Source: an uncultured bacterium
Lineage (GTDB): Bacteria; Cyanobacteriota; Vampirovibrionia; Gastranaerophilales; Gastranaerophilaceae
DNA: 51,833 nucleotides
Direction: 5' to 3'
Assembly (NCBI GenBank): GCA_902791985.1
Contig: CADAYD010000009.1
Span: forward strand, 1-51,833
Both the position numbers and the translations under genes were made by a program. This document shows positions 1 through 51,833 of the stretch, one piece after another. The notes under the pieces were generated by a model that worked only from the letters and a program-made list of their open reading frames with translations, searched no databases and was not told the DNA's origin. Numbering within the stretch: the first letter of the stretch is position 1; the number at the start of each line of letters is the position of its first letter.

Positions 1-40
1 TATCAGGGAGTTTTGAAATTTTTCCCTCAAAACTTAAAAA

Positions 41-60
41 GTTTGAGAATTCTCTCAAAC
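41..60. repeat. Short inverted repeat
   Basis: Eight-base arms GTTTGAGA and TCTCAAAC are separated by four bases (ATTC). There is no T-run after it. The flanking 190 bases hold no gene that I can see. Confidence 0.5.
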
Positions 61-76
61 TTCCGGGGGTACTTTT

Positions 77-122
77 CTCAATCTCTCTGATAATCTACAC
101 TCAATTTCTCTGATAATCTACA
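77..122. repeat. Tandem 23-bp direct repeat, two copies
   Basis: Positions 77-99 and 100-122 are adjacent copies of a 23-base unit with the core TCTCTGATAATCTACA. They differ at one base (83 versus 106). No reading frame covers them. Function unknown. Confidence 0.75.
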
Positions 123-150
123 GCCAACAATCGAACTCTGGGAAATGGCA

Positions 151-187
151 TTATAAAAGGGGTTGAAGTTAATTCTACCCCTTATAA
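151..187 (-). terminator. Probable terminator of tRNA-Asn
   Basis: Read on the minus strand, AAGGGGT pairs with ACCCCTT across a 13-base loop, followed by TTTATAAT. It lies ten bases past the 3' end of the minus-strand tRNA. Confidence 0.5.
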
Positions 188-196
188 TAGAAAAAA

Positions 197-268
197 CTCC
201 CCAGGCTGGACTCGAACCAGCAACCCTTCGATTAACAGTCGAATGCTCCGCCATTGAGCTACTGAGGA
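197..268 (-). tRNA. tRNA-Asn (anticodon GTT)
   Basis: The minus-strand sequence folds as a 72-nt cloverleaf. The 7-bp acceptor stem pairs TCCTCAG with CTGGGGA and contains one G-T pair. The T-loop is GGTTCGAGTCC and the anticodon loop CTGTTAA gives GTT. The discriminator base is G. The 3' CCA is not encoded, since A residues of the plus strand follow directly. Confidence 0.95.
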
Positions 269-302
269 TTACTCAACCGAAATTATCTCGGCTCACCATG
301 CG

Positions 303-331
303 ATTATAACGTAAAAAAAAAATATTGTAAA
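303..331 (-). promoter_or_regulatory. Promoter for tRNA-Asn
   Basis: On the minus strand, TTTACA (326-331), a 17-base spacer and TATAAT (303-308) give a sigma70-type promoter. It would start transcription about 30 bases before the mature tRNA 5' end. Confidence 0.65.
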
Positions 332-357
332 GTACTTTTTATCTTTTTGTTGTCTAA

Positions 358-386
358 TTGAGTTTATTGAACTTATATGCTATAAT
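358..386 (+). promoter_or_regulatory. Promoter for the BI-1 family gene
   Basis: TTGAGT (358-363), 17 bases, then TATAAT (381-386) with an extended -10 TG two bases ahead. The leader would be about 30 bases and contains the AGGAGG ribosome site used by the downstream ATG. Confidence 0.65.
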
Positions 387-423
387 GTTGCGTGATATTA
401 TTATTGCTAAAGGAGGTTACATT

Positions 424-1173
424 ATGTCAAATCCTACATTAAGAGAAGAAGTTTTTGATATTAAAGATAATAACGGGGACTCATTAGGACTTGAAAAAGC
501 AATGAGCGAAACAGGTACGCTTATTAAAACACTTTTTCTTGGCTCTTTAATGACGCTTAGCGCATTATATACGTGGTATCTTGTAGGCGCAGGGTTTGCA
601 GATAAAGCACTTATACTTACAAGTGTCGGCGCAATCGGCGGATTTATAGCGGTCTTAGTTGTTTGTTTTGGACCTAAAAACAAGTTTCTTGCAATAACAA
701 CTTCAATTTATGCTTTATTTGAAGGCTTATTTTTAGGTGCTATCTCTGCGATGTTTAATGCTGCATATCCGGGAATTGTTACTCAAGCTATGCTTGGGTC
801 AATTCTTACTATTTTTGGGATGTTTATTGCTTATTCAACAAGAATAATTCGTATGACTGATACTCTCAGAAAAGTTATTTTTATCTCAACATTTGCGGTT
901 GCAGGAATTTATATTTTGCAATGGATTCTGATGTTTTTCCATGTTTCTATCCCGCAGATATTTTCTAATAGCCCGATAGGAATTGGTTTTAGTGTTGTCG
1001 TTTGTCTCATTGCGGCGTTTAATTTGATTATGGATTTCGATTTTATCGAACAATTTTCCGGTCGTGCCCCTGGTTATATGGAGTGGTATGGGGCATTCTC
1101 GCTTATGGTTACCATTGTTTGGTTATATATCGAAATTCTTAAATTACTTGCTAAATTAAACAGTAGAAGATAG
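424..1173 (+). CDS. Bax inhibitor-1/YccA family membrane protein
   Basis: A 249-residue integral membrane protein. After a polar N-terminus of about 35 residues (MSNPTLREEV...) the rest is a series of six to seven hydrophobic segments. It ends in a short basic tail, as expected for the bacterial BI-1/YccA family. Members are membrane proteins, some proposed to leak protons or calcium or to interact with FtsH. The role here is not known. I chose the ATG at 424 because a strong AAAGGAGG lies just upstream. An in-frame ATG at 384 lies inside the promoter -10 region and should be ignored. The gene is a single transcription unit between its own promoter and the hairpin at 1192-1235. Confidence 0.85.
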   Translation: MSNPTLREEVFDIKDNNGDSLGLEKAMSETGTLIKTLFLGSLMTLSALYTWYLVGAGFADKALILTSVGAIGGFIAVLVVCFGPKNKFLAITTSIYALFEGLFLGAISAMFNAAYPGIVTQAMLGSILTIFGMFIAYSTRIIRMTDTLRKVIFISTFAVAGIYILQWILMFFHVSIPQIFSNSPIGIGFSVVVCLIAAFNLIMDFDFIEQFSGRAPGYMEWYGAFSLMVTIVWLYIEILKLLAKLNSRR

Positions 1174-1191
1174 TTCTTATATAAAGTTAAA

Positions 1192-1235
1192 AAATAATGC
1201 GGGGATTTTCTTAAAAGAAAATCCCCGCATTATTT
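1192..1235. terminator. Strong bidirectional terminator
   Basis: A perfect 20-21 bp stem containing GCGGGGATTTTC and its complement, with a tiny A-rich loop and A-tract/T-tract flanks. It sits between two convergent genes and can end both transcripts. Confidence 0.9.
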
Positions 1236-1244
1236 AAGCTTAAG

Positions 1245-2972
1245 TTATTCCGCAAGAAGTTTGTCCGCAAGTTTGGTCTCAAGTGTTCCGTTAAGAGTTT
1301 TATTAACCTTTTGCAGTTTTTCAGCTATGAGATTCATTTCCTGTGTCCAAACAAAGTTGTTTTCAACATATTTCTCTGCTTTATCAAAATCTCCGTCAAT
1401 TTGGATTCTTACAATTTCGGAGAGCATTTCCTTTGCTGTCGGTACAACTTTTTCTATATCGACATGAATTTTGCCTTTTGGAGTAATTTTATAAACTCTG
1501 CGGTCAAAGAAATATTTATTCTGCATTACGGTTCTGACTCTGTGCGCTTGCGACATTGTAGGTTTTGATTTTGGAAACATGTCAACTACTGCTGTTAAGA
1601 GAATTTGGTCACGTTGTTCTTTTGTGTACATACCAAGTTCTGTCAGTAAATCAACAAAAGCCAAAGCACCCATATCGGCTTTGTTTTCTTCAATAATATT
1701 GCGGTATTTGCCTAATTTTTCGCTTCCTTCTTTGGGCCCAAGTGAATGAGCGTTTTCATGCCCTATTGTGAACCAGTGGTCTGCTTCATTGTTATAGAAT
1801 TTTTGCTGGTCTTTATCCAGAATTGCATCAAGTCGTTCTTGGAATTTTTTCATATCGCTGATAAAACGAATTTGTCTGTGGTAGACATTTCTTCTTCCGC
1901 CTCCGATTGTCAGGGATAATTTATCAGAGTTCGGTAAGTTTTCTGCAAGAGTAATTCCGCCCCTATAAGCGCCGACATCCCCTGATGCCATTACCATATC
2001 AACATCAACCATTGTTTGTTTTGCATCTTTTTTTGTTGAAATAGTTTGTTCGTACTCGTTATTAAACGGCATATTCTTTGCTAATATAGGCAGATATTTT
2101 TTTATAGCCATTAGCGCTTCAGTTCCTTGTTTATTTATAATTCCAACTCTGCCACCTAAAAAATCTTTTGGAATCGGAGAAATTCCGTGTTCTTGTAATA
2201 GGGCTGACAGTTTTTCGTTTTCTACAATTGTGCCTGTCATTTCGTCTTCGTAATTTTCTCTTGTTATTGTAAATTCAAGCGGGGTATCTTGTAATGTTGC
2301 CCATTTTTTGTCGGCTTTTGCATCAAGCATCGGGTCTGCTTTTTTCAATGCTTTTGCTTGCAATTTCAAATAGCTGTTAAAATTTTTGTCGGTGGATGTT
2401 TTGGATGCGAGTTCAAGTTCTTTTGCCATTTGAGCAAAATCATCTTTAAAGTAATCGATATAATCTATTCCTTTTAATTTATCTCCGTCACGAACAACCA
2501 TAGAACGTTGGTTTAAAATTTGCTTAACTTCTTCGTCTTGACCATCGTTTATCATTCGCATTAATACAGAGTGAAATTCTTCTTTCGACAAGTCTTCAGG
2601 GTAGACTCCTTTCCCAAGTTTTTCATCAATTCCCTTTGCGAGTCTGATTGGAGTAGTCATTGAGTCAATTGCATTGATACCCTTTTGAGCATCAAATAAA
2701 ATTTTTGTAAGTCTTGCACGTTCATTTCCTTTTTTTATTTCTGCTTCTAAGTATTTTTTGAATGGTAAATTGTGTTTACAATCAATTTGCATATGGATAT
2801 TTTCTAAAATAGCCGCAGCTTTAACAAGATGTTTAAGTGCCTCTTTATCTCCATCTTCAAGTGCCAAATATTCCGGAGCATCTGCTTTTAAAAATTTTTT
2901 TGTTACAAGATAGTCTTTGTTGGTGCGTTTTTTTAGTTCATCCATAGATAAATTAAGTTCATAATTGCTCAT
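1245..2972 (-). CDS. M49-like zinc metallopeptidase (DPP III-related)
   Basis: A 575-residue soluble protein without signal peptide or membrane segment. It has a zinc-peptidase signature H405-E406-N-A-H409 followed by S-L-G-P, and a second motif E428-E-N-K-A-D432 about 20 residues later. That spacing, together with an upstream R-G-G-I-T-x-A-x-N-L-P segment (about 337-347), matches the dipeptidyl-peptidase III-like zinc hydrolase family as I know it. The likely role is intracellular peptide trimming; the substrate is unknown. The start is supported by GGAGAG upstream of the ATG. It is transcribed alone and convergent to the BI-1 gene. Classical DPP III has HELLGH; the HExxH here is the bacterial variant, so dipeptidase activity is an inference. 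Confidence 0.7.
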   Translation of the reverse strand: MSNYELNLSMDELKKRTNKDYLVTKKFLKADAPEYLALEDGDKEALKHLVKAAAILENIHMQIDCKHNLPFKKYLEAEIKKGNERARLTKILFDAQKGINAIDSMTTPIRLAKGIDEKLGKGVYPEDLSKEEFHSVLMRMINDGQDEEVKQILNQRSMVVRDGDKLKGIDYIDYFKDDFAQMAKELELASKTSTDKNFNSYLKLQAKALKKADPMLDAKADKKWATLQDTPLEFTITRENYEDEMTGTIVENEKLSALLQEHGISPIPKDFLGGRVGIINKQGTEALMAIKKYLPILAKNMPFNNEYEQTISTKKDAKQTMVDVDMVMASGDVGAYRGGITLAENLPNSDKLSLTIGGGRRNVYHRQIRFISDMKKFQERLDAILDKDQQKFYNNEADHWFTIGHENAHSLGPKEGSEKLGKYRNIIEENKADMGALAFVDLLTELGMYTKEQRDQILLTAVVDMFPKSKPTMSQAHRVRTVMQNKYFFDRRVYKITPKGKIHVDIEKVVPTAKEMLSEIVRIQIDGDFDKAEKYVENNFVWTQEMNLIAEKLQKVNKTLNGTLETKLADKLLAE

Positions 2973-3062
2973 TTTCTCTCCTTTATTAAACGGTTTTTAT
3001 ATACCAAGTATACCACATATTTAAAAGATGTGGTAAATCTGTCGGATGTGATGATAAGATAA

Positions 3063-3368
3063 TTATAAGCCGAGGTCTTTTAAAAATTCTTCGTTATTAC
3101 TTAAATCAAATAATATATCATATTCATCAAGTTGTTGATTTTTGACTATATTGTTATGACTTAAATCTTCAGGATCGGATAATGCAAGTTTTGTGAAATT
3201 TTTAATATCTGTCTTTTTTTGATAAAGATTAAGAGCATGTTTGGATAGGCTATTTAAAAAAGTTTTTTGCGCAGAAATTTTTATATTTTCAAACGGAGAA
3301 GATACAGGTAAATCCTGTATATCATTTGCTTTTTTAGATATAAGTTGGCTTGCGAGCTTTTTAAACAT
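3063..3368 (-). CDS. Hypothetical protein, 101 aa
   Basis: I do not recognise this protein. It is lysine-, serine- and asparagine-rich and predicted helical, with an acidic leucine-rich C-terminus (EEFLKDLGL). It has no signal peptide, membrane segment or cysteine motif. The ATG at 3368 is preceded by a weak GGGATAAG site. A TATAAT about 30 bases further upstream could be its -10. It is divergent from the large zinc-ribbon gene starting at 3485 and does not look coupled to the peptidase gene downstream. Confidence 0.55.
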   Translation of the reverse strand: MFKKLASQLISKKANDIQDLPVSSPFENIKISAQKTFLNSLSKHALNLYQKKTDIKNFTKLALSDPEDLSHNNIVKNQQLDEYDILFDLSNNEEFLKDLGL

Positions 3369-3469
3369 TACACTTATCCCTTATTTTACCAATATTATAA
3401 CTGTTTTTTTTAATAATGCAAATTAGTAAAATTAAATTGCTTTGTCCTATTTATTATTTTTAAAAAATA

Positions 3470-3484
3470 TGTTATAATCATTTT
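3470..3484 (+). promoter_or_regulatory. Extended -10 giving a leaderless start
   Basis: TGTTATAAT (3470-3478) is followed by six bases, CATTTT, and then ATG at 3485. There is no Shine-Dalgarno. Transcription would begin at or next to the A of the ATG. The arrangement is nearly identical to that before smpB. Confidence 0.65.
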
Positions 3485-6400
3485 ATGGAATGTCCAAAAT
3501 GCGGTGCAGAAATTGATAAAAGCGCAATGGTTTGCCCTAATTGTAAAAAGGTGCTCAAAATCGTTTGCCCTGTCTGTAAAACCGTCAACGAAAAAAATAT
3601 ATGTAAGAAGTGTGGAGAAATTCTGGTTGTAAAATGCTCGAATTGCGGCAAAATCAACATGATGAAAAACCAGAAGTGTGTTAAGTGTGGCCATTCGACA
3701 GAGATTAGTGCTGTTCAGGCGGAGTCTAATGCTGACACTTTTGCTGTTGTTAAAATTGAATTTCCTAATTATGATTTAATAAAAACATCGTTAGGCTCTA
3801 ATCAGTTATTTACAAAATTTAAGGCAAATATCGACAAATTGATAAACGGGTATGCTGTGAGCCAAAATGTCAGGCGTCAGGTCTTAAAAAACGGCATTTA
3901 CCTTATCCGTTTTAACAAGGCATATACCCTTCAATCTTCCGCTAATTCGGCAATGGAGGGAATAATTGCTCTTGCGAATATGATTACTCGCTTGAATGTT
4001 AAGCTCATAAATAAGAAAAATATCTTTTTAAAAGCGAATTTTACTATTATGAAGCGTGATGCGGATAAAGATCCTTATGATATAGAAACAGGATTTAAGG
4101 CAAACATGCTTAGCCAAAGTAATGATAAATCAGCGAAGGCGCTTGATTCCTGCCAAGTTACAACAGATGATGATTTTGAAGAATTTTATTCAAAAACTTA
4201 TAAAATGGAATCTTTGGATTCTGCGCTGGTAAACGGTCGTTTAAAGAGATTTTTCCAGATTGATATAAGAGAATTTATAAATATTGATGATTATATTAAA
4301 GAGGCGATGGCTGAGGAAGAAGAAGCAAATCCTGAGGTTCCTAATTTTGTGAACGAGGGTATGCTTGCTCAAGACAAAATTGTTGAAAGAACAATGGAGG
4401 AAGTCAATGAAATCGCAGGTGAAGAACTGTATAATGTTGATTTGATTGATTTTGATGAGATTAATTGTGCTTTCTATACTACAGACAACGTACGTGTCCT
4501 TGAAAATGTTACGGACGTATTAAAAGAGGTCCCTAAAGGTATAATCGGTATAAAAGGTTCAAGTATGTATCAGCCTTATACTATCAGCCTTTTGGAGAGT
4601 GTAAGTAAGCTTGGTTTGTTCAGCAATATTATTCCGATTACGTGTCATGAAAATATGAAATATTCTCCGTATTCATTCTTCAGAGAATTGGTTTCATCAA
4701 TATTTAATTTCACAGTTTCTCAAAAATTATCATCTACAAATGATTATTCTGCATTTTCTCAATTCGATACGAATAATCTGATAAGAGATTTAATTAATTT
4801 AAAGCAAAGAGGAATGGATAATCTTACTGATACAAGACAGAGTTGCTTTGAAGTTTTCTTGGCATTGTTAAAATCAATTCCTGATACATTGATATATGTA
4901 GAGAATTTTGACAAAATTGATTCAAGTTCAATGTTCGTATTAGGTCTGTTATTTGACCATTTCGAGGAGATGGGAATAAGTTGTATTCTCTCTTATGACA
5001 AAGAATTTTCACTTCATAAATATCATCATTTCTTATTATCAAGAGGATATTACACTGAAATAACCCTTATTCCGACGACGTTTGAAAACATTGTTGAAGT
5101 TGGTGGCGATTATTATAAAAATGTAAAAAATGACTTTTTCTTTAAACGAATCGGCAAATATGCCGCAGGTAGTACATTATTTATTGACTATGCAATTCAA
5201 TATTTAATAGAATCCGAAATATATCAAATTGAAAATAATTCATTGGAAATGATTAATGCAAAAACTACGATGATGCCTTCAAGTTTAAAGCTTTTAATGC
5301 AACGAAGATTAAATTTGATGAAAGATGAAGAAGATACATTAAAAGTCTTATCATTAAGTGCATTAATAGGTCCGAGAGTTGATAAGAAAACAGTTGAAAG
5401 TTTTGGAATTGAAGATTGGAAAACTATTGCGGATAATCTTGCAGAACGTGGTTTCTTGTTCTTCTATAATGATTGTTTATATTTCCCTAATTATTCAATT
5501 TTAAGAGAAAATATTCTTGAGATATTTGATGAAGAAAAAATTAAGCAAATTGCACAAGAACTGTTTGATAAAGTTTTTGTAGAAAATATGCCTGCACCTG
5601 AAAAAGCAGCGATGTATGAAGTTCTTGGAGATTCAAAAAAAGTTATATCAGAGTGGGAGAATCTTGCTAATTTAGATTTATCAATGGGTGATTTTTCTGC
5701 ATATTTAAATTGCTCAGGATCTTTAATAAATGCCTTGGATAAGTATGAAAAAGACTGGACTAAGGAAGAATTGGCATCATATAAATCAACTATATATGAA
5801 AATATTTCAAATAATATGTTTGAATACGATCCTGAACAAACCAGAGAAATAGCTGACAAGACATTGGAAGATTTGCAAAATTCTCAAAATGTAAGTAATT
5901 TAGTTGAACTTTGTACAAAAATGATTCAAGGAGCATTAAGTCATGGAGAGTATTTATATGCACTGAGTTTAACGCATAAAGTTTTGACAGCAATGAATGA
6001 TTCATCAATTGATCCGTCGGCAAGTAATTTTGATTTGAAATTTTTATTATTGTCGATAGTTCATATAAAAATTCTGTTTGGTGTTGGTGCTTTTAATGAT
6101 TGTATAGATATCGGGTATAATATTTTCAATGTGCTCGAGGCTTCTAAAATTGATCAAATTGATTTTAATTTGGTTTCAAAAGAAGATTTTAAATATCTTT
6201 TAATTGAAGCAATAGGATATGTTGCAATATCAACGGTTGTCACTTTGCGTGATGATGTTAATGAATTCCTTGAAATTGTAAATAAGTTGTATAGTTTTGT
6301 TCCTAAAGAATACTCAATATTTGTCAAATTACAGGATTTTATAAAAGGCAAAGATATTTCTTTATCTGAAAGTGATAAGGGTAAAAATGCCTTAGCACAA

Positions 6401-6973
6401 ATAATTTATCATATATTAAAAACATTTACTCAACACAAGAATAACCCACAAGAAATGGCAAAGGAGATATACAAAGCCAAATTGATTGCAATGGGTTATG
6501 AAATTTATCCATTCGAATTGTTTGCCGATTTGGTAATAGGTCATTCTTATTCGGAATTGAAATCTTATTACAAAGCATCTTCAATATTGTATGAAGTTGT
6601 CAAGGTTTCAAAGGCGAAAGGTTTAAATGTAATAACATTTGCTGCGTGGTATGTTCTGAGTATAATGAATTTAAAGCTTGGACGTTTTGATATAGCGTTT
6701 GGTATGTTAAATAATTCGTCAATTCAGATGGATAGGCTCGGCGGGGTCAGTGACTATTTGATGTTGCTTATAAAATTCAACATGTATAAATTGATGAAAT
6801 GCTTAAAAGTTGAAGATAAGGCAGAGATATGTCTTGCTCAAGCAAATTATATTGTCAAAAAATATGCATTGAGTTTTAATACTGATGTAGATATTGATAA
6901 GTTCTTGGCTGATAATAATATTGACCTTTCAGGTTTGCCTTTGCAGCAACAAGTTCCGGAAGAAAATAATTAA
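3485..6973 (+). CDS. Zinc-ribbon / pseudo-cyclase / pseudo-STAND / TPR protein
   Basis: A 1162-residue protein. Six CxxC pairs (3/6, 17/20, 28/31, 40/43, 51/54, 65/68) form three zinc ribbons. Residues about 86-240 resemble the fold order of a class III cyclase, but the metal aspartates are replaced: FADIVGF-like becomes IEFPNYD at 91-97, and GDG becomes K135-N136-G137. Residues about 350-620 resemble an AAA_16/STAND ATPase. The P-loop position reads GIIGIKGSSM (from 352) with no GK[ST], and the Walker B position is LIYVENFDKID (469-479). The C-terminal half is helical and TPR-like. The known active relatives are cyclase-ATPase-TPR signalling proteins. I infer a catalytically dead scaffold or regulator. 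It precedes glgA by about 50 bases, and a true cyclase lies 1.5 kb further on the opposite strand. Confidence 0.6.
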   Translation: MECPKCGAEIDKSAMVCPNCKKVLKIVCPVCKTVNEKNICKKCGEILVVKCSNCGKINMMKNQKCVKCGHSTEISAVQAESNADTFAVVKIEFPNYDLIKTSLGSNQLFTKFKANIDKLINGYAVSQNVRRQVLKNGIYLIRFNKAYTLQSSANSAMEGIIALANMITRLNVKLINKKNIFLKANFTIMKRDADKDPYDIETGFKANMLSQSNDKSAKALDSCQVTTDDDFEEFYSKTYKMESLDSALVNGRLKRFFQIDIREFINIDDYIKEAMAEEEEANPEVPNFVNEGMLAQDKIVERTMEEVNEIAGEELYNVDLIDFDEINCAFYTTDNVRVLENVTDVLKEVPKGIIGIKGSSMYQPYTISLLESVSKLGLFSNIIPITCHENMKYSPYSFFRELVSSIFNFTVSQKLSSTNDYSAFSQFDTNNLIRDLINLKQRGMDNLTDTRQSCFEVFLALLKSIPDTLIYVENFDKIDSSSMFVLGLLFDHFEEMGISCILSYDKEFSLHKYHHFLLSRGYYTEITLIPTTFENIVEVGGDYYKNVKNDFFFKRIGKYAAGSTLFIDYAIQYLIESEIYQIENNSLEMINAKTTMMPSSLKLLMQRRLNLMKDEEDTLKVLSLSALIGPRVDKKTVESFGIEDWKTIADNLAERGFLFFYNDCLYFPNYSILRENILEIFDEEKIKQIAQELFDKVFVENMPAPEKAAMYEVLGDSKKVISEWENLANLDLSMGDFSAYLNCSGSLINALDKYEKDWTKEELASYKSTIYENISNNMFEYDPEQTREIADKTLEDLQNSQNVSNLVELCTKMIQGALSHGEYLYALSLTHKVLTAMNDSSIDPSASNFDLKFLLLSIVHIKILFGVGAFNDCIDIGYNIFNVLEASKIDQIDFNLVSKEDFKYLLIEAIGYVAISTVVTLRDDVNEFLEIVNKLYSFVPKEYSIFVKLQDFIKGKDISLSESDKGKNALAQIIYHILKTFTQHKNNPQEMAKEIYKAKLIAMGYEIYPFELFADLVIGHSYSELKSYYKASSILYEVVKVSKAKGLNVITFAAWYVLSIMNLKLGRFDIAFGMLNNSSIQMDRLGGVSDYLMLLIKFNMYKLMKCLKVEDKAEICLAQANYIVKKYALSFNTDVDIDKFLADNNIDLSGLPLQQQVPEENN

Positions 6974-7022
6974 GGTTTTATAATCCGTTAAAAGTTTAGT
7001 GTTCAGAAGAAAGAGAGGAAAA

Positions 7023-8474
7023 ATGAAGATTTTATTTGCAGCAGCTGAGGTTGCTCCTTTTTCAAAGGCCGGCGGGCTTGCCGATGTGGTTGGCAGTTTG
7101 CCAAAAGAGCTTGAACGTGATGCTCAAATTGCCATATTCACTCCTCTGCACGGATTTATTGATAAAGATAAATGGGGTATAAAAGAACTCGAAAACTCAG
7201 AGATGTGGCTTACTATGGGTTCTCAGCCGCAAAAATTTAATCTTTTTATGACAAAACTTCCGGGAACAGATATAAATGTTTTCTTTGTAAAAAACGATTG
7301 GTATTTTTCTCCGTTTCATGAAGTTTATCCAAAGTATTTAGATCCGCGCTATGAACATGAAAGATATATTTCATTCTGTCTTGCGGTTATGGAATACGCA
7401 AAGCAGCTAAATTTCAGGGCAGATGTTATTCATGCAAATGATTGGCACACTGCGATGATGCCATTATACCTTCATTCAAACTATAAGTTCGACCCGTTTT
7501 GGTCAAATACAAAATGCGTGTTTGAAATTCATAACCTTGCATATCAAGGTGTGTGGTTTGAGGATGTCATTGATTATGCAAATATGCGCAAAGATATTGT
7601 CTATAATCAGTGGGGTTGCGAACATTATGGAATGGTTAACTGGATGAAAGGAGCAATAAATTATTCTGATAGAGTTGTTGCTGTTTCTCCGACGTATTCA
7701 CGTGAAATTTTAACCGGTGAATACGGTGAAGGCTTGGATTATACTCTCAGAATGTCTCAGAGTAAATTAAAAGGGATATTAAATGGCATTGATTACTCAG
7801 TTTTTGACCCTAAAAAAGACAAAGCGTTAATTAAAAACTATGATGTGAGTACGTTTGAACTTAAAGAAGAAAACAAAAAAGCTGTTTGTCAGTATTTCGG
7901 ACTTAAATATAATCCAAAGCGTCCTTTGATTGCTTTGATTTCACGTTTAGTAGATCAAAAGGGTATTGATTTAATTCGTGATATGCAATATGAACTTCAA
8001 AATTTGGACGCCGATTTTGTTTTTCTTGGCAGTGGAGACAACTCATATGAGAACCTGTTTATTTGGCTTTCTAACAATACCCCGAATATTCGCACTTATG
8101 TCGGGTATGACGGGAAGTTAGCAAATTTAATTTATGCCGGTAGTGACTTTTTCTTGATGCCGTCAAAATTTGAGCCTTGCGGATTGAGTCAATTGATTGC
8201 GATGCGCTATGGATCGTTGCCTATAGTAAGGGCAACAGGCGGGCTTGAGGATACTGTTACAGGTTATCCGCTTGATAATTCCAACGGGTTTAAGTTCTGG
8301 AATTATAACGGTTGGGATATGCTAAATGCAATTAAATGTGCATTGTGGGTTTATCAGGACAAGTATGTTTTTAATGCTATGCGCAAATCTGCTATGGAAG
8401 CTGATTTTTCTTGGAAACGCAGTGCAAAACAATATCTGAACATGTATAAAGAAATTACAGGTGATAGACACTAG
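7023..8474 (+). CDS. glgA: Glycogen synthase (GT5)
   Basis: A 483-residue GT5 glycosyltransferase that adds glucose from ADP-glucose to the non-reducing end of a growing alpha-1,4-glucan. The N-terminal MKILFAAAEVAPFSKAGGLA carries the ADP-glucose-binding KAGGLADV motif. HANDWHT and IHNLAYQG follow in the N-terminal Rossmann domain. The C-terminal domain has LISRLVDQKG, FLMPSKFEPCGLSQ and ATGGLEDTV. Length matches the family. The ATG at 7023 is preceded by AGAGAGG; an upstream in-frame GTG at 6999 is less likely. It follows the zinc-ribbon gene on the same strand with about 50 bases between, so co-transcription is likely. Other glycogen genes are not in the window. Confidence 0.95.
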   Translation: MKILFAAAEVAPFSKAGGLADVVGSLPKELERDAQIAIFTPLHGFIDKDKWGIKELENSEMWLTMGSQPQKFNLFMTKLPGTDINVFFVKNDWYFSPFHEVYPKYLDPRYEHERYISFCLAVMEYAKQLNFRADVIHANDWHTAMMPLYLHSNYKFDPFWSNTKCVFEIHNLAYQGVWFEDVIDYANMRKDIVYNQWGCEHYGMVNWMKGAINYSDRVVAVSPTYSREILTGEYGEGLDYTLRMSQSKLKGILNGIDYSVFDPKKDKALIKNYDVSTFELKEENKKAVCQYFGLKYNPKRPLIALISRLVDQKGIDLIRDMQYELQNLDADFVFLGSGDNSYENLFIWLSNNTPNIRTYVGYDGKLANLIYAGSDFFLMPSKFEPCGLSQLIAMRYGSLPIVRATGGLEDTVTGYPLDNSNGFKFWNYNGWDMLNAIKCALWVYQDKYVFNAMRKSAMEADFSWKRSAKQYLNMYKEITGDRH

Positions 8475-8481
8475 AATCCAT

Positions 8482-8505
8482 TTTGCAACAAGTTAAAATT
8501 GCAAA
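8482..8505. terminator. Possible weak terminator between convergent genes
   Basis: TTTGCAA and TTGCAAA form a 7-bp stem over a 10-base loop in the 38-base gap between glgA and the cyclase gene. Low GC content, so only tentative. Confidence 0.35.
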
Positions 8506-8512
8506 TCTCATT

Positions 8513-10516
8513 TTACTTTTCCAAATCCATTCTCAATACTTCGTAAATGTCCATCTTTTTCGATTTCCCGCGGATTTGAACTTCCTTAATTTTTATTACA
8601 TCGGCGCAATCAGAAATGTGGTTGTATGTTGAAGTGCTTACAAGCAAATTTGTCTTATAAACCTTGTTGTACCCCTCAATTCTGCTGGCAAGGTTGACGT
8701 TATCCCCTATTGCAGTGTATTCCATTCTGTTTTCGGTACCGATATTACCGATAAATACTTCTCCTGTATTTATGCCGATTCCGATTTCAAAACGCGGTTT
8801 ACCTTCCGCAAGCCAATTCTCTCTTAAGTGCTCAACTTCTTTGAGCATTTCGTATGCACATTTAACGGCGTTTCTCGGATGGTTGAGGTCTTGTATCGGT
8901 TCTCCGAAGATAACCATTATAGCGTCGCCAATAAATTTATTTATTACCCCGTTATATTTGCGGATAATAGGTTCCATATGCGCAAAATATTCGTTTAAAA
9001 TTTTTGAAACTTCATCTGCAGGCATTTTTTCGCTCATACTTGTAAATCCGCGAATATCAGAAAAAAGTATGGTAACGATTGCTCTTTTTCCTCCGAGCCC
9101 AAGATTTTCAATGTCTTTTATTATGTTTTGCATTACGTCTTGGGATAAATATTTTCCCATAGCCGTTTTTATTTGTTCTTTGTTACGACTTTCGTTGAGA
9201 AATTTGAAAGTATATGCAAATATTGCTGTTACAAATTGGCAAATTAGCGGTGATGCGTATTCGGTGACGTATCCGTTTATTGCAAGCATTGTAATAATAA
9301 ATAAGTATAATAAATCCAGACTGATAAGAGTTATAAGTCCTTTTAAAAATCTTGCACGAAGAATTATTATAAATGTTGGGATGCATAAAAGTATAAAGAT
9401 TAGAAAATTAATACCTTTACCGCTATTATTTAATAAAATTTGAGAATAAAGATTGTCATATACACTTGCCTGTATATCAACTCCGGGATGTCTTGTATCC
9501 ATAGGAGTTCGCAAAACATCAGTGCCGGGACCGGATATGTTTTCTCCGATAAAAATAATTTTATCGTTAAATAAAGCAGGATCTATAAGTGAATTTGGAT
9601 CTTTAAGATTGTATAATTCTGGGGCTGTTTTTGGGGTAAGACCTTTTTGAAGTGCTTTGTACGTATCTAAAAGTTTGAATGCAGAAATAGCATTGTGTGA
9701 ATATGTTATCTTTTGGTTGTTATTCCAAGGGAAATCATAATATCTTATAGGAGTATAGAAAAAACCGTTTTCGTATTTATAAGGAATTTTTAATCCTGTA
9801 GATGGTACCAAAATGTAATTATCATAAATAGAAATTTCATTTGTATTGTTTGCAAGCAAATACATTTTGAATGATAAGGATGGGTAGTATGCATTTCTAA
9901 TTTTTACAATGTTAATCGTGTCAAAAATGAAATCCGAGGTGTTGTCTTTGTTAATAATGACTGAACCGAAATGTTTGGTGCTATTTCTTAAATTATCGGA
10001 ATAACTCAAAATACCATTTTGAGCCGTCATAGATTGATTTTGAACATCTTTTATTACGTTCAATGAATGTTTCTGTTTAAAATTGTTTATAAAACTTCCA
10101 TCGGAGTTATTTTTATCTTCTTCAGGAACAAACGCTGAAACAAGATTATTCATTTTTGAAACTTGATTAACAAATAGAGGGGCGCTATTATCTCCATTAT
10201 CTCGAACAGAAGTGTAAGTAATGTCTAAACCTATAATCTTGGGTTTTGCATAAGAATAGAAATAATCAAGTAAATCCGTAATGATTATTTTTTTAGGGTC
10301 ATTGCGCCAATTATATTTTTGGTTTGTGACATCATCAAAAACAACCTCAATTATATTTTCATTAGGTTCTTCGATTTTTGAAATAATATTTGACATCAAA
10401 AAGCTATATGCAAACGGTTGTATAAATCTATTGGCAATAAAAACAAATATAATAATAAGTAACATGTATATTAAGAACGAATATAAATAAAACAGTTTAT
10501 TTTTTAACTTTTTCAT
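8513..10516 (-). CDS. CHASE2-domain adenylate/guanylate cyclase
   Basis: A 667-residue membrane receptor cyclase. A first membrane segment (about residues 10-33) is followed by a large extracytoplasmic CHASE2-like sensor (about 45-360, with DPALFNDKIIFIGE and a PGVDIQA motif). Then come two or three membrane segments (about 370-440) and a C-terminal class III cyclase domain. The two metal aspartates are present: D487 in FSDIRGFT and D531 in GDAIMVIF, 44 residues apart as usual. K in INKF and the transition-state pair in DNVNLASR are also present, so it should be active. The lysine favours ATP, giving cAMP. The signal sensed is unknown. The ATG has AAGGGG upstream. It is convergent with glgA and divergent from eda. 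Confidence 0.9.
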   Translation of the reverse strand: MKKLKNKLFYLYSFLIYMLLIIIFVFIANRFIQPFAYSFLMSNIISKIEEPNENIIEVVFDDVTNQKYNWRNDPKKIIITDLLDYFYSYAKPKIIGLDITYTSVRDNGDNSAPLFVNQVSKMNNLVSAFVPEEDKNNSDGSFINNFKQKHSLNVIKDVQNQSMTAQNGILSYSDNLRNSTKHFGSVIINKDNTSDFIFDTINIVKIRNAYYPSLSFKMYLLANNTNEISIYDNYILVPSTGLKIPYKYENGFFYTPIRYYDFPWNNNQKITYSHNAISAFKLLDTYKALQKGLTPKTAPELYNLKDPNSLIDPALFNDKIIFIGENISGPGTDVLRTPMDTRHPGVDIQASVYDNLYSQILLNNSGKGINFLIFILLCIPTFIIILRARFLKGLITLISLDLLYLFIITMLAINGYVTEYASPLICQFVTAIFAYTFKFLNESRNKEQIKTAMGKYLSQDVMQNIIKDIENLGLGGKRAIVTILFSDIRGFTSMSEKMPADEVSKILNEYFAHMEPIIRKYNGVINKFIGDAIMVIFGEPIQDLNHPRNAVKCAYEMLKEVEHLRENWLAEGKPRFEIGIGINTGEVFIGNIGTENRMEYTAIGDNVNLASRIEGYNKVYKTNLLVSTSTYNHISDCADVIKIKEVQIRGKSKKMDIYEVLRMDLEK

Positions 10517-10540
10517 ACAAAGCCCCTTATGCTTATTTTA

Positions 10541-10549
10541 TGATATAAT
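10541..10549 (+). promoter_or_regulatory. Extended -10 for the eda-csaB unit
   Basis: TGATATAAT, an extended -10, lies 23 bases upstream of the eda ATG with an AAGGG site in between. No clear -35 is visible. Confidence 0.5.
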
Positions 10550-10572
10550 AAATTCCGAAAAAAGGGTAGATT

Positions 10573-11178
10573 ATGAATATAAATTTGTTAGAAAAAATTA
10601 AACAAAATAAAATTTTTCCTATTATAAGAAGTAAAAATCCTCAAGAAATTATAAAAACTGTTAAGGCTATTGTTAATGGCGGGTTGGATATGGTAGAAAT
10701 TACTGTTGGCGATTCAAAAGTATATAATGCTATTGAAGAATTGTCAAAAGATACAATAATATGTGCAGGTGGTATTATCACTTCTGTTCAGGCTCAAATA
10801 GCAATAGATTGCGGGGCGAAGATAATTTCTTCTCCTATATTTTCTAAAAGTCTGGTAAAGATTTCAAAAGACCGACAGGTTCCGTTTATTGCAGGTACAA
10901 CGACTGCTAATGAAGCATATCAGGCATGGCAGGCAAGAATTCCTATTGTAAAAATATTTCCTGCAGTGGCTTTGGGCGGAGTTGAATATATTGAAAATAT
11001 ATTAAGACCTATGCCGTTTTTAAATGTAATTGCTCAAGGAAATGTAAAATTAAATGAGGTCAAAGCTTATATTGATGCGGGTGCTATTGCAGTAGGTGTA
11101 GGAAGAAATTTAACTGCCGGTTTTTCGTGTGAAGAAATTACTCAAAGAACAAGACAACTTTTGGATAGTTTAAGATAA
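10573..11178 (+). CDS. eda: KDPG/KHG aldolase
   Basis: A 201-residue TIM-barrel aldolase. It cleaves 2-keto-3-deoxy-6-phosphogluconate to pyruvate and glyceraldehyde-3-phosphate (Entner-Doudoroff or uronate catabolism). It carries the catalytic glutamate in DMVEITVGD, the GGIITS loop and the Schiff-base lysine in IVKIFPAVALGG. Length fits the family. The ATG has AAAGGG upstream. Its stop codon overlaps the next start by one base (TAATG), so it is translationally coupled to a csaB-like gene. No edd dehydratase is near, so the source of its substrate is unclear. This family also contains KHG and KDPGal aldolases, so the exact substrate is open. Confidence 0.9.
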   Translation: MNINLLEKIKQNKIFPIIRSKNPQEIIKTVKAIVNGGLDMVEITVGDSKVYNAIEELSKDTIICAGGIITSVQAQIAIDCGAKIISSPIFSKSLVKISKDRQVPFIAGTTTANEAYQAWQARIPIVKIFPAVALGGVEYIENILRPMPFLNVIAQGNVKLNEVKAYIDAGAIAVGVGRNLTAGFSCEEITQRTRQLLDSLR

Positions 11179-12191
11179 TGAAAAAAAGATTTGTGTTATC
11201 TGGATATTTTGGATTTAAAAATTTTGGTGATGAGGCTATTTTATCGGTTCTTATAAATAAATTGCGCCAAAATAAAGGATTTATAAATATTATTTCTTCT
11301 AATCCGGAATATACAAGATCACAATATAAACATATAAGAGCTATTAAGACCTTTGATTTTTATAATATATTTTGTACCATTATGAAATCAGATATCCTAA
11401 TTTCCGGAGGTGGTAGTCTTTTACAGGATGTAACAAGTTTAAAAAGTTTGGGCTATTATCTTACGATAATTTTTATAGCATTATTCTTCAGAAAAAAAGT
11501 CATAATTTTTGCACAAGGTATAGGCCCGATAAATTCTAAAATAGGTCGATTTTTGACAAAATTGTTATTAAAACATTGCGCATATATAAGTGTACGAGAT
11601 AAAAGGAGCTGTGAATTACTGCAAAAATGGGGGATAAAGTCAGATTTAGTCTGTGATCCGATATTTTCAATGCAAATTCCTCAAACAGAAAAAACAAAAA
11701 CCCTTGCAGTCCAACTAAGAGATTGCAAAGGTATGAATATGGATTTTCTGGACAGACTCGCAGATTCAATATCGAAAAATTTTAATAATTATGCTGTTGA
11801 AATATATTCATTTCAGGACTCAATAGATTTTTCAATATGTGAACAATTTAAAAAAAATCTTGAAATGTTAAATCCTGAAATAAAAATAACTCTATATTCT
11901 AACCTTACAAATTCCCAAATTATAGAAAATATATCAAAAGCTCAATATTTGGTTTCTATGAGATTTCATGCAATAATTATCGGACTTTTATCAAATACAA
12001 AAACTATGGGAATAAATTATGATATAAAGGTTGAAAAACTAGCAAAGGATTTTGTAATTCCTTTAATTGATTTAAAAAATGATTTTGGGGATAAATTTGA
12101 ATTATTAAAAGCTCAAAATTTAATTGAAATTGATAAAAAAGTAAAAAATATGCATTTTGATTGGACCGGTTTTGAAAAAATGTTGAGTTAA
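11178..12191 (+). CDS. csaB: CsaB-like polysaccharide pyruvyl transferase
   Basis: A 337-residue GT-B-like protein of the polysaccharide pyruvyl transferase family. The N-terminus LSGYFGFKNFGDEAILSVL is the family signature (GYYGxxNxGDEAIL). It also has SGGGSLLQDVTS and the C-terminal MRFHAIIIGLLSN histidine motif. CsaB enzymes transfer pyruvate from phosphoenolpyruvate to cell-wall polysaccharide, creating the ketal that SLH domains bind to hold S-layer proteins. There is no signal peptide, so it is cytoplasmic. It starts within the eda stop codon (TAATG), an unusual partner. Pyruvate from the aldolase is not the direct donor. I see no SLH-domain protein in the window. Confidence 0.85.
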   Translation: MKKRFVLSGYFGFKNFGDEAILSVLINKLRQNKGFINIISSNPEYTRSQYKHIRAIKTFDFYNIFCTIMKSDILISGGGSLLQDVTSLKSLGYYLTIIFIALFFRKKVIIFAQGIGPINSKIGRFLTKLLLKHCAYISVRDKRSCELLQKWGIKSDLVCDPIFSMQIPQTEKTKTLAVQLRDCKGMNMDFLDRLADSISKNFNNYAVEIYSFQDSIDFSICEQFKKNLEMLNPEIKITLYSNLTNSQIIENISKAQYLVSMRFHAIIIGLLSNTKTMGINYDIKVEKLAKDFVIPLIDLKNDFGDKFELLKAQNLIEIDKKVKNMHFDWTGFEKMLS

Positions 12192-12269
12192 TATATCTTT
12201 TATTTTAGTAATTTTTTATTCATGTTATTATTCAATTGTTATAAATCAGTTTAATTTTATTGGTGCAGA

Positions 12270-13289
12270 ATGGAAATATTGTCCGGTCTTAATTTAGAAC
12301 AAATTGAAAAAATCACATCTATGCTTGGTGCATCAAAGTTTAGAGCAAGGCAGATTCATAATTGGATTTACTTGAAATCAGTCAAAGATATTGATGAAAT
12401 GACTGATTTGTCAATAAAATTTAGAGAAGAATTTAAGAAAGTTGCAAAAGTTACTGACACAAAAATTAAAATAAAACAGGTTAGTTCAGACGGAACAATT
12501 AAATATTTGCTTGAATATCCCGATGGGGAGTGCGTCGAAACCGTTTTGATGCGTTTTGATAACCGCGCTAATCTAACTGCGTGTGTTAGTTCGCAAGTCG
12601 GATGTGCAGTTAATTGTTCTTTTTGTGCAACAGGCAAAAGAGGTTTTATAAGAAATCTTGATTATAAAGAGATTGTCGAGCAAGTTTTAACTATTCAGCG
12701 CGATACCGGTTTGAAAGTTACAAATATTGTTTTTATGGGGCAGGGTGAACCGCTGTTAAATCTTGATAATGTATTAAAAGCGATGCAGATTTTTAATGAG
12801 GATTTTCAAATAGGTGCAAGAAGGTTGACAGTTTCTACATCCGGAATAATTCCTCAAATAAACAAACTTGCACAGCTTGATATGCAATCTACTCTGGCAA
12901 TTTCGCTCCATTCCTCTAATCACGAAACAAGGGCAAAACTGATGCAGATTGAAAATAAATATCCAATGGATGAGCTTCATAAAGCTTTAAAAAATTACAC
13001 CGATAAGACGGGACGCAGGATTACTATAGAATATCTGTTGATAAAGGATTTGAATGATACATCTCAATGTGCAAAAGAGTTAGCTGCCTATCTTAAAGAT
13101 ATAAAATGTAATATAAATTTAATTCCGTATAACCCGACTGAAAAAAACGATTATCAAAGGCCTTCTAACAATTCGATTATGAAATTTAAATATTTAATGG
13201 AACATTCCGGTAAAAAAGTTACTGTCAGACTTGAACGCGGTGCAGATATTGATGCTGCTTGCGGTCAATTGAGGGGTAAAGTAAATTAG
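12270..13289 (+). CDS. rlmN: Dual-specificity RNA methyltransferase RlmN
   Basis: A 339-residue radical SAM enzyme that methylates C2 of A2503 in 23S rRNA and A37 in some tRNAs. It has the radical SAM cysteines in CAVNCSFCATG (CxxxCxxC), GQGEPLLNLD, STSGIIP, SLHSSN and the C-terminal catalytic cysteine in DIDAACGQLRG. The full family length is present. The ATG at 12270 has only a weak GGTG before it. A TATAAA lies about 30 bases upstream. It follows csaB after 78 bases and may share or add a promoter. Confidence 0.96.
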   Translation: MEILSGLNLEQIEKITSMLGASKFRARQIHNWIYLKSVKDIDEMTDLSIKFREEFKKVAKVTDTKIKIKQVSSDGTIKYLLEYPDGECVETVLMRFDNRANLTACVSSQVGCAVNCSFCATGKRGFIRNLDYKEIVEQVLTIQRDTGLKVTNIVFMGQGEPLLNLDNVLKAMQIFNEDFQIGARRLTVSTSGIIPQINKLAQLDMQSTLAISLHSSNHETRAKLMQIENKYPMDELHKALKNYTDKTGRRITIEYLLIKDLNDTSQCAKELAAYLKDIKCNINLIPYNPTEKNDYQRPSNNSIMKFKYLMEHSGKKVTVRLERGADIDAACGQLRGKVN

Positions 13290-13341
13290 CATAGCAAAAA
13301 AAATAATTTTCATTTTTTAATTGTAAAAAATGAGGTCAATT

Positions 13342-14088
13342 ATGAATGAAATTAATTTTTGTGGCGGATTTTTAATTGAAAAACCTTCAATAAGGATGTG
13401 GAACGGTATACAGGAAAATATGCCCAAGAAAAAATGTGTTTTTCAAAATTTCAATGAAAATGGAGACAAATTTTTTGTAATAAAAAGCGTTTATGATAAA
13501 GCTATGGCCTCTTATATCCTATCCAAGAACGTGAAGTTCAAGTTTTACCCCGAGATTAATCTTAAAAACAGGTTGGATCCTTATTCCCCTGAAGAAGCAC
13601 ATCGCGTAATTAGTGCACAAACATATGTTATAGACTCAAAATCTATGCTTCGGAAATTTATAAATGCTAATACTGATGTAAATATAGTTCCGAAGTACAA
13701 ATGGAAGCCTAATGACCATATAGGAAAAACATTGAAAGCGTTAGAATTAAATCCTGATGAATGTAATGTAAAAATCATTTCAGGAGTGGCATATATTACA
13801 GATAAAAAAGGAATAATAATAGCCAAGGCATCTCCTAATAATGAACGCGGAGTAAATTTTGTGTATGTATATCCAAAACATAGAGGATTTTTGTCAAATA
13901 AGGATAAAAAAGGATATTTTTATCCCCAAAATACAGATGATTCTCCGCAAAGGTTTGCACTGACTCAAGGGGGAGAAAGACATTATTTTGGAGCGCTTCA
14001 AACAATAGATTTTCAAAATAAGTTTAAACAGAATGTTAAAATAGATTCCGGCAGAATACGTCCGAAGCAAAAACAAAAGGCGGAGTAA
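13342..14088 (+). CDS. Hypothetical protein with N-terminal F-x-G tag, 248 aa
   Basis: Not recognised. The protein is basic, rich in lysine, asparagine and aromatic residues, and has no membrane segment or signal peptide. It begins MNEINFCGGFLIEKPS, an F-x-G tag near the start like several other orphans in this window. A C-terminal segment (about 205-225) reads QRFALTQGGERHYFGA. I chose ATG 13342 because GAGGT lies just upstream; the ATG at 13330 has none. A hairpin with arms AGGCGG and CCGCCT overlaps its stop codon. It follows rlmN with 52 bases between and could be co-transcribed. Confidence 0.7.
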   Translation: MNEINFCGGFLIEKPSIRMWNGIQENMPKKKCVFQNFNENGDKFFVIKSVYDKAMASYILSKNVKFKFYPEINLKNRLDPYSPEEAHRVISAQTYVIDSKSMLRKFINANTDVNIVPKYKWKPNDHIGKTLKALELNPDECNVKIISGVAYITDKKGIIIAKASPNNERGVNFVYVYPKHRGFLSNKDKKGYFYPQNTDDSPQRFALTQGGERHYFGALQTIDFQNKFKQNVKIDSGRIRPKQKQKAE

Positions 14089-14146
14089 AAACTGCCGCCT
14101 ATTAACCAGATTTACACTATGTAAGTGTTCAGAAAGGAACTTTTTA

Positions 14147-15019
14147 CTATTCTCCCAGATTGATTTGAGAGAATTGAACTATTTTGTTTTTTCCTCTTTT
14201 CTTTGCATTATATAATGCATGTTCAGCGTATCTTATAATTGTATTTGCATCTTCTTCCGTATCAGGCAAGCAAGGGAATGTTGCAATTCCGCCTGAAATG
14301 GTAATAGGATGTCTTTCGCTCTCTCCCGCAGGTATAAATTCCATACGTTCAACTTCTTTTCTGAATCTTTCCGCAAATAAAAATGCATTTTCTTCAGAAG
14401 TATTAGGCAGGGCAACAACAAATTCCTCGTCTCCATACCTTGTTAATATATCTTCTTTTCTAATGACTTGTCTTAATTTATCTGCGATAGATTTTAATAA
14501 TACATCGCCCCATTCATAACCATAGATATCATTAACGGATTTAAAAAAGTCTAAATCAAATAAAAGTAATGATAATGGTGTTGCATATCTTTTTGCTCTG
14601 GAAATTTCTTGATCCATACGTTCAAGCAAATATTTTCTGTTATGCAGACCTGTTAATTCATCAGTTGTAGATAACATTCTCATCTTATCTCTAAGTTCTT
14701 TTATTTTAAGAAGATTTTTAATTCTGATTACAACTTCGTTTTTATCCAACGGAGTTTTTATATAATCGAATGCAACTGCACGAACTGTAGAACCTTTAAA
14801 TGTTTCCCCTACAAAAAGAACCGGATATTTAAATTTTGTTACCATCAATACTTCTTTTATATTAGGAACATCCTCAATTACGATTATTCCGGGGTTAACT
14901 GCTTCATAATCAATCAAATGTTCCGGTTCTTCTATTCTTAAGTTTACATCTTCAATATCAGTAACCATATCTGCTATTGCAGATGTCATTTTTGTTGTAT
15001 ATATAATAATATTTCTCAT
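14147..15019 (-). CDS. GGDEF protein with degenerate receiver and GDEEF signature
   Basis: A 290-residue cytoplasmic protein. Residues 1-120 look like a receiver domain that has lost the usual phosphorylation residues: the strand before the acceptor reads IIVIEDVPN, and the expected T/S and K positions are altered. Residues 125-285 form a GGDEF domain with STTDELTGLHNRKYL, FDLDFFKSVND and an intact I-site RKED. The signature itself reads RYGDEEF, so the second glycine of GG[D/E]EF is aspartate (G196-D197-E198-E199-F200). Known enzymes make cyclic di-GMP. The changed loop makes activity uncertain, and it may be a nucleotide-binding effector. The start has GGGAGAG upstream. Confidence 0.85.
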   Translation of the reverse strand: MRNIIIYTTKMTSAIADMVTDIEDVNLRIEEPEHLIDYEAVNPGIIVIEDVPNIKEVLMVTKFKYPVLFVGETFKGSTVRAVAFDYIKTPLDKNEVVIRIKNLLKIKELRDKMRMLSTTDELTGLHNRKYLLERMDQEISRAKRYATPLSLLLFDLDFFKSVNDIYGYEWGDVLLKSIADKLRQVIRKEDILTRYGDEEFVVALPNTSEENAFLFAERFRKEVERMEFIPAGESERHPITISGGIATFPCLPDTEEDANTIIRYAEHALYNAKKRGKNKIVQFSQINLGE

Positions 15020-15089
15020 AATATCTCTCCCAGTACAAAGCTACCATATTATGAGTTATCAGGCAAAATTGTTACAAATGTTAAGCTAT

Positions 15090-16127
15090 TTAAAATTGAG
15101 TGCTTTTTTCAAGATGAAGGACATCAATTATAGTATTTAATCTTGTGAAAACTTCTTTAAATTCAGGAATGGATAAACTTTGTTTCCCGTCGCTCAATGC
15201 TTTTGTCGGGTTATGATGAACTTCAACCATAACTCCGTCAGCGCCGGCAACAAGTCCTGCTTTTGCCATTGGTTCAATCAAGTATCTTTGACCTGTGCCG
15301 TGACTTGGGTCTACAATCACCGGCAAATGAGAATATTTTTTTATAACCGGAATAGCGGCAATGTCTAAAACATTTCTTGTATATGAGCTGTCAAAACCTT
15401 TTATCCCTCGCTCGCATAGTATAACTTTTTCGTTTCCATTATACATTATGTGTTCTGCCGCAAGTAAAAATTCTTTAATGGTACTTGCCGGTCCTCTTTT
15501 TAAAACAATAGGTTTGTCACATTTCCCGACAGATTTTAGTAGTCTGAAATTTTGCATGTTTCTTGCTCCGATTTGAATGACATCAGCATAATTACAAACC
15601 AAATCCAAATCACTTGAATCCATAAGTTCTGTAACAACCAAAAGTCCGGTTTCTTCTTTTGCTTTTGCAAGATATTTAAGTGCTTTTTCTCCAAGTCCGT
15701 CAAAGTCATAAGGTGATGTGCGCGGCTTAAATGCCCCTCCTCTTAAAAATTGACATCCCATTTCCTTAGCAGCAATTGCAACTTGCAATAGCCCATCGTA
15801 ATCATCTTCAACAGAACATGGACCAACCATAAATACCGGTCTGTTCTTTCCGCCGATTTTTACTCCGTTATCAAATTCAATAACAGTGTCTTCGGGTTTC
15901 CTGTCACGAGAAGCCATTCTGAAAGGTTCACGAATGAGTTTGACATGACTTACCCCTTCCATTGCTTCCAGTCTGTCAGGAGAAAGTGTTGTTTTATCCC
16001 CGAGAGCATCAATTACTGTATGTACCGCTCCTTCATGCAATATTGCACGAAATCCGTGTTCTTTTAATATATTTATTACGGCTTGAATATTATCCTGTGT
16101 TGCCGTCTTTTCCATTATGATAATCAT
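15090..16127 (-). CDS. aroF: DAHP synthase (3-deoxy-7-phosphoheptulonate synthase), type I-beta
   Basis: A 345-residue enzyme joining phosphoenolpyruvate and erythrose-4-phosphate, the first step of the shikimate pathway. The N-terminal 70 residues (MIIIMEKTATQDNI...) are the ferredoxin-like regulatory domain of the Thermotoga/Bacillus type, which normally mediates feedback inhibition. The barrel has FMVGPCSVED, FLRGGAFKPRTSPYDFDGLG, VLKRGPASTIKEFL, LCERGI, VDPSHGTGQR and DGVMVEVHHNP. GAGGAAG precedes the ATG. The gene stands alone, downstream of the HAD phosphatase on the same strand with 147 bases between. No other aro gene is in the window. Confidence 0.95.
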   Translation of the reverse strand: MIIIMEKTATQDNIQAVINILKEHGFRAILHEGAVHTVIDALGDKTTLSPDRLEAMEGVSHVKLIREPFRMASRDRKPEDTVIEFDNGVKIGGKNRPVFMVGPCSVEDDYDGLLQVAIAAKEMGCQFLRGGAFKPRTSPYDFDGLGEKALKYLAKAKEETGLLVVTELMDSSDLDLVCNYADVIQIGARNMQNFRLLKSVGKCDKPIVLKRGPASTIKEFLLAAEHIMYNGNEKVILCERGIKGFDSSYTRNVLDIAAIPVIKKYSHLPVIVDPSHGTGQRYLIEPMAKAGLVAGADGVMVEVHHNPTKALSDGKQSLSIPEFKEVFTRLNTIIDVLHLEKSTQF

Positions 16128-16274
16128 GTCTTACTTCCTCTTATTATTACGTTTTGTAAAACTATTATAAAAAATAAAAACATATTAATCAATTTAGAAT
16201 ACCAAAATTAACATGGCATCATGTTGCAAATGCCAATACTGCAAGAAATGTTGTAAAAGGTTTTTCAGTATAGT

Positions 16275-16925
16275 TTATAAATATTTAAAAATTTCATCGG
16301 GTTTTGATATTAGAATTTCTGCACCGTTTTTTAATAAAAATTCTTTGTCTTTAAATCCCCACAAAACACTTATACAGTCAAGTCCGGCATTTTTTGCGGT
16401 TTGAATATCAACTTCGCTATCTCCTATATAAATTGCTTCATTTGCACTTATATTTAATTCGTTTAAAATTTTTAAAACAGTATCAGGATATGGTTTTTTT
16501 CTTATTCCGTTTTCTTCATTTTCTCCTGCGCAAAAGTCTATTAAATTACCAAAATATCTTTTGCATAATTCCTGCACTGCTTTGTCAAATTTATTTGAAA
16601 CAACAGCTGTTTTTAGTCTGTAATTTTTTATATTTGTAAGTAATTCTATAACGCCATCATAAGGTGTGGTGTTGCTAAACATATTTTGGCTGTAATGTGT
16701 TTTAAATGTATCGATACACTTATTAAAATTCGGATTATTCCTTCCGTCAGGGATTGCACGTTCAATGAGTTTAGCTACCCCGTTCCCTACAAATTGCCGA
16801 ACCTCATCTGTTGTACGCTTAGGGTAGTTGTATCTTTCGAGTACAAAATTTGTACTGTTTGCCAAATCTCCTAAAGTATTAAGTAGAGTCCCGTCTAAAT
16901 CAAAAATTACTGCTTTTTTCTTCAT
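16275..16925 (-). CDS. gph: HAD-family phosphatase, phosphoglycolate phosphatase-like
   Basis: A 216-residue HAD hydrolase with the nucleophile motif IFDLDGTLLNT (positions 6-16), motif II VVSNK and motif IV YIGDSEVDIQTAKNAG. This is the Gph/PpaX type, acting on small phosphate esters such as 2-phosphoglycolate; the true substrate is not shown by sequence. I chose the ATG at 16925. No Shine-Dalgarno exists, but a TATAAT lies exactly six bases before this ATG on the minus strand, so the message is probably leaderless. It is divergent from the membrane orphan at 16982. Confidence 0.85.
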   Translation of the reverse strand: MKKKAVIFDLDGTLLNTLGDLANSTNFVLERYNYPKRTTDEVRQFVGNGVAKLIERAIPDGRNNPNFNKCIDTFKTHYSQNMFSNTTPYDGVIELLTNIKNYRLKTAVVSNKFDKAVQELCKRYFGNLIDFCAGENEENGIRKKPYPDTVLKILNELNISANEAIYIGDSEVDIQTAKNAGLDCISVLWGFKDKEFLLKNGAEILISKPDEIFKYL

Positions 16926-16937
16926 AAAATAATTATA
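16926..16937 (-). promoter_or_regulatory. -10 giving a leaderless start for gph
   Basis: On the minus strand TATAAT (16932-16937), then TATTTT, then ATG. The -10 to ATG distance of six bases places the transcription start at the initiation codon. Confidence 0.6.
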
Positions 16938-16981
16938 CAACAATGTATTTTTGTGATAAATTATTTTTAAGCGGAGTATTT

Positions 16982-17419
16982 ATGGATAGAACAACATTTG
17001 AAGCGATAAATAAGGGTAAAAGGAATTTTATAATTCTTCTGATTTCTTTATCTGTTTGTATAGGGATTGTTGTTGGGTTATTTACCAATTATAAAGAAGA
17101 AATCCTTGTGTGTTCAAAGATTGATGATAATTGTTATGTTGAAAAAATTAATATGCTAAATTCCAAAAAACGCACTGATTTAATTGCGGTTTCAAATATT
17201 CAATATGTATCCTTTATTCCCAAAAATGTATCCGGCAATATGTATGCCAAGGGTTATACTTCGTTTTATTTATCATTTGTAAGTAAACAAAAAGAAAAAA
17301 TTAAAATATTTTCAACAGAATATTATGAGAAAGATGAAGTAAAAGATGTTGTAAGTAATTTGCAAGAACAGTTAAAAAATAATGATGTAAAGGTTATAAA
17401 GATTATTCGTAAACTGTAA
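16982..17419 (+). CDS. Hypothetical single-span membrane protein, 145 aa
   Basis: Not recognised. A short basic N-terminus (MDRTTFEAINKGKRN) is followed by one hydrophobic segment (about 16-35) and a soluble part of about 110 residues, rich in beta-prone stretches and ending in a lysine-rich helix. Two cysteines close together (VCSKIDDNC) lie just after the membrane segment and could form a disulfide if that part is outside. I chose ATG 16982 because GCGGAG sits upstream; the frame opens further up without a site. It is divergent from gph. Confidence 0.7.
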   Translation: MDRTTFEAINKGKRNFIILLISLSVCIGIVVGLFTNYKEEILVCSKIDDNCYVEKINMLNSKKRTDLIAVSNIQYVSFIPKNVSGNMYAKGYTSFYLSFVSKQKEKIKIFSTEYYEKDEVKDVVSNLQEQLKNNDVKVIKIIRKL

Positions 17420-17457
17420 TTAGTATTGAACTTTTAAAATATACACTTTTTGTACAA

Positions 17458-17492
17458 TTGCCCTTATTCTAAAATTATTTTAAAATCTAGCT
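17458..17492 (+). promoter_or_regulatory. Promoter with leaderless start for the peptide-ABC ATPase
   Basis: TTGCCC (17458-17463), 17 bases, TAAAAT (17481-17486), six bases CTAGCT, then ATG at 17493. No Shine-Dalgarno. Confidence 0.6.
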
Positions 17493-18455
17493 ATGGCATT
17501 ATTAGAAACAGAAGAATTGTATGTAGAATATAAGTCTAAAAAAGGTATTACCGGTAATGAAGAAACTGTACGTGCACTAAATGGTATCAGTTTGGATGTC
17601 AGGCGCGGTGAAATTTTATCTATTGCAGGAGAGTCAGGTTGCGGTAAATCAACACTGGCAAAAGCTATAATGAAGCTTGTCGATGTCAAAAGCGGAGAAA
17701 TCTTGTTTGAGGGTAAAAATATTGCAGACTTCAAATCAAAAAAAGAACTCAGAGATTTTTACCAAAAAATACAAATGGTTTTTCAAAATCCGTATTCTTC
17801 GTTGAATCCCAAAATGAAGATTGGTCAAATTCTATCAGAACCGCTAGTAATTAATACAAAATATTCAAAAAAAGAAATTGAAAGAATTGTAGAAGAAAAA
17901 ATATCTCAGGTCGGGCTTGATAAATCCGTTTTAAATCTTTATCCTCATGAGTTTTCGGGCGGACAACGACAAAGAATTGCAATTGCAAGAGCACTTGTTT
18001 TAGAGCCGGCGCTTATTGTTGCAGATGAGCCTGTAAGTGCTTTAGATGTCAGTATTCAGGCACAAATTATAAACCTCATTAAACATTTAAAAGATAACTA
18101 TAATTTAACTTTTTTGTTTATTTCTCATGATTTAAGTGTTATCCGTCATATTTCAGATAGAATCGCAATAATGTATCTCGGAGAGGTTGTGGAGTTAGGT
18201 TTAACCGAAGAAATTTTTCAATCTCCAAAACATCCTTATACTGCAGCACTTTTAAGTTCTGTTCCTCAGGTTAATAAAAATAATCCGATTGCGCAAATTA
18301 GGCTGCAAGGTGAACTCCCATCTCCTCAATATTTACCTTTAGGGTGTAAATTCCATACAAGGTGTCCCTATGCTATGGAAAAATGCAAAACTCAAATGCC
18401 GGAAGAAAAGTTTTTCTCGGATTTTCATACCTGTAAGTGTTTTTTATATCCGTGA
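17493..18455 (+). CDS. Oligopeptide/dipeptide ABC transporter ATP-binding protein (OppF/DppF-like)
   Basis: A 320-residue ABC ATPase. It shows Walker A GESGCGKST (about residues 51-59), Q-loop MVFQNPYSSLNP, signature FSGGQRQRIAIARAL, Walker B LIVADEPVSALDVS and the H-loop FISHDLSVI. The C-terminal oligopeptide-transporter extension has the CKFHTRCPYAMEKC cysteine motif, which in relatives binds an Fe-S cluster or metal. The family energises uptake of peptides, nickel or related solutes. No permease, binding protein or OppD partner is adjacent, so it is an orphan here and must act with subunits encoded elsewhere. smpB follows after 12 bases but has its own promoter. Confidence 0.9.
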   Translation: MALLETEELYVEYKSKKGITGNEETVRALNGISLDVRRGEILSIAGESGCGKSTLAKAIMKLVDVKSGEILFEGKNIADFKSKKELRDFYQKIQMVFQNPYSSLNPKMKIGQILSEPLVINTKYSKKEIERIVEEKISQVGLDKSVLNLYPHEFSGGQRQRIAIARALVLEPALIVADEPVSALDVSIQAQIINLIKHLKDNYNLTFLFISHDLSVIRHISDRIAIMYLGEVVELGLTEEIFQSPKHPYTAALLSSVPQVNKNNPIAQIRLQGELPSPQYLPLGCKFHTRCPYAMEKCKTQMPEEKFFSDFHTCKCFLYP

Positions 18456-18467
18456 TATAATCGTTTT
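18453..18467 (+). promoter_or_regulatory. Extended -10 giving a leaderless start for smpB
   Basis: TGATATAAT (18453-18461), six bases CGTTTT, then ATG at 18468. The TGA is also the stop codon of the upstream gene. No Shine-Dalgarno. It differs at only two positions from the element before the gene at 3485. Confidence 0.65.
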
Positions 18468-18920
18468 ATGGACAGAAAAATTGTTACAACAAACCGAAAA
18501 GCCTTTCACGACTATAATATTTTTGATAAGTTTGTAGCCGGTATTGTGCTGACTGGAACAGAAATAAAATCTATCCGTAACGGCGCAATAAATTTAAAAG
18601 ATAGTTTTTGTAAAATTGATGATGGGGAATTGTTTTTATACAACTGTCATATTTCACATTATGACAACGGAAACCGCTATAACCACGAAGAAAAGCGTAT
18701 TCGCAAATTGCTTTTAACAAAAAAAGAAATTCTTAAAATTAGTCAGAAAATTAAAAAAGACGGTTATACAGTTATTCCTTTGGAAGTATTTTTTGTTAAA
18801 GGTCTTGCAAAAGTAGAAATCGGCTTGGCAAAAGGTAAAAAACTTTATGACAAGCGTGAAGATATGGTAAAAAAAGAACAAAAACGTGATATAGAACGTT
18901 TAACTAAAAATAAATTCTAG
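18468..18920 (+). CDS. smpB: SsrA-binding protein SmpB
   Basis: A 150-residue OB-fold protein that binds tmRNA and brings it to stalled ribosomes for trans-translation. It has NRKAFHDYNIFDKFVAGIVL, TGTEIKSIRNGAINLKDSFC, and the basic tail GKKLYDKREDMVKKEQKRDI that enters the mRNA channel. Length is normal. The start lacks a ribosome site and lies six bases after an extended -10, so it is probably translated from a leaderless message. tmRNA (ssrA) itself is not adjacent. It is convergent with the small gene at 18922. Confidence 0.96.
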   Translation: MDRKIVTTNRKAFHDYNIFDKFVAGIVLTGTEIKSIRNGAINLKDSFCKIDDGELFLYNCHISHYDNGNRYNHEEKRIRKLLLTKKEILKISQKIKKDGYTVIPLEVFFVKGLAKVEIGLAKGKKLYDKREDMVKKEQKRDIERLTKNKF

Positions 18921-18921
18921 T

Positions 18922-19176
18922 TTAGTGTAATTTTTTAATCAGTTTATCTAACCAAGAGTCTGCTTTTTCTGTCAGATCGATATCGTTCAGTTTTGATGAA
19001 AATTCAAATGTATCAGGTTGCTGCATAGTAAATAGGCTGCCTTGGTTTTCTTTTTTATTTTTACCTCTGCCACCCATCATATATCCGAGATTGCCCCCGC
19101 TGCCGCCATCATTGTTGGTATTTGCTGCGGCTTTGATTACCGGTTCGCTTCTTCCGATATTTACATCAAAACTCAT
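18922..19176 (-). CDS. Hypothetical small glycine-rich protein, 84 aa
   Basis: Not recognised. The middle is glycine- and asparagine-rich (NNDGGSGGNLGYMMGGRG), followed by a basic patch and an amphipathic C-terminal helix (ADSWLDKLIKKLH). There is no signal peptide or membrane span. An AGGA site precedes the ATG. Its stop is one base from that of smpB on the opposite strand. It might be a small adaptor or surface-associated protein, but nothing in the sequence settles this. Confidence 0.6.
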   Translation of the reverse strand: MSFDVNIGRSEPVIKAAANTNNDGGSGGNLGYMMGGRGKNKKENQGSLFTMQQPDTFEFSSKLNDIDLTEKADSWLDKLIKKLH

Positions 19177-19401
19177 GGCTTTAATTCCTATATTGTTCCC
19201 TTATATATATAAAGTAAATTTGTGTTAATTTTTTGTTACAAAACCGGAAAATATTAACAAAAATTTACAATTTTAATCTTGAAAACCCCTATTATTCTTT
19301 GATTTTGAATTTATTAACTTATGTAACAATTATACGTTTTTGTTAAATATCGAGGGTAAAAAATACGTTATATATAATAAGGATACTCATGAGGTTATTT
19401 A

Positions 19402-20310
19402 ATGTCTTTAACTATTGAAGCTACACAAGAATATTTGCGTTCAAAACTCAATCTTAGCCTTGCTAAGATACTTGAGTATGAGAATAAAAGTATTAAAGAA
19501 ATTGTGGATGCAGAGGCAGCACAGGGGAATCAGGCAGCAATTCAGTTGGCTGCAGATATGTTTACCAATCCGACAATATTGATTGAATTATTCAAGTTAT
19601 CGGATCCCAAAAATAAACTAATCATTTTGAAAGAAATGACTTCTGCTCAATTAGAAAAGTTATTGCCTTTATTAGAACAAGATGATTTAGTTCAGGGCCT
19701 TAGATTTTTTACAATGGACAGCTTAATGAAAATGCTTGAAAAGATTCCGAAAGAAGAACTTTTGAAAACAGTTTTTCAGTTATTTTCCGAACGCCAGATT
19801 ATTGAAAAAATGCCTGAAAAACAGCTTGATAAAGTGCTAACCGGCGTTGATATGGACAAAGGTTTGGTATTAAAAAATTTAAAATCTATACCTGAAATAT
19901 ATTTGCGTCAAATGATTGAAAGTATAACCGGTCATGAAGCAAAAGAAAGTAATACTGAGGAACTTATAAATACCATTTCTCAATTTGGGGATTTGGATTA
20001 TAAAAATGCACTTCGCAATCTTGATGTTACTCAAAAAAGAAATTTGACTCTTTTAATTACGAGTACTGATAATAAGTATTATTTAAATTTTGATGCGGAT
20101 GCATATACACATATTATTGAAAGAGATAGAGAAAAAGAAGATACGGTTCAGGCTATGGGGGTAATAAAACCTGAGTATTTAGAAAAAATGCTTACCAATT
20201 TGCCTCCTGATTTATTGCAAGTTGTTATTACTCAAATAGATACCGAAAAATTCGCGGATGCTTTGATAACAAGATTCCCTGAAGTTTTGGCAAAAATGAT
20301 TGCAGGTTAA
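19402..20310 (+). CDS. Hypothetical all-helical protein, 302 aa
   Basis: Not recognised. The protein is almost entirely predicted helix, leucine- and glutamate-rich, with no membrane segment, signal peptide or cysteine. Repeating short helices of the type LEKLLPLLEQDDLVQGL, LMKMLEKIPKEELLKTV and LEKMLTNLPPDLLQVVI suggest a superhelical scaffold. This loosely recalls the armadillo-like N-terminal domain of MgtE or the FliG repeats, but that resemblance is only of pattern. GAGG lies upstream of the ATG and TATAAT about 25 bases upstream. It is convergent with the cinA gene, with two bases between stops. Confidence 0.7.
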   Translation: MSLTIEATQEYLRSKLNLSLAKILEYENKSIKEIVDAEAAQGNQAAIQLAADMFTNPTILIELFKLSDPKNKLIILKEMTSAQLEKLLPLLEQDDLVQGLRFFTMDSLMKMLEKIPKEELLKTVFQLFSERQIIEKMPEKQLDKVLTGVDMDKGLVLKNLKSIPEIYLRQMIESITGHEAKESNTEELINTISQFGDLDYKNALRNLDVTQKRNLTLLITSTDNKYYLNFDADAYTHIIERDREKEDTVQAMGVIKPEYLEKMLTNLPPDLLQVVITQIDTEKFADALITRFPEVLAKMIAG

Positions 20311-20312
20311 AA

Positions 20313-20801
20313 TTAAGCAATTCTGTTATCTTTTAATACGGATAGTGCAAGTTTTATTGCTTCTTGTGCAAATGCTTCTTTTATTTTTACTCGATCTAAA
20401 TTTTGCGGAATTAAAACTTTTTTAACTGTTACAATCCCTTTGTATTTAACTGAGGTGAACATTAATCCGATTGGTTTATTTTTAGTACCTCCGGTAGGAC
20501 CAGCAATCCCTGTTGTGCAAAGAGCGACATCACAATCAGTTGCATTTTGAAGCCCGTCAGCCATTGCTTTTGCACATTGTTCACTTACCGCACCGTAATT
20601 ATTCAAAATATTCCAACTGACGCCAAGGATTTTATTTTTTGCTTCATTTGCGTATGTTACAAAATTTAATTTTACATAATCCGAGCTTCCCGAAACATCT
20701 GTCAACTTTGAACTTACAAGCCCGCCTGTGCAAGATTCCGCAGTTGCAATTGTTAAATTCTTTTCTTTTAATAATTGCCCTAATTCTTCTTCCGGTGTCA
20801 T
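20313..20801 (-). CDS. pncC: CinA-type nicotinamide-nucleotide amidohydrolase (PncC)
   Basis: A 162-residue stand-alone CinA C-terminal domain. It deamidates nicotinamide mononucleotide to nicotinate mononucleotide in NAD recycling. It has ATAESCTGGLVSSKLTDVSG with the conserved serine/cysteine region, and CTTGIAGPTGGTKNKPIGL. The competence-associated N-terminal domain of full CinA is absent. Its ATG overlaps the stop codon of radA by one base (TAATG), so the two are translationally coupled. In many bacteria cinA sits with recA; here it is with another recombination gene. Confidence 0.92.
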   Translation of the reverse strand: MTPEEELGQLLKEKNLTIATAESCTGGLVSSKLTDVSGSSDYVKLNFVTYANEAKNKILGVSWNILNNYGAVSEQCAKAMADGLQNATDCDVALCTTGIAGPTGGTKNKPIGLMFTSVKYKGIVTVKKVLIPQNLDRVKIKEAFAQEAIKLALSVLKDNRIA

Positions 20802-22177
20802 TACCTGCTCCCTTCAGGGGTTATACATGCTCCGATAGCATCAATCAGTCGTTTAACCGGAACTGTTTGAATTTTTTTACTGGTAATATCTTTATTTGCG
20901 TATGGGATAATAGCTTTTTTAAAACCGGCGATAGAGGCTTCATTTAACATTCGTTCAAGATTATTAACAGGATGAATTTCTCCTGATAACCCGATTTCAC
21001 CGATAATAACCGTTTGAGAATCTACAACGACATCTCTTGCACATGTTGCTATTGCCAGCGCAATTCCTAAATCTGCGCTTGGTCCGTCAACCTCAATTCC
21101 CCCCATAACATTAACATAAACATCTTGTTTGGATAAATTTAACCCGACTCGTTTTTCAAGAACGGCGAGTATTTGCAATAATCTGCTAAAATCAACTCCA
21201 TTTGCAACCCTGCGCGGTGAAGGGTATGGGGTTGCACCAACAAGCGCCTGAATTTCAACAAGCAAAGGTCGAGACCCCTCATTTGTTACTATAATTGCTG
21301 TTCCTGGGATATTTTCCTGTGAGCGTTCATTTAAAAATAATTGATTCGGGTTAATAACTTCTTTCAATCCGTTTGTACACATCTCAAATATCCCAACCTC
21401 ACTTGTGTTGCCGAAACGGTTTTTCATAGAACGTAATATTCTGTATGATTTGTATTTATCGCCCTCAAAAGATATAACCGTATCTACCATATGTTCAAGT
21501 ACTTTTGGCCCTGCAATATTACCGTCTTTTGTAACATGGCCGATTATAAGCACTGTAGTATTGGTCGTTTTTGCGATTTGCATTAAAATATTGCAGCACT
21601 CACGAATTTGGCTGACACTTCCTGCGCTGCTTGATACTATATGAGAATAAATTGCTTGAATACTGTCAATGACAACCATATCCGGTTTTAGCTCTTCAAT
21701 CTGAGATTTTATATTTTCAAGATTAGTTTGGGGGTAAATATAAATATTGTCACTTTTTACTCCTAATCTGTCTGCTCTTAATTTTAATTGGCTTGCAGAT
21801 TCTTCTGCCGTAACATATAAAACTTTTTTGCCTGTTGAAGCAAGTCCACCGCTTGTCTGCAAAAGTATTGTCGATTTACCGATACCAGGGTCGCCTGCTA
21901 TTAAGACTATTGAACCCTGAACAAGTCCTCCGCCTAAAATTCGGTCAAATTCTTGGATTCCGGTACTGACACGAATTTCTTTTCCGACCTGAATATCGTT
22001 AATCAGTGACGGAACAGAATCATTAACTATGCCTTGAGGCGAAATGTTTACCGGCTTATCGCTATGGATTTCTTCAACAAAGCTCCCCCATGATGCACAG
22101 TCAGGGCACTTACCCAAATAACCTGCACTTTCATAACCGCAATTTTGACATACCCATTTTGATTTAACTTTTGCCAT
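20801..22177 (-). CDS. radA: DNA repair protein RadA
   Basis: A 458-residue RecA-like helicase that promotes branch migration and processing of recombination intermediates. The N-terminal zinc finger is CQNCGYESAGYLGKCPDC (10-27). Walker A is GDPGIGKST, the RadA-specific motif is KNRFGNTSE, and the C-terminal part is the Lon-protease-like domain (DGPSADLGIALAIA) without proteolytic function. Length is normal. No Shine-Dalgarno is visible. A strong promoter places its -10 six bases before the ATG, so the mRNA should be leaderless. It is coupled to pncC downstream. Confidence 0.96.
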   Translation of the reverse strand: MAKVKSKWVCQNCGYESAGYLGKCPDCASWGSFVEEIHSDKPVNISPQGIVNDSVPSLINDIQVGKEIRVSTGIQEFDRILGGGLVQGSIVLIAGDPGIGKSTILLQTSGGLASTGKKVLYVTAEESASQLKLRADRLGVKSDNIYIYPQTNLENIKSQIEELKPDMVVIDSIQAIYSHIVSSSAGSVSQIRECCNILMQIAKTTNTTVLIIGHVTKDGNIAGPKVLEHMVDTVISFEGDKYKSYRILRSMKNRFGNTSEVGIFEMCTNGLKEVINPNQLFLNERSQENIPGTAIIVTNEGSRPLLVEIQALVGATPYPSPRRVANGVDFSRLLQILAVLEKRVGLNLSKQDVYVNVMGGIEVDGPSADLGIALAIATCARDVVVDSQTVIIGEIGLSGEIHPVNNLERMLNEASIAGFKKAIIPYANKDITSKKIQTVPVKRLIDAIGACITPEGSR

Positions 22178-22212
22178 AAAAATATTGTAAAGTGATTTAT
22201 TACAGTTTTCAA
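22178..22212 (-). promoter_or_regulatory. Promoter with leaderless start for radA
   Basis: On the minus strand TTGAAA (22207-22212), exactly 17 bases, TACAAT (22184-22189), six bases ATTTTT, then ATG (22177). This is the best-formed leaderless promoter in the window because the -35 is also near-consensus. Confidence 0.7.
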
Positions 22213-22264
22213 GTAATAATGTAAAATTTTTTGTCAGGCTATAGTCTGACTTACGCCTATTTTG

Positions 22265-22489
22265 CTATTTCACTATACCTAAACCAATGAGGAATGAGCA
22301 AATGATGAATATAGCACAAAATATTCCGGTAACCTTGTTCAGCCCTTTTTCTGCGCTCTTTTGAGATGCAAAAATATGAGAAGCGCCACCAATTCCTCCG
22401 ATGCCGTCACCTTTTGGAGAATGCATTAAAATCAATAATATTAAAAATACCGCACAACCGGTTGCGATATACCACAATGTATTTGCCAT
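22265..22489 (-). CDS. secG: Preprotein translocase subunit SecG
   Basis: A 74-residue membrane protein with two hydrophobic segments (about 5-23 and 52-72) joined by a glycine-rich loop, KGDGIGGIGGASHIFASQKS, the SecG hallmark. It assists SecYEG-mediated protein export. GGAG precedes the ATG. It follows directly, without a gap, after the Nudix regulator gene on the same strand. An inverted repeat (GTCAG/CTGAC) lies in the gap to radA but has no T-run on this strand. Confidence 0.93.
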   Translation of the reverse strand: MANTLWYIATGCAVFLILLILMHSPKGDGIGGIGGASHIFASQKSAEKGLNKVTGIFCAIFIICSFLIGLGIVK

Positions 22490-23170
22490 TTATTTTTTAT
22501 CTCCTTTTTTTATAAAATGCGCTCTTTTTGAATTGAGTTCAATTCTTTCAAACGTATAAAGTCTTGCAGGACGCTTTGAAGATGATTTTGTATATTCTTG
22601 CAACTCTAACAATCCGTCTGTAGAAAGCGCTTTTTTTCTGAAATTACGTTTGTCCAATTTCTTTTGCATAATAAGTTCGTATGCCTTTTGCATTTCGGTT
22701 AAGGTGAATTTTTCCGGCAAGAGCTGGTATGCAACAGGACAAATTTCAAGTCTTTCTCTTGTACGTTTAAGTGAGTATTGGATAATTTCTTTGTGGTCGA
22801 ATGCTAATGGCGGTAAGTCCATGACTTTGTGCCATCCAAGTTCTGAAGTTGATACGATTTTAATATCTTCAGAACGCACCAATGCAAAATATGCACAGGT
22901 AATAACACGCCCGTCAGGGTGTCTTAGAGGATCGCCAAATGTGTATAATTGCTCAAGATAAATGTTATCAACCGCAGTTTTTTCTTTTAAAACCCTTAGT
23001 GCCGCATCATCCAAGTTCTCTGACAATCTGACATATCCGCCCGGAATTGCCCATTTGTCTTTAAACGGTTCATTCGTACGTTTTACAAGTAATACCTGAA
23101 GTGCATTATTTTTTATGGTTAAAATAACGACGTCGACAGTAATTTCGTGTGTTTTTGTTTCGTTTACCAT
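22490..23170 (-). CDS. Nudix-domain regulator, NrtR-like
   Basis: A 226-residue protein with an N-terminal Nudix fold (about 8-145) and a C-terminal winged-helix segment (about 150-220). The Nudix box GYVRLSENLDDAALRVLKEK keeps the glycine and first glutamate. The REUxEE core reads RVLKEK, so two of its glutamates are replaced. That loss, plus the wing domain, fits the NrtR family, which sense ADP-ribose and repress NAD-related genes instead of hydrolysing substrate. GAGG lies upstream of the ATG at a long spacing. secG follows immediately. pncC (NAD salvage) lies two genes downstream and is a plausible target, but that is inference. Confidence 0.82.
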   Translation of the reverse strand: MVNETKTHEITVDVVILTIKNNALQVLLVKRTNEPFKDKWAIPGGYVRLSENLDDAALRVLKEKTAVDNIYLEQLYTFGDPLRHPDGRVITCAYFALVRSEDIKIVSTSELGWHKVMDLPPLAFDHKEIIQYSLKRTRERLEICPVAYQLLPEKFTLTEMQKAYELIMQKKLDKRNFRKKALSTDGLLELQEYTKSSSKRPARLYTFERIELNSKRAHFIKKGDKK

Positions 23171-23330
23171 TATAAAATCTATCCTCTACCAATACAAATA
23201 TATAATAAACACAGAAGTTACAATTAATCAATTTGTTAACCTGCTTAATATTTGTTTACATAGTAGATTTTTATGGCAATTATTTAAAATAAATATACTT
23301 TATATATATACAAGGGGATTCTACGGGATT

Positions 23331-24248
23331 ATGTATACGATGATATTTCAACAGAATATAGGTTTCGGCGGATGCAATCCGTTTATGATGGGTTGCTACA
23401 ATCCTCGCCTTAACTTCTTTTTAGGGATGGCTGCAGGTTTTGCGAGCTCTTCTGTTTGGACCGGTTATGGATCTTCTATGGCTACTCCTTATATGTCTGC
23501 AGCTAGTAATCCTTTTTTGATGACTACAAATCCTTATGCATATCAGGTACCTGTATTTAATTATCAGGCTCCGACATTTAATTATCAAATGCCTACATTC
23601 AATTTCCAGATTCCTACATTCAATTATACAAATCCGTTTGGAACTTTGACTGCGACTGCAAGTACTTCGACTGCATCATCTTCGTCTTCTTCACAAGGTA
23701 ATTCAGGTTCAACTGCTTCTGATGATGTTGTAAATACTAATGGCCGCAGATTAAATAAAAGACAAGGCTATGGTAAAGAATTTTTAGATAAAGTAAAAGC
23801 AATTGCAAAAAGAGTAAATTGTGATTACAGAGATTTGCTTGCTATTATGAATTCAGAATCAGGTATCAGCACGACCGCAGTTAATAGAAACGGCGGAGCT
23901 ACAGGTTTAATTCAATTTATGCCAAAAACTGCACAGGGGCTTGGTACAACAACTGAGGCTCTGAGAAGAATGACTCCTGTTCAACAACTCGATTATGTTG
24001 AAAAATATATCGTGCAAAATAAAAGAATGGCAGGTTTTTCAGCAAACGAAAGATTATCAGGCGGTCAATTATATTCTCTTATCTTCTTGCCTGCAAGAGC
24101 AAAAAGAGAAGTATTGACTACAAGTGGTGAAGTATATTACAACGCAAACAGAGCTCTCGATACAAATAAAGACGGTGAAATTACAAGAGCAGAATTAGAT
24201 GCAAGAGTAAGAAGTCATTATGTAAGTGATAACAGCTTTTTAGCATAA
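23331..24248 (+). CDS. Lytic transglycosylase-like (SLT) domain protein with EF-hand
   Basis: A 305-residue protein. Residues 1-65 are glycine- and aromatic-rich. About 70-101 hold four degenerate copies of a (V/T)FNYQxP unit. About 108-130 is a serine/threonine linker. An SLT-type domain follows with catalytic-type E176 in MNSESG and GATGLIQFMPKTA (189-201). A perfect 12-residue EF-hand loop lies at 277-288 (DTNKDGEITRAE). The family cleaves peptidoglycan glycan strands. No classical signal peptide is seen, so the export route is unclear. I start at ATG 23331 (CGGG upstream); the frame is open further up but that part is low-complexity and unlikely coding. It precedes ftsZ by about 150 bases. 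Confidence 0.75.
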   Translation: MYTMIFQQNIGFGGCNPFMMGCYNPRLNFFLGMAAGFASSSVWTGYGSSMATPYMSAASNPFLMTTNPYAYQVPVFNYQAPTFNYQMPTFNFQIPTFNYTNPFGTLTATASTSTASSSSSSQGNSGSTASDDVVNTNGRRLNKRQGYGKEFLDKVKAIAKRVNCDYRDLLAIMNSESGISTTAVNRNGGATGLIQFMPKTAQGLGTTTEALRRMTPVQQLDYVEKYIVQNKRMAGFSANERLSGGQLYSLIFLPARAKREVLTTSGEVYYNANRALDTNKDGEITRAELDARVRSHYVSDNSFLA

Positions 24249-24301
24249 TAATTTCTTTTGAGTGTAAAACTTAATTTTTGTTCATAATTCAATTTAATTT
24301 G

Positions 24302-24330
24302 TTGTACTTTTAGTGTTTTTCAAATAGTAT
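24302..24330 (+). promoter_or_regulatory. Candidate ftsZ promoter
   Basis: TTGTAC (24302-24307), 17 bases, TAGTAT (24325-24330). The start would be near 24337, just before the palindrome at 24341. Confidence 0.5.
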
Positions 24331-24340
24331 GTTGTTAGGG

Positions 24341-24357
24341 TTACACTTGTAGTGTAA
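24341..24357. promoter_or_regulatory. Palindromic operator candidate upstream of ftsZ
   Basis: TTACACT-TGT-AGTGTAA is a perfect 7+7 palindrome a few bases downstream of the predicted transcription start. A further AGTGTAA half-site lies at 24261. It could be a repressor site or a short mRNA hairpin. Confidence 0.45.
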
Positions 24358-24394
24358 TTTAATGTTTTAGGTAAAAGATAAGAGGTAAACAAAA

Positions 24395-25594
24395 GTGGAA
24401 AACATCGTAGCAGATATATTTGCCGCTAAAGAAGATTCAGGAATGAATGTAAATTTCAAATCAAATATCAATCCTGCAAATATTAAAGTTGTCGGCGTTG
24501 GCGGTGGCGGCGGAAATGCAGTTAACCGTATGATAAGATCAGGTTTATCAGGTGTTGATTTTTGGTTGATGAATACTGATTTACAGGTATTAACTCAAGG
24601 GTTAACTAAAAACAGAATTCAGTTAGGTGTAAATTCTACTCAAGGACTTGGCGCAGGAAATGATCCAAGTGTCGGCGAAAAAGCGGCAGAAGAAACTCAT
24701 CAGGAAATTACCCAAGCACTGGAAGGTGCTGATATGGTATTTATCACTGCAGGTATGGGCGGCGGAACAGGTACCGGCGCGGCTCCTGTAGTAGCTAAAG
24801 TAGCAAAAGAACTCGGAATCTTAACAGTTGCTGTTGTTACAAAACCTTTTACTTGGGAAGGCAGAAAAAGACAAAATCAAGCAAATGTTGGTTTAGATAA
24901 ATTAAAAGAATATGTTGATGCAATTATCATCATTCCTAACGATAAGTTACTTCAAGTTGTTGATAGACAGGCTTCACTTCCTGAATCATTTGCAAAAGTT
25001 GATGAAGTGTTACTCAGGGGAGTTCAAGGCTTATCTGATATTATAACCGTTCCAGGAATTATTAATGTTGATTTTGCGGATGTTAAATCAGTTATGCAAT
25101 CTTCGGGCTCAGCATTGATGGGTATAGGAAAATCTCAAGGTGAAGGGCGTGCTGTTAAAGCAGCTCAAATGGCTATAAATTCTCAACTTCTTGAATCATC
25201 AATCAATGGCGCATCCGGTGTAATAGTTAATATTACAGGAGGACCGGATATGGGTATTCATGAAATTAGTGATGCTGCATCTATAATTCATGATGCTGTT
25301 CTTGATGATGCAACAGTTATTATAGGTACAGCTGTTAATGATATGATTAAGGATGGTTCTATTCAGATTACTGTAATAGCAACCGGCTTTGAATTGAGAA
25401 ATAATTCCCCTCAATTGAATTTGACTACTTTTGGTACAAATTCAAATACCTCTTTTGATGGTGATATTTCTAAATTGAATGCATCAGATTTCTTCTCCGG
25501 TGCGTTCAATTCTCAACCTAAATCAGTTATGGATAGCGGAAGTTCAAATAAAAACTTCACAAATATTGAAATTCCTGATTTCTTAAAAAGATAA
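24395..25594 (+). CDS. ftsZ: Cell division protein FtsZ
   Basis: A 399-residue tubulin-like GTPase that forms the division ring. It has the N-terminal nucleotide motif [11 protein letters not shown], the tubulin signature [13 protein letters not shown], the T7-loop region NVDFADV, and a variable linker ending in the membrane-tether binding peptide IEIPDFLKR. The start is a GTG at 24395 with AGAGG eight bases upstream. An internal ATG at 24443 lacks a good site. The gene is monocistronic, between a candidate promoter/operator and a strong terminator. No other dcw-cluster gene is adjacent, as in many cyanobacteria. Confidence 0.97.
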
Positions 25595-25617
25595 TAAAAT
25601 ATTCTTAAATAAATAAT

Positions 25618-25648
25618 AAAGGACAGAATGTAAATTCTGTCCTTTTTA
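25618..25648. terminator. Bidirectional terminator after ftsZ
   Basis: AAAGGACAGAAT pairs with ATTCTGTCCTTT over a GTAA tetraloop, followed by a T-run on the plus strand and by an A-run/T-run on the other. It separates ftsZ from the convergent gene. Confidence 0.88.
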
Positions 25649-26452
25649 TTATTCGCTTAAAATCGAAATATTCATTATTTCAATATCATCGTAGTCTAAA
25701 TGGTCATTAGCATATGTGTTATGTCCTGTTTTAATAGTGATTTGGTTCTTTGTATCAGCTTTAATAAGTGAACTTGGAATTTTTATCCTTTGCCCGTCAC
25801 CGTTAATTTTTATTTCTCCGATTTTGGTATTATTAAAAAATATTTCTGTCGGTGTTGAGTATGCGGATGTTTTAATTTTATTTTGTCCCATTTTTTTTGC
25901 AAGCAGAGTATCCAGCCCGCATATAGAACCTATGCAAAGGTAATTTGTGCTGTTTTTAGCATTATTTGTCATTATAAAATCTTTTGAATAACTTGGTCCT
26001 GATGATTTTAGTCTAAAATCGGAGGCAGAAGCTGAATTTTTTGAAAAACTGTTATCCCCAAGATGGATTATTTCAGAATCGAGGTTAATATCAAATGGCT
26101 CAGATTTTGCAATTTCTATTTGCATTGGATTATTCAAACTTCTATTATTGTTTATTGTCAATGAAAATGGCCTATACCCTTCTTTTTCTACGTTGAGAAT
26201 TAAGGGTTGTTTAATTTGGATATCCGGAAGTTGAAAATTCCCGTTTTGGTCCGAATAAGTGCGAAATTTTTGTTGTGGGATAGAAATTTTTGCAAATTCT
26301 ATCGGTTGTTTAGATTGAGAGTCAACTATTTGATTGCTATTTTTCTGACCGACTTTTGTTACTCCGCCTGAATATGTTGTAGCATAAGAATTTAGTGCAA
26401 AAGTAGCACAAAAAAAAGTCAAAACTATAATGAAGAAAAATTTATTATTCAT
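25649..26452 (-). CDS. Exported protein with carboxypeptidase-regulatory-like domain
   Basis: A 267-residue protein with a signal peptide (positive NNK, hydrophobic FFFIIVLTFFCATFAL, probable cleavage after A24 in NSYA-TT). Residues about 40-105 form a beta-sandwich of the carboxypeptidase-regulatory type (QPIEFAKISI ... TYSDQNGNFQLPDI ... EGYRPF). The C-terminal part (about 165-265) is beta-rich and reads like a carbohydrate-binding or galactose-binding-like module, but I cannot name it. I use ATG 26452. A TATAAT ends nine bases upstream, so the leader is very short. Likely an envelope or secreted binding protein. Confidence 0.7.
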   Translation of the reverse strand: MNNKFFFIIVLTFFCATFALNSYATTYSGGVTKVGQKNSNQIVDSQSKQPIEFAKISIPQQKFRTYSDQNGNFQLPDIQIKQPLILNVEKEGYRPFSLTINNNRSLNNPMQIEIAKSEPFDINLDSEIIHLGDNSFSKNSASASDFRLKSSGPSYSKDFIMTNNAKNSTNYLCIGSICGLDTLLAKKMGQNKIKTSAYSTPTEIFFNNTKIGEIKINGDGQRIKIPSSLIKADTKNQITIKTGHNTYANDHLDYDDIEIMNISILSE

Positions 26453-26528
26453 ATTCAAGATATTATAAAAAATAAAAAGAAAAAATATCGGTTGTAGGCA
26501 TAGAGAACAGGATAATTATAATTTATAG

Positions 26529-26556
26529 TTGAAAAATAATATTTTTTTGATAGCAT
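26529..26556 (+). promoter_or_regulatory. Promoter for tRNA-Leu
   Basis: TTGAAA (26529-26534), 16 bases, TAGCAT (26551-26556). The start would be about 15 bases before the mature tRNA. Confidence 0.5.
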
Positions 26557-26577
26557 GTGTATACGAATACCGAACTT

Positions 26578-26663
26578 GCCGGTGTGATGGAATTGGTAGA
26601 CGTGCCAGACTCAAAATCTGGTGGGGTTCACGCCCCGTGTCGGTTCGACCCCGACCACCGGCA
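26578..26663 (+). tRNA. tRNA-Leu (anticodon CAA)
   Basis: An 86-nt cloverleaf with a long variable arm, typical of leucine tRNA. The acceptor stem pairs GCCGGTG with CACCGGC, discriminator A. The anticodon loop CTCAAAA gives CAA. The variable arm is GGGGTTCACGCCCC-like and the T-loop is GGTTCGACC. The CCA end is not encoded. Confidence 0.96.
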
Positions 26664-26667
26664 AATT

Positions 26668-26701
26668 AAAAAATGAACTGTATATATACAGTTCATTTTT
26701 T
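26668..26701. terminator. Bidirectional terminator between tRNA-Leu and atpG
   Basis: A perfect 17+17 palindrome: AAAAAATGAACTGTATA and its complement. Each side ends in six T residues, so it can terminate the tRNA and the convergent ATP synthase operon. Confidence 0.88.
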
Positions 26702-26716
26702 AGTTAATTTTTATAT

Positions 26717-27649
26717 TTACTTTATTTGCGAATTTGCACCGCTTATAACTTCAATGATTTCATTTGTAATTGCAGCCTGACGAAGTTTGTTATATTCAAT
26801 AGACAAATCGTGAATAATTTTTTCTGCATTGGTCGTTGCTGCAGACATGGCAGTCATGCGGGAAGCTAGCTCGCTTGCTTTTGCTTCTAAAATGGCCTGA
26901 TAAAAAGAGTTTGTAATAAACATAGGTACAACTTTTTGTAAAATGTGATGTTTATCAGGGTTAAAATCCATCAAGGGCTCTATGATATTGTCGGTTATTC
27001 TTTCGTGATTATCTTTTGCCCCGTCTAATGGTAAAATTGGCCATTTATCAACACTGTAACTAACCATATTACGGAATCTTGTTGTTATAATCTCTATTTT
27101 ATCAATGCGACCGTCAACATAGTATTCAGCCATATCTTCGGCAATCTCTCTTGTTCCCATTGCATCTGGATTTTCGATAACAGAAAAATATTTTTTTTCT
27201 ATAGTGCAATTTAGATTTGTTAAACGTCTTTGCAGCATTGAAACGCCTTTCTGCCCTGCTACAAAAACTTTAACTCCGATACCTTGTTCTTTCAGCTCTT
27301 TTATTCGTTTTACTGTTGCTTTTACAACATTTGCACTGTATGCACCCGCTAGTCCTTTATTAGAGGTAATAGCAAATAAACCGACTGACTTAAATTCTCT
27401 TTTCTCAAGAAGTTTGGGATAATTGTCAATTGCACGTTTAATTCTTAGTGTTTCAGAACTAAAAGTCCCTACGGAGTTTAAAAGTTTTTCAAACATATGG
27501 TAAAGTTCCATTGCATAAGGGCGAGAGGCCTTTACTGCGGTTTCCGATGCACGTACTTTGGCTGATGCAACCATTTTCATTGCTCTTGTGATTTTTTTAG
27601 TGCTTTGTACACTGTTTATTCTTTTTTTTATGCTTTTTAAACTTGCCAT
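26717..27649 (-). CDS. atpG: ATP synthase gamma subunit
   Basis: A 310-residue rotor-stalk subunit of F1. The N-terminal helix MASLKSIKKRINSVQSTKKITRAMKMV-like segment and the C-terminal helix with LASRMTAMSAATTNAEKII are both conserved. Middle-domain inserts specific to cyanobacterial/chloroplast gamma (the regulatory cysteine loop) are not obvious; I see no CxxxxxC pair in that region. It is the last gene of the cluster, 62 bases after atpA, with a small hairpin in the gap. The terminator at 26668-26701 follows. Confidence 0.96.
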   Translation of the reverse strand: MASLKSIKKRINSVQSTKKITRAMKMVASAKVRASETAVKASRPYAMELYHMFEKLLNSVGTFSSETLRIKRAIDNYPKLLEKREFKSVGLFAITSNKGLAGAYSANVVKATVKRIKELKEQGIGVKVFVAGQKGVSMLQRRLTNLNCTIEKKYFSVIENPDAMGTREIAEDMAEYYVDGRIDKIEIITTRFRNMVSYSVDKWPILPLDGAKDNHERITDNIIEPLMDFNPDKHHILQKVVPMFITNSFYQAILEAKASELASRMTAMSAATTNAEKIIHDLSIEYNKLRQAAITNEIIEVISGANSQIK

Positions 27650-27666
27650 ATTTTACCCTTCTTTCT

Positions 27667-27683
27667 CCCCTACAGGGGGAGAT
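27667..27683. repeat. GC-rich hairpin in the atpA-atpG gap
   Basis: CTCCCC and GGGGAG arms surround a five-base loop TACAG, just upstream of the atpG ribosome site. It could tune atpG expression. It resembles in composition the hairpin at 49819-49840. Confidence 0.5.
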
Positions 27684-27711
27684 GACTGAAGTTAGCGCCA
27701 TCTGTAATTAT

Positions 27712-29760
<2,049 letters not shown>

Positions 29761-29764
<4 letters not shown>

Positions 29765-30261
29765 AATACAACCTCGTCAAGTTTTGCAATGCTTTCTTGA
29801 ATGAATTTGTCGTGCAGCTGCGGATTATTGGCGAGTTCTTCAATAATATTGTATTCCGCAAACTCTACAGATTTTAATCCGAGTTTTGAAATTAGTTCGG
29901 ATGTAATGTGTTTTTGTTCTGCGTTCAAAATATTTTGAGTATTCTTTTCAATATTAGCAACTTTTTGCTCTGTTTCAATTGTAATTTGTTTAGATAATGC
30001 TTCTGACTTTTGGCTTGCGGCAACAGAAATATTATCAATTTCTTTAGGTAGTTTTGAATATTCTGTATTTGCCTGTTTTAAGTTCTCGGCTGCTTGTTCT
30101 TTTGCGGCTAGGGAATCATTTATTTCAGAAGCAATTCTATCACGCATTTTATCTAAAATTGAACCAATATCAATAAAATAGCATATGGCTATGATTATGA
30201 GCATAAATATTGTGAAATTGAAAATATTTGAGTGCAAAATATAGTTAAAAATATCAGTCAT
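29761..30261 (-). CDS. atpF: ATP synthase b subunit
   Basis: A 166-residue subunit: one N-terminal membrane helix (about 13-33, FTIFMLIIIAICYFIDIG) followed by a long charged helix that forms the peripheral stalk. It overlaps the b' gene by 8 bases and the delta gene by 4. The pair of distinct b-type subunits means the stalk is probably a b/b' heterodimer. Confidence 0.88.
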
Positions 30262-30682
30262 TTATTTGTCCTCCAAATAATCGATCTTTAATCATTTGAG
30301 CATATTGCTTGATATTTTCACTCAGATTAGCTTCCGTCATTTCACTTTCGCTTTTTAATTTTTGCTTTTGCTCAGACAAATACTGCACACTTTTGATTTT
30401 TTCTTCTCTTAATTTTTTTGAACTCTCGGCGTAATCATTATTTAATTTTGTATCAATAGAGTTTTTGGCATTTGCTTTTGCTTGAGCAATTTCTTGTGCC
30501 TTTTTTTCTAATATCGATTTTGTTTTAAGTTTGGTTGTTTCACTTTCAGAGTAATTTTTTTCAATTAATTCTTTTCTTTCTTCTACAATCTTTTCCATTG
30601 GACGATAAAGTATGACATTCATTAAAATGGTGAATGTGATAAAACTGATTGCTGTTATAAGAAAAGTTGCGTTAAAATCCAT
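30254..30682 (-). CDS. atpF': ATP synthase b' subunit
   Basis: A 142-residue b-type subunit. The N-terminal membrane helix (about 5-24) is followed by the conserved LYRPMEKIVEERKELIEKNYSE-like turn and a long coiled coil rich in K, E and Q. It is shorter than the b subunit encoded next and lies directly after the c gene, as b' does in cyanobacteria. AGAGG precedes the ATG. Confidence 0.88.
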   Translation of the reverse strand: MDFNATFLITAISFITFTILMNVILYRPMEKIVEERKELIEKNYSESETTKLKTKSILEKKAQEIAQAKANAKNSIDTKLNNDYAESSKKLREEKIKSVQYLSEQKQKLKSESEMTEANLSENIKQYAQMIKDRLFGGQIND

Positions 30683-30695
30683 AAATCCTCTGTAA

Positions 30696-30926
30696 TTACA
30701 TCATACCTATAAGTTTTAGAGCTACAATAAATGCGTAAATTGCGCATGCTTCTGAAAGTGCTGCACCTAATAAGAAAAATCCGAGTGCTTTTCCTGCTAC
30801 TTCAGGTTGTCTTGACATTGCATCCATCAAGCCTTTTGTTGCAAATCCGATGCCTAAACCTGCACCTATTGCTCCACATCCGATTGCAATACCGCCGCCT
30901 AATTGTCCTAATTCTGTAACTGCCAT
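30696..30926 (-). CDS. atpE: ATP synthase c subunit (rotor ring)
   Basis: A 76-residue helical hairpin. Helix 1 has the glycine repeat GAIGAGLGIGFATKG, the loop is SRQPE, and helix 2 carries the ion-binding E59 in GAALSEACAIY. Residues that would mark a Na+ ring (glutamine in helix 1, and Ser/Thr after the glutamate) are absent: the positions hold isoleucine, alanine and cysteine. Coupling to H+ is therefore the prediction. AGGAG precedes the ATG. Confidence 0.95.
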   Translation of the reverse strand: MAVTELGQLGGGIAIGCGAIGAGLGIGFATKGLMDAMSRQPEVAGKALGFFLLGAALSEACAIYAFIVALKLIGMM

Positions 30927-30943
30927 AATTTTCTCCTTTTTAT

Positions 30944-31633
30944 CTATTCTTCTTGTATTGCTGATGATATATATACCATTGTCAGCATTGAAAAAACAAG
31001 AGCCTGAACACCGGCTACCAAAACTTCAAAGAACATAAACGGTATTGGCAAAAAGTATGCACAAAGCCCGAGCATAGCGGAAATCAAAATTTCTCCGGCA
31101 AGTATGTTCCCGAAAAGTCGGAGTGCCAGTGTCAATGGTCTTGTAAACATATCTAATATGTCTACTAAGCATATTATTATACTTACTAATGAAAAGTCTT
31201 TTAATAAAAATTTTATTTTCTTCTTTTTAAATCCGGCAGCAACATAGTAAATTAAAACAATGATAGCCAAAGCTGCCGTAACATTTATATCATTTGTCGG
31301 AGAAGCCAGTTCTCCGCTTTTAAGTTCAATTGCTCTAAAAGGTATTTGTCCCATAAGGTTAGCGACGATAATGAAAAAAAACAGAGATGCGATTAAAGGA
31401 ATGTGCTTTCTGCCCTCTTTACCCATTAGTGAATCTGACATTCCCCAAAAAAATCCGAGTATATTTTCAAACGCAATTTGTAATTTTGATGGGAAAACAG
31501 AAATTTTTCTTGTGGCAAAAAATGCAAGAATAAGTAATACAGCCATTGCAATCCACATTGTAATAACGGTATCAACGTTAAAGGTGAAATTATGCCCAAA
31601 CAAAGAAATGCTATAAATCCAATGTTCCATATT
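30944..31633 (-). CDS. atpB: ATP synthase a subunit
   Basis: A 229-residue Fo membrane subunit with five or six membrane segments, forming the ion half-channels next to the c ring. The family arginine lies in TLALRLFGNILAGEILISAM. I chose the ATG at 31633 because GAAGGGAG lies just upstream; the in-frame ATG at 31678 would overlap the tadA region without a site. It is the first gene of the ATP synthase block. In cyanobacterial naming it is atpI. Confidence 0.93.
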   Translation of the reverse strand, partial: NMEHWIYSISLFGHNFTFNVDTVITMWIAMAVLLILAFFATRKISVFPSKLQIAFENILGFFWGMSDSLMGKEGRKHIPLIASLFFFIIVANLMGQIPFRAIELKSGELASPTNDINVTAALAIIVLIYYVAAGFKKKKIKFLLKDFSLVSIIICLVDILDMFTRPLTLALRLFGNILAGEILISAMLGLCAYFLPIPFMFFEVLVAGVQALVFSMLTMVYISSAIQEE

Positions 31634-31688
31634 ACTCCCTTCTGCCTTAATAATAACATTGAAAAAAATATTTCGCAAATTATGAAAA

Positions 31689-32120
31689 CTATTTTCTTAG
31701 TTCTTTAAAAAATGATTCTAATATATTGTTGCATTCGTTTTCGCATATTCCGCCAAAAATGCGGCTTGGAGTGTCGGATAGTTTTTCAAGGTGTGCAACG
31801 GAAAATGCTCCGTATTTATTATCGTAACTTCCAAAATACACATTTTTTATTCTTGATTGTAATATTGCCCACCCGCACATTGGACATGGTTCAAGTGTAA
31901 CGTATAATTCGCACCCTTCTAAACGCCAATTGTTTAATGTTTTTGCGGCCTTATTTAGTGCCACAATTTCAGCATGCGAAGTTATATTGTTGTTCTGTTC
32001 TTTTTGATTAAAACCTGAAGCAATAACTTCTTCGTCTTTGACAATAATCGCACCTACAGGTATGTCATTTTTTACCTGTGCTGCCTGTTCTATTGCGAGT
32101 TCCATAAATTTATTATTCAT
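31689..32120 (-). CDS. tadA: tRNA-specific adenosine deaminase TadA
   Basis: A 143-residue zinc deaminase that converts A34 of tRNA-Arg(ACG) to inosine. The zinc and catalytic residues are H49 and E51 (HAEIVALNKA) with C79 and C82 (TLEPCPMCGWAI). The C-terminal YGAFSV stretch is typical of TadA. It overlaps the histidine kinase gene by 8 bases and precedes atpB by 55, so it appears to be part of one long transcript running into the ATP synthase genes. TadA is normally found alone or near dnaX. Confidence 0.93.
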   Translation of the reverse strand: MNNKFMELAIEQAAQVKNDIPVGAIIVKDEEVIASGFNQKEQNNNITSHAEIVALNKAAKTLNNWRLEGCELYVTLEPCPMCGWAILQSRIKNVYFGSYDNKYGAFSVAHLEKLSDTPSRIFGGICENECNNILESFFKELRK

Positions 32121-33801
32121 TGTTATTAATCGTATTTAGTGTAATTTTTGCAATAAAGCCAAATTCATCATTTGAATCAAGCTCAATAGTTCCGTCCATT
32201 GCTTCAATCAGACCTTTAACTATGAATAGTCCTAAACCCGTTCCTCTTGTAGTCCTTGTCATTTCATCGTCAAGACGTACGAATTTATCAAACAATGTTT
32301 TGAGTTTATTCTTGTCTATTTTGTCGCACTTATTTTTTATGATGATAAAGGCTTTATTCCCTTTGAAATCAGCGTTTACAATTATTTGAGTTTCAGGGTA
32401 AGAATATTTTACGGCATTTTCGTATAAGTTGACAACAACCTGCTCAAGTCGTCCTTTATCTGCAATAACCATTGGAAAATCGGGAGATATATTAACAATA
32501 ATCTCATGTCCATCATGTTTACGTAATAAAAGTTCTGCCTGTTCAAATACTTGAGATAGATTTACTTCTGTATTTACTGTTCTAAGCCGCATTCCTTCGA
32601 TGTCAGGAATAGTTAAAAGATCGTCTATAAGACGTTTCAAACGTTCTGATTGCTCCTTAATAATACGCAAAGACTTTTGTTTTGTTTCTTCATCTATCAC
32701 GATATCTTGGCGCATTAACCTTGATGTGTAACCTTGAATACTTGTTAATGGAGTGCGTAGTTCATGAGAAACTGTATCAATTAAATTTGAACGAAATTCA
32801 TTAAGTTCTTTAAGTTCTTTATTTTTATAGGCTAATTCTGTATAAGATTTATGAATTTCAAAGGCCATTTCATTAAATTCGTTTGTGAGAAAGACTATTT
32901 CATATGGGGTAAAGCTTGTTTTAAAAAGTCTTATCTGGTGTTCATAATTCCCTTTAGATAATGCCAGTATAGCTTTAAATAATTGACGGATATTAATATA
33001 TAAGTAAAAAATATAAAACCCGATAACAAGCATTGTTGAAAGAATTGCAATTAGAACTGACAGAATAATTTTTATCCTGTTTTCAATAATGGTATTTTTA
33101 GCCATTTTTTCTGTTGTAGTTACGATAATAGAATATTTCGGGTCTTTAAATTTTAAATAGGCTATAGGTTGGTTTTTTTCATCTCCAAAAATTATTGGAT
33201 TATTTTGTTTAATTTGGTCTATATCTTTCGGAAGCATATTTATAGTTTCTTTAAAGACTTCCGGAGTATAGTTATGATGGGCTACTAAGTGTTTATTGTC
33301 CTGCATTATGTATATTTGACGTTTGTCATTTTCAAGAGACTTGAATAAATCCATATCAATGTCTTTAGTGTTATAAGTAACCGCAAGAAAAGAACCGTTT
33401 TTTAGTTTTGTTGTCATTACAGGCCTTTCCTTGACAATTGAATCTTGCATAATTTTATCAAGTTCGTTTTGGTTTTTAACTATATCTATTTTTTCGCAGT
33501 GCGGATATTTTTTTGTAAATTCTTTGATAAATGCTTCTTTTTGTGCTTTTGTCGGCAAAAAGTCAAGAGCATCGGCTATTTGGTTCAGAGTTGTTTTATT
33601 TGTACGGATTAAAAAATCCATTTCATCTGAAACCATAGTCGCAACAAGGGTGGCTGTTTCTCTTAATTGGTGTCTTACTGCTTGCTGGCTGATATTGTTT
33701 ATGACAAATCCGCTTATAGACATCGGTATTACTACTGCAAAGAAAAATACTATTGCAATTTGTTCAATTATTTTTAACCTTTGAAATTTAAATTTAATCA
33801 T
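32113..33801 (-). CDS. Membrane sensor histidine kinase
   Basis: A 562-residue kinase. A membrane segment (about 13-34) leads into an extracytoplasmic sensor region of about 200 residues (Cache-like by position; not identified by motif). Then come a second membrane segment (about 243-268), a HAMP-like linker, a HisKA domain with H346 in VSHELRTPLTSIQGY, and an HATPase with N-box NLYENAVKYS and the G-box RGTGLGLFIVKGL. It should phosphorylate the regulator encoded 42 bases upstream. The stimulus is unknown. It overlaps tadA by 8 bases. Confidence 0.92.
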   Translation of the reverse strand: MIKFKFQRLKIIEQIAIVFFFAVVIPMSISGFVINNISQQAVRHQLRETATLVATMVSDEMDFLIRTNKTTLNQIADALDFLPTKAQKEAFIKEFTKKYPHCEKIDIVKNQNELDKIMQDSIVKERPVMTTKLKNGSFLAVTYNTKDIDMDLFKSLENDKRQIYIMQDNKHLVAHHNYTPEVFKETINMLPKDIDQIKQNNPIIFGDEKNQPIAYLKFKDPKYSIIVTTTEKMAKNTIIENRIKIILSVLIAILSTMLVIGFYIFYLYINIRQLFKAILALSKGNYEHQIRLFKTSFTPYEIVFLTNEFNEMAFEIHKSYTELAYKNKELKELNEFRSNLIDTVSHELRTPLTSIQGYTSRLMRQDIVIDEETKQKSLRIIKEQSERLKRLIDDLLTIPDIEGMRLRTVNTEVNLSQVFEQAELLLRKHDGHEIIVNISPDFPMVIADKGRLEQVVVNLYENAVKYSYPETQIIVNADFKGNKAFIIIKNKCDKIDKNKLKTLFDKFVRLDDEMTRTTRGTGLGLFIVKGLIEAMDGTIELDSNDEFGFIAKITLNTINNNE

Positions 33802-33843
33802 CTTTTTCTGTGGTCTTATACCCTTATTCCTCTACGCCTGTTT

Positions 33844-34554
33844 TTAGGCAAACGGAGTTAACTTATATCCTACATTTGTCACAGTATGAAGATATTTTGG
33901 ATTTTTAGCGTCAGGTTCAATTTTGTTTCGCAACCCCCCGACGTGCACTCTTAGCATTCTGACATCTTCACTGCTATCGTATCCCCAAACTTCATCAAGT
34001 AAAGTTGCGAGTGTTACGGGATTATTAAAATGTTGCATTAAACAATAAAGTATTTCAAATTCGGTTGGAGTTAATTTTACTTTTTTATTAACAATTACTG
34101 CTTCTAAAGACTCCGGAAAAATTTCGATATCTCCACTTCTTAATACTTCATTTGATAATGAATTATTCTCAAAATCAATATTGTTTCTGCGTAGTAGTAC
34201 TCGAATTCTTAAAAGGACTTCTTGAACATCAAAAGGTTTTACAAGATAATCATCAGCGCCACAGTCAAATCCGCTTGTTTTATCTTCTATAGTCCCTTTT
34301 GCGGTAAGCATTAAAATTGGTATATTTAATTTTGCACTTCTTATATTTTTACACACGTCAAAGCCGTTCATTTTGGGCATCATAACATCAAGCAAAATCA
34401 AATCGTATGTATTATTGAGAGCTTTATTCAGACCTTCAAAACCGTCTTTTGCACAGTCAACGAAATATCCGCTGGAGCGTATATCAAACTCCAAAAGTTC
34501 TCTTATTTCGTCATCATCATCTACAATTAATATCCTTTTCTGACTTTCAACCAT
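33844..34554 (-). CDS. OmpR-family response regulator
   Basis: A 236-residue DNA-binding regulator. The receiver domain has the acidic cluster D12-D15, phospho-acceptor D56 in LILLDVMMP, and YLVKPFD with the conserved lysine. The C-terminal winged helix has KLTPTEFEILYCLMQ and VRMLRVHVGGLRNKIE. It is the partner of the kinase that follows. AAGGAG precedes the ATG. A good promoter lies at 34577-34605. Confidence 0.94.
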   Translation of the reverse strand: MVESQKRILIVDDDDEIRELLEFDIRSSGYFVDCAKDGFEGLNKALNNTYDLILLDVMMPKMNGFDVCKNIRSAKLNIPILMLTAKGTIEDKTSGFDCGADDYLVKPFDVQEVLLRIRVLLRRNNIDFENNSLSNEVLRSGDIEIFPESLEAVIVNKKVKLTPTEFEILYCLMQHFNNPVTLATLLDEVWGYDSSEDVRMLRVHVGGLRNKIEPDAKNPKYLHTVTNVGYKLTPFA

Positions 34555-34576
34555 AAAATACTCCTTACATATGGTT

Positions 34577-34605
34577 ATTTTACAAAATCAGTAAATATTT
34601 TGCAA
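34577..34605 (-). promoter_or_regulatory. Promoter for the two-component/tadA/atp run
   Basis: On the minus strand TTGCAA (34600-34605), exactly 17 bases, TAAAAT (34577-34582). The leader is about 15-20 bases and includes AAGGAG before the response regulator ATG. Confidence 0.6.
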
Positions 34606-34657
34606 CATGAGCAAATATAATTAGCAAATTATTTTTTTTTAGTGATTTGTAATTTTT

Positions 34658-35191
34658 ATGAATATAAGTTTTACAGGTATAAATAATTTAAAAATAAAAG
34701 CGTTAAAATTTGATACTTACGGATCATATCTAAATAATACGTCAGAAATTGTACAAGGGGATAAATATTATACTTTGGTATCAATCAAGGCAGATTTAGA
34801 CGGTACTATTATGCAAGGAGAAAATACAAATCAAGCGGAATTTGTTCCTCATATAACTCAATATTTTGAATCATTAAGAAAATTAAAGCATTTTGTTTTA
34901 GCACAAAGAATTCTTAAACTCGATGCCCCCGGCGAAATTGAACTTATAATGAAACATTTTAATGCTCCGGATAATTTAGGAAATGTTGATATGGCAACTT
35001 TTAATTTAAATGGAGAAGATATACCGCTTCTTCACAGGAATGTTTTGCCATTGTATTCTTTTTTGGCAAGATTTACAAAGGATATTTTAAAATGTATTGA
35101 ACTTCCTGAGGGCGCACGTAAATATGTCAAACTGGTCAATGATTCTATTTCCAGAGAAGCAGAGGAATTTATAGAAAACATTAACTTGTAA
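34658..35191 (+). CDS. Hypothetical protein with N-terminal SFTGINNL tag, 177 aa
   Basis: Not recognised. It begins MNISFTGINNLKIKALKFD. The SFTGINNL stretch recurs almost unchanged in the acyltransferase at 37522. The rest is a mixed alpha/beta soluble protein with no cysteine motif, signal peptide or membrane span. The ATG has no Shine-Dalgarno and I see no -10 at the leaderless spacing. It is divergent from the response regulator and 67 bases before the glycosyltransferase gene. Confidence 0.75.
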   Translation: MNISFTGINNLKIKALKFDTYGSYLNNTSEIVQGDKYYTLVSIKADLDGTIMQGENTNQAEFVPHITQYFESLRKLKHFVLAQRILKLDAPGEIELIMKHFNAPDNLGNVDMATFNLNGEDIPLLHRNVLPLYSFLARFTKDILKCIELPEGARKYVKLVNDSISREAEEFIENINL

Positions 35192-35257
35192 CAATATATT
35201 TATAATTGTCTATTTCAAATTTATTTTTGATAAAATATTCATAGCTAGGATAAATAT

Positions 35258-36625
35258 ATGAAAGAAAGAATTTTATTATTCATAATTATTGTAGGTTTAA
35301 CTACTTTTATTTATGTTTTCCAAAATTATACAGAATGGGGGCTCGGGATACTGGTTTGTTTGATGGGTGCTTATTTTGTGTTTGCATCTGTAGCGACGAA
35401 AGTTAAATCCCGAAAAGCGCTCAAACACCCAAAAGAAAAAGACGAATCATATAAGCCGTTTGTTACGGTTATGATTCCGGCGCATAATGAAGAATCTGTT
35501 ATAACAAATACTGTTGCATTGGTTTTTGAAATGGACTATCCCAATTTCGAAGTCATAGTAATTGATGACAGAAGTACAGATAATACCGCTTCGGTTATAA
35601 AATCACTTGAGGAACAATATGGCGGTAGGTTAAAAACACTTATTCGTCCCCAAAATGCTTTCCCGGGAAAATCAGCTGTGTTGAATGATGCTTTAAAACT
35701 TGCAAGAGGGGAAGCTATTCTTGTTTTTGATGCTGATGCACAGATGGATAAGAATTTTTTAACTAATCTTGTATACGAATTGCAGCCAAAAGATGTTGGT
35801 GCTGTTCAGGCAAGAAAAGTTATTAAAAATAAGGATGTAAATCTATTAACCAGATGCCAAAATAATGAAATGACAATAGATACGTCTTGTCAGGTTACGA
35901 GAGATGCGGTCAAGGGTGCGGTCGAGTTGCGCGGGAATGGGGAACTGATTAAACGTGAAGCATTAGAAGATATCGGAGGATGGAATAATTATACAATTAC
36001 AGATGATCTTGATATGTCAACAAGATTACATATTAAAGGTTGGGATGTGCGTTTTTGCAAGGATACTATTGTTTATGAAGAAGGTATTATGTATCTTATG
36101 CCGTTGTATCGCCAGCGCAGAAGATGGCTTGAAGGAACAATAAGACGATATCTTGAATATTTCTGGGATATTATGACTTCTAAAAAGATGTCTTTGCGTG
36201 TAAGACTTGATACTATTGCATATATTTCTGAATTTATAATGCCGGCTTGGTTTATTATTGAGTTATTTATCCTCATATCAAAAATAATAATAAAAGATGC
36301 TCCCGTTAATACACTGATGTCATCAGTTATTATGGGGTGTTTAATTGGTGTCGGATTTATGCTTTCGTGTCTCTATGCACTGAGAAAATACGATAACATG
36401 AATAGGATGGAAGCTTTTATAAAAGCTGTTACGACTGCTATGTATCTTTTTATAATATGGTTTCCTTTGGTTATGTTCATCGGTACAAAAATATTATTTA
36501 TGAAAAAAGATATGAAATGGGGCAAAACAGCGCACGGACTTGTTCAACATGAACATGCAATCCAAAAGGCAAAAGAAAAAATAAGACTGGCCAAAGAAGA
36601 ATTAAAAAAATTGTTAAAGATGTAA
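35258..36625 (+). CDS. Family 2 membrane glycosyltransferase
   Basis: A 455-residue processive-type GT2 enzyme. Two N-terminal membrane segments (about 4-21 and 25-46) are followed by the catalytic domain with VTVMIPAHNEESVI, IDDRSTDNT, FDADAQMD (DxD) and the acceptor motif QRRRWLEGTIRR. Three or more C-terminal membrane segments (about 325-415) and a lysine-rich coiled tail follow. This layout fits poly-N-acetylglucosamine, cellulose-like or hyaluronan-type synthases; the sugar cannot be read from sequence. AGGA precedes the ATG, and an extended -10 TGATAAAAT lies about 20 bases before. apt follows by 25 bases. Confidence 0.88.
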   Translation: MKERILLFIIIVGLTTFIYVFQNYTEWGLGILVCLMGAYFVFASVATKVKSRKALKHPKEKDESYKPFVTVMIPAHNEESVITNTVALVFEMDYPNFEVIVIDDRSTDNTASVIKSLEEQYGGRLKTLIRPQNAFPGKSAVLNDALKLARGEAILVFDADAQMDKNFLTNLVYELQPKDVGAVQARKVIKNKDVNLLTRCQNNEMTIDTSCQVTRDAVKGAVELRGNGELIKREALEDIGGWNNYTITDDLDMSTRLHIKGWDVRFCKDTIVYEEGIMYLMPLYRQRRRWLEGTIRRYLEYFWDIMTSKKMSLRVRLDTIAYISEFIMPAWFIIELFILISKIIIKDAPVNTLMSSVIMGCLIGVGFMLSCLYALRKYDNMNRMEAFIKAVTTAMYLFIIWFPLVMFIGTKILFMKKDMKWGKTAHGLVQHEHAIQKAKEKIRLAKEELKKLLKM

Positions 36626-36650
36626 ATTATAATATACAGGAGAAATATAA

Positions 36651-37187
36651 ATGACAATGACACTATCAATAGAATATGTAAAATCTAAAATCAGGGCAGT
36701 TCCGAATTTTCCTAAAGAAGGAATTATTTTCCGAGATATTACAACCGGAATAAAAGATGGTGAAATAATGCGATATATGATTGATTATCTTTGCGATCAA
36801 TACAAAGATTTTAATATTGATTATATTGCAGGTATTGAAAGTCGCGGATTTATTTTTGGGATGCCTATGGCATACAAATTAGGTTGCGGATTTATTCCGA
36901 TAAGGAAACCGAACAAATTGCCGGCAGAAACAATATCTGAATCATACGGTTTGGAATATGGAACCGATACAATTGAAATTCATAAAGATTCAATTGAAAA
37001 AGGTGCAAATGTTCTTGTTGTTGATGATTTGCTAGCGACAGGCGGAACGGCTCTTGCGGCGTGTAATTTAGTCCGTAAAGTCGGAGGAAATTTAATAGGT
37101 GCCGCTTTTTTAATCGAGCTCTGTGAGCTTGGCGGAAGAAAAAAATTAGATGATTGCGGAAAAATAATTTCTATGCTACAATACTAA
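36651..37187 (+). CDS. apt: Adenine phosphoribosyltransferase
   Basis: A 178-residue purine salvage enzyme converting adenine and PRPP to AMP. It has the N-terminal NFPKEGIIFRDITTG, the GIESRGFIFG loop, RKPNKLP and the PRPP motif VLVVDDLLATGGTA. Length is normal. AGGAG lies upstream of the ATG. It lies between the glycosyltransferase and a small secreted protein on the same strand, with gaps of about 26 bases, so the three are probably one transcript ending at the hairpin 37484-37523. Confidence 0.95.
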   Translation: MTMTLSIEYVKSKIRAVPNFPKEGIIFRDITTGIKDGEIMRYMIDYLCDQYKDFNIDYIAGIESRGFIFGMPMAYKLGCGFIPIRKPNKLPAETISESYGLEYGTDTIEIHKDSIEKGANVLVVDDLLATGGTALAACNLVRKVGGNLIGAAFLIELCELGGRKKLDDCGKIISMLQY

Positions 37188-37214
37188 CAAAGATATAACT
37201 TAGGAGATATATAG

Positions 37215-37469
37215 ATGAAAAAATTAGCACTTGTTTTATCAATTTTAATGGTCACTCCGCTTGTAGCGATGGCTGATCAGGAAAAAGTAAATTACTACAC
37301 TCCTTATTACAATCAAGGAAATATTGTTCAAGGTAAAAAGGTTCAGTATGCTGAGAAGAATTCAAAAGTATACAAAAGATCATCAGGTAACGATTATATT
37401 CTAAAATATAATATAGATGATTTGGAATCTGCTCCTTGGATTAATGGCGGAAAAAGGAATTATAATTAA
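37215..37469 (+). CDS. Small exported protein, 84 aa
   Basis: Not recognised beyond its export signal: MKKLALVLSILMVTPLVAMA followed by DQEK, with likely cleavage after A20. The mature 64 residues are tyrosine-, asparagine- and lysine-rich (YYTPYYNQGNIVQGKKVQY) with no cysteine. TAGGAG precedes the ATG. It is the last gene before a strong terminator, downstream of apt. Confidence 0.75.
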   Translation: MKKLALVLSILMVTPLVAMADQEKVNYYTPYYNQGNIVQGKKVQYAEKNSKVYKRSSGNDYILKYNIDDLESAPWINGGKRNYN

Positions 37470-37483
37470 TTTACAAAATTGAA

Positions 37484-37523
37484 TAAAAAAAGAGCGGTGA
37501 ATTTATTTATCGCTCTTTTTTTT
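37484..37523. terminator. Bidirectional terminator
   Basis: AAAAAAAGAGCGGTGAA pairs with TTTATCGCTCTTTTTTT (two G-T pairs) over a four-base loop. It separates convergent genes and ends in T-runs on both strands. Confidence 0.85.
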
Positions 37524-38649
37524 ACAGATTTAAAACCGGTTCATCTTGCAGAAGAGGTTTTGCTATTCTTTTTTCTGCTTCTTTTGCGCAAATATTGAGA
37601 TTTTCTGCAAGGATTCCTTGTATAAAAGGTACTATTTCTTTTTGATTTACCGGAATACCGTTTTCTGTTATTGGGATATCTGTTTCATTTTTATGTTTAG
37701 CAAAGAAATTCTTATATGCATCTTGGGCAAATTCTGATTTTAATATTATTCCTGAAGTTGTAGTTGTATTTTCTCCGTTTCTTTTAAATACTACGGGTTC
37801 ACCTATTTGTATTCCGGAGAATTTATTTTTCCCTTTCCCGTATGAAAATCCTAACGGAACAACAGTAATTTCTTTTTTTATTTTTATTGCTTTATTTATA
37901 AGTTCTGCAATTCCGCTTTGGAATCTTATATCAAAATCTAAATCTTTAAATACGGATAATTTACCTTCAGGGAAAATAAAAATATTGGCTTTATCCTTTA
38001 TGAAATCTTTTATAATCGGTAAAAATGCTTTTGCATTTACATCTTTATCGGCGCAGAATATATTTGCATCAATTCCGACTGCACCGCAGGCTTCAAAGGC
38101 TTTTCTTTTTATCGGGTTCATTGTTTTTAAAATGTCTTGATTGAGAATTATTTTTGAAAGTGGAAATTCGTTCCCTTTACCGGCATCCATGTAAGCTTTT
38201 GAGAGTAATGCACTTATAAAAGCAAGCATTGAAGGATCACGTTTTTGGTTTGAATGGTTCATAATAAAAATATGGGATTTGCCGCTTTGTGCGATTTTTT
38301 CCAATATTTTATCTTCAATATTAATGTCTACAATTTTGTCTGCTCCAAAAATACGGCTTACCATTTCCAGTTGAAAAAGGTATTTGTCATTTTGTTCAGG
38401 TTTAATTTCCGAGATATTTTTTGCAAGAATTTTATTTTTTTTACCTTCGAATAAATCCATAAATCTGTTTGCAATTATTCTAAAAAAGTATTCAATCTTT
38501 TGAATTCTTTTTTCTGCTAATGAAAGATTATTAACTCCTGTGAATGATGGTGTATATGTATATGAATCATATTTGGAGTGAATGTTTAAATGAGGAGTAT
38601 TTAAGCATTTGTTTTGATAAATAAAATTATAATTATTGCTTATATTCAC
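37522..38649 (-). CDS. PlsC-like acyltransferase with SFTGVNNL tag
   Basis: A 375-residue protein. After about 35 low-complexity residues comes SFTGVNNLSL (35-44), then a PlsC-type acyltransferase domain. Motif I is NHSNQKRD (N131-H132...D138), which gives HX5D where HX4D is canonical. The phosphate-binding motif FIFPEGKLS and VVPLGFSYG follow. Relatives acylate glycerol-3-phosphate or 1-acylglycerol-3-phosphate in phospholipid synthesis. I use the GTG at 38649 because GGTGG lies five bases upstream; a GTG at 38658 has none. No membrane segment is clear, so association would be peripheral. Confidence 0.7.
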   Translation of the reverse strand: MNISNNYNFIYQNKCLNTPHLNIHSKYDSYTYTPSFTGVNNLSLAEKRIQKIEYFFRIIANRFMDLFEGKKNKILAKNISEIKPEQNDKYLFQLEMVSRIFGADKIVDINIEDKILEKIAQSGKSHIFIMNHSNQKRDPSMLAFISALLSKAYMDAGKGNEFPLSKIILNQDILKTMNPIKRKAFEACGAVGIDANIFCADKDVNAKAFLPIIKDFIKDKANIFIFPEGKLSVFKDLDFDIRFQSGIAELINKAIKIKKEITVVPLGFSYGKGKNKFSGIQIGEPVVFKRNGENTTTTSGIILKSEFAQDAYKNFFAKHKNETDIPITENGIPVNQKEIVPFIQGILAENLNICAKEAEKRIAKPLLQDEPVLNL

Positions 38650-38713
38650 AAGAACCACCGATATTAGGATAAATGTATGTTTATATAAAACTCATAAAAA
38701 TATTTTTTGTCAG

Positions 38714-39115
38714 TTATGAAGGGATTTTTTTACTGTAATTTCTTTCTATAGCCTTTATAATATTATTCATTCCATGTGCATAAGTACCAGAACCTGCTGT
38801 GGATGTGACAGAAGAGAAAAACGAAGCGTCAAATGCTCCATGTTGATATTCATTTCTGACAAGCGAATTTAGCATTTTGTGTGCAGTTTGAGCGAATACG
38901 TCAAATAAAGATGAGCTGCTCTGCATAAATGGTACTGCGCTATTTGAACCGTGTACAATCATGTCAGCACCGGATGAAGCTCCAACTCCAACGGAGGAAG
39001 TTCCTGTTGCAACGGATGCGGAACCGCCTATTTTAAGTAATGAAGTCTTTATGTCAGGTTTTATAAGTTTTATTTTTGCTCCGAATTGAACATTATTAGT
39101 TTTATTTATTTCCAT
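38714..39115 (-). CDS. Hypothetical serine/glycine-rich protein with QFGAK tag, 133 aa
   Basis: Not recognised. It starts MEINKTNNVQFGAKIKLIKP, an F-x-A variant of the tag seen in neighbouring orphans. The middle (about 30-75) is a serine-, glycine- and alanine-rich low-complexity stretch (SASVATGTSSVGVGASSG). The end is more structured, with an amphipathic helix. There is no signal peptide. AGGAA precedes the ATG. Confidence 0.65.
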   Translation of the reverse strand: MEINKTNNVQFGAKIKLIKPDIKTSLLKIGGSASVATGTSSVGVGASSGADMIVHGSNSAVPFMQSSSSLFDVFAQTAHKMLNSLVRNEYQHGAFDASFFSSVTSTAGSGTYAHGMNNIIKAIERNYSKKIPS

Positions 39116-39173
39116 TATTTAATTCCTATTAATTATATAAATACTCATAAAAAAAAATTTTGCGGGGAAATTT

Positions 39174-39686
39174 TTATTCTTTACATTTGCTGCAACCGTT
39201 GCATCCGCTTGTTTTGTGACAAGGACTTGCAAATAAATCATGAAAGTCAAAAACTTTGTCTTTTAAAATGCAATCTAAGATAGGAGGTAAAAGTTTGGCG
39301 GCGATTTGGTGAACTTCTTTCATAAAATCATCTGCGTGGGTTTCTATTCCTATCAAGATAGGATATTGGGCGATAATTTTATCTTTCATGTGAATTGTAA
39401 CACCGCTTACTTTCACTCCGTCATTAAATGCTTCAGTAATGGCATTTTTATTTTTATATGCAGGTAAAAGTGATGGGTGAACGTTAATTATCTTGGCTGT
39501 ATTATTATCAAAATCAAATTCATTATACATTATAACAAAATCATATTCTGACAAAGGCTGATTTTTATCAGTTAAAAATAATTCTATTTCTTGACCTTTA
39601 AAATATGTTACTAATGTTTCGTATACTTGAGGGTATAAGACTGCAATTCTTGTATTTATTTTTTGTTTATTGTTATATTGTTTCAA
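39174..39686 (-). CDS. PurN-like formyltransferase, truncated, with cysteine tail
   Basis: A 170-residue protein. Residues about 70-125 carry the formyltransferase signature INVHPSLLPAYKNKNAITEA and GVKVSGVTIHM, as in PurN (GAR transformylase), with the N-x-H pair kept. The N-terminal part that normally holds the GSGxGTN phosphate loop is short and lacks it, and the D-E-x-D-x-G-P segment that supplies the catalytic aspartate is not recognisable. The C-terminus ends CHKTSGCNGCSKCKE, a cysteine cluster not normal for PurN. Start is a TTG with AGAGGA seven bases upstream. Probably a diverged enzyme or regulator, not GAR transformylase itself. Confidence 0.6.
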   Translation of the reverse strand: MKQYNNKQKINTRIAVLYPQVYETLVTYFKGQEIELFLTDKNQPLSEYDFVIMYNEFDFDNNTAKIINVHPSLLPAYKNKNAITEAFNDGVKVSGVTIHMKDKIIAQYPILIGIETHADDFMKEVHQIAAKLLPPILDCILKDKVFDFHDLFASPCHKTSGCNGCSKCKE

Positions 39687-39810
39687 TTTTGATCCTCTTA
39701 TGTAAAGTTTATTTTAACTTTAATAAGAATTTTTTACAATAAAATATTAATTATAGCAAAAAATATTTTTATTGTTTTTGTTGATATTATTAAAAGGAGA
39801 ATATTTATAA

Positions 39811-40158
39811 ATGAATGTTTCTAAAATTTCTTACAGCCCTAATTTTCAGGCAAAATTAATTATATGTGATGACCGTGTTCAAAGATTCGTAAAGTCATCT
39901 TTTCTTGCGGAATCCAAAAATACTTTCAGTGCTTTAGATGAAATAGGTAAAATTTATCCGGATTCTGTTGTTTCATTGGGAATAAAAAATATAGACGGCT
40001 CAAATTATCTTTTTGCAAAAAATTGTTTAAACGGTGCGATAGAAAAATTTTTTTTACATAATATAAATATGGTTTGTCTTGAGGATCTTTCAGTTTTTGT
40101 TAATTTAATAAGAAAAATTATTAAAAATGAAGCATTTTGGACTAAAGCTTCTAAATAA
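39811..40158 (+). CDS. Hypothetical protein with NFQAK tag, 115 aa
   Basis: Not recognised. It begins MNVSKISYSPNFQAKLIICD, an F-x-A tag like the orphans nearby. The remaining 100 residues are mixed alpha/beta with no signal peptide, membrane span or cysteine motif. AAAAGGAG lies about 12 bases upstream of the ATG. It is divergent from the PurN-like gene across a 124-base AT-rich gap, and followed by a hairpin. Confidence 0.7.
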   Translation: MNVSKISYSPNFQAKLIICDDRVQRFVKSSFLAESKNTFSALDEIGKIYPDSVVSLGIKNIDGSNYLFAKNCLNGAIEKFFLHNINMVCLEDLSVFVNLIRKIIKNEAFWTKASK

Positions 40159-40174
40159 TAATTTATAATAAAAA

Positions 40175-40201
40175 CTGCCACTTAAAAATTTAAAGTGGCA
40201 G
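40175..40201. terminator. Terminator hairpin between convergent genes
   Basis: CTGCCACTT and AAGTGGCAG form a 9-bp stem over a 10-base A/T loop, between the NFQAK orphan and oadB. A short A/T flank follows on each strand. Confidence 0.7.
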
Positions 40202-40223
40202 CATTATTATGTTAATTTATATT

Positions 40224-41438
40224 TTATTTGCATAATGCGAGTAGTATCCCTGCAGCAACGGCAGAACCGATTACGCCAGATACGTTAGGTCCCATTGCGT
40301 GCATAAGTAAGTAGTTTTGAGAGTTGTATTCCAATCCCACTTTGTTTGAAACACGTGCGGCCATTGGAACGGCAGATACTCCGGCAGAACCGATTAACGG
40401 GTTAATTAGTTTAGGTTCCCGTCTGCCGATTTTAGCGGCAATAATTTCGCAAAGGTTCATAAGTTTTGCCATTAAAACTCCTGCTCCTGTAGCAAATGAA
40501 AATGCCAAAATACCAAGAACAAGAATAAATAATGTCTGAACTGTTAAGAAATGGTCTGCGGATAATTTTGAACCTACCGTTAAACCTAAGAATATCGTAA
40601 CTATGTTAATTAATGCGTTTTGCATAGTGTCAGAGAGTCTTTCAACTACCCCGCATTCTTTACACAAGTTTCCGAATGTGAACGCACCGACCAATGGACA
40701 AGCCGACGGTAAAAGAATTATGCACATAAAAAGAACTATAAGCGGGAATACAATTTTTTCGCGCTTTGAAACAGGTCTTAACTGTTCCATTTGAATAACA
40801 CGTTCTTTTTGAGTTGTTAGTAATTTCATAATAGGCGGTTGTATAACAGGAACAAGTGCCATGTATGAATAAGCCGCAACGGCAATTGCCCCCAATAATT
40901 CAGGCGCTAAAGAACGGGTAACATAAATTGATGTCGGACCGTCTGCTCCGCCTATAATACCTATTGCACCCGCCTGTGGCAAAGTAAATCCGAACAGGCA
41001 TAATGCCATTAATAGTGCTCCAAAGATTCCGAATTGTGCTGCTCCGCCTAATAATGCGGTTTTGGGGTTAGCAATTAACGGCCCAAAGTCTGTCATTGCC
41101 CCTACTCCCATAAAAATTATCAGCGGGAATAGCCCTTTATCAATACCGAATGCAAATATTATACCTAAAAATCCGTTCGGTCCTGCAATTGCCTCATTCG
41201 GGTCTAAAAATGCAATGTTTGATAATATTCCGCCAAATGCGATAGGAACCATCAACAAAGGTTCGTATTGTTTTTTGATTCCCAGCCACAAAAGGAATAA
41301 GCATATTAAAAGCATTATAGGGTGTCCGAAAACGTGCAGGAATTGTTCAATCCCGTTAAGATTCGGATCGGGTGACAAAATCAGGTTATAAATTCCTGTG
41401 TTTTGCCATAGATTAGTTAAACCATCTGTAATTTCCAT
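40224..41438 (-). CDS. oadB: Na+-translocating decarboxylase beta subunit
   Basis: A 404-residue polytopic membrane protein with about ten hydrophobic segments. It decarboxylates carboxybiotin and pumps Na+ outward. The conserved [15 protein letters not shown] motif contains the aspartate used in Na+ binding, and [16 protein letters not shown] and [19 protein letters not shown] are family hallmarks. It is the third gene of oadG-oadA-oadB, 10 bases after oadA. The same subunit family serves oxaloacetate, methylmalonyl-CoA, malonate and glutaconyl-CoA decarboxylases; the alpha subunit here points to oxaloacetate. Confidence 0.94.
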
Positions 41439-41448
41439 CCAAAACCCC

Positions 41449-43242
41449 CTAACCGATTGTTACCAATACTTGTCCGTTTTGGACTTTATTACCGACTTCA
41501 ATTTCGACCGATTTAACTGTACCGGATACAGGAGATTTTATTTCTGTTTCCATCTTCATTGCTTCAACAACTGCAATAACGTCACCTTCGGAGATGCTAT
41601 CGCCTTCTGACACGAGGACTTTTAATACGTTCCCCGGCAGTGCAGCCTTGACAGGTGTTCCTTCTCCGCCGACATTTGCTTTTGCTTCAATCCCTTCTTT
41701 TACGCTAAAATCGTATAATTTCCCGTTAACTGTTGCTTTATCGCCTTCTAATGCAACAGCATATTTTTTACCGTTGACAGTTACTGTGTATCCGTTTGTA
41801 TCGTTGCCTGTTGATGCTTTAGATTGTTCATCAGATTTTTCATTCTTACGAACACCTATTGTTCCTTTACCTTGTAAGAATAAAATTCCTTTTTCTTTAC
41901 AAGCGGCAGAAATAAATAAGTTTTCGTCATTAACTTCTAATCCGGCTTCTTCAAGACGTTTTTTCGCAACTTCTAATCCTTTATTCGGGTCTTTATCATT
42001 CAAATCAACAACTGTCTCAGTCGTAGGTTCAAGTCCTAATTGCTCCTGCGCTATTTTAACAACTTCAGCGTCAGGTTCACAAGGAGTTTTACCGAAATAG
42101 CCCAGAACCATTTTTCCGTAGCCTTCTGCAATTTTCTTCCAAGCGCCAAACATTACGTTATTAAATGCCTGCTGGAAGTAGAACTGTGAAACAGGGGTAA
42201 CAGATGTACCGAATCCGCCTTTTTCAACAACTTCTTTCATTGCAGCAACAACTTCAGGATATTTATCCATTAAATTGTTATCACGAAGCATTTGTGTATT
42301 AGCAGTAAGAGCGCCTCCCGGAAGCGGTGATTGAATTATCATCGGGTTTACTGCCATTGCTTCAGGCGGTAAGAAGTAATCTTTCATACATTCTTTGAAA
42401 ATTTCTTCAGTTTCTAAAATCTTTTCAACGTCAATGCCTAAATCATAATCTGTTCCTTTGAGTGCGTGCCACATAGAAACGATATCCGGTTGTGCAGTTC
42501 CGCCTGAAACAGGTTTCATAGAGAGGTCTATGCAGTTTGCTCCGCCATCTAATGCAGCCAGATAGGCAGCCAAACCTGTTCCTGCCGTTTCGTGTGAGTG
42601 GAAACGAATATCTGCATCCGCACCTAAGATTTCTCTTGTTCTTTTTACAGTTTCAAATACTTTTCTGGGCGCTGATGTTCCGGATGCATCTTTGAATGCC
42701 AAAGAATCAAATTCAATGCCCGCATCCAAAATCGAACGCAAAACTCTTTCATAAAATTCAACGTCATGTGCGCCCTTGCATCCTATCGGAAGTTCCATCA
42801 TTGTAATTGTAACTTCGTGTTTCAAACCGTGTTTTTTAATACATTGGCTTGAATACAACAAATTGTTAACGTCGTTTAAAGCATCAAAGTTACGAACTGT
42901 TGTTACACCATGTTTTGCAAACATTTTTGCGTGTAAATCAATAACATCTCTAGGCTGTGAGTCAAGACCCACAACGTTTACGCCTCTTGACAAAGACTGA
43001 AGATTAATATCAGGGCCGACAGCGGCTCTAATCTTATCCATTGTTTCAAAAGCGTTTTCGTTGCAGTAAAAAATCGGCGATTGAAATCTTGCTCCGCCGG
43101 CAACTTCAAAGTGTTTTAAACCTGCTTTAACGGCAGATTGAAGAGCAGGAATGAAGTCGTTGACAAAAACTCTTGCTCCGTAAACAGATTGGAAACCGTC
43201 TCTAAATGACGTATCCATTACTTTAATAAGTTTTTTGCTCAT
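41449..43242 (-). CDS. oadA: Oxaloacetate decarboxylase alpha subunit (carboxyltransferase-biotin carrier)
   Basis: A 597-residue cytoplasmic enzyme. Residues 1-460 are the carboxyltransferase TIM barrel and helical domain: [20 protein letters not shown] with the active lysine, and [11 protein letters not shown] with the metal histidines. A linker and a C-terminal biotinyl domain follow with [14 protein letters not shown], whose lysine is biotinylated. It transfers the oxaloacetate carboxyl to biotin, giving pyruvate. The first barrel motif SFRDGFQS differs slightly from the usual TLRDAHQS. AAGGA precedes the ATG. A pyruvate carboxylase B subunit is the alternative, but the adjoining oadB and oadG favour the pump. 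Confidence 0.92.
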
Positions 43243-43263
43243 ATATTATATCCTTTCAAATAA

Positions 43264-43497
43264 CTAATTTCTTTTTGCCATAATTGCCGCGATAGCGACT
43301 GCTATTGCTTCATCAACATTTGAAGCAACTTTTTTAGCCGTTGATTTTACTTCTTCAACAGCTTCAGGGAATATTTTATTTAACCATCCCACAATTTTTG
43401 ACATTATACCCATCGCTATGATTAGCAATGTGAGAAATGCCAGAACTGTACCCATGCCGATAAGTAGCAGCGCAAGTCCGTTTTCTAAATTGTTCAT
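43264..43497 (-). CDS. oadG: Na+ pump decarboxylase gamma subunit
   Basis: A 77-residue small subunit with one N-terminal membrane helix (about 7-33, GLALLLIGMGTVLAFLTLLIIAMG), the OadG hallmark, and a short soluble tail. OadG joins the alpha and beta subunits. Its ATG overlaps the birA stop codon by four bases (ATGA). oadA follows after 21 bases. Confidence 0.88.
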   Translation of the reverse strand: MNNLENGLALLLIGMGTVLAFLTLLIIAMGIMSKIVGWLNKIFPEAVEEVKSTAKKVASNVDEAIAVAIAAIMAKRN

Positions 43498-44219
43498 AAT
43501 ATATCTCCTATGTTTAATATTAAGTCTTCATTATCGTTTGTTTCTAAAATCAGTTCACCGTAATTGTTGATTGCTTTTGCATAACCTGATTTTATGTCGT
43601 TTAGTACCTGAACTCTTATATCCTTTTCTAAAAAACAGTTTCGTTTAAGGTAATCGTTCATTATGTATTCAAAACCTTCTAATAAAAATTTATCGTATGT
43701 TCTGAAGAATTCTGCTAAAAATTCGTTTAAGAATGAATCCGAATTAACACTTTTACCAATTTCGAGATTAAGTGCGGTAACTGTTCTGTCTGGGATATTT
43801 TTAACATCTTTGATTGTTGCATTTAAATTAATCCCTATCCCTAAAATAATGCCTTTGAGATTGTTGTTTTCTATGACTGTTTCGCAAAGAATACCACATA
43901 TTTTGCGTTCTCCATCAATCATAACATCATTGGGCCATTTAACTTTTGCATTTAATCCGTAATTTTCAAAAATTTTGCACAAAATTACGGATGCATACTG
44001 TGTCAAATTTGGATAAACAGGCTTAAAATCGGTTGACGGCTTGAGAATTATAGAGAAAAACAAATTATTTTCACCCAAATCAACCCAGCTGCGGTTTAAT
44101 CTGCCTCTTCCATGAGTTTGGCGCAAGGCATGTACAACAGTTCTATCTTCAAGCAGGGTAATGTGCTCTTTAGAATAGGTGTTTGTTGATTTGGTCTCTT
44201 CTAGCCTTAAAATTTTCAT
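43494..44219 (-). CDS. birA: Biotin-protein ligase
   Basis: A 241-residue ligase that attaches biotin to the lysine of carrier domains. It has the adenylation motif GRGRLNRSW (normally GRGRxGRxW), KWPNDVMIDGERKICGIL and GIGINLN. The N-terminal DNA-binding domain of E. coli BirA is absent, so it is a mono-functional class I ligase. It overlaps oadG by four bases, so biotin ligase and biotin-dependent decarboxylase form one operon. AGAGGA precedes the ATG, and a TATAAT is found on this strand at 44252-44257. Confidence 0.92.
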   Translation of the reverse strand: MKILRLEETKSTNTYSKEHITLLEDRTVVHALRQTHGRGRLNRSWVDLGENNLFFSIILKPSTDFKPVYPNLTQYASVILCKIFENYGLNAKVKWPNDVMIDGERKICGILCETVIENNNLKGIILGIGINLNATIKDVKNIPDRTVTALNLEIGKSVNSDSFLNEFLAEFFRTYDKFLLEGFEYIMNDYLKRNCFLEKDIRVQVLNDIKSGYAKAINNYGELILETNDNEDLILNIGDIL

Positions 44220-44280
44220 AAAATCCTCTAACCAAAAATTCGATTAGTTTTATTATACAACAAACAAAATATTGTTAAAA

Positions 44281-45012
44281 TTATCTGTAATCAACAAATT
44301 TTACGTATTTTTTTAAATTTTTGCAAATCTTGTCAAATTCTTCGTTTGAATAAGTTTGTTCGTTTATCAGGTTTTTATCTAAAATTTTTGAGGATACAAA
44401 TTTTTGCAAATAATAGCGTTTTGCACCTTTAATCATTTGTCCGATTTTTTCAAAATCATCAAGAGAAAGTTGTGATTTTAAAATAGTTGTGCGAAATTCG
44501 TAATCGACTGTGCTGTTTTTTATAAGTTCAATGGATTTTAAAATGTTATTTTTATTGATTTTTGTGCAAGTAATTATATCATATTTTTCTAATGGTGCTT
44601 TTATGTCCATTGCGATATAATCAAGAAGATTATCGTTGATTAAGTGCTCAACAACTTGCGGATTTGACCCGTTAGTGTCAAGTTTAACATCAAATCCCAT
44701 TTGTTTAATTTCTTTTATAAAGTCATAAAGCCCTGATTGTAGTGTTGGTTCTCCTCCAGTTATAACAACCCCGTCAAGTTTGCCGATGCGGGATTGTAGA
44801 AAAGAGAAAAAATCACTGGTTTGCTTCATTATTTCATTTTTCGCAATCACGTCATTATGAGTTGCATCGTCGAGTGGCAATCCAAAATTTATTAAACTTG
44901 GATTGTGGCAGTAACCGCATCGAAAGTTGCAGCCTTGTGTAAACACAATGGCTGCAACTTTGTTTGGAAAATCAACGAGTGTAGTTTTTTGTATTCCGCC
45001 GATTACGAACAA
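44281..45012 (-). CDS. nrdG: Anaerobic ribonucleotide reductase activating protein (radical SAM)
   Basis: A 243-residue radical SAM enzyme with the cluster motif CNFRCGYCHNP and GGEPTLQ. It makes the glycyl radical of NrdD. I favour the TTG at 45012: a GGAGG lies seven bases upstream inside the end of nrdD, and the reading frame then overlaps nrdD by ten bases. A TTG at 45018 is spaced too closely to that site. Immediate coupling to nrdD settles its function better than the motif alone, since pyruvate-formate-lyase activases look similar. Confidence 0.9.
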   Translation of the reverse strand: MFVIGGIQKTTLVDFPNKVAAIVFTQGCNFRCGYCHNPSLINFGLPLDDATHNDVIAKNEIMKQTSDFFSFLQSRIGKLDGVVITGGEPTLQSGLYDFIKEIKQMGFDVKLDTNGSNPQVVEHLINDNLLDYIAMDIKAPLEKYDIITCTKINKNNILKSIELIKNSTVDYEFRTTILKSQLSLDDFEKIGQMIKGAKRYYLQKFVSSKILDKNLINEQTYSNEEFDKICKNLKKYVKFVDYR

Positions 45013-47135
45013 CAGCAAGCCTCCGCTTTTGACATATCAAAAGTCTTTCTATTGCTGAATTCAGCTTTTTTACCTTTATTCCACTGTTTTACAGGGCGGA
45101 TATAGCCGACAATTCTTGAATATATTTCACATTCGCTTCCGCAATCAGGACAGGTCGTATGTTCGCCTGCAACGTACCCGTGTGTCGGGCAGACAGAGAA
45201 CGTCGGTGAGAAAGTGAAATACGGCAGATGATAATTATTACAAATCTTTCGTACAAGATTTTTCATTGTGCTGATATCGTTTATTCTTTCGCCAGCAAAG
45301 ATATGAACTACCGTTCCGCCGGTGTATTTTGTTTGCAAATCGTCCTGATGATCAAGAAGTTCAAAAATATCGTCAGTATAGTTTACTGGCAATTGTGTCG
45401 AATTTGAATAGTAAGGCTCTGCACCTTGATTGTAGTATTCATCATCATTTGCACATTTGATATCAACCAAATTTTTCTTATCCAATTTTGCAAGTCGATA
45501 ACTTGTTCCTTCTGCAGGAGTTGCTTCAAGATTATAGTTATTGCCGGTTTCTTCTTGGAATTTTACAATTAAATCTCTCATGTAATCCATAACTTCGACT
45601 GCGAATTCGTGTCCTTTTTCGTTCCCTATTGAACAGCCTAAAAGATTTTCGCACGCTTCATTCATTCCAACCAGACCGATAGTTGAAAAATGGTTCTTCC
45701 AAAATACTCCAAAACGTGCTTTAATATCTCTCAAATAGAATTTTGTATAAGGATACAAACCGCAGTCAGTTAAGCGTTCGAGCAGTTTGCGTTTAATTTC
45801 AAGAGATTCTTTTGCAATTTCCATTCTGTCTTTTAAGACTTCAAAAAATTCTTCTTTGTTATTTGTCTGATATGCAATTTTAGGCAGGTTTATTGTAACA
45901 ACACCTATTGAGCCTGTCAGCGGATTAGAACCAAAAAGTCCGCCCCCTCTGTATTCAAGTTGTCTGTTATCTATTCTCAAACGACAGCACATAGAACGTG
46001 CATCTTCGGGATTCATATCCGAGTTAACAAAGTTTGAGAAATAAGGAATACCATATTTGGCACTCATTTCCCAAAGTCCGTCCAAATCGGGATTATCCCA
46101 GTCAAAGTCTTTTGTGATATTGTATGTCGGAATTGGGAACGTGAATACTCTGCCTGAAGCATCACCTTCCATCATGACTTCAAAAAATGCTTTATTTATC
46201 ATATTCATTTCATTTTGGAAGTCCCCGTAAGTTTCTTCTTTCATTTCTCCGCCGACAATTACGCACTGGTCTTTATAGTAAGACGGAACGGTTAAATCCA
46301 TTGTAACATTTGAAAACGGGGTTTGGAAACCTACACGGGTCGGCACGTTCATATTGAATACAAATTCTTGCAGTGCTTGTTTAACTTGTTGATAGTTAAG
46401 TCCGTCATATCTTACAAAAGGCGCAAGCAGGGTGTCAAAGTTAGAAAATGCTTGAGCACCTGCGCTTTCACCTTGCATAGTGTATAAAAAGTTTACCATT
46501 TGACCTAAAGCGGTGCGGAAATGTTTTGCGGGTTTTGAGGCAACTTTGCCTTCAACGCCTGTAAATCCTTCGCTTAACAGGTCTTTTAAATCCCAGCCGA
46601 CGCAATAAACGGAAATTATATTCAAATCGTGTATATGAATATCGCCGTTTTCGTGCGCTTCTTTGATTTCATTTGGATAAATTTTATTAAGCCAATAATT
46701 TTTACTTAAAGCAGATGCAAGGTAGTTATTCAATCCTTGTATAGAATAACCCATATTAGAGTTTTCGTTAACTTGCCAGTCAAGTTGTTTTAAATATTCA
46801 TCAACCATATCGATTGATGCGTGTTTTGCGAAATCGCGCATTTTGTTGTGTTGTTCGCGGTACAAAATATAAGATTTTGCAGTCTGTTTATATTCCGATG
46901 ATAACAAAACTTTCTCAACTATATCTTGGATTTCTTCAACAGTTGGAGCTTCAAGATTAGATTGTTTTTCTTTGACAAAATCATTAACGATTTTTATGAC
47001 ATTTTTTGTTAAACGTCTTGCAGTAAATTGGTCTATTTCTTTTGTAACATTTGATGCCTTACAAATGGCATTTGTGATTTTTTCGGAATCAAATTCGACA
47101 ATTTGACCGTCACGTTTGATAACTTTTTGTTGCAT
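45003..47135 (-). CDS. nrdD: Anaerobic (class III) ribonucleoside-triphosphate reductase
   Basis: A 710-residue glycyl-radical enzyme that makes dNTPs without oxygen or B12. The N-terminal ATP-cone (VIKRDGQIVEFDSEKI) gives allosteric control. MCCRLRIDNRQLEYRGGG and SIGVVTINLP belong to the catalytic barrel. The C-terminal zinc site is CPTHGY...CPDCGSEC, and the glycyl radical motif is SRIVGYIRPV. It ends AEACCCS. I use the ATG at 47135, which has GGAGG upstream; the frame opens at 47174 inside the riboswitch region. A sigma70 promoter and a cobalamin-riboswitch candidate precede it. Confidence 0.96.
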   Translation of the reverse strand: MQQKVIKRDGQIVEFDSEKITNAICKASNVTKEIDQFTARRLTKNVIKIVNDFVKEKQSNLEAPTVEEIQDIVEKVLLSSEYKQTAKSYILYREQHNKMRDFAKHASIDMVDEYLKQLDWQVNENSNMGYSIQGLNNYLASALSKNYWLNKIYPNEIKEAHENGDIHIHDLNIISVYCVGWDLKDLLSEGFTGVEGKVASKPAKHFRTALGQMVNFLYTMQGESAGAQAFSNFDTLLAPFVRYDGLNYQQVKQALQEFVFNMNVPTRVGFQTPFSNVTMDLTVPSYYKDQCVIVGGEMKEETYGDFQNEMNMINKAFFEVMMEGDASGRVFTFPIPTYNITKDFDWDNPDLDGLWEMSAKYGIPYFSNFVNSDMNPEDARSMCCRLRIDNRQLEYRGGGLFGSNPLTGSIGVVTINLPKIAYQTNNKEEFFEVLKDRMEIAKESLEIKRKLLERLTDCGLYPYTKFYLRDIKARFGVFWKNHFSTIGLVGMNEACENLLGCSIGNEKGHEFAVEVMDYMRDLIVKFQEETGNNYNLEATPAEGTSYRLAKLDKKNLVDIKCANDDEYYNQGAEPYYSNSTQLPVNYTDDIFELLDHQDDLQTKYTGGTVVHIFAGERINDISTMKNLVRKICNNYHLPYFTFSPTFSVCPTHGYVAGEHTTCPDCGSECEIYSRIVGYIRPVKQWNKGKKAEFSNRKTFDMSKAEACCCS

Positions 47136-47169
47136 AATAAAGCCTCCAGTCTCGTAAAGTAATAACAAA

Positions 47170-47240
47170 ACCAATAAGCATTCCGACTGTAACGGCTGCG
47201 GACCAGTGAGGGAGTTTCACCCATGCTTTCCTTATTTGGT
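47170..47240 (-). promoter_or_regulatory. Cobalamin (class II) riboswitch candidate upstream of nrdD
   Basis: On the minus strand the first bases of the predicted transcript, ACCAAATAAG, pair with CTTATTGGT at the far end (P1, one bulged A). Inside lie, in order, GGAAAG, GGGTGAAACTCCC, a CTG/CAG hairpin with loop GTCCG, and CCGTTACAGTCGGAATGC. The order and wording match the class II cobalamin aptamer as I remember it (GGGAAAG ... GUGAAAUUC ... GGUUAUACUCCGAAUGC). It ends 35 bases before the nrdD ATG. The loop bases TCC could pair with GGA of the ribosome site, but that contact is weak and inferred. Confidence 0.75.
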
Positions 47241-47246
47241 TTTCTC

Positions 47247-47275
47247 ATTGTACAAGTTTTTTATTTTTAAGTCAA
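47247..47275 (-). promoter_or_regulatory. Promoter for nrdD-nrdG
   Basis: On the minus strand TTGACT (47270-47275), exactly 17 bases, TACAAT (47247-47252). The start would fall near 47240, the first base of the riboswitch P1 stem. Confidence 0.75.
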
Positions 47276-47304
47276 TAAATCAACAGAATTATTAATATTA
47301 CTTC

Positions 47305-47901
47305 TTAAATTTCATGTCTGCCTTCGATAGCTTTTGCTATTGTTATTTCGTCGGCATACTCTAAATCTGCACCTACAGGCAAACCAAACGCAATTCGAGA
47401 AACCTTTATCCCGAATGGTTTTATAAGTTTTGTGAGGTACAAACTTGTTGCTTCTCCCTCAACTGACGGACTTAGAGCCAAAATTACCTCATTTATTCCT
47501 TCATCCGTCAATCTGTTCAAAAGTTCTTTTATTCTTATATCTTCTGCTCCGATTCCGTCCATAGGGGAAATCAATCCTTGCAATACGTGATACATTCCTT
47601 TGTATTCGTTTGTTTTTTCGATAGCAATCAAGTCTTTTGATTCTGATACTACACATATTGTTGATTTATCTCTTGATGCGGATGCGCATATTTCGCAAGG
47701 ACTGGAAGTGGATAAATTAAAACAGATTTCGCAAGTTCTTGTATTTTCTTTTGCTTCAATAACCGTTTTAGCGAAATTTTCCACATCACCTTTGGACATT
47801 CTAAGTAGAAAGAATGCCATGCGCTGTGCAGATTTTGGCCCGACTGACGGGAACTTTTGAAACTGCTCAATGAGTGCTGCTATAGATTTCGGATAAATCA
47901 T
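47305..47901 (-). CDS. recR: Recombination protein RecR
   Basis: A 198-residue RecFOR-pathway protein that loads RecA at gaps. It has the helix-hairpin-helix FPSVGPKSAQRMAFFLL, a four-cysteine zinc site (CEICFNLSTSSPCEIC), and a Toprim domain (ICVVSESKDLIAIE). Length is normal. It follows ybaB by two bases; ybaB-recR is a widespread pair. dnaX, the usual third partner, is not adjacent. Confidence 0.96.
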   Translation of the reverse strand: MIYPKSIAALIEQFQKFPSVGPKSAQRMAFFLLRMSKGDVENFAKTVIEAKENTRTCEICFNLSTSSPCEICASASRDKSTICVVSESKDLIAIEKTNEYKGMYHVLQGLISPMDGIGAEDIRIKELLNRLTDEGINEVILALSPSVEGEATSLYLTKLIKPFGIKVSRIAFGLPVGADLEYADEITIAKAIEGRHEI

Positions 47902-47903
47902 TA

Positions 47904-48248
47904 TTATAAATTCAATCCCGGAATTTTCGGCATTCCGCCTGTAACGTCTTTCATTGATGCTTCCATTGCTTTTGCTGCTTGTTCGGTAGCATCTTTCATT
48001 GCAGCGGAAATAACGTCTTCCAACATTTCAACTGTATCGGAATCAACTGCTGATGGATTTTCAGGATTTATAACTTCAGCAGAAAGTTTTATAGACTTGA
48101 ATTTTCCTTGACCGTCAAGTGTTATTTTAACTCCGCCGTTAGCGCTTTCGCCGACAAGTTCCATTGCAGCAAGTTTTGCTTGTGCTTCAGATGCTTTTTT
48201 CTGTACATTTTGTACTTGTTTCATTAAATTCCCTAAATTTAAACCCAT
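47904..48248 (-). CDS. ybaB: Nucleoid-associated protein, YbaB/EbfC family
   Basis: A 114-residue DNA-binding protein forming a dimer. It starts MGLNLGNLMKQVQNVQKKASEAQAKLA-like (helix 1), has the ANGGVKITLDGQGKFKSIKLS beta region, and ends GGMPKIPGLNL. AAGGAGAG precedes the ATG. It is co-transcribed with recR. Confidence 0.93.
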   Translation of the reverse strand: MGLNLGNLMKQVQNVQKKASEAQAKLAAMELVGESANGGVKITLDGQGKFKSIKLSAEVINPENPSAVDSDTVEMLEDVISAAMKDATEQAAKAMEASMKDVTGGMPKIPGLNL

Positions 48249-48305
48249 TTTTCTCTCCTTTTAGTCTGTTTTACTTTTATATAGTTTCTATTATACTATA
48301 AAGGT

Positions 48306-49106
48306 ATGCAAAAGAAAACTTATTTACAAGAGTCAATAAAAGGTGGGCGTCTTATGCGCTGGAATATGATGCCCTTAAAGGTGTTTGTCGCTCCGATGAA
48401 ATTCTATTCAAAGCAGGGGCAAGATTTAAAATATCGTGCTTTGGTAAAACGTGCACTTGATGAATGGCACAGAGTTTCTAACGGTAAAGTTTCTTTTGTA
48501 ATTGTTGATAATTTATTGAGTTCTAATGTTAACATCGAGTGGAAACGGGTTCAAAGACAGGCTCTGGGGCACTGTATTTTTCAGTATGACAGGAATAATC
48601 GTTTATATAGTGCCGAAGTTACTATCGGTTTAACTGAAGGACTTGTACATGCAGATTATAATGATGAAAGTGAAACTTATCACACAATTTTGCACGAAAT
48701 AGGACATGCGATTGGGCTCGGGCACAGCCCGTTTAAAAATGATATTATGTATACCCCGCATCAAAAAGGAGTTAACCATGTCGGGCCTGGAGACAGACTA
48801 TCTGTTAATTGGCTCTATACTTTTCCGCAGGGAAAAACGGTTAATGAAATAGCATCAAAATACTCTACAGGCGGCGGGGATTTGGATGAAGTTGTTGCAA
48901 ATATTATTGCTAAAAAGGCTAAAACCGAGTTTGAAAAAGTGAAGGCCAGTGTTGAAATTCCTCCGGAAAAGAGCCTTTTAGATGAAACTCAAAATATCGG
49001 GGATTTAAAAAAATATAATATGTCGTTGCAAAATGTGCAAATTTCTGCAGATTTGAAAGAGCAGATTAAAAAACATTACCGTGACAGCTCGATGAAAAAT
49101 AAATAA
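48306..49106 (+). CDS. Matrixin-type zinc metalloprotease
   Basis: A 266-residue protein. It carries the full metzincin zinc motif H130-E131-I-G-H134-A-I-G-L-G-H140, then a Met-turn I-M148-Y149 just eight residues later. This is the M10A matrixin arrangement. An N-terminal part (about 20-100) has the matrixin-like VFVAP...ALDEWHRVSNGKVSFVIV. The C-terminal 90 residues are lysine-rich helix of unknown role. No signal peptide or cysteine-switch propeptide is visible, which is unusual for a secreted protease. AAGG is one base from the ATG, and a TATACT lies eight bases upstream, so the leader is nearly absent. It is divergent from ybaB. Confidence 0.85.
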   Translation: MQKKTYLQESIKGGRLMRWNMMPLKVFVAPMKFYSKQGQDLKYRALVKRALDEWHRVSNGKVSFVIVDNLLSSNVNIEWKRVQRQALGHCIFQYDRNNRLYSAEVTIGLTEGLVHADYNDESETYHTILHEIGHAIGLGHSPFKNDIMYTPHQKGVNHVGPGDRLSVNWLYTFPQGKTVNEIASKYSTGGGDLDEVVANIIAKKAKTEFEKVKASVEIPPEKSLLDETQNIGDLKKYNMSLQNVQISADLKEQIKKHYRDSSMKNK

Positions 49107-49140
49107 AATTTTAAAATTGTGAAGCTTTGTAAAGTTGGAT

Positions 49141-49167
49141 TTGAAACCCCTAAAACCCTGTTATAAT
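49141..49167 (+). promoter_or_regulatory. Promoter for the EF-hand protein gene
   Basis: TTGAAA (49141-49146), 15 bases, TATAAT (49162-49167). The spacer is short. The start would lie near 49174, at the edge of the five-base repeat. Confidence 0.5.
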
Positions 49168-49171
49168 CTCT

Positions 49172-49195
49172 ATATGATATGATATGATATGATAT
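49172..49195. repeat. Pentanucleotide tandem repeat at the transcription start
   Basis: ATAT followed by four exact copies of GATAT (49176-49195), about 4.8 units. It lies directly downstream of a -10 box and about 100 bases before the EF-hand gene. The rest of the 190-base gap shows no gene. Confidence 0.75.
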
Positions 49196-49298
49196 TATAT
49201 GAGGCGAGCGACTTTGGCAATTTCTCTTTCGCAAATGTTTTTACATAGATATAAGAGATTTTAGTTAAAGAGTATAAAAACGCGAAAGGAGTACAATT

Positions 49299-49757
49299 AT
49301 GGTTTGCGAAGGTATTTCAGGCGGAGGCGGAAGTAACGATTATAATGTTCATAGTATAGAATTTTACAGAATAATGGCACAAGCGAAGGCTGATTTAAAT
49401 CGTGACGGTAAGATTGATGATGCTGAGAAAAGTATATTTGATAAGGAAATAAAAAAATTCGATGTTGATGGAAATGAAGGGCTATCTGATAGTGACGTAA
49501 ATATATATAAATCGAGTGTAATATTTTCTGATAAAGAACTTGCTGAAAAGGAACAAAGGTTAAATAATTTTGATGGGGCGATATTACAGAAGCGATGTAA
49601 AATACTTGGATTTCGCCAATGGGCTGAGGAAGCACTGCAGTATCTGTTAGATTTAGCAAAGAATGCGCCAGATGAAACAAAATTTCGAGAAAAATTAGAT
49701 TCATTTGACGGTTATTTTGAATCATATAAAAATACATATACTGATGGGCAAGGGTAA
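49299..49757 (+). CDS. EF-hand calcium-binding protein, 152 aa
   Basis: A small protein with two EF-hand-type loops. The first is a perfect 12-residue loop D32-L-N34-R-D36-G-K38-I-D-D-A-E43. The second, D55-V-D57-G-N59-E-G61-L-S-D-S-D66, is dockerin-like. The C-terminal 80 residues are helical. The N-terminus MVCEGISGGGGSND is glycine-rich, with no signal peptide. AAAGGAG precedes the ATG. It follows the metalloprotease gene on the same strand but with its own promoter. Calcium-dependent partnering with the protease is an attractive guess only. Confidence 0.75.
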   Translation: MVCEGISGGGGSNDYNVHSIEFYRIMAQAKADLNRDGKIDDAEKSIFDKEIKKFDVDGNEGLSDSDVNIYKSSVIFSDKELAEKEQRLNNFDGAILQKRCKILGFRQWAEEALQYLLDLAKNAPDETKFREKLDSFDGYFESYKNTYTDGQG

Positions 49758-49777
49758 ATTTTATTGTAAATATTAAG

Positions 49778-49818
49778 GATGGGCAAATCTTTTTGGGTGT
49801 GCCCATCTTTTTAATTTT
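49778..49818 (+). terminator. Terminator of the EF-hand gene
   Basis: GATGGGCA pairs with TGCCCATC over a 14-base loop, followed by TTTTTAATTTTT. Confidence 0.85.
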
Positions 49819-49840
49819 TCCCTCCCTAAATAGGGAGGGA
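49819..49840. repeat. Perfect GC-rich inverted repeat
   Basis: TCCCTCCCTA and TAGGGAGGGA, ten-base arms with two bases between. It lies directly after the terminator and before the convergent U32-like gene. A nearby CTACAGGG also occurs in the hairpin at 27667, so a dispersed repeat is possible. Confidence 0.65.
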
Positions 49841-49886
49841 GTAAGGGAGTCTACAGGGTGCTATTTTTTGCAACAAATTGGTTTTA

Positions 49887-51533
49887 CTATTTTGCTACGG
49901 CTAAGAAAAAGTTATTGAGTAAAAGCGGAATGTATTTTGGCGGGAGTGCGGAAAAATCAAATACAAATTCGTTTATGCCTGCGTTGTATAGTTCTTCAAT
50001 ATTATCAAAGTCTTGCATAACATTGTCTTCAAACATATGCATCCTGCAAAAGCCGTCGCAAGTGAACGGAAAAACTTTATCCAAAGAAGGGTCTTTTAGT
50101 GCATAAGTACCGTTGTGACAAGGAGCTTTACACGAAAGTCTTGAAACGACTGCGCTGTCATTGTTTAATGGGCATAATCCCATACTCAAAACTCTTTTGT
50201 TTCCTCCGATTGTGTATTTTCTGTTCGGGATTTCGTTTTTTAATTTTTTCAATGTTTTTATTGCTGATTGAACGTCAGTGAATGATGAAAAATCTACGGT
50301 ATCAATCCTTGCAAGGTTATTAAGGCACTTAATTGACATACTGTTTAACAAATTTATTCCCTGGCCGATTTCAAAAGGAATTTCGTTTATGTCGTTGTCG
50401 TTAATAAATGCCCAAAAATACCCGATATTGTTTATGATTAGTGAATCGGGATGTGGATTTGAAAGCAGAAGTTCCTTTTCGTATTCGTAGGTCCTGTCGA
50501 AATCGCGTTCAATCAAAATTTTGGGGGTTGAAAGTTGAAATTTTATTCCATATTTTGAACAGAATTTTTTAACTTTGGTGATAACTTGCGGAAAACTGTT
50601 CTTAGAAAGGTCGCAAGTTGATACAATTTCGCCGTATTCTATTGAATAAATAGGATTATGACCGATTTTTTTGATGTAATTTTCAAGTTCTTTTATTTGA
50701 GTAAGTCCGGTCAGACGCAAATTCAATCTGTATTTACTTGTAAACTTTAAATCTTTAGGGGTCTGCACCCGTTTTACGTCCCAATCAAAATTCTTTATGT
50801 TGCGGCTAAATTTAAAATCTTTACCTTCTGCGCTTACTACATCACCTGAAAAATGGTTAGTCTGGTATATGCATTGGCGGGTATGCTTAAACGGAAGTTT
50901 CTGTTTTTTAAACATTTTAGGTTTCTCAAGAATTTTTTCAATTAATTCTATCCCCTCCAAAATGTCCTCTTGACCTTTGAATTTTCCTTTTATAACGACA
51001 TAATCAATTGCATTGAGCTTGATTATATCTTCGGCACACCAAGGCAGATTATCAGAATCGATTGCCAGAGAAAGGTCGGTAAATTTTTTAATCTTTTGAA
51101 TATTTTTCAAGTATATTTCTTCGGTAATTATGATTCCGTGTACTTTGTGAAAACTATTTATAAAATCGATTCCTGCAAGATTATGAATATCAAAATAAGA
51201 ATCGGCCATGACTTTGAACGGGAGTTTAAAAACTTTTATTGCTTCCAGTACTGCAAAACTATTAATATAAATCCCTGTAATTTCCGAAGTTTTGAGGTAT
51301 TTTAGGAATTTTTTAATTTCAGGAAGTTCTTCTTCTGTAATATCATGTTTAAAGTTAATGAAAAATTTTGCGCCGTTTTCTTTAGCAATTTTTACATATT
51401 CATTTACAAGTTCAAAATTACCATCCATAAACTGGTTGTAATAAACATAGTACCTGCGGCAGTGTGTGTGCTTGCAGAAAATTGGAATATCTTGCGGTGT
51501 TTTAACCGGAGAAATGATTTTTATTTCATTCAT
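49887..51533 (-). CDS. Peptidase U32-like Fe-S protein
   Basis: A 548-residue cytoplasmic protein. The C-terminal third carries the U32-type cysteine signature: C454, C468, C472, C492 and C496, with FPFTCDGFCRMHMF, as in U32 proteins that bind a [4Fe-4S] cluster (UbiU/UbiV, TrhP types). The N-terminal part (about 60-210) looks like a diverged beta/alpha barrel, perhaps a second U32-like half. Family members do hydroxylations or RNA modifications; a proteolytic role is now doubted. No Shine-Dalgarno exists; a TAAAAT lies exactly six bases before the ATG, so it is probably leaderless. Confidence 0.7.
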   Translation of the reverse strand: MNEIKIISPVKTPQDIPIFCKHTHCRRYYVYYNQFMDGNFELVNEYVKIAKENGAKFFINFKHDITEEELPEIKKFLKYLKTSEITGIYINSFAVLEAIKVFKLPFKVMADSYFDIHNLAGIDFINSFHKVHGIIITEEIYLKNIQKIKKFTDLSLAIDSDNLPWCAEDIIKLNAIDYVVIKGKFKGQEDILEGIELIEKILEKPKMFKKQKLPFKHTRQCIYQTNHFSGDVVSAEGKDFKFSRNIKNFDWDVKRVQTPKDLKFTSKYRLNLRLTGLTQIKELENYIKKIGHNPIYSIEYGEIVSTCDLSKNSFPQVITKVKKFCSKYGIKFQLSTPKILIERDFDRTYEYEKELLLSNPHPDSLIINNIGYFWAFINDNDINEIPFEIGQGINLLNSMSIKCLNNLARIDTVDFSSFTDVQSAIKTLKKLKNEIPNRKYTIGGNKRVLSMGLCPLNNDSAVVSRLSCKAPCHNGTYALKDPSLDKVFPFTCDGFCRMHMFEDNVMQDFDNIEELYNAGINEFVFDFSALPPKYIPLLLNNFFLAVAK

Positions 51534-51548
51534 AAAAACATTTTAACA
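51534..51548 (-). promoter_or_regulatory. Extended -10 giving a leaderless start for the U32-like gene
   Basis: On the minus strand TGTTAAAAT (51540-51548), six bases GTTTTT, then ATG (51533). Confidence 0.55.
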
Positions 51549-51560
51549 TAAAGTGAGAAT

Positions 51561-51710
51561 TTAAGATATTTTTTTTATATTTTCAGGGTGCGCCGAATTC
51601 GAAAGAATTATCTCGTAATACTCATTTTTATCAATATTTACCCCCATAGTTTTCGGGTCACAATATTTTTTCTTTTTTTTATTGAGTAATTTTTTGTAAT
51701 CTCCGCTCAT
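51561..51710 (-). CDS. Hypothetical small basic protein, 49 aa
   Basis: Not recognised. It reads MSGDYKKLLNKKKKKYCDPK..., with a run of lysines and then a mixed C-terminal half (NEYYEIILSNSAHPENI). I choose the ATG at 51710 because TATATT lies exactly six bases upstream, matching the leaderless pattern. The frame is open further upstream through the inverted repeat but without a ribosome site. It lies 27 bases before the U32-like gene on the same strand. Confidence 0.45.
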   Translation of the reverse strand: MSGDYKKLLNKKKKKYCDPKTMGVNIDKNEYYEIILSNSAHPENIKKIS

Positions 51711-51748
51711 GGTTGTAATATAGCACAAAAATAATAGTATATTGTTCA

Positions 51749-51783
51749 TTCTTTCTCTTTTATTGCGAGTAAAAGAGAAAGAA
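51749..51783. repeat. Perfect 14-bp inverted repeat near the window edge
   Basis: TTCTTTCTCTTTTA and its complement surround a seven-base loop (TTGCGAG). A second partial copy, AGAAAGAGAAAAA, follows. It may be a terminator for a gene beyond the window. The last 25 bases hold an ATGCC/GGCAT hairpin. Confidence 0.65.
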
Positions 51784-51833
51784 CGAACCAAGAAAGAGAA
51801 AAACGCAAATTACTGCAATGCCTGACGGCATCG

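Follow-up and report, generated by a model that had tools for sequence, protein, structure and literature searches.

A STAND-type protein with a cyclase fold and without key catalytic residues, encoded next to glycogen synthase in Gastranaerophilales

In the accepted picture, STAND proteins act through an ATP switch, and cyclases produce cyclic nucleotides. What, then, might be the role of a protein that combines both folds and lacks key residues of each? The question is raised by an open reading frame near the start of a 51,833-nt window (the whole stretch of DNA analysed, from contig CADAYD010000009.1 of the assembly GCA_902791985.1, an uncultured member of the family Gastranaerophilaceae), the product of which had been described in a sequence-only reading as a signalling protein with both catalytic domains apparently dead.

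Here, we describe a family of such proteins that is spread over many genera of gut bacteria, with both folds kept and key residues of each absent. The main new result is genomic, namely, the near-obligate adjacency of these genes to glgA, the gene for glycogen synthase. No published description of the gene pair was found in the literature searched, an absence that is not in itself proof of novelty.

Domain architecture and predicted folds

The frame is uninterrupted and encodes 1162 amino acids (Table 1); the assembly comprises 1.9 Mb in 34 contigs, and the closest relatives of the protein come from rumen and gut metagenome-assembled genomes (MAGs). Above the Pfam cut-offs, the zinc ribbons are the sole part of the protein that is recognised, with CxxC pairs at residues 3/6, 17/20, 28/31, 40/43, 51/54, and 65/68, all 12 cysteines of which are invariant in the alignment (12/12). 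No PF00211 match was found in the protein with Pfam at E values up to 1, and a sequence search of the PDB returned neither cyclase nor STAND matches, both of which were obtained by structure comparison alone. A Mor-family Pfam match under the cut-off (E 0.02) overlaps the cyclase fold.

Table 1. Coordinates of the features in the window
Feature	Position	Strand	Evidence
CDS of the double pseudoenzyme (pseudo-cyclase / P-loop-less STAND)	3485..6973	+	ORF, orthologues, AF2 model, dN/dS
Zinc ribbons, residues 1-72	3485..3700	+	Pfam DZR E 1.7e-10; 12 invariant Cys
Class III cyclase fold (predicted), catalytically incomplete, residues 74-263	3704..4273	+	domain model, VIA, Foldseek
Glu92, metal-A position	3758..3760	+	alignment
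Metal-B position, residues 135-137, Asp not conserved	3887..3895	+	alignment
Pseudo nucleotide-binding core of STAND module, residues 329-545	4469..5119	+	hhalign, VIA
Former P-loop, residues 353-367	4541..4585	+	alignment
Walker B region, residues 468-482, retained	4886..4930	+	alignment
Winged-helix / arm part of STAND module, residues 546-700	5120..5584	+	AF2 model, structure comparison
TPR-like alpha-solenoid, residues 701-1150, putative sensor or docking part	5585..6934	+	model secondary structure; TPR structural matches
Intergenic gap, 49 nt, GAGAGG ribosome-binding-like sequence	6974..7022	+	sequence
glgA, glycogen synthase, conserved partner gene	7023..8474	+	Pfam Glyco_transf_5 1.7e-68; TIGR02095 504 bits
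CHASE2 class III cyclase, convergent, metal sites intact; not counted as part of the system	8513..10516	-	Pfam, genome comparison

An AlphaFold2 model of the full protein, built from 56 orthologues, had a mean pLDDT of 86.5, and a separate model of residues 74-263 reached 89.1. In the predicted structure, residues 74-263 adopt the class III cyclase fold, with matches to Pseudomonas CyaB (3r5g; VIA Z 17.3, rmsd 2.7, 170 residues aligned), CyaC (1wc0; VIA Z 16.6), and Rv1625c (4p2f; Foldseek E 3.6e-7). The region that follows shows the predicted STAND arrangement, in which a nucleotide-binding domain (NBD), winged helix, and arm precede a repeat sensor: residues ~335-780 matched the STAND protein 6mfv (VIA Z 15.5), MalT (8bob, 14.9), and Apaf-1 (3sfz, 14.4), and the top structural matches of residues 700-1159 were TPR solenoids. 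The order of zinc ribbons, cyclase-like, STAND-like, and TPR parts that had been read from the sequence was therefore borne out by the Pfam DZR match and the predicted folds, which are related to those of cyclases and STAND proteins, as that reading had anticipated. Profile-profile comparison, proposed along with it, gave a divided result. The STAND region aligned with P-loop-intact relatives over ~300 columns (hhalign probability 99.7, E 1.1e-26), whereas the cyclase-like domain of the clade matched the real cyclases of the order weakly, and the wider family profile of this domain likewise gave a weak match (61%, E 8e-5), so that its homology rests on the fold together with weak profile similarity.

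Active-site residues and the order of their loss

At the P-loop site (residues 352-366) the protein reads GIIGIKGSSMYQPYT, where relatives have G/A-x-x-G-x-G-K-[ST]. None of the 76 glgA-clade proteins in the alignment has the Walker A motif G-x4-G-K-[ST], nor do those of the unlinked lineages, so that the earlier claim of a P-loop without GK[ST] extends to the entire clade, no aligned member of which has an intact P-loop. Given this absence, the ADP/ATP switch of STAND proteins should not operate. The former P-loop site is not merely eroded, because its clade consensus, I-x-x-[ILV]-[KR]-x-x-x-x-Y-x-P-Y-[ST], includes three residues (Y362, P364, and Y365) that are ~95% conserved. Intermediate forms occur in the nearest outside members, GETNTGKLN (locus L032) and GNKEKGIKF (L033), and another, NGKL, in genus g29.

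Walker B, by contrast, had been called degraded, which proved wrong: the stretch YVENFDKIDSSS aligns to IEDFEFIDSLS of P-loop-intact relatives, residue 473 is E in 75 of the 76 members and D in one, D479 and S482 are invariant (n = 76), and residue 474 is N or D with one exception among the aligned members. The acidic residues and the D-x-x-S motif of STAND Walker B are thus present. The cyclase metal aspartates had likewise been reported as gone, which held for one of the two positions. The metal-A acid is kept (Glu92, in IEFPN; D or E in 69/76), and the metal-B position, around residues 135-137, is not conserved, with D in 14/76 and otherwise G, E, other residues, or nothing; it is G here. 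The two metal-binding Asp that define class III cyclases are accordingly not both present. Around the old active site, F93 and R142 are invariant and P94-N95 near-invariant; no conserved transition-state Asn-Arg pair was found in the corresponding alignment stretch, where the profile alignment is weak. Since the defining residues tested are not all in place, the protein is neither an active class III cyclase nor an active STAND NTPase; it is related to both as a derived form with incomplete catalytic sites.

For close pairs, dN/dS is ~0.03-0.1 overall, indicating strong purifying selection. Together with the intact orthologues, this rules out a decaying gene, in agreement with the earlier view of a long, intact frame; because the catalytic losses are common to a whole clade under such selection, they reflect neither chance nor decay. 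The reading of the protein as a pseudoenzyme that is conserved and has the folds of cyclases and STAND proteins is supported accordingly.

All P-loop-less proteins form one clade in the tree (SH-aLRT 100). Their P-loop-intact relatives (L031, L034-L048, L179-L183, L243-L254), which occur both within the order and in those sister families of the class that were examined, share the same ancestry, with STAND and TPR parts and mostly zinc ribbons, and differ in their intact P-loop of the G-x-x-G-x-G-K-[ST] type. Where they have the cyclase-like domain, it too is without a full metal site, and this half-lost state recurs across the class. The loss at metal B thus appears, from the alignments, not to be special to the clade but already class-wide, which suggests that the cyclase loss is old and the P-loop loss derived. 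The order of events can accordingly be read as loss of the cyclase throughout the class, subsequent loss of the P-loop, and coupling to glgA inside the P-loop-less clade; in the ancestor that the class shares, the cyclase domain had probably already ceased to be catalytic. A search of 60 genomes of the order for an active, long ancestor of the cyclase-STAND type found none: no PF00211 cyclase in these genomes lies in a frame longer than ~800 aa.

Proteins with the order cyclase, STAND, TPR include mammalian soluble adenylyl cyclase, bacterial cyclase-AAA_16 fusions, and the TIGR03903 TOMM kinase/cyclase fusion, and a relative of the present protein (L039) matches TIGR03903 across the STAND region (E 2.9e-19). 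In this comparison, which draws partly on general knowledge, the domain order is the same; the present protein differs in having no conserved metal-B acid, Asn-Arg pair, or P-loop. With STAND NTPases that have a TPR sensor (6mfv and MalT), it shares the order NBD, winged helix, arm, TPR and the retained Walker B, and differs in the missing P-loop, in that no helix-turn-helix was found, in the zinc ribbons and cyclase fold placed in front, and in adjoining glgA.

Adjacency to glgA

Gene neighbourhoods were surveyed at the loci of 80 species representatives, in 75 of which the downstream gene could be tested; most or all of the genomes compared are MAGs. The immediate downstream gene belongs to the glgA cluster in 74/75 loci, and in the single exception (L101) a small ORF intervenes with glgA after it. 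The outer neighbours at these loci vary, with 12 clusters for the gene upstream of the clade member and 25 for the one on the far side of glgA. Adjacency to glgA persists over divergence down to 32% identity.

A second survey covered 145 genomes of the order, 106 of which contain a full-length clade member. In the glgA-linked lineages, 83 of 84 genomes have glgA directly downstream on the same strand, across a gap of 11-229 nt (816 in one case). Unlinked clade members occur in 22 genomes of the genera g29, g30, g31, and g39, and one further unlinked member (G147) lies inside a linked genus; among the loci examined, the four unlinked lineages have no common neighbour of obvious meaning. The existence of these 22 genomes implies that a partnership with GlgA is a later speciality or that linkage is not required for it. 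In the tree, the root of which is not fixed, the glgA-linked genus g37 groups with the unlinked g30 and g31, so the linkage had either a single origin, followed by loss in g30/g31, or two origins. In the order-level loci of P-loop-intact relatives that were checked with the GlgA of the window, glgA was not found.

The two genes often overlap. In ~31-33 of the 75 loci, the glgA start codon and the stop codon before it share 1 or 4 nt (TAATG or ATGA), and most of these have a GAGG ribosome-binding-like sequence within the 3' end of the upstream gene; elsewhere the spacing is mostly 10-73 nt. Between the two genes of the window, the plus strand showed no terminator-like site. The ORF listing gives an alternative GTG start for glgA at 6999.

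Within genus g22, G070 keeps the pair although the downstream neighbourhood (locus L206) differs; G102 has neither the clade gene nor glgA and retains glgC and the P-loop-intact paralogue. The downstream flank in G102 continues without interruption, within one contig, into a different gene, and this MAG represents a single case of joint loss.

The sequence-only reading had also named glycogen synthase as the adjoining gene and a live CHASE2 cyclase as a nearby one, and both neighbours are there, the latter being the sole PF00211 protein of the genome and possessing both metal Asp. Its further suggestion that the pseudoenzyme pairs with this cyclase is not supported: the CHASE2 gene adjoins the pair in 5 of the 80 loci, in nearest relatives only, and in most other genomes possessing it lies elsewhere. 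Pairing was rejected on account of this restriction to close relatives. The important partner would be glycogen synthase, which had been treated as mere context.

A putative partner of glycogen synthase

The loss of key residues, combined with strong conservation and a near-constant place before glgA, indicates that the protein probably controls or scaffolds glycogen synthesis with no role as an enzyme. We consider it moderately likely that this STAND-type multidomain protein acts as a partner of glycogen synthase and not as an enzyme. The observations behind this proposal are the predicted fold, the absence of the P-loop throughout the clade, purifying selection, adjacency to glgA, the stop/start overlap, and the one joint loss; against it stand the 22 genomes with unlinked clade members, the fact that the joint loss is a lone case in a MAG, and the possibility that co-transcription balances expression or serves another step of glycogen metabolism.

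Under this proposal, the ancestor would have been a zinc-ribbon / cyclase-fold / STAND-ATPase / TPR protein that lost the cyclase first and the P-loop afterwards, leaving a scaffold, still folded, that has zinc ribbons and an extended TPR solenoid and no ADP/ATP switch. The protein and GlgA would most likely be made from one mRNA, often through coupled translation, and the protein may bind GlgA, or GlgA with nascent glucan, and thereby set the activity, stability, or location of the enzyme according to a ligand or partner that the TPR part, the vestigial cyclase fold, or both would sense. A more specific form, in which a P-loop-less STAND scaffold dedicated to regulation binds GlgA, is produced by coupled translation, and senses glucan, a sugar nucleotide, or another signal without an ATP switch, is put forward tentatively.

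A precedent in concept is BcsE, the regulator of E. coli-type cellulose synthase, which serves that enzyme with a diguanylate cyclase domain incapable of catalysis and a RecA-like domain whose Walker A has diverged (PMC7439463). Both systems would keep a dead cyclase and a diverged NTPase for a polysaccharide synthase; the incomplete active sites and the adjoining synthase gene are observed in the present case, and service to GlgA is the step we infer. By analogy, the protein may work like BcsE, with no homology claimed; BcsE differs in its domain families and order (RecA-like, REC*, GGDEF*, as against the class III cyclase fold matched here), in binding c-di-GMP, and in serving a membrane cellulose synthase. 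PelD, a degenerate GGDEF regulator of the Pel polysaccharide (PMC7439463), is alike in reusing a dead nucleotide-cyclase fold for polysaccharide control, and differs as a c-di-GMP receptor of unrelated architecture in another polysaccharide system.

According to a 2024 review, the classical bacterial glycogen pathway is regulated at AGPase/GlgC (PMC11046441); because described regulation acts there, a regulator of GlgA would give bacterial glycogen synthesis a control point beyond GlgC. The family keeps two folds without their key residues and is tied to one metabolic enzyme and, if regulation of GlgA is true, would offer a natural experiment on the abilities of a STAND protein in the absence of nucleotide.

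Zinc ribbons are common nucleic-acid binders, and the protein might instead bind nucleic acid or RNA polymerase through its zinc-ribbon and TPR parts, controlling glg genes or carbon storage from a glgA-proximal position suited to autoregulation, as MalT does with the maltose genes. In the structure comparison, MalT (8bob, Z 14.9) ranks near the top for the STAND part, and it exemplifies a STAND-TPR protein tied to glucan metabolism; moreover, the P-loop-intact paralogue in the same genome (L031) adjoins a sigma-factor-like gene. We nevertheless regard such a regulator of expression as rather unlikely: no helix-turn-helix was found above Pfam cut-offs, none of the LuxR type that marks the C-terminus of MalT appeared in Pfam at E values up to 1 (the C-terminus here being a TPR solenoid), glgC lies on another contig, and the stop/start overlap with glgA better fits a stoichiometric partnership.

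A special case of the proposed partnership with glycogen synthase is that the vestigial cyclase pocket binds ATP, ADP, or ADP-glucose without turnover and reports the level to GlgA; nucleotide sensing without turnover had also been suggested in the sequence-only reading. The retained metal-A acid and the invariant or near-invariant residues around the old active site are consistent with such a sensor, as is the ligand binding that BcsE retains in its dead diguanylate cyclase domain (PMC7439463); the loss of the second metal acid and the lack of a conserved Asn-Arg pair in the family argue against it, and such a sensor is improbable.

The P-loop-intact paralogue itself (985 aa, P-loop GEKGCGKTS) has zinc ribbons, STAND, and TPR parts in common with the present protein and occurs in nearly all Gastranaerophilaceae genomes searched, the present one included. 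The two might therefore form a hetero-oligomer, like the sensor/helper pairs of NLRs, in which the dead protein links its live paralogue to glycogen synthesis, but proteins of the paralogue type exist where the dead protein is absent (for example, g33, g36, g38, and G102) and so do not need it, and no linkage of the two genes was seen, which makes this arrangement decidedly improbable.

Finally, that the gene is an ordinary operon passenger of unrelated function, co-transcribed with glgA by chance, is very improbable even though clade members exist without glgA linkage and without an assigned function, because the adjacency outlasts, at identities down to 32%, the change of both outer neighbours and is accompanied by codon overlap with glgA and one joint loss.

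P-loop-intact paralogue and orthologues of the pseudoenzyme

The P-loop-intact STAND paralogue encoded in the window's own genome (G000) lacks the cyclase-like domain and is directly preceded by a sigma-factor-like gene (206 aa), and paralogues of this type were present in nearly all family genomes searched. Among the genus orthologues of the pseudoenzyme that were read, the sole clear break was identified in the copy of genome G032 (locus L009), where either a stop codon or a change of frame disrupts the gene. In genera g29 and g39, the genes for the clade members (loci L164-L168 and L174) do not adjoin glgA, and the encoded proteins retain a partial P-loop, with NGKL in some. In L164 and L168, the clade member is followed by a gene whose product, about 188 aa long, is unannotated.

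Positions of the features discussed
Feature	Position	Strand or remark
575-aa protein	window 1245-2972	
101-aa ORF	window 3063-3368	opposite to, and upstream of, the pseudoenzyme gene
CHASE2 cyclase	window 8513-10516	
P-loop-intact paralogue, 985 aa	G000:C2:86899-89844 (= L031:2388-5345)	GEKGCGKTS
Probable dispersed repeat	L204:11800-12300	

CHASE2 cyclase and glycogen branching

In the window's genome, PF00211 is represented by the CHASE2 cyclase alone, and most genomes of the family encode exactly one PF00211 protein. glgC was found in the whole genomes G000, G070, G091, and G127, where searches for the branching enzyme TIGR01515 returned zero matches; a branching enzyme of another type may be used in these genomes.

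Upstream ORFs and a probable repeat

Judging from its HENAH (HExxH) motif, the 575-aa protein is possibly a metallopeptidase; a Pfam search with this protein produced zero matches. Conservation of the 101-aa ORF is limited to close relatives, and a family search with it was likewise without matches. The L204 stretch matches many scattered sites in G091 and in G102, the genome that keeps glgC and lacks both the pseudoenzyme and glgA.
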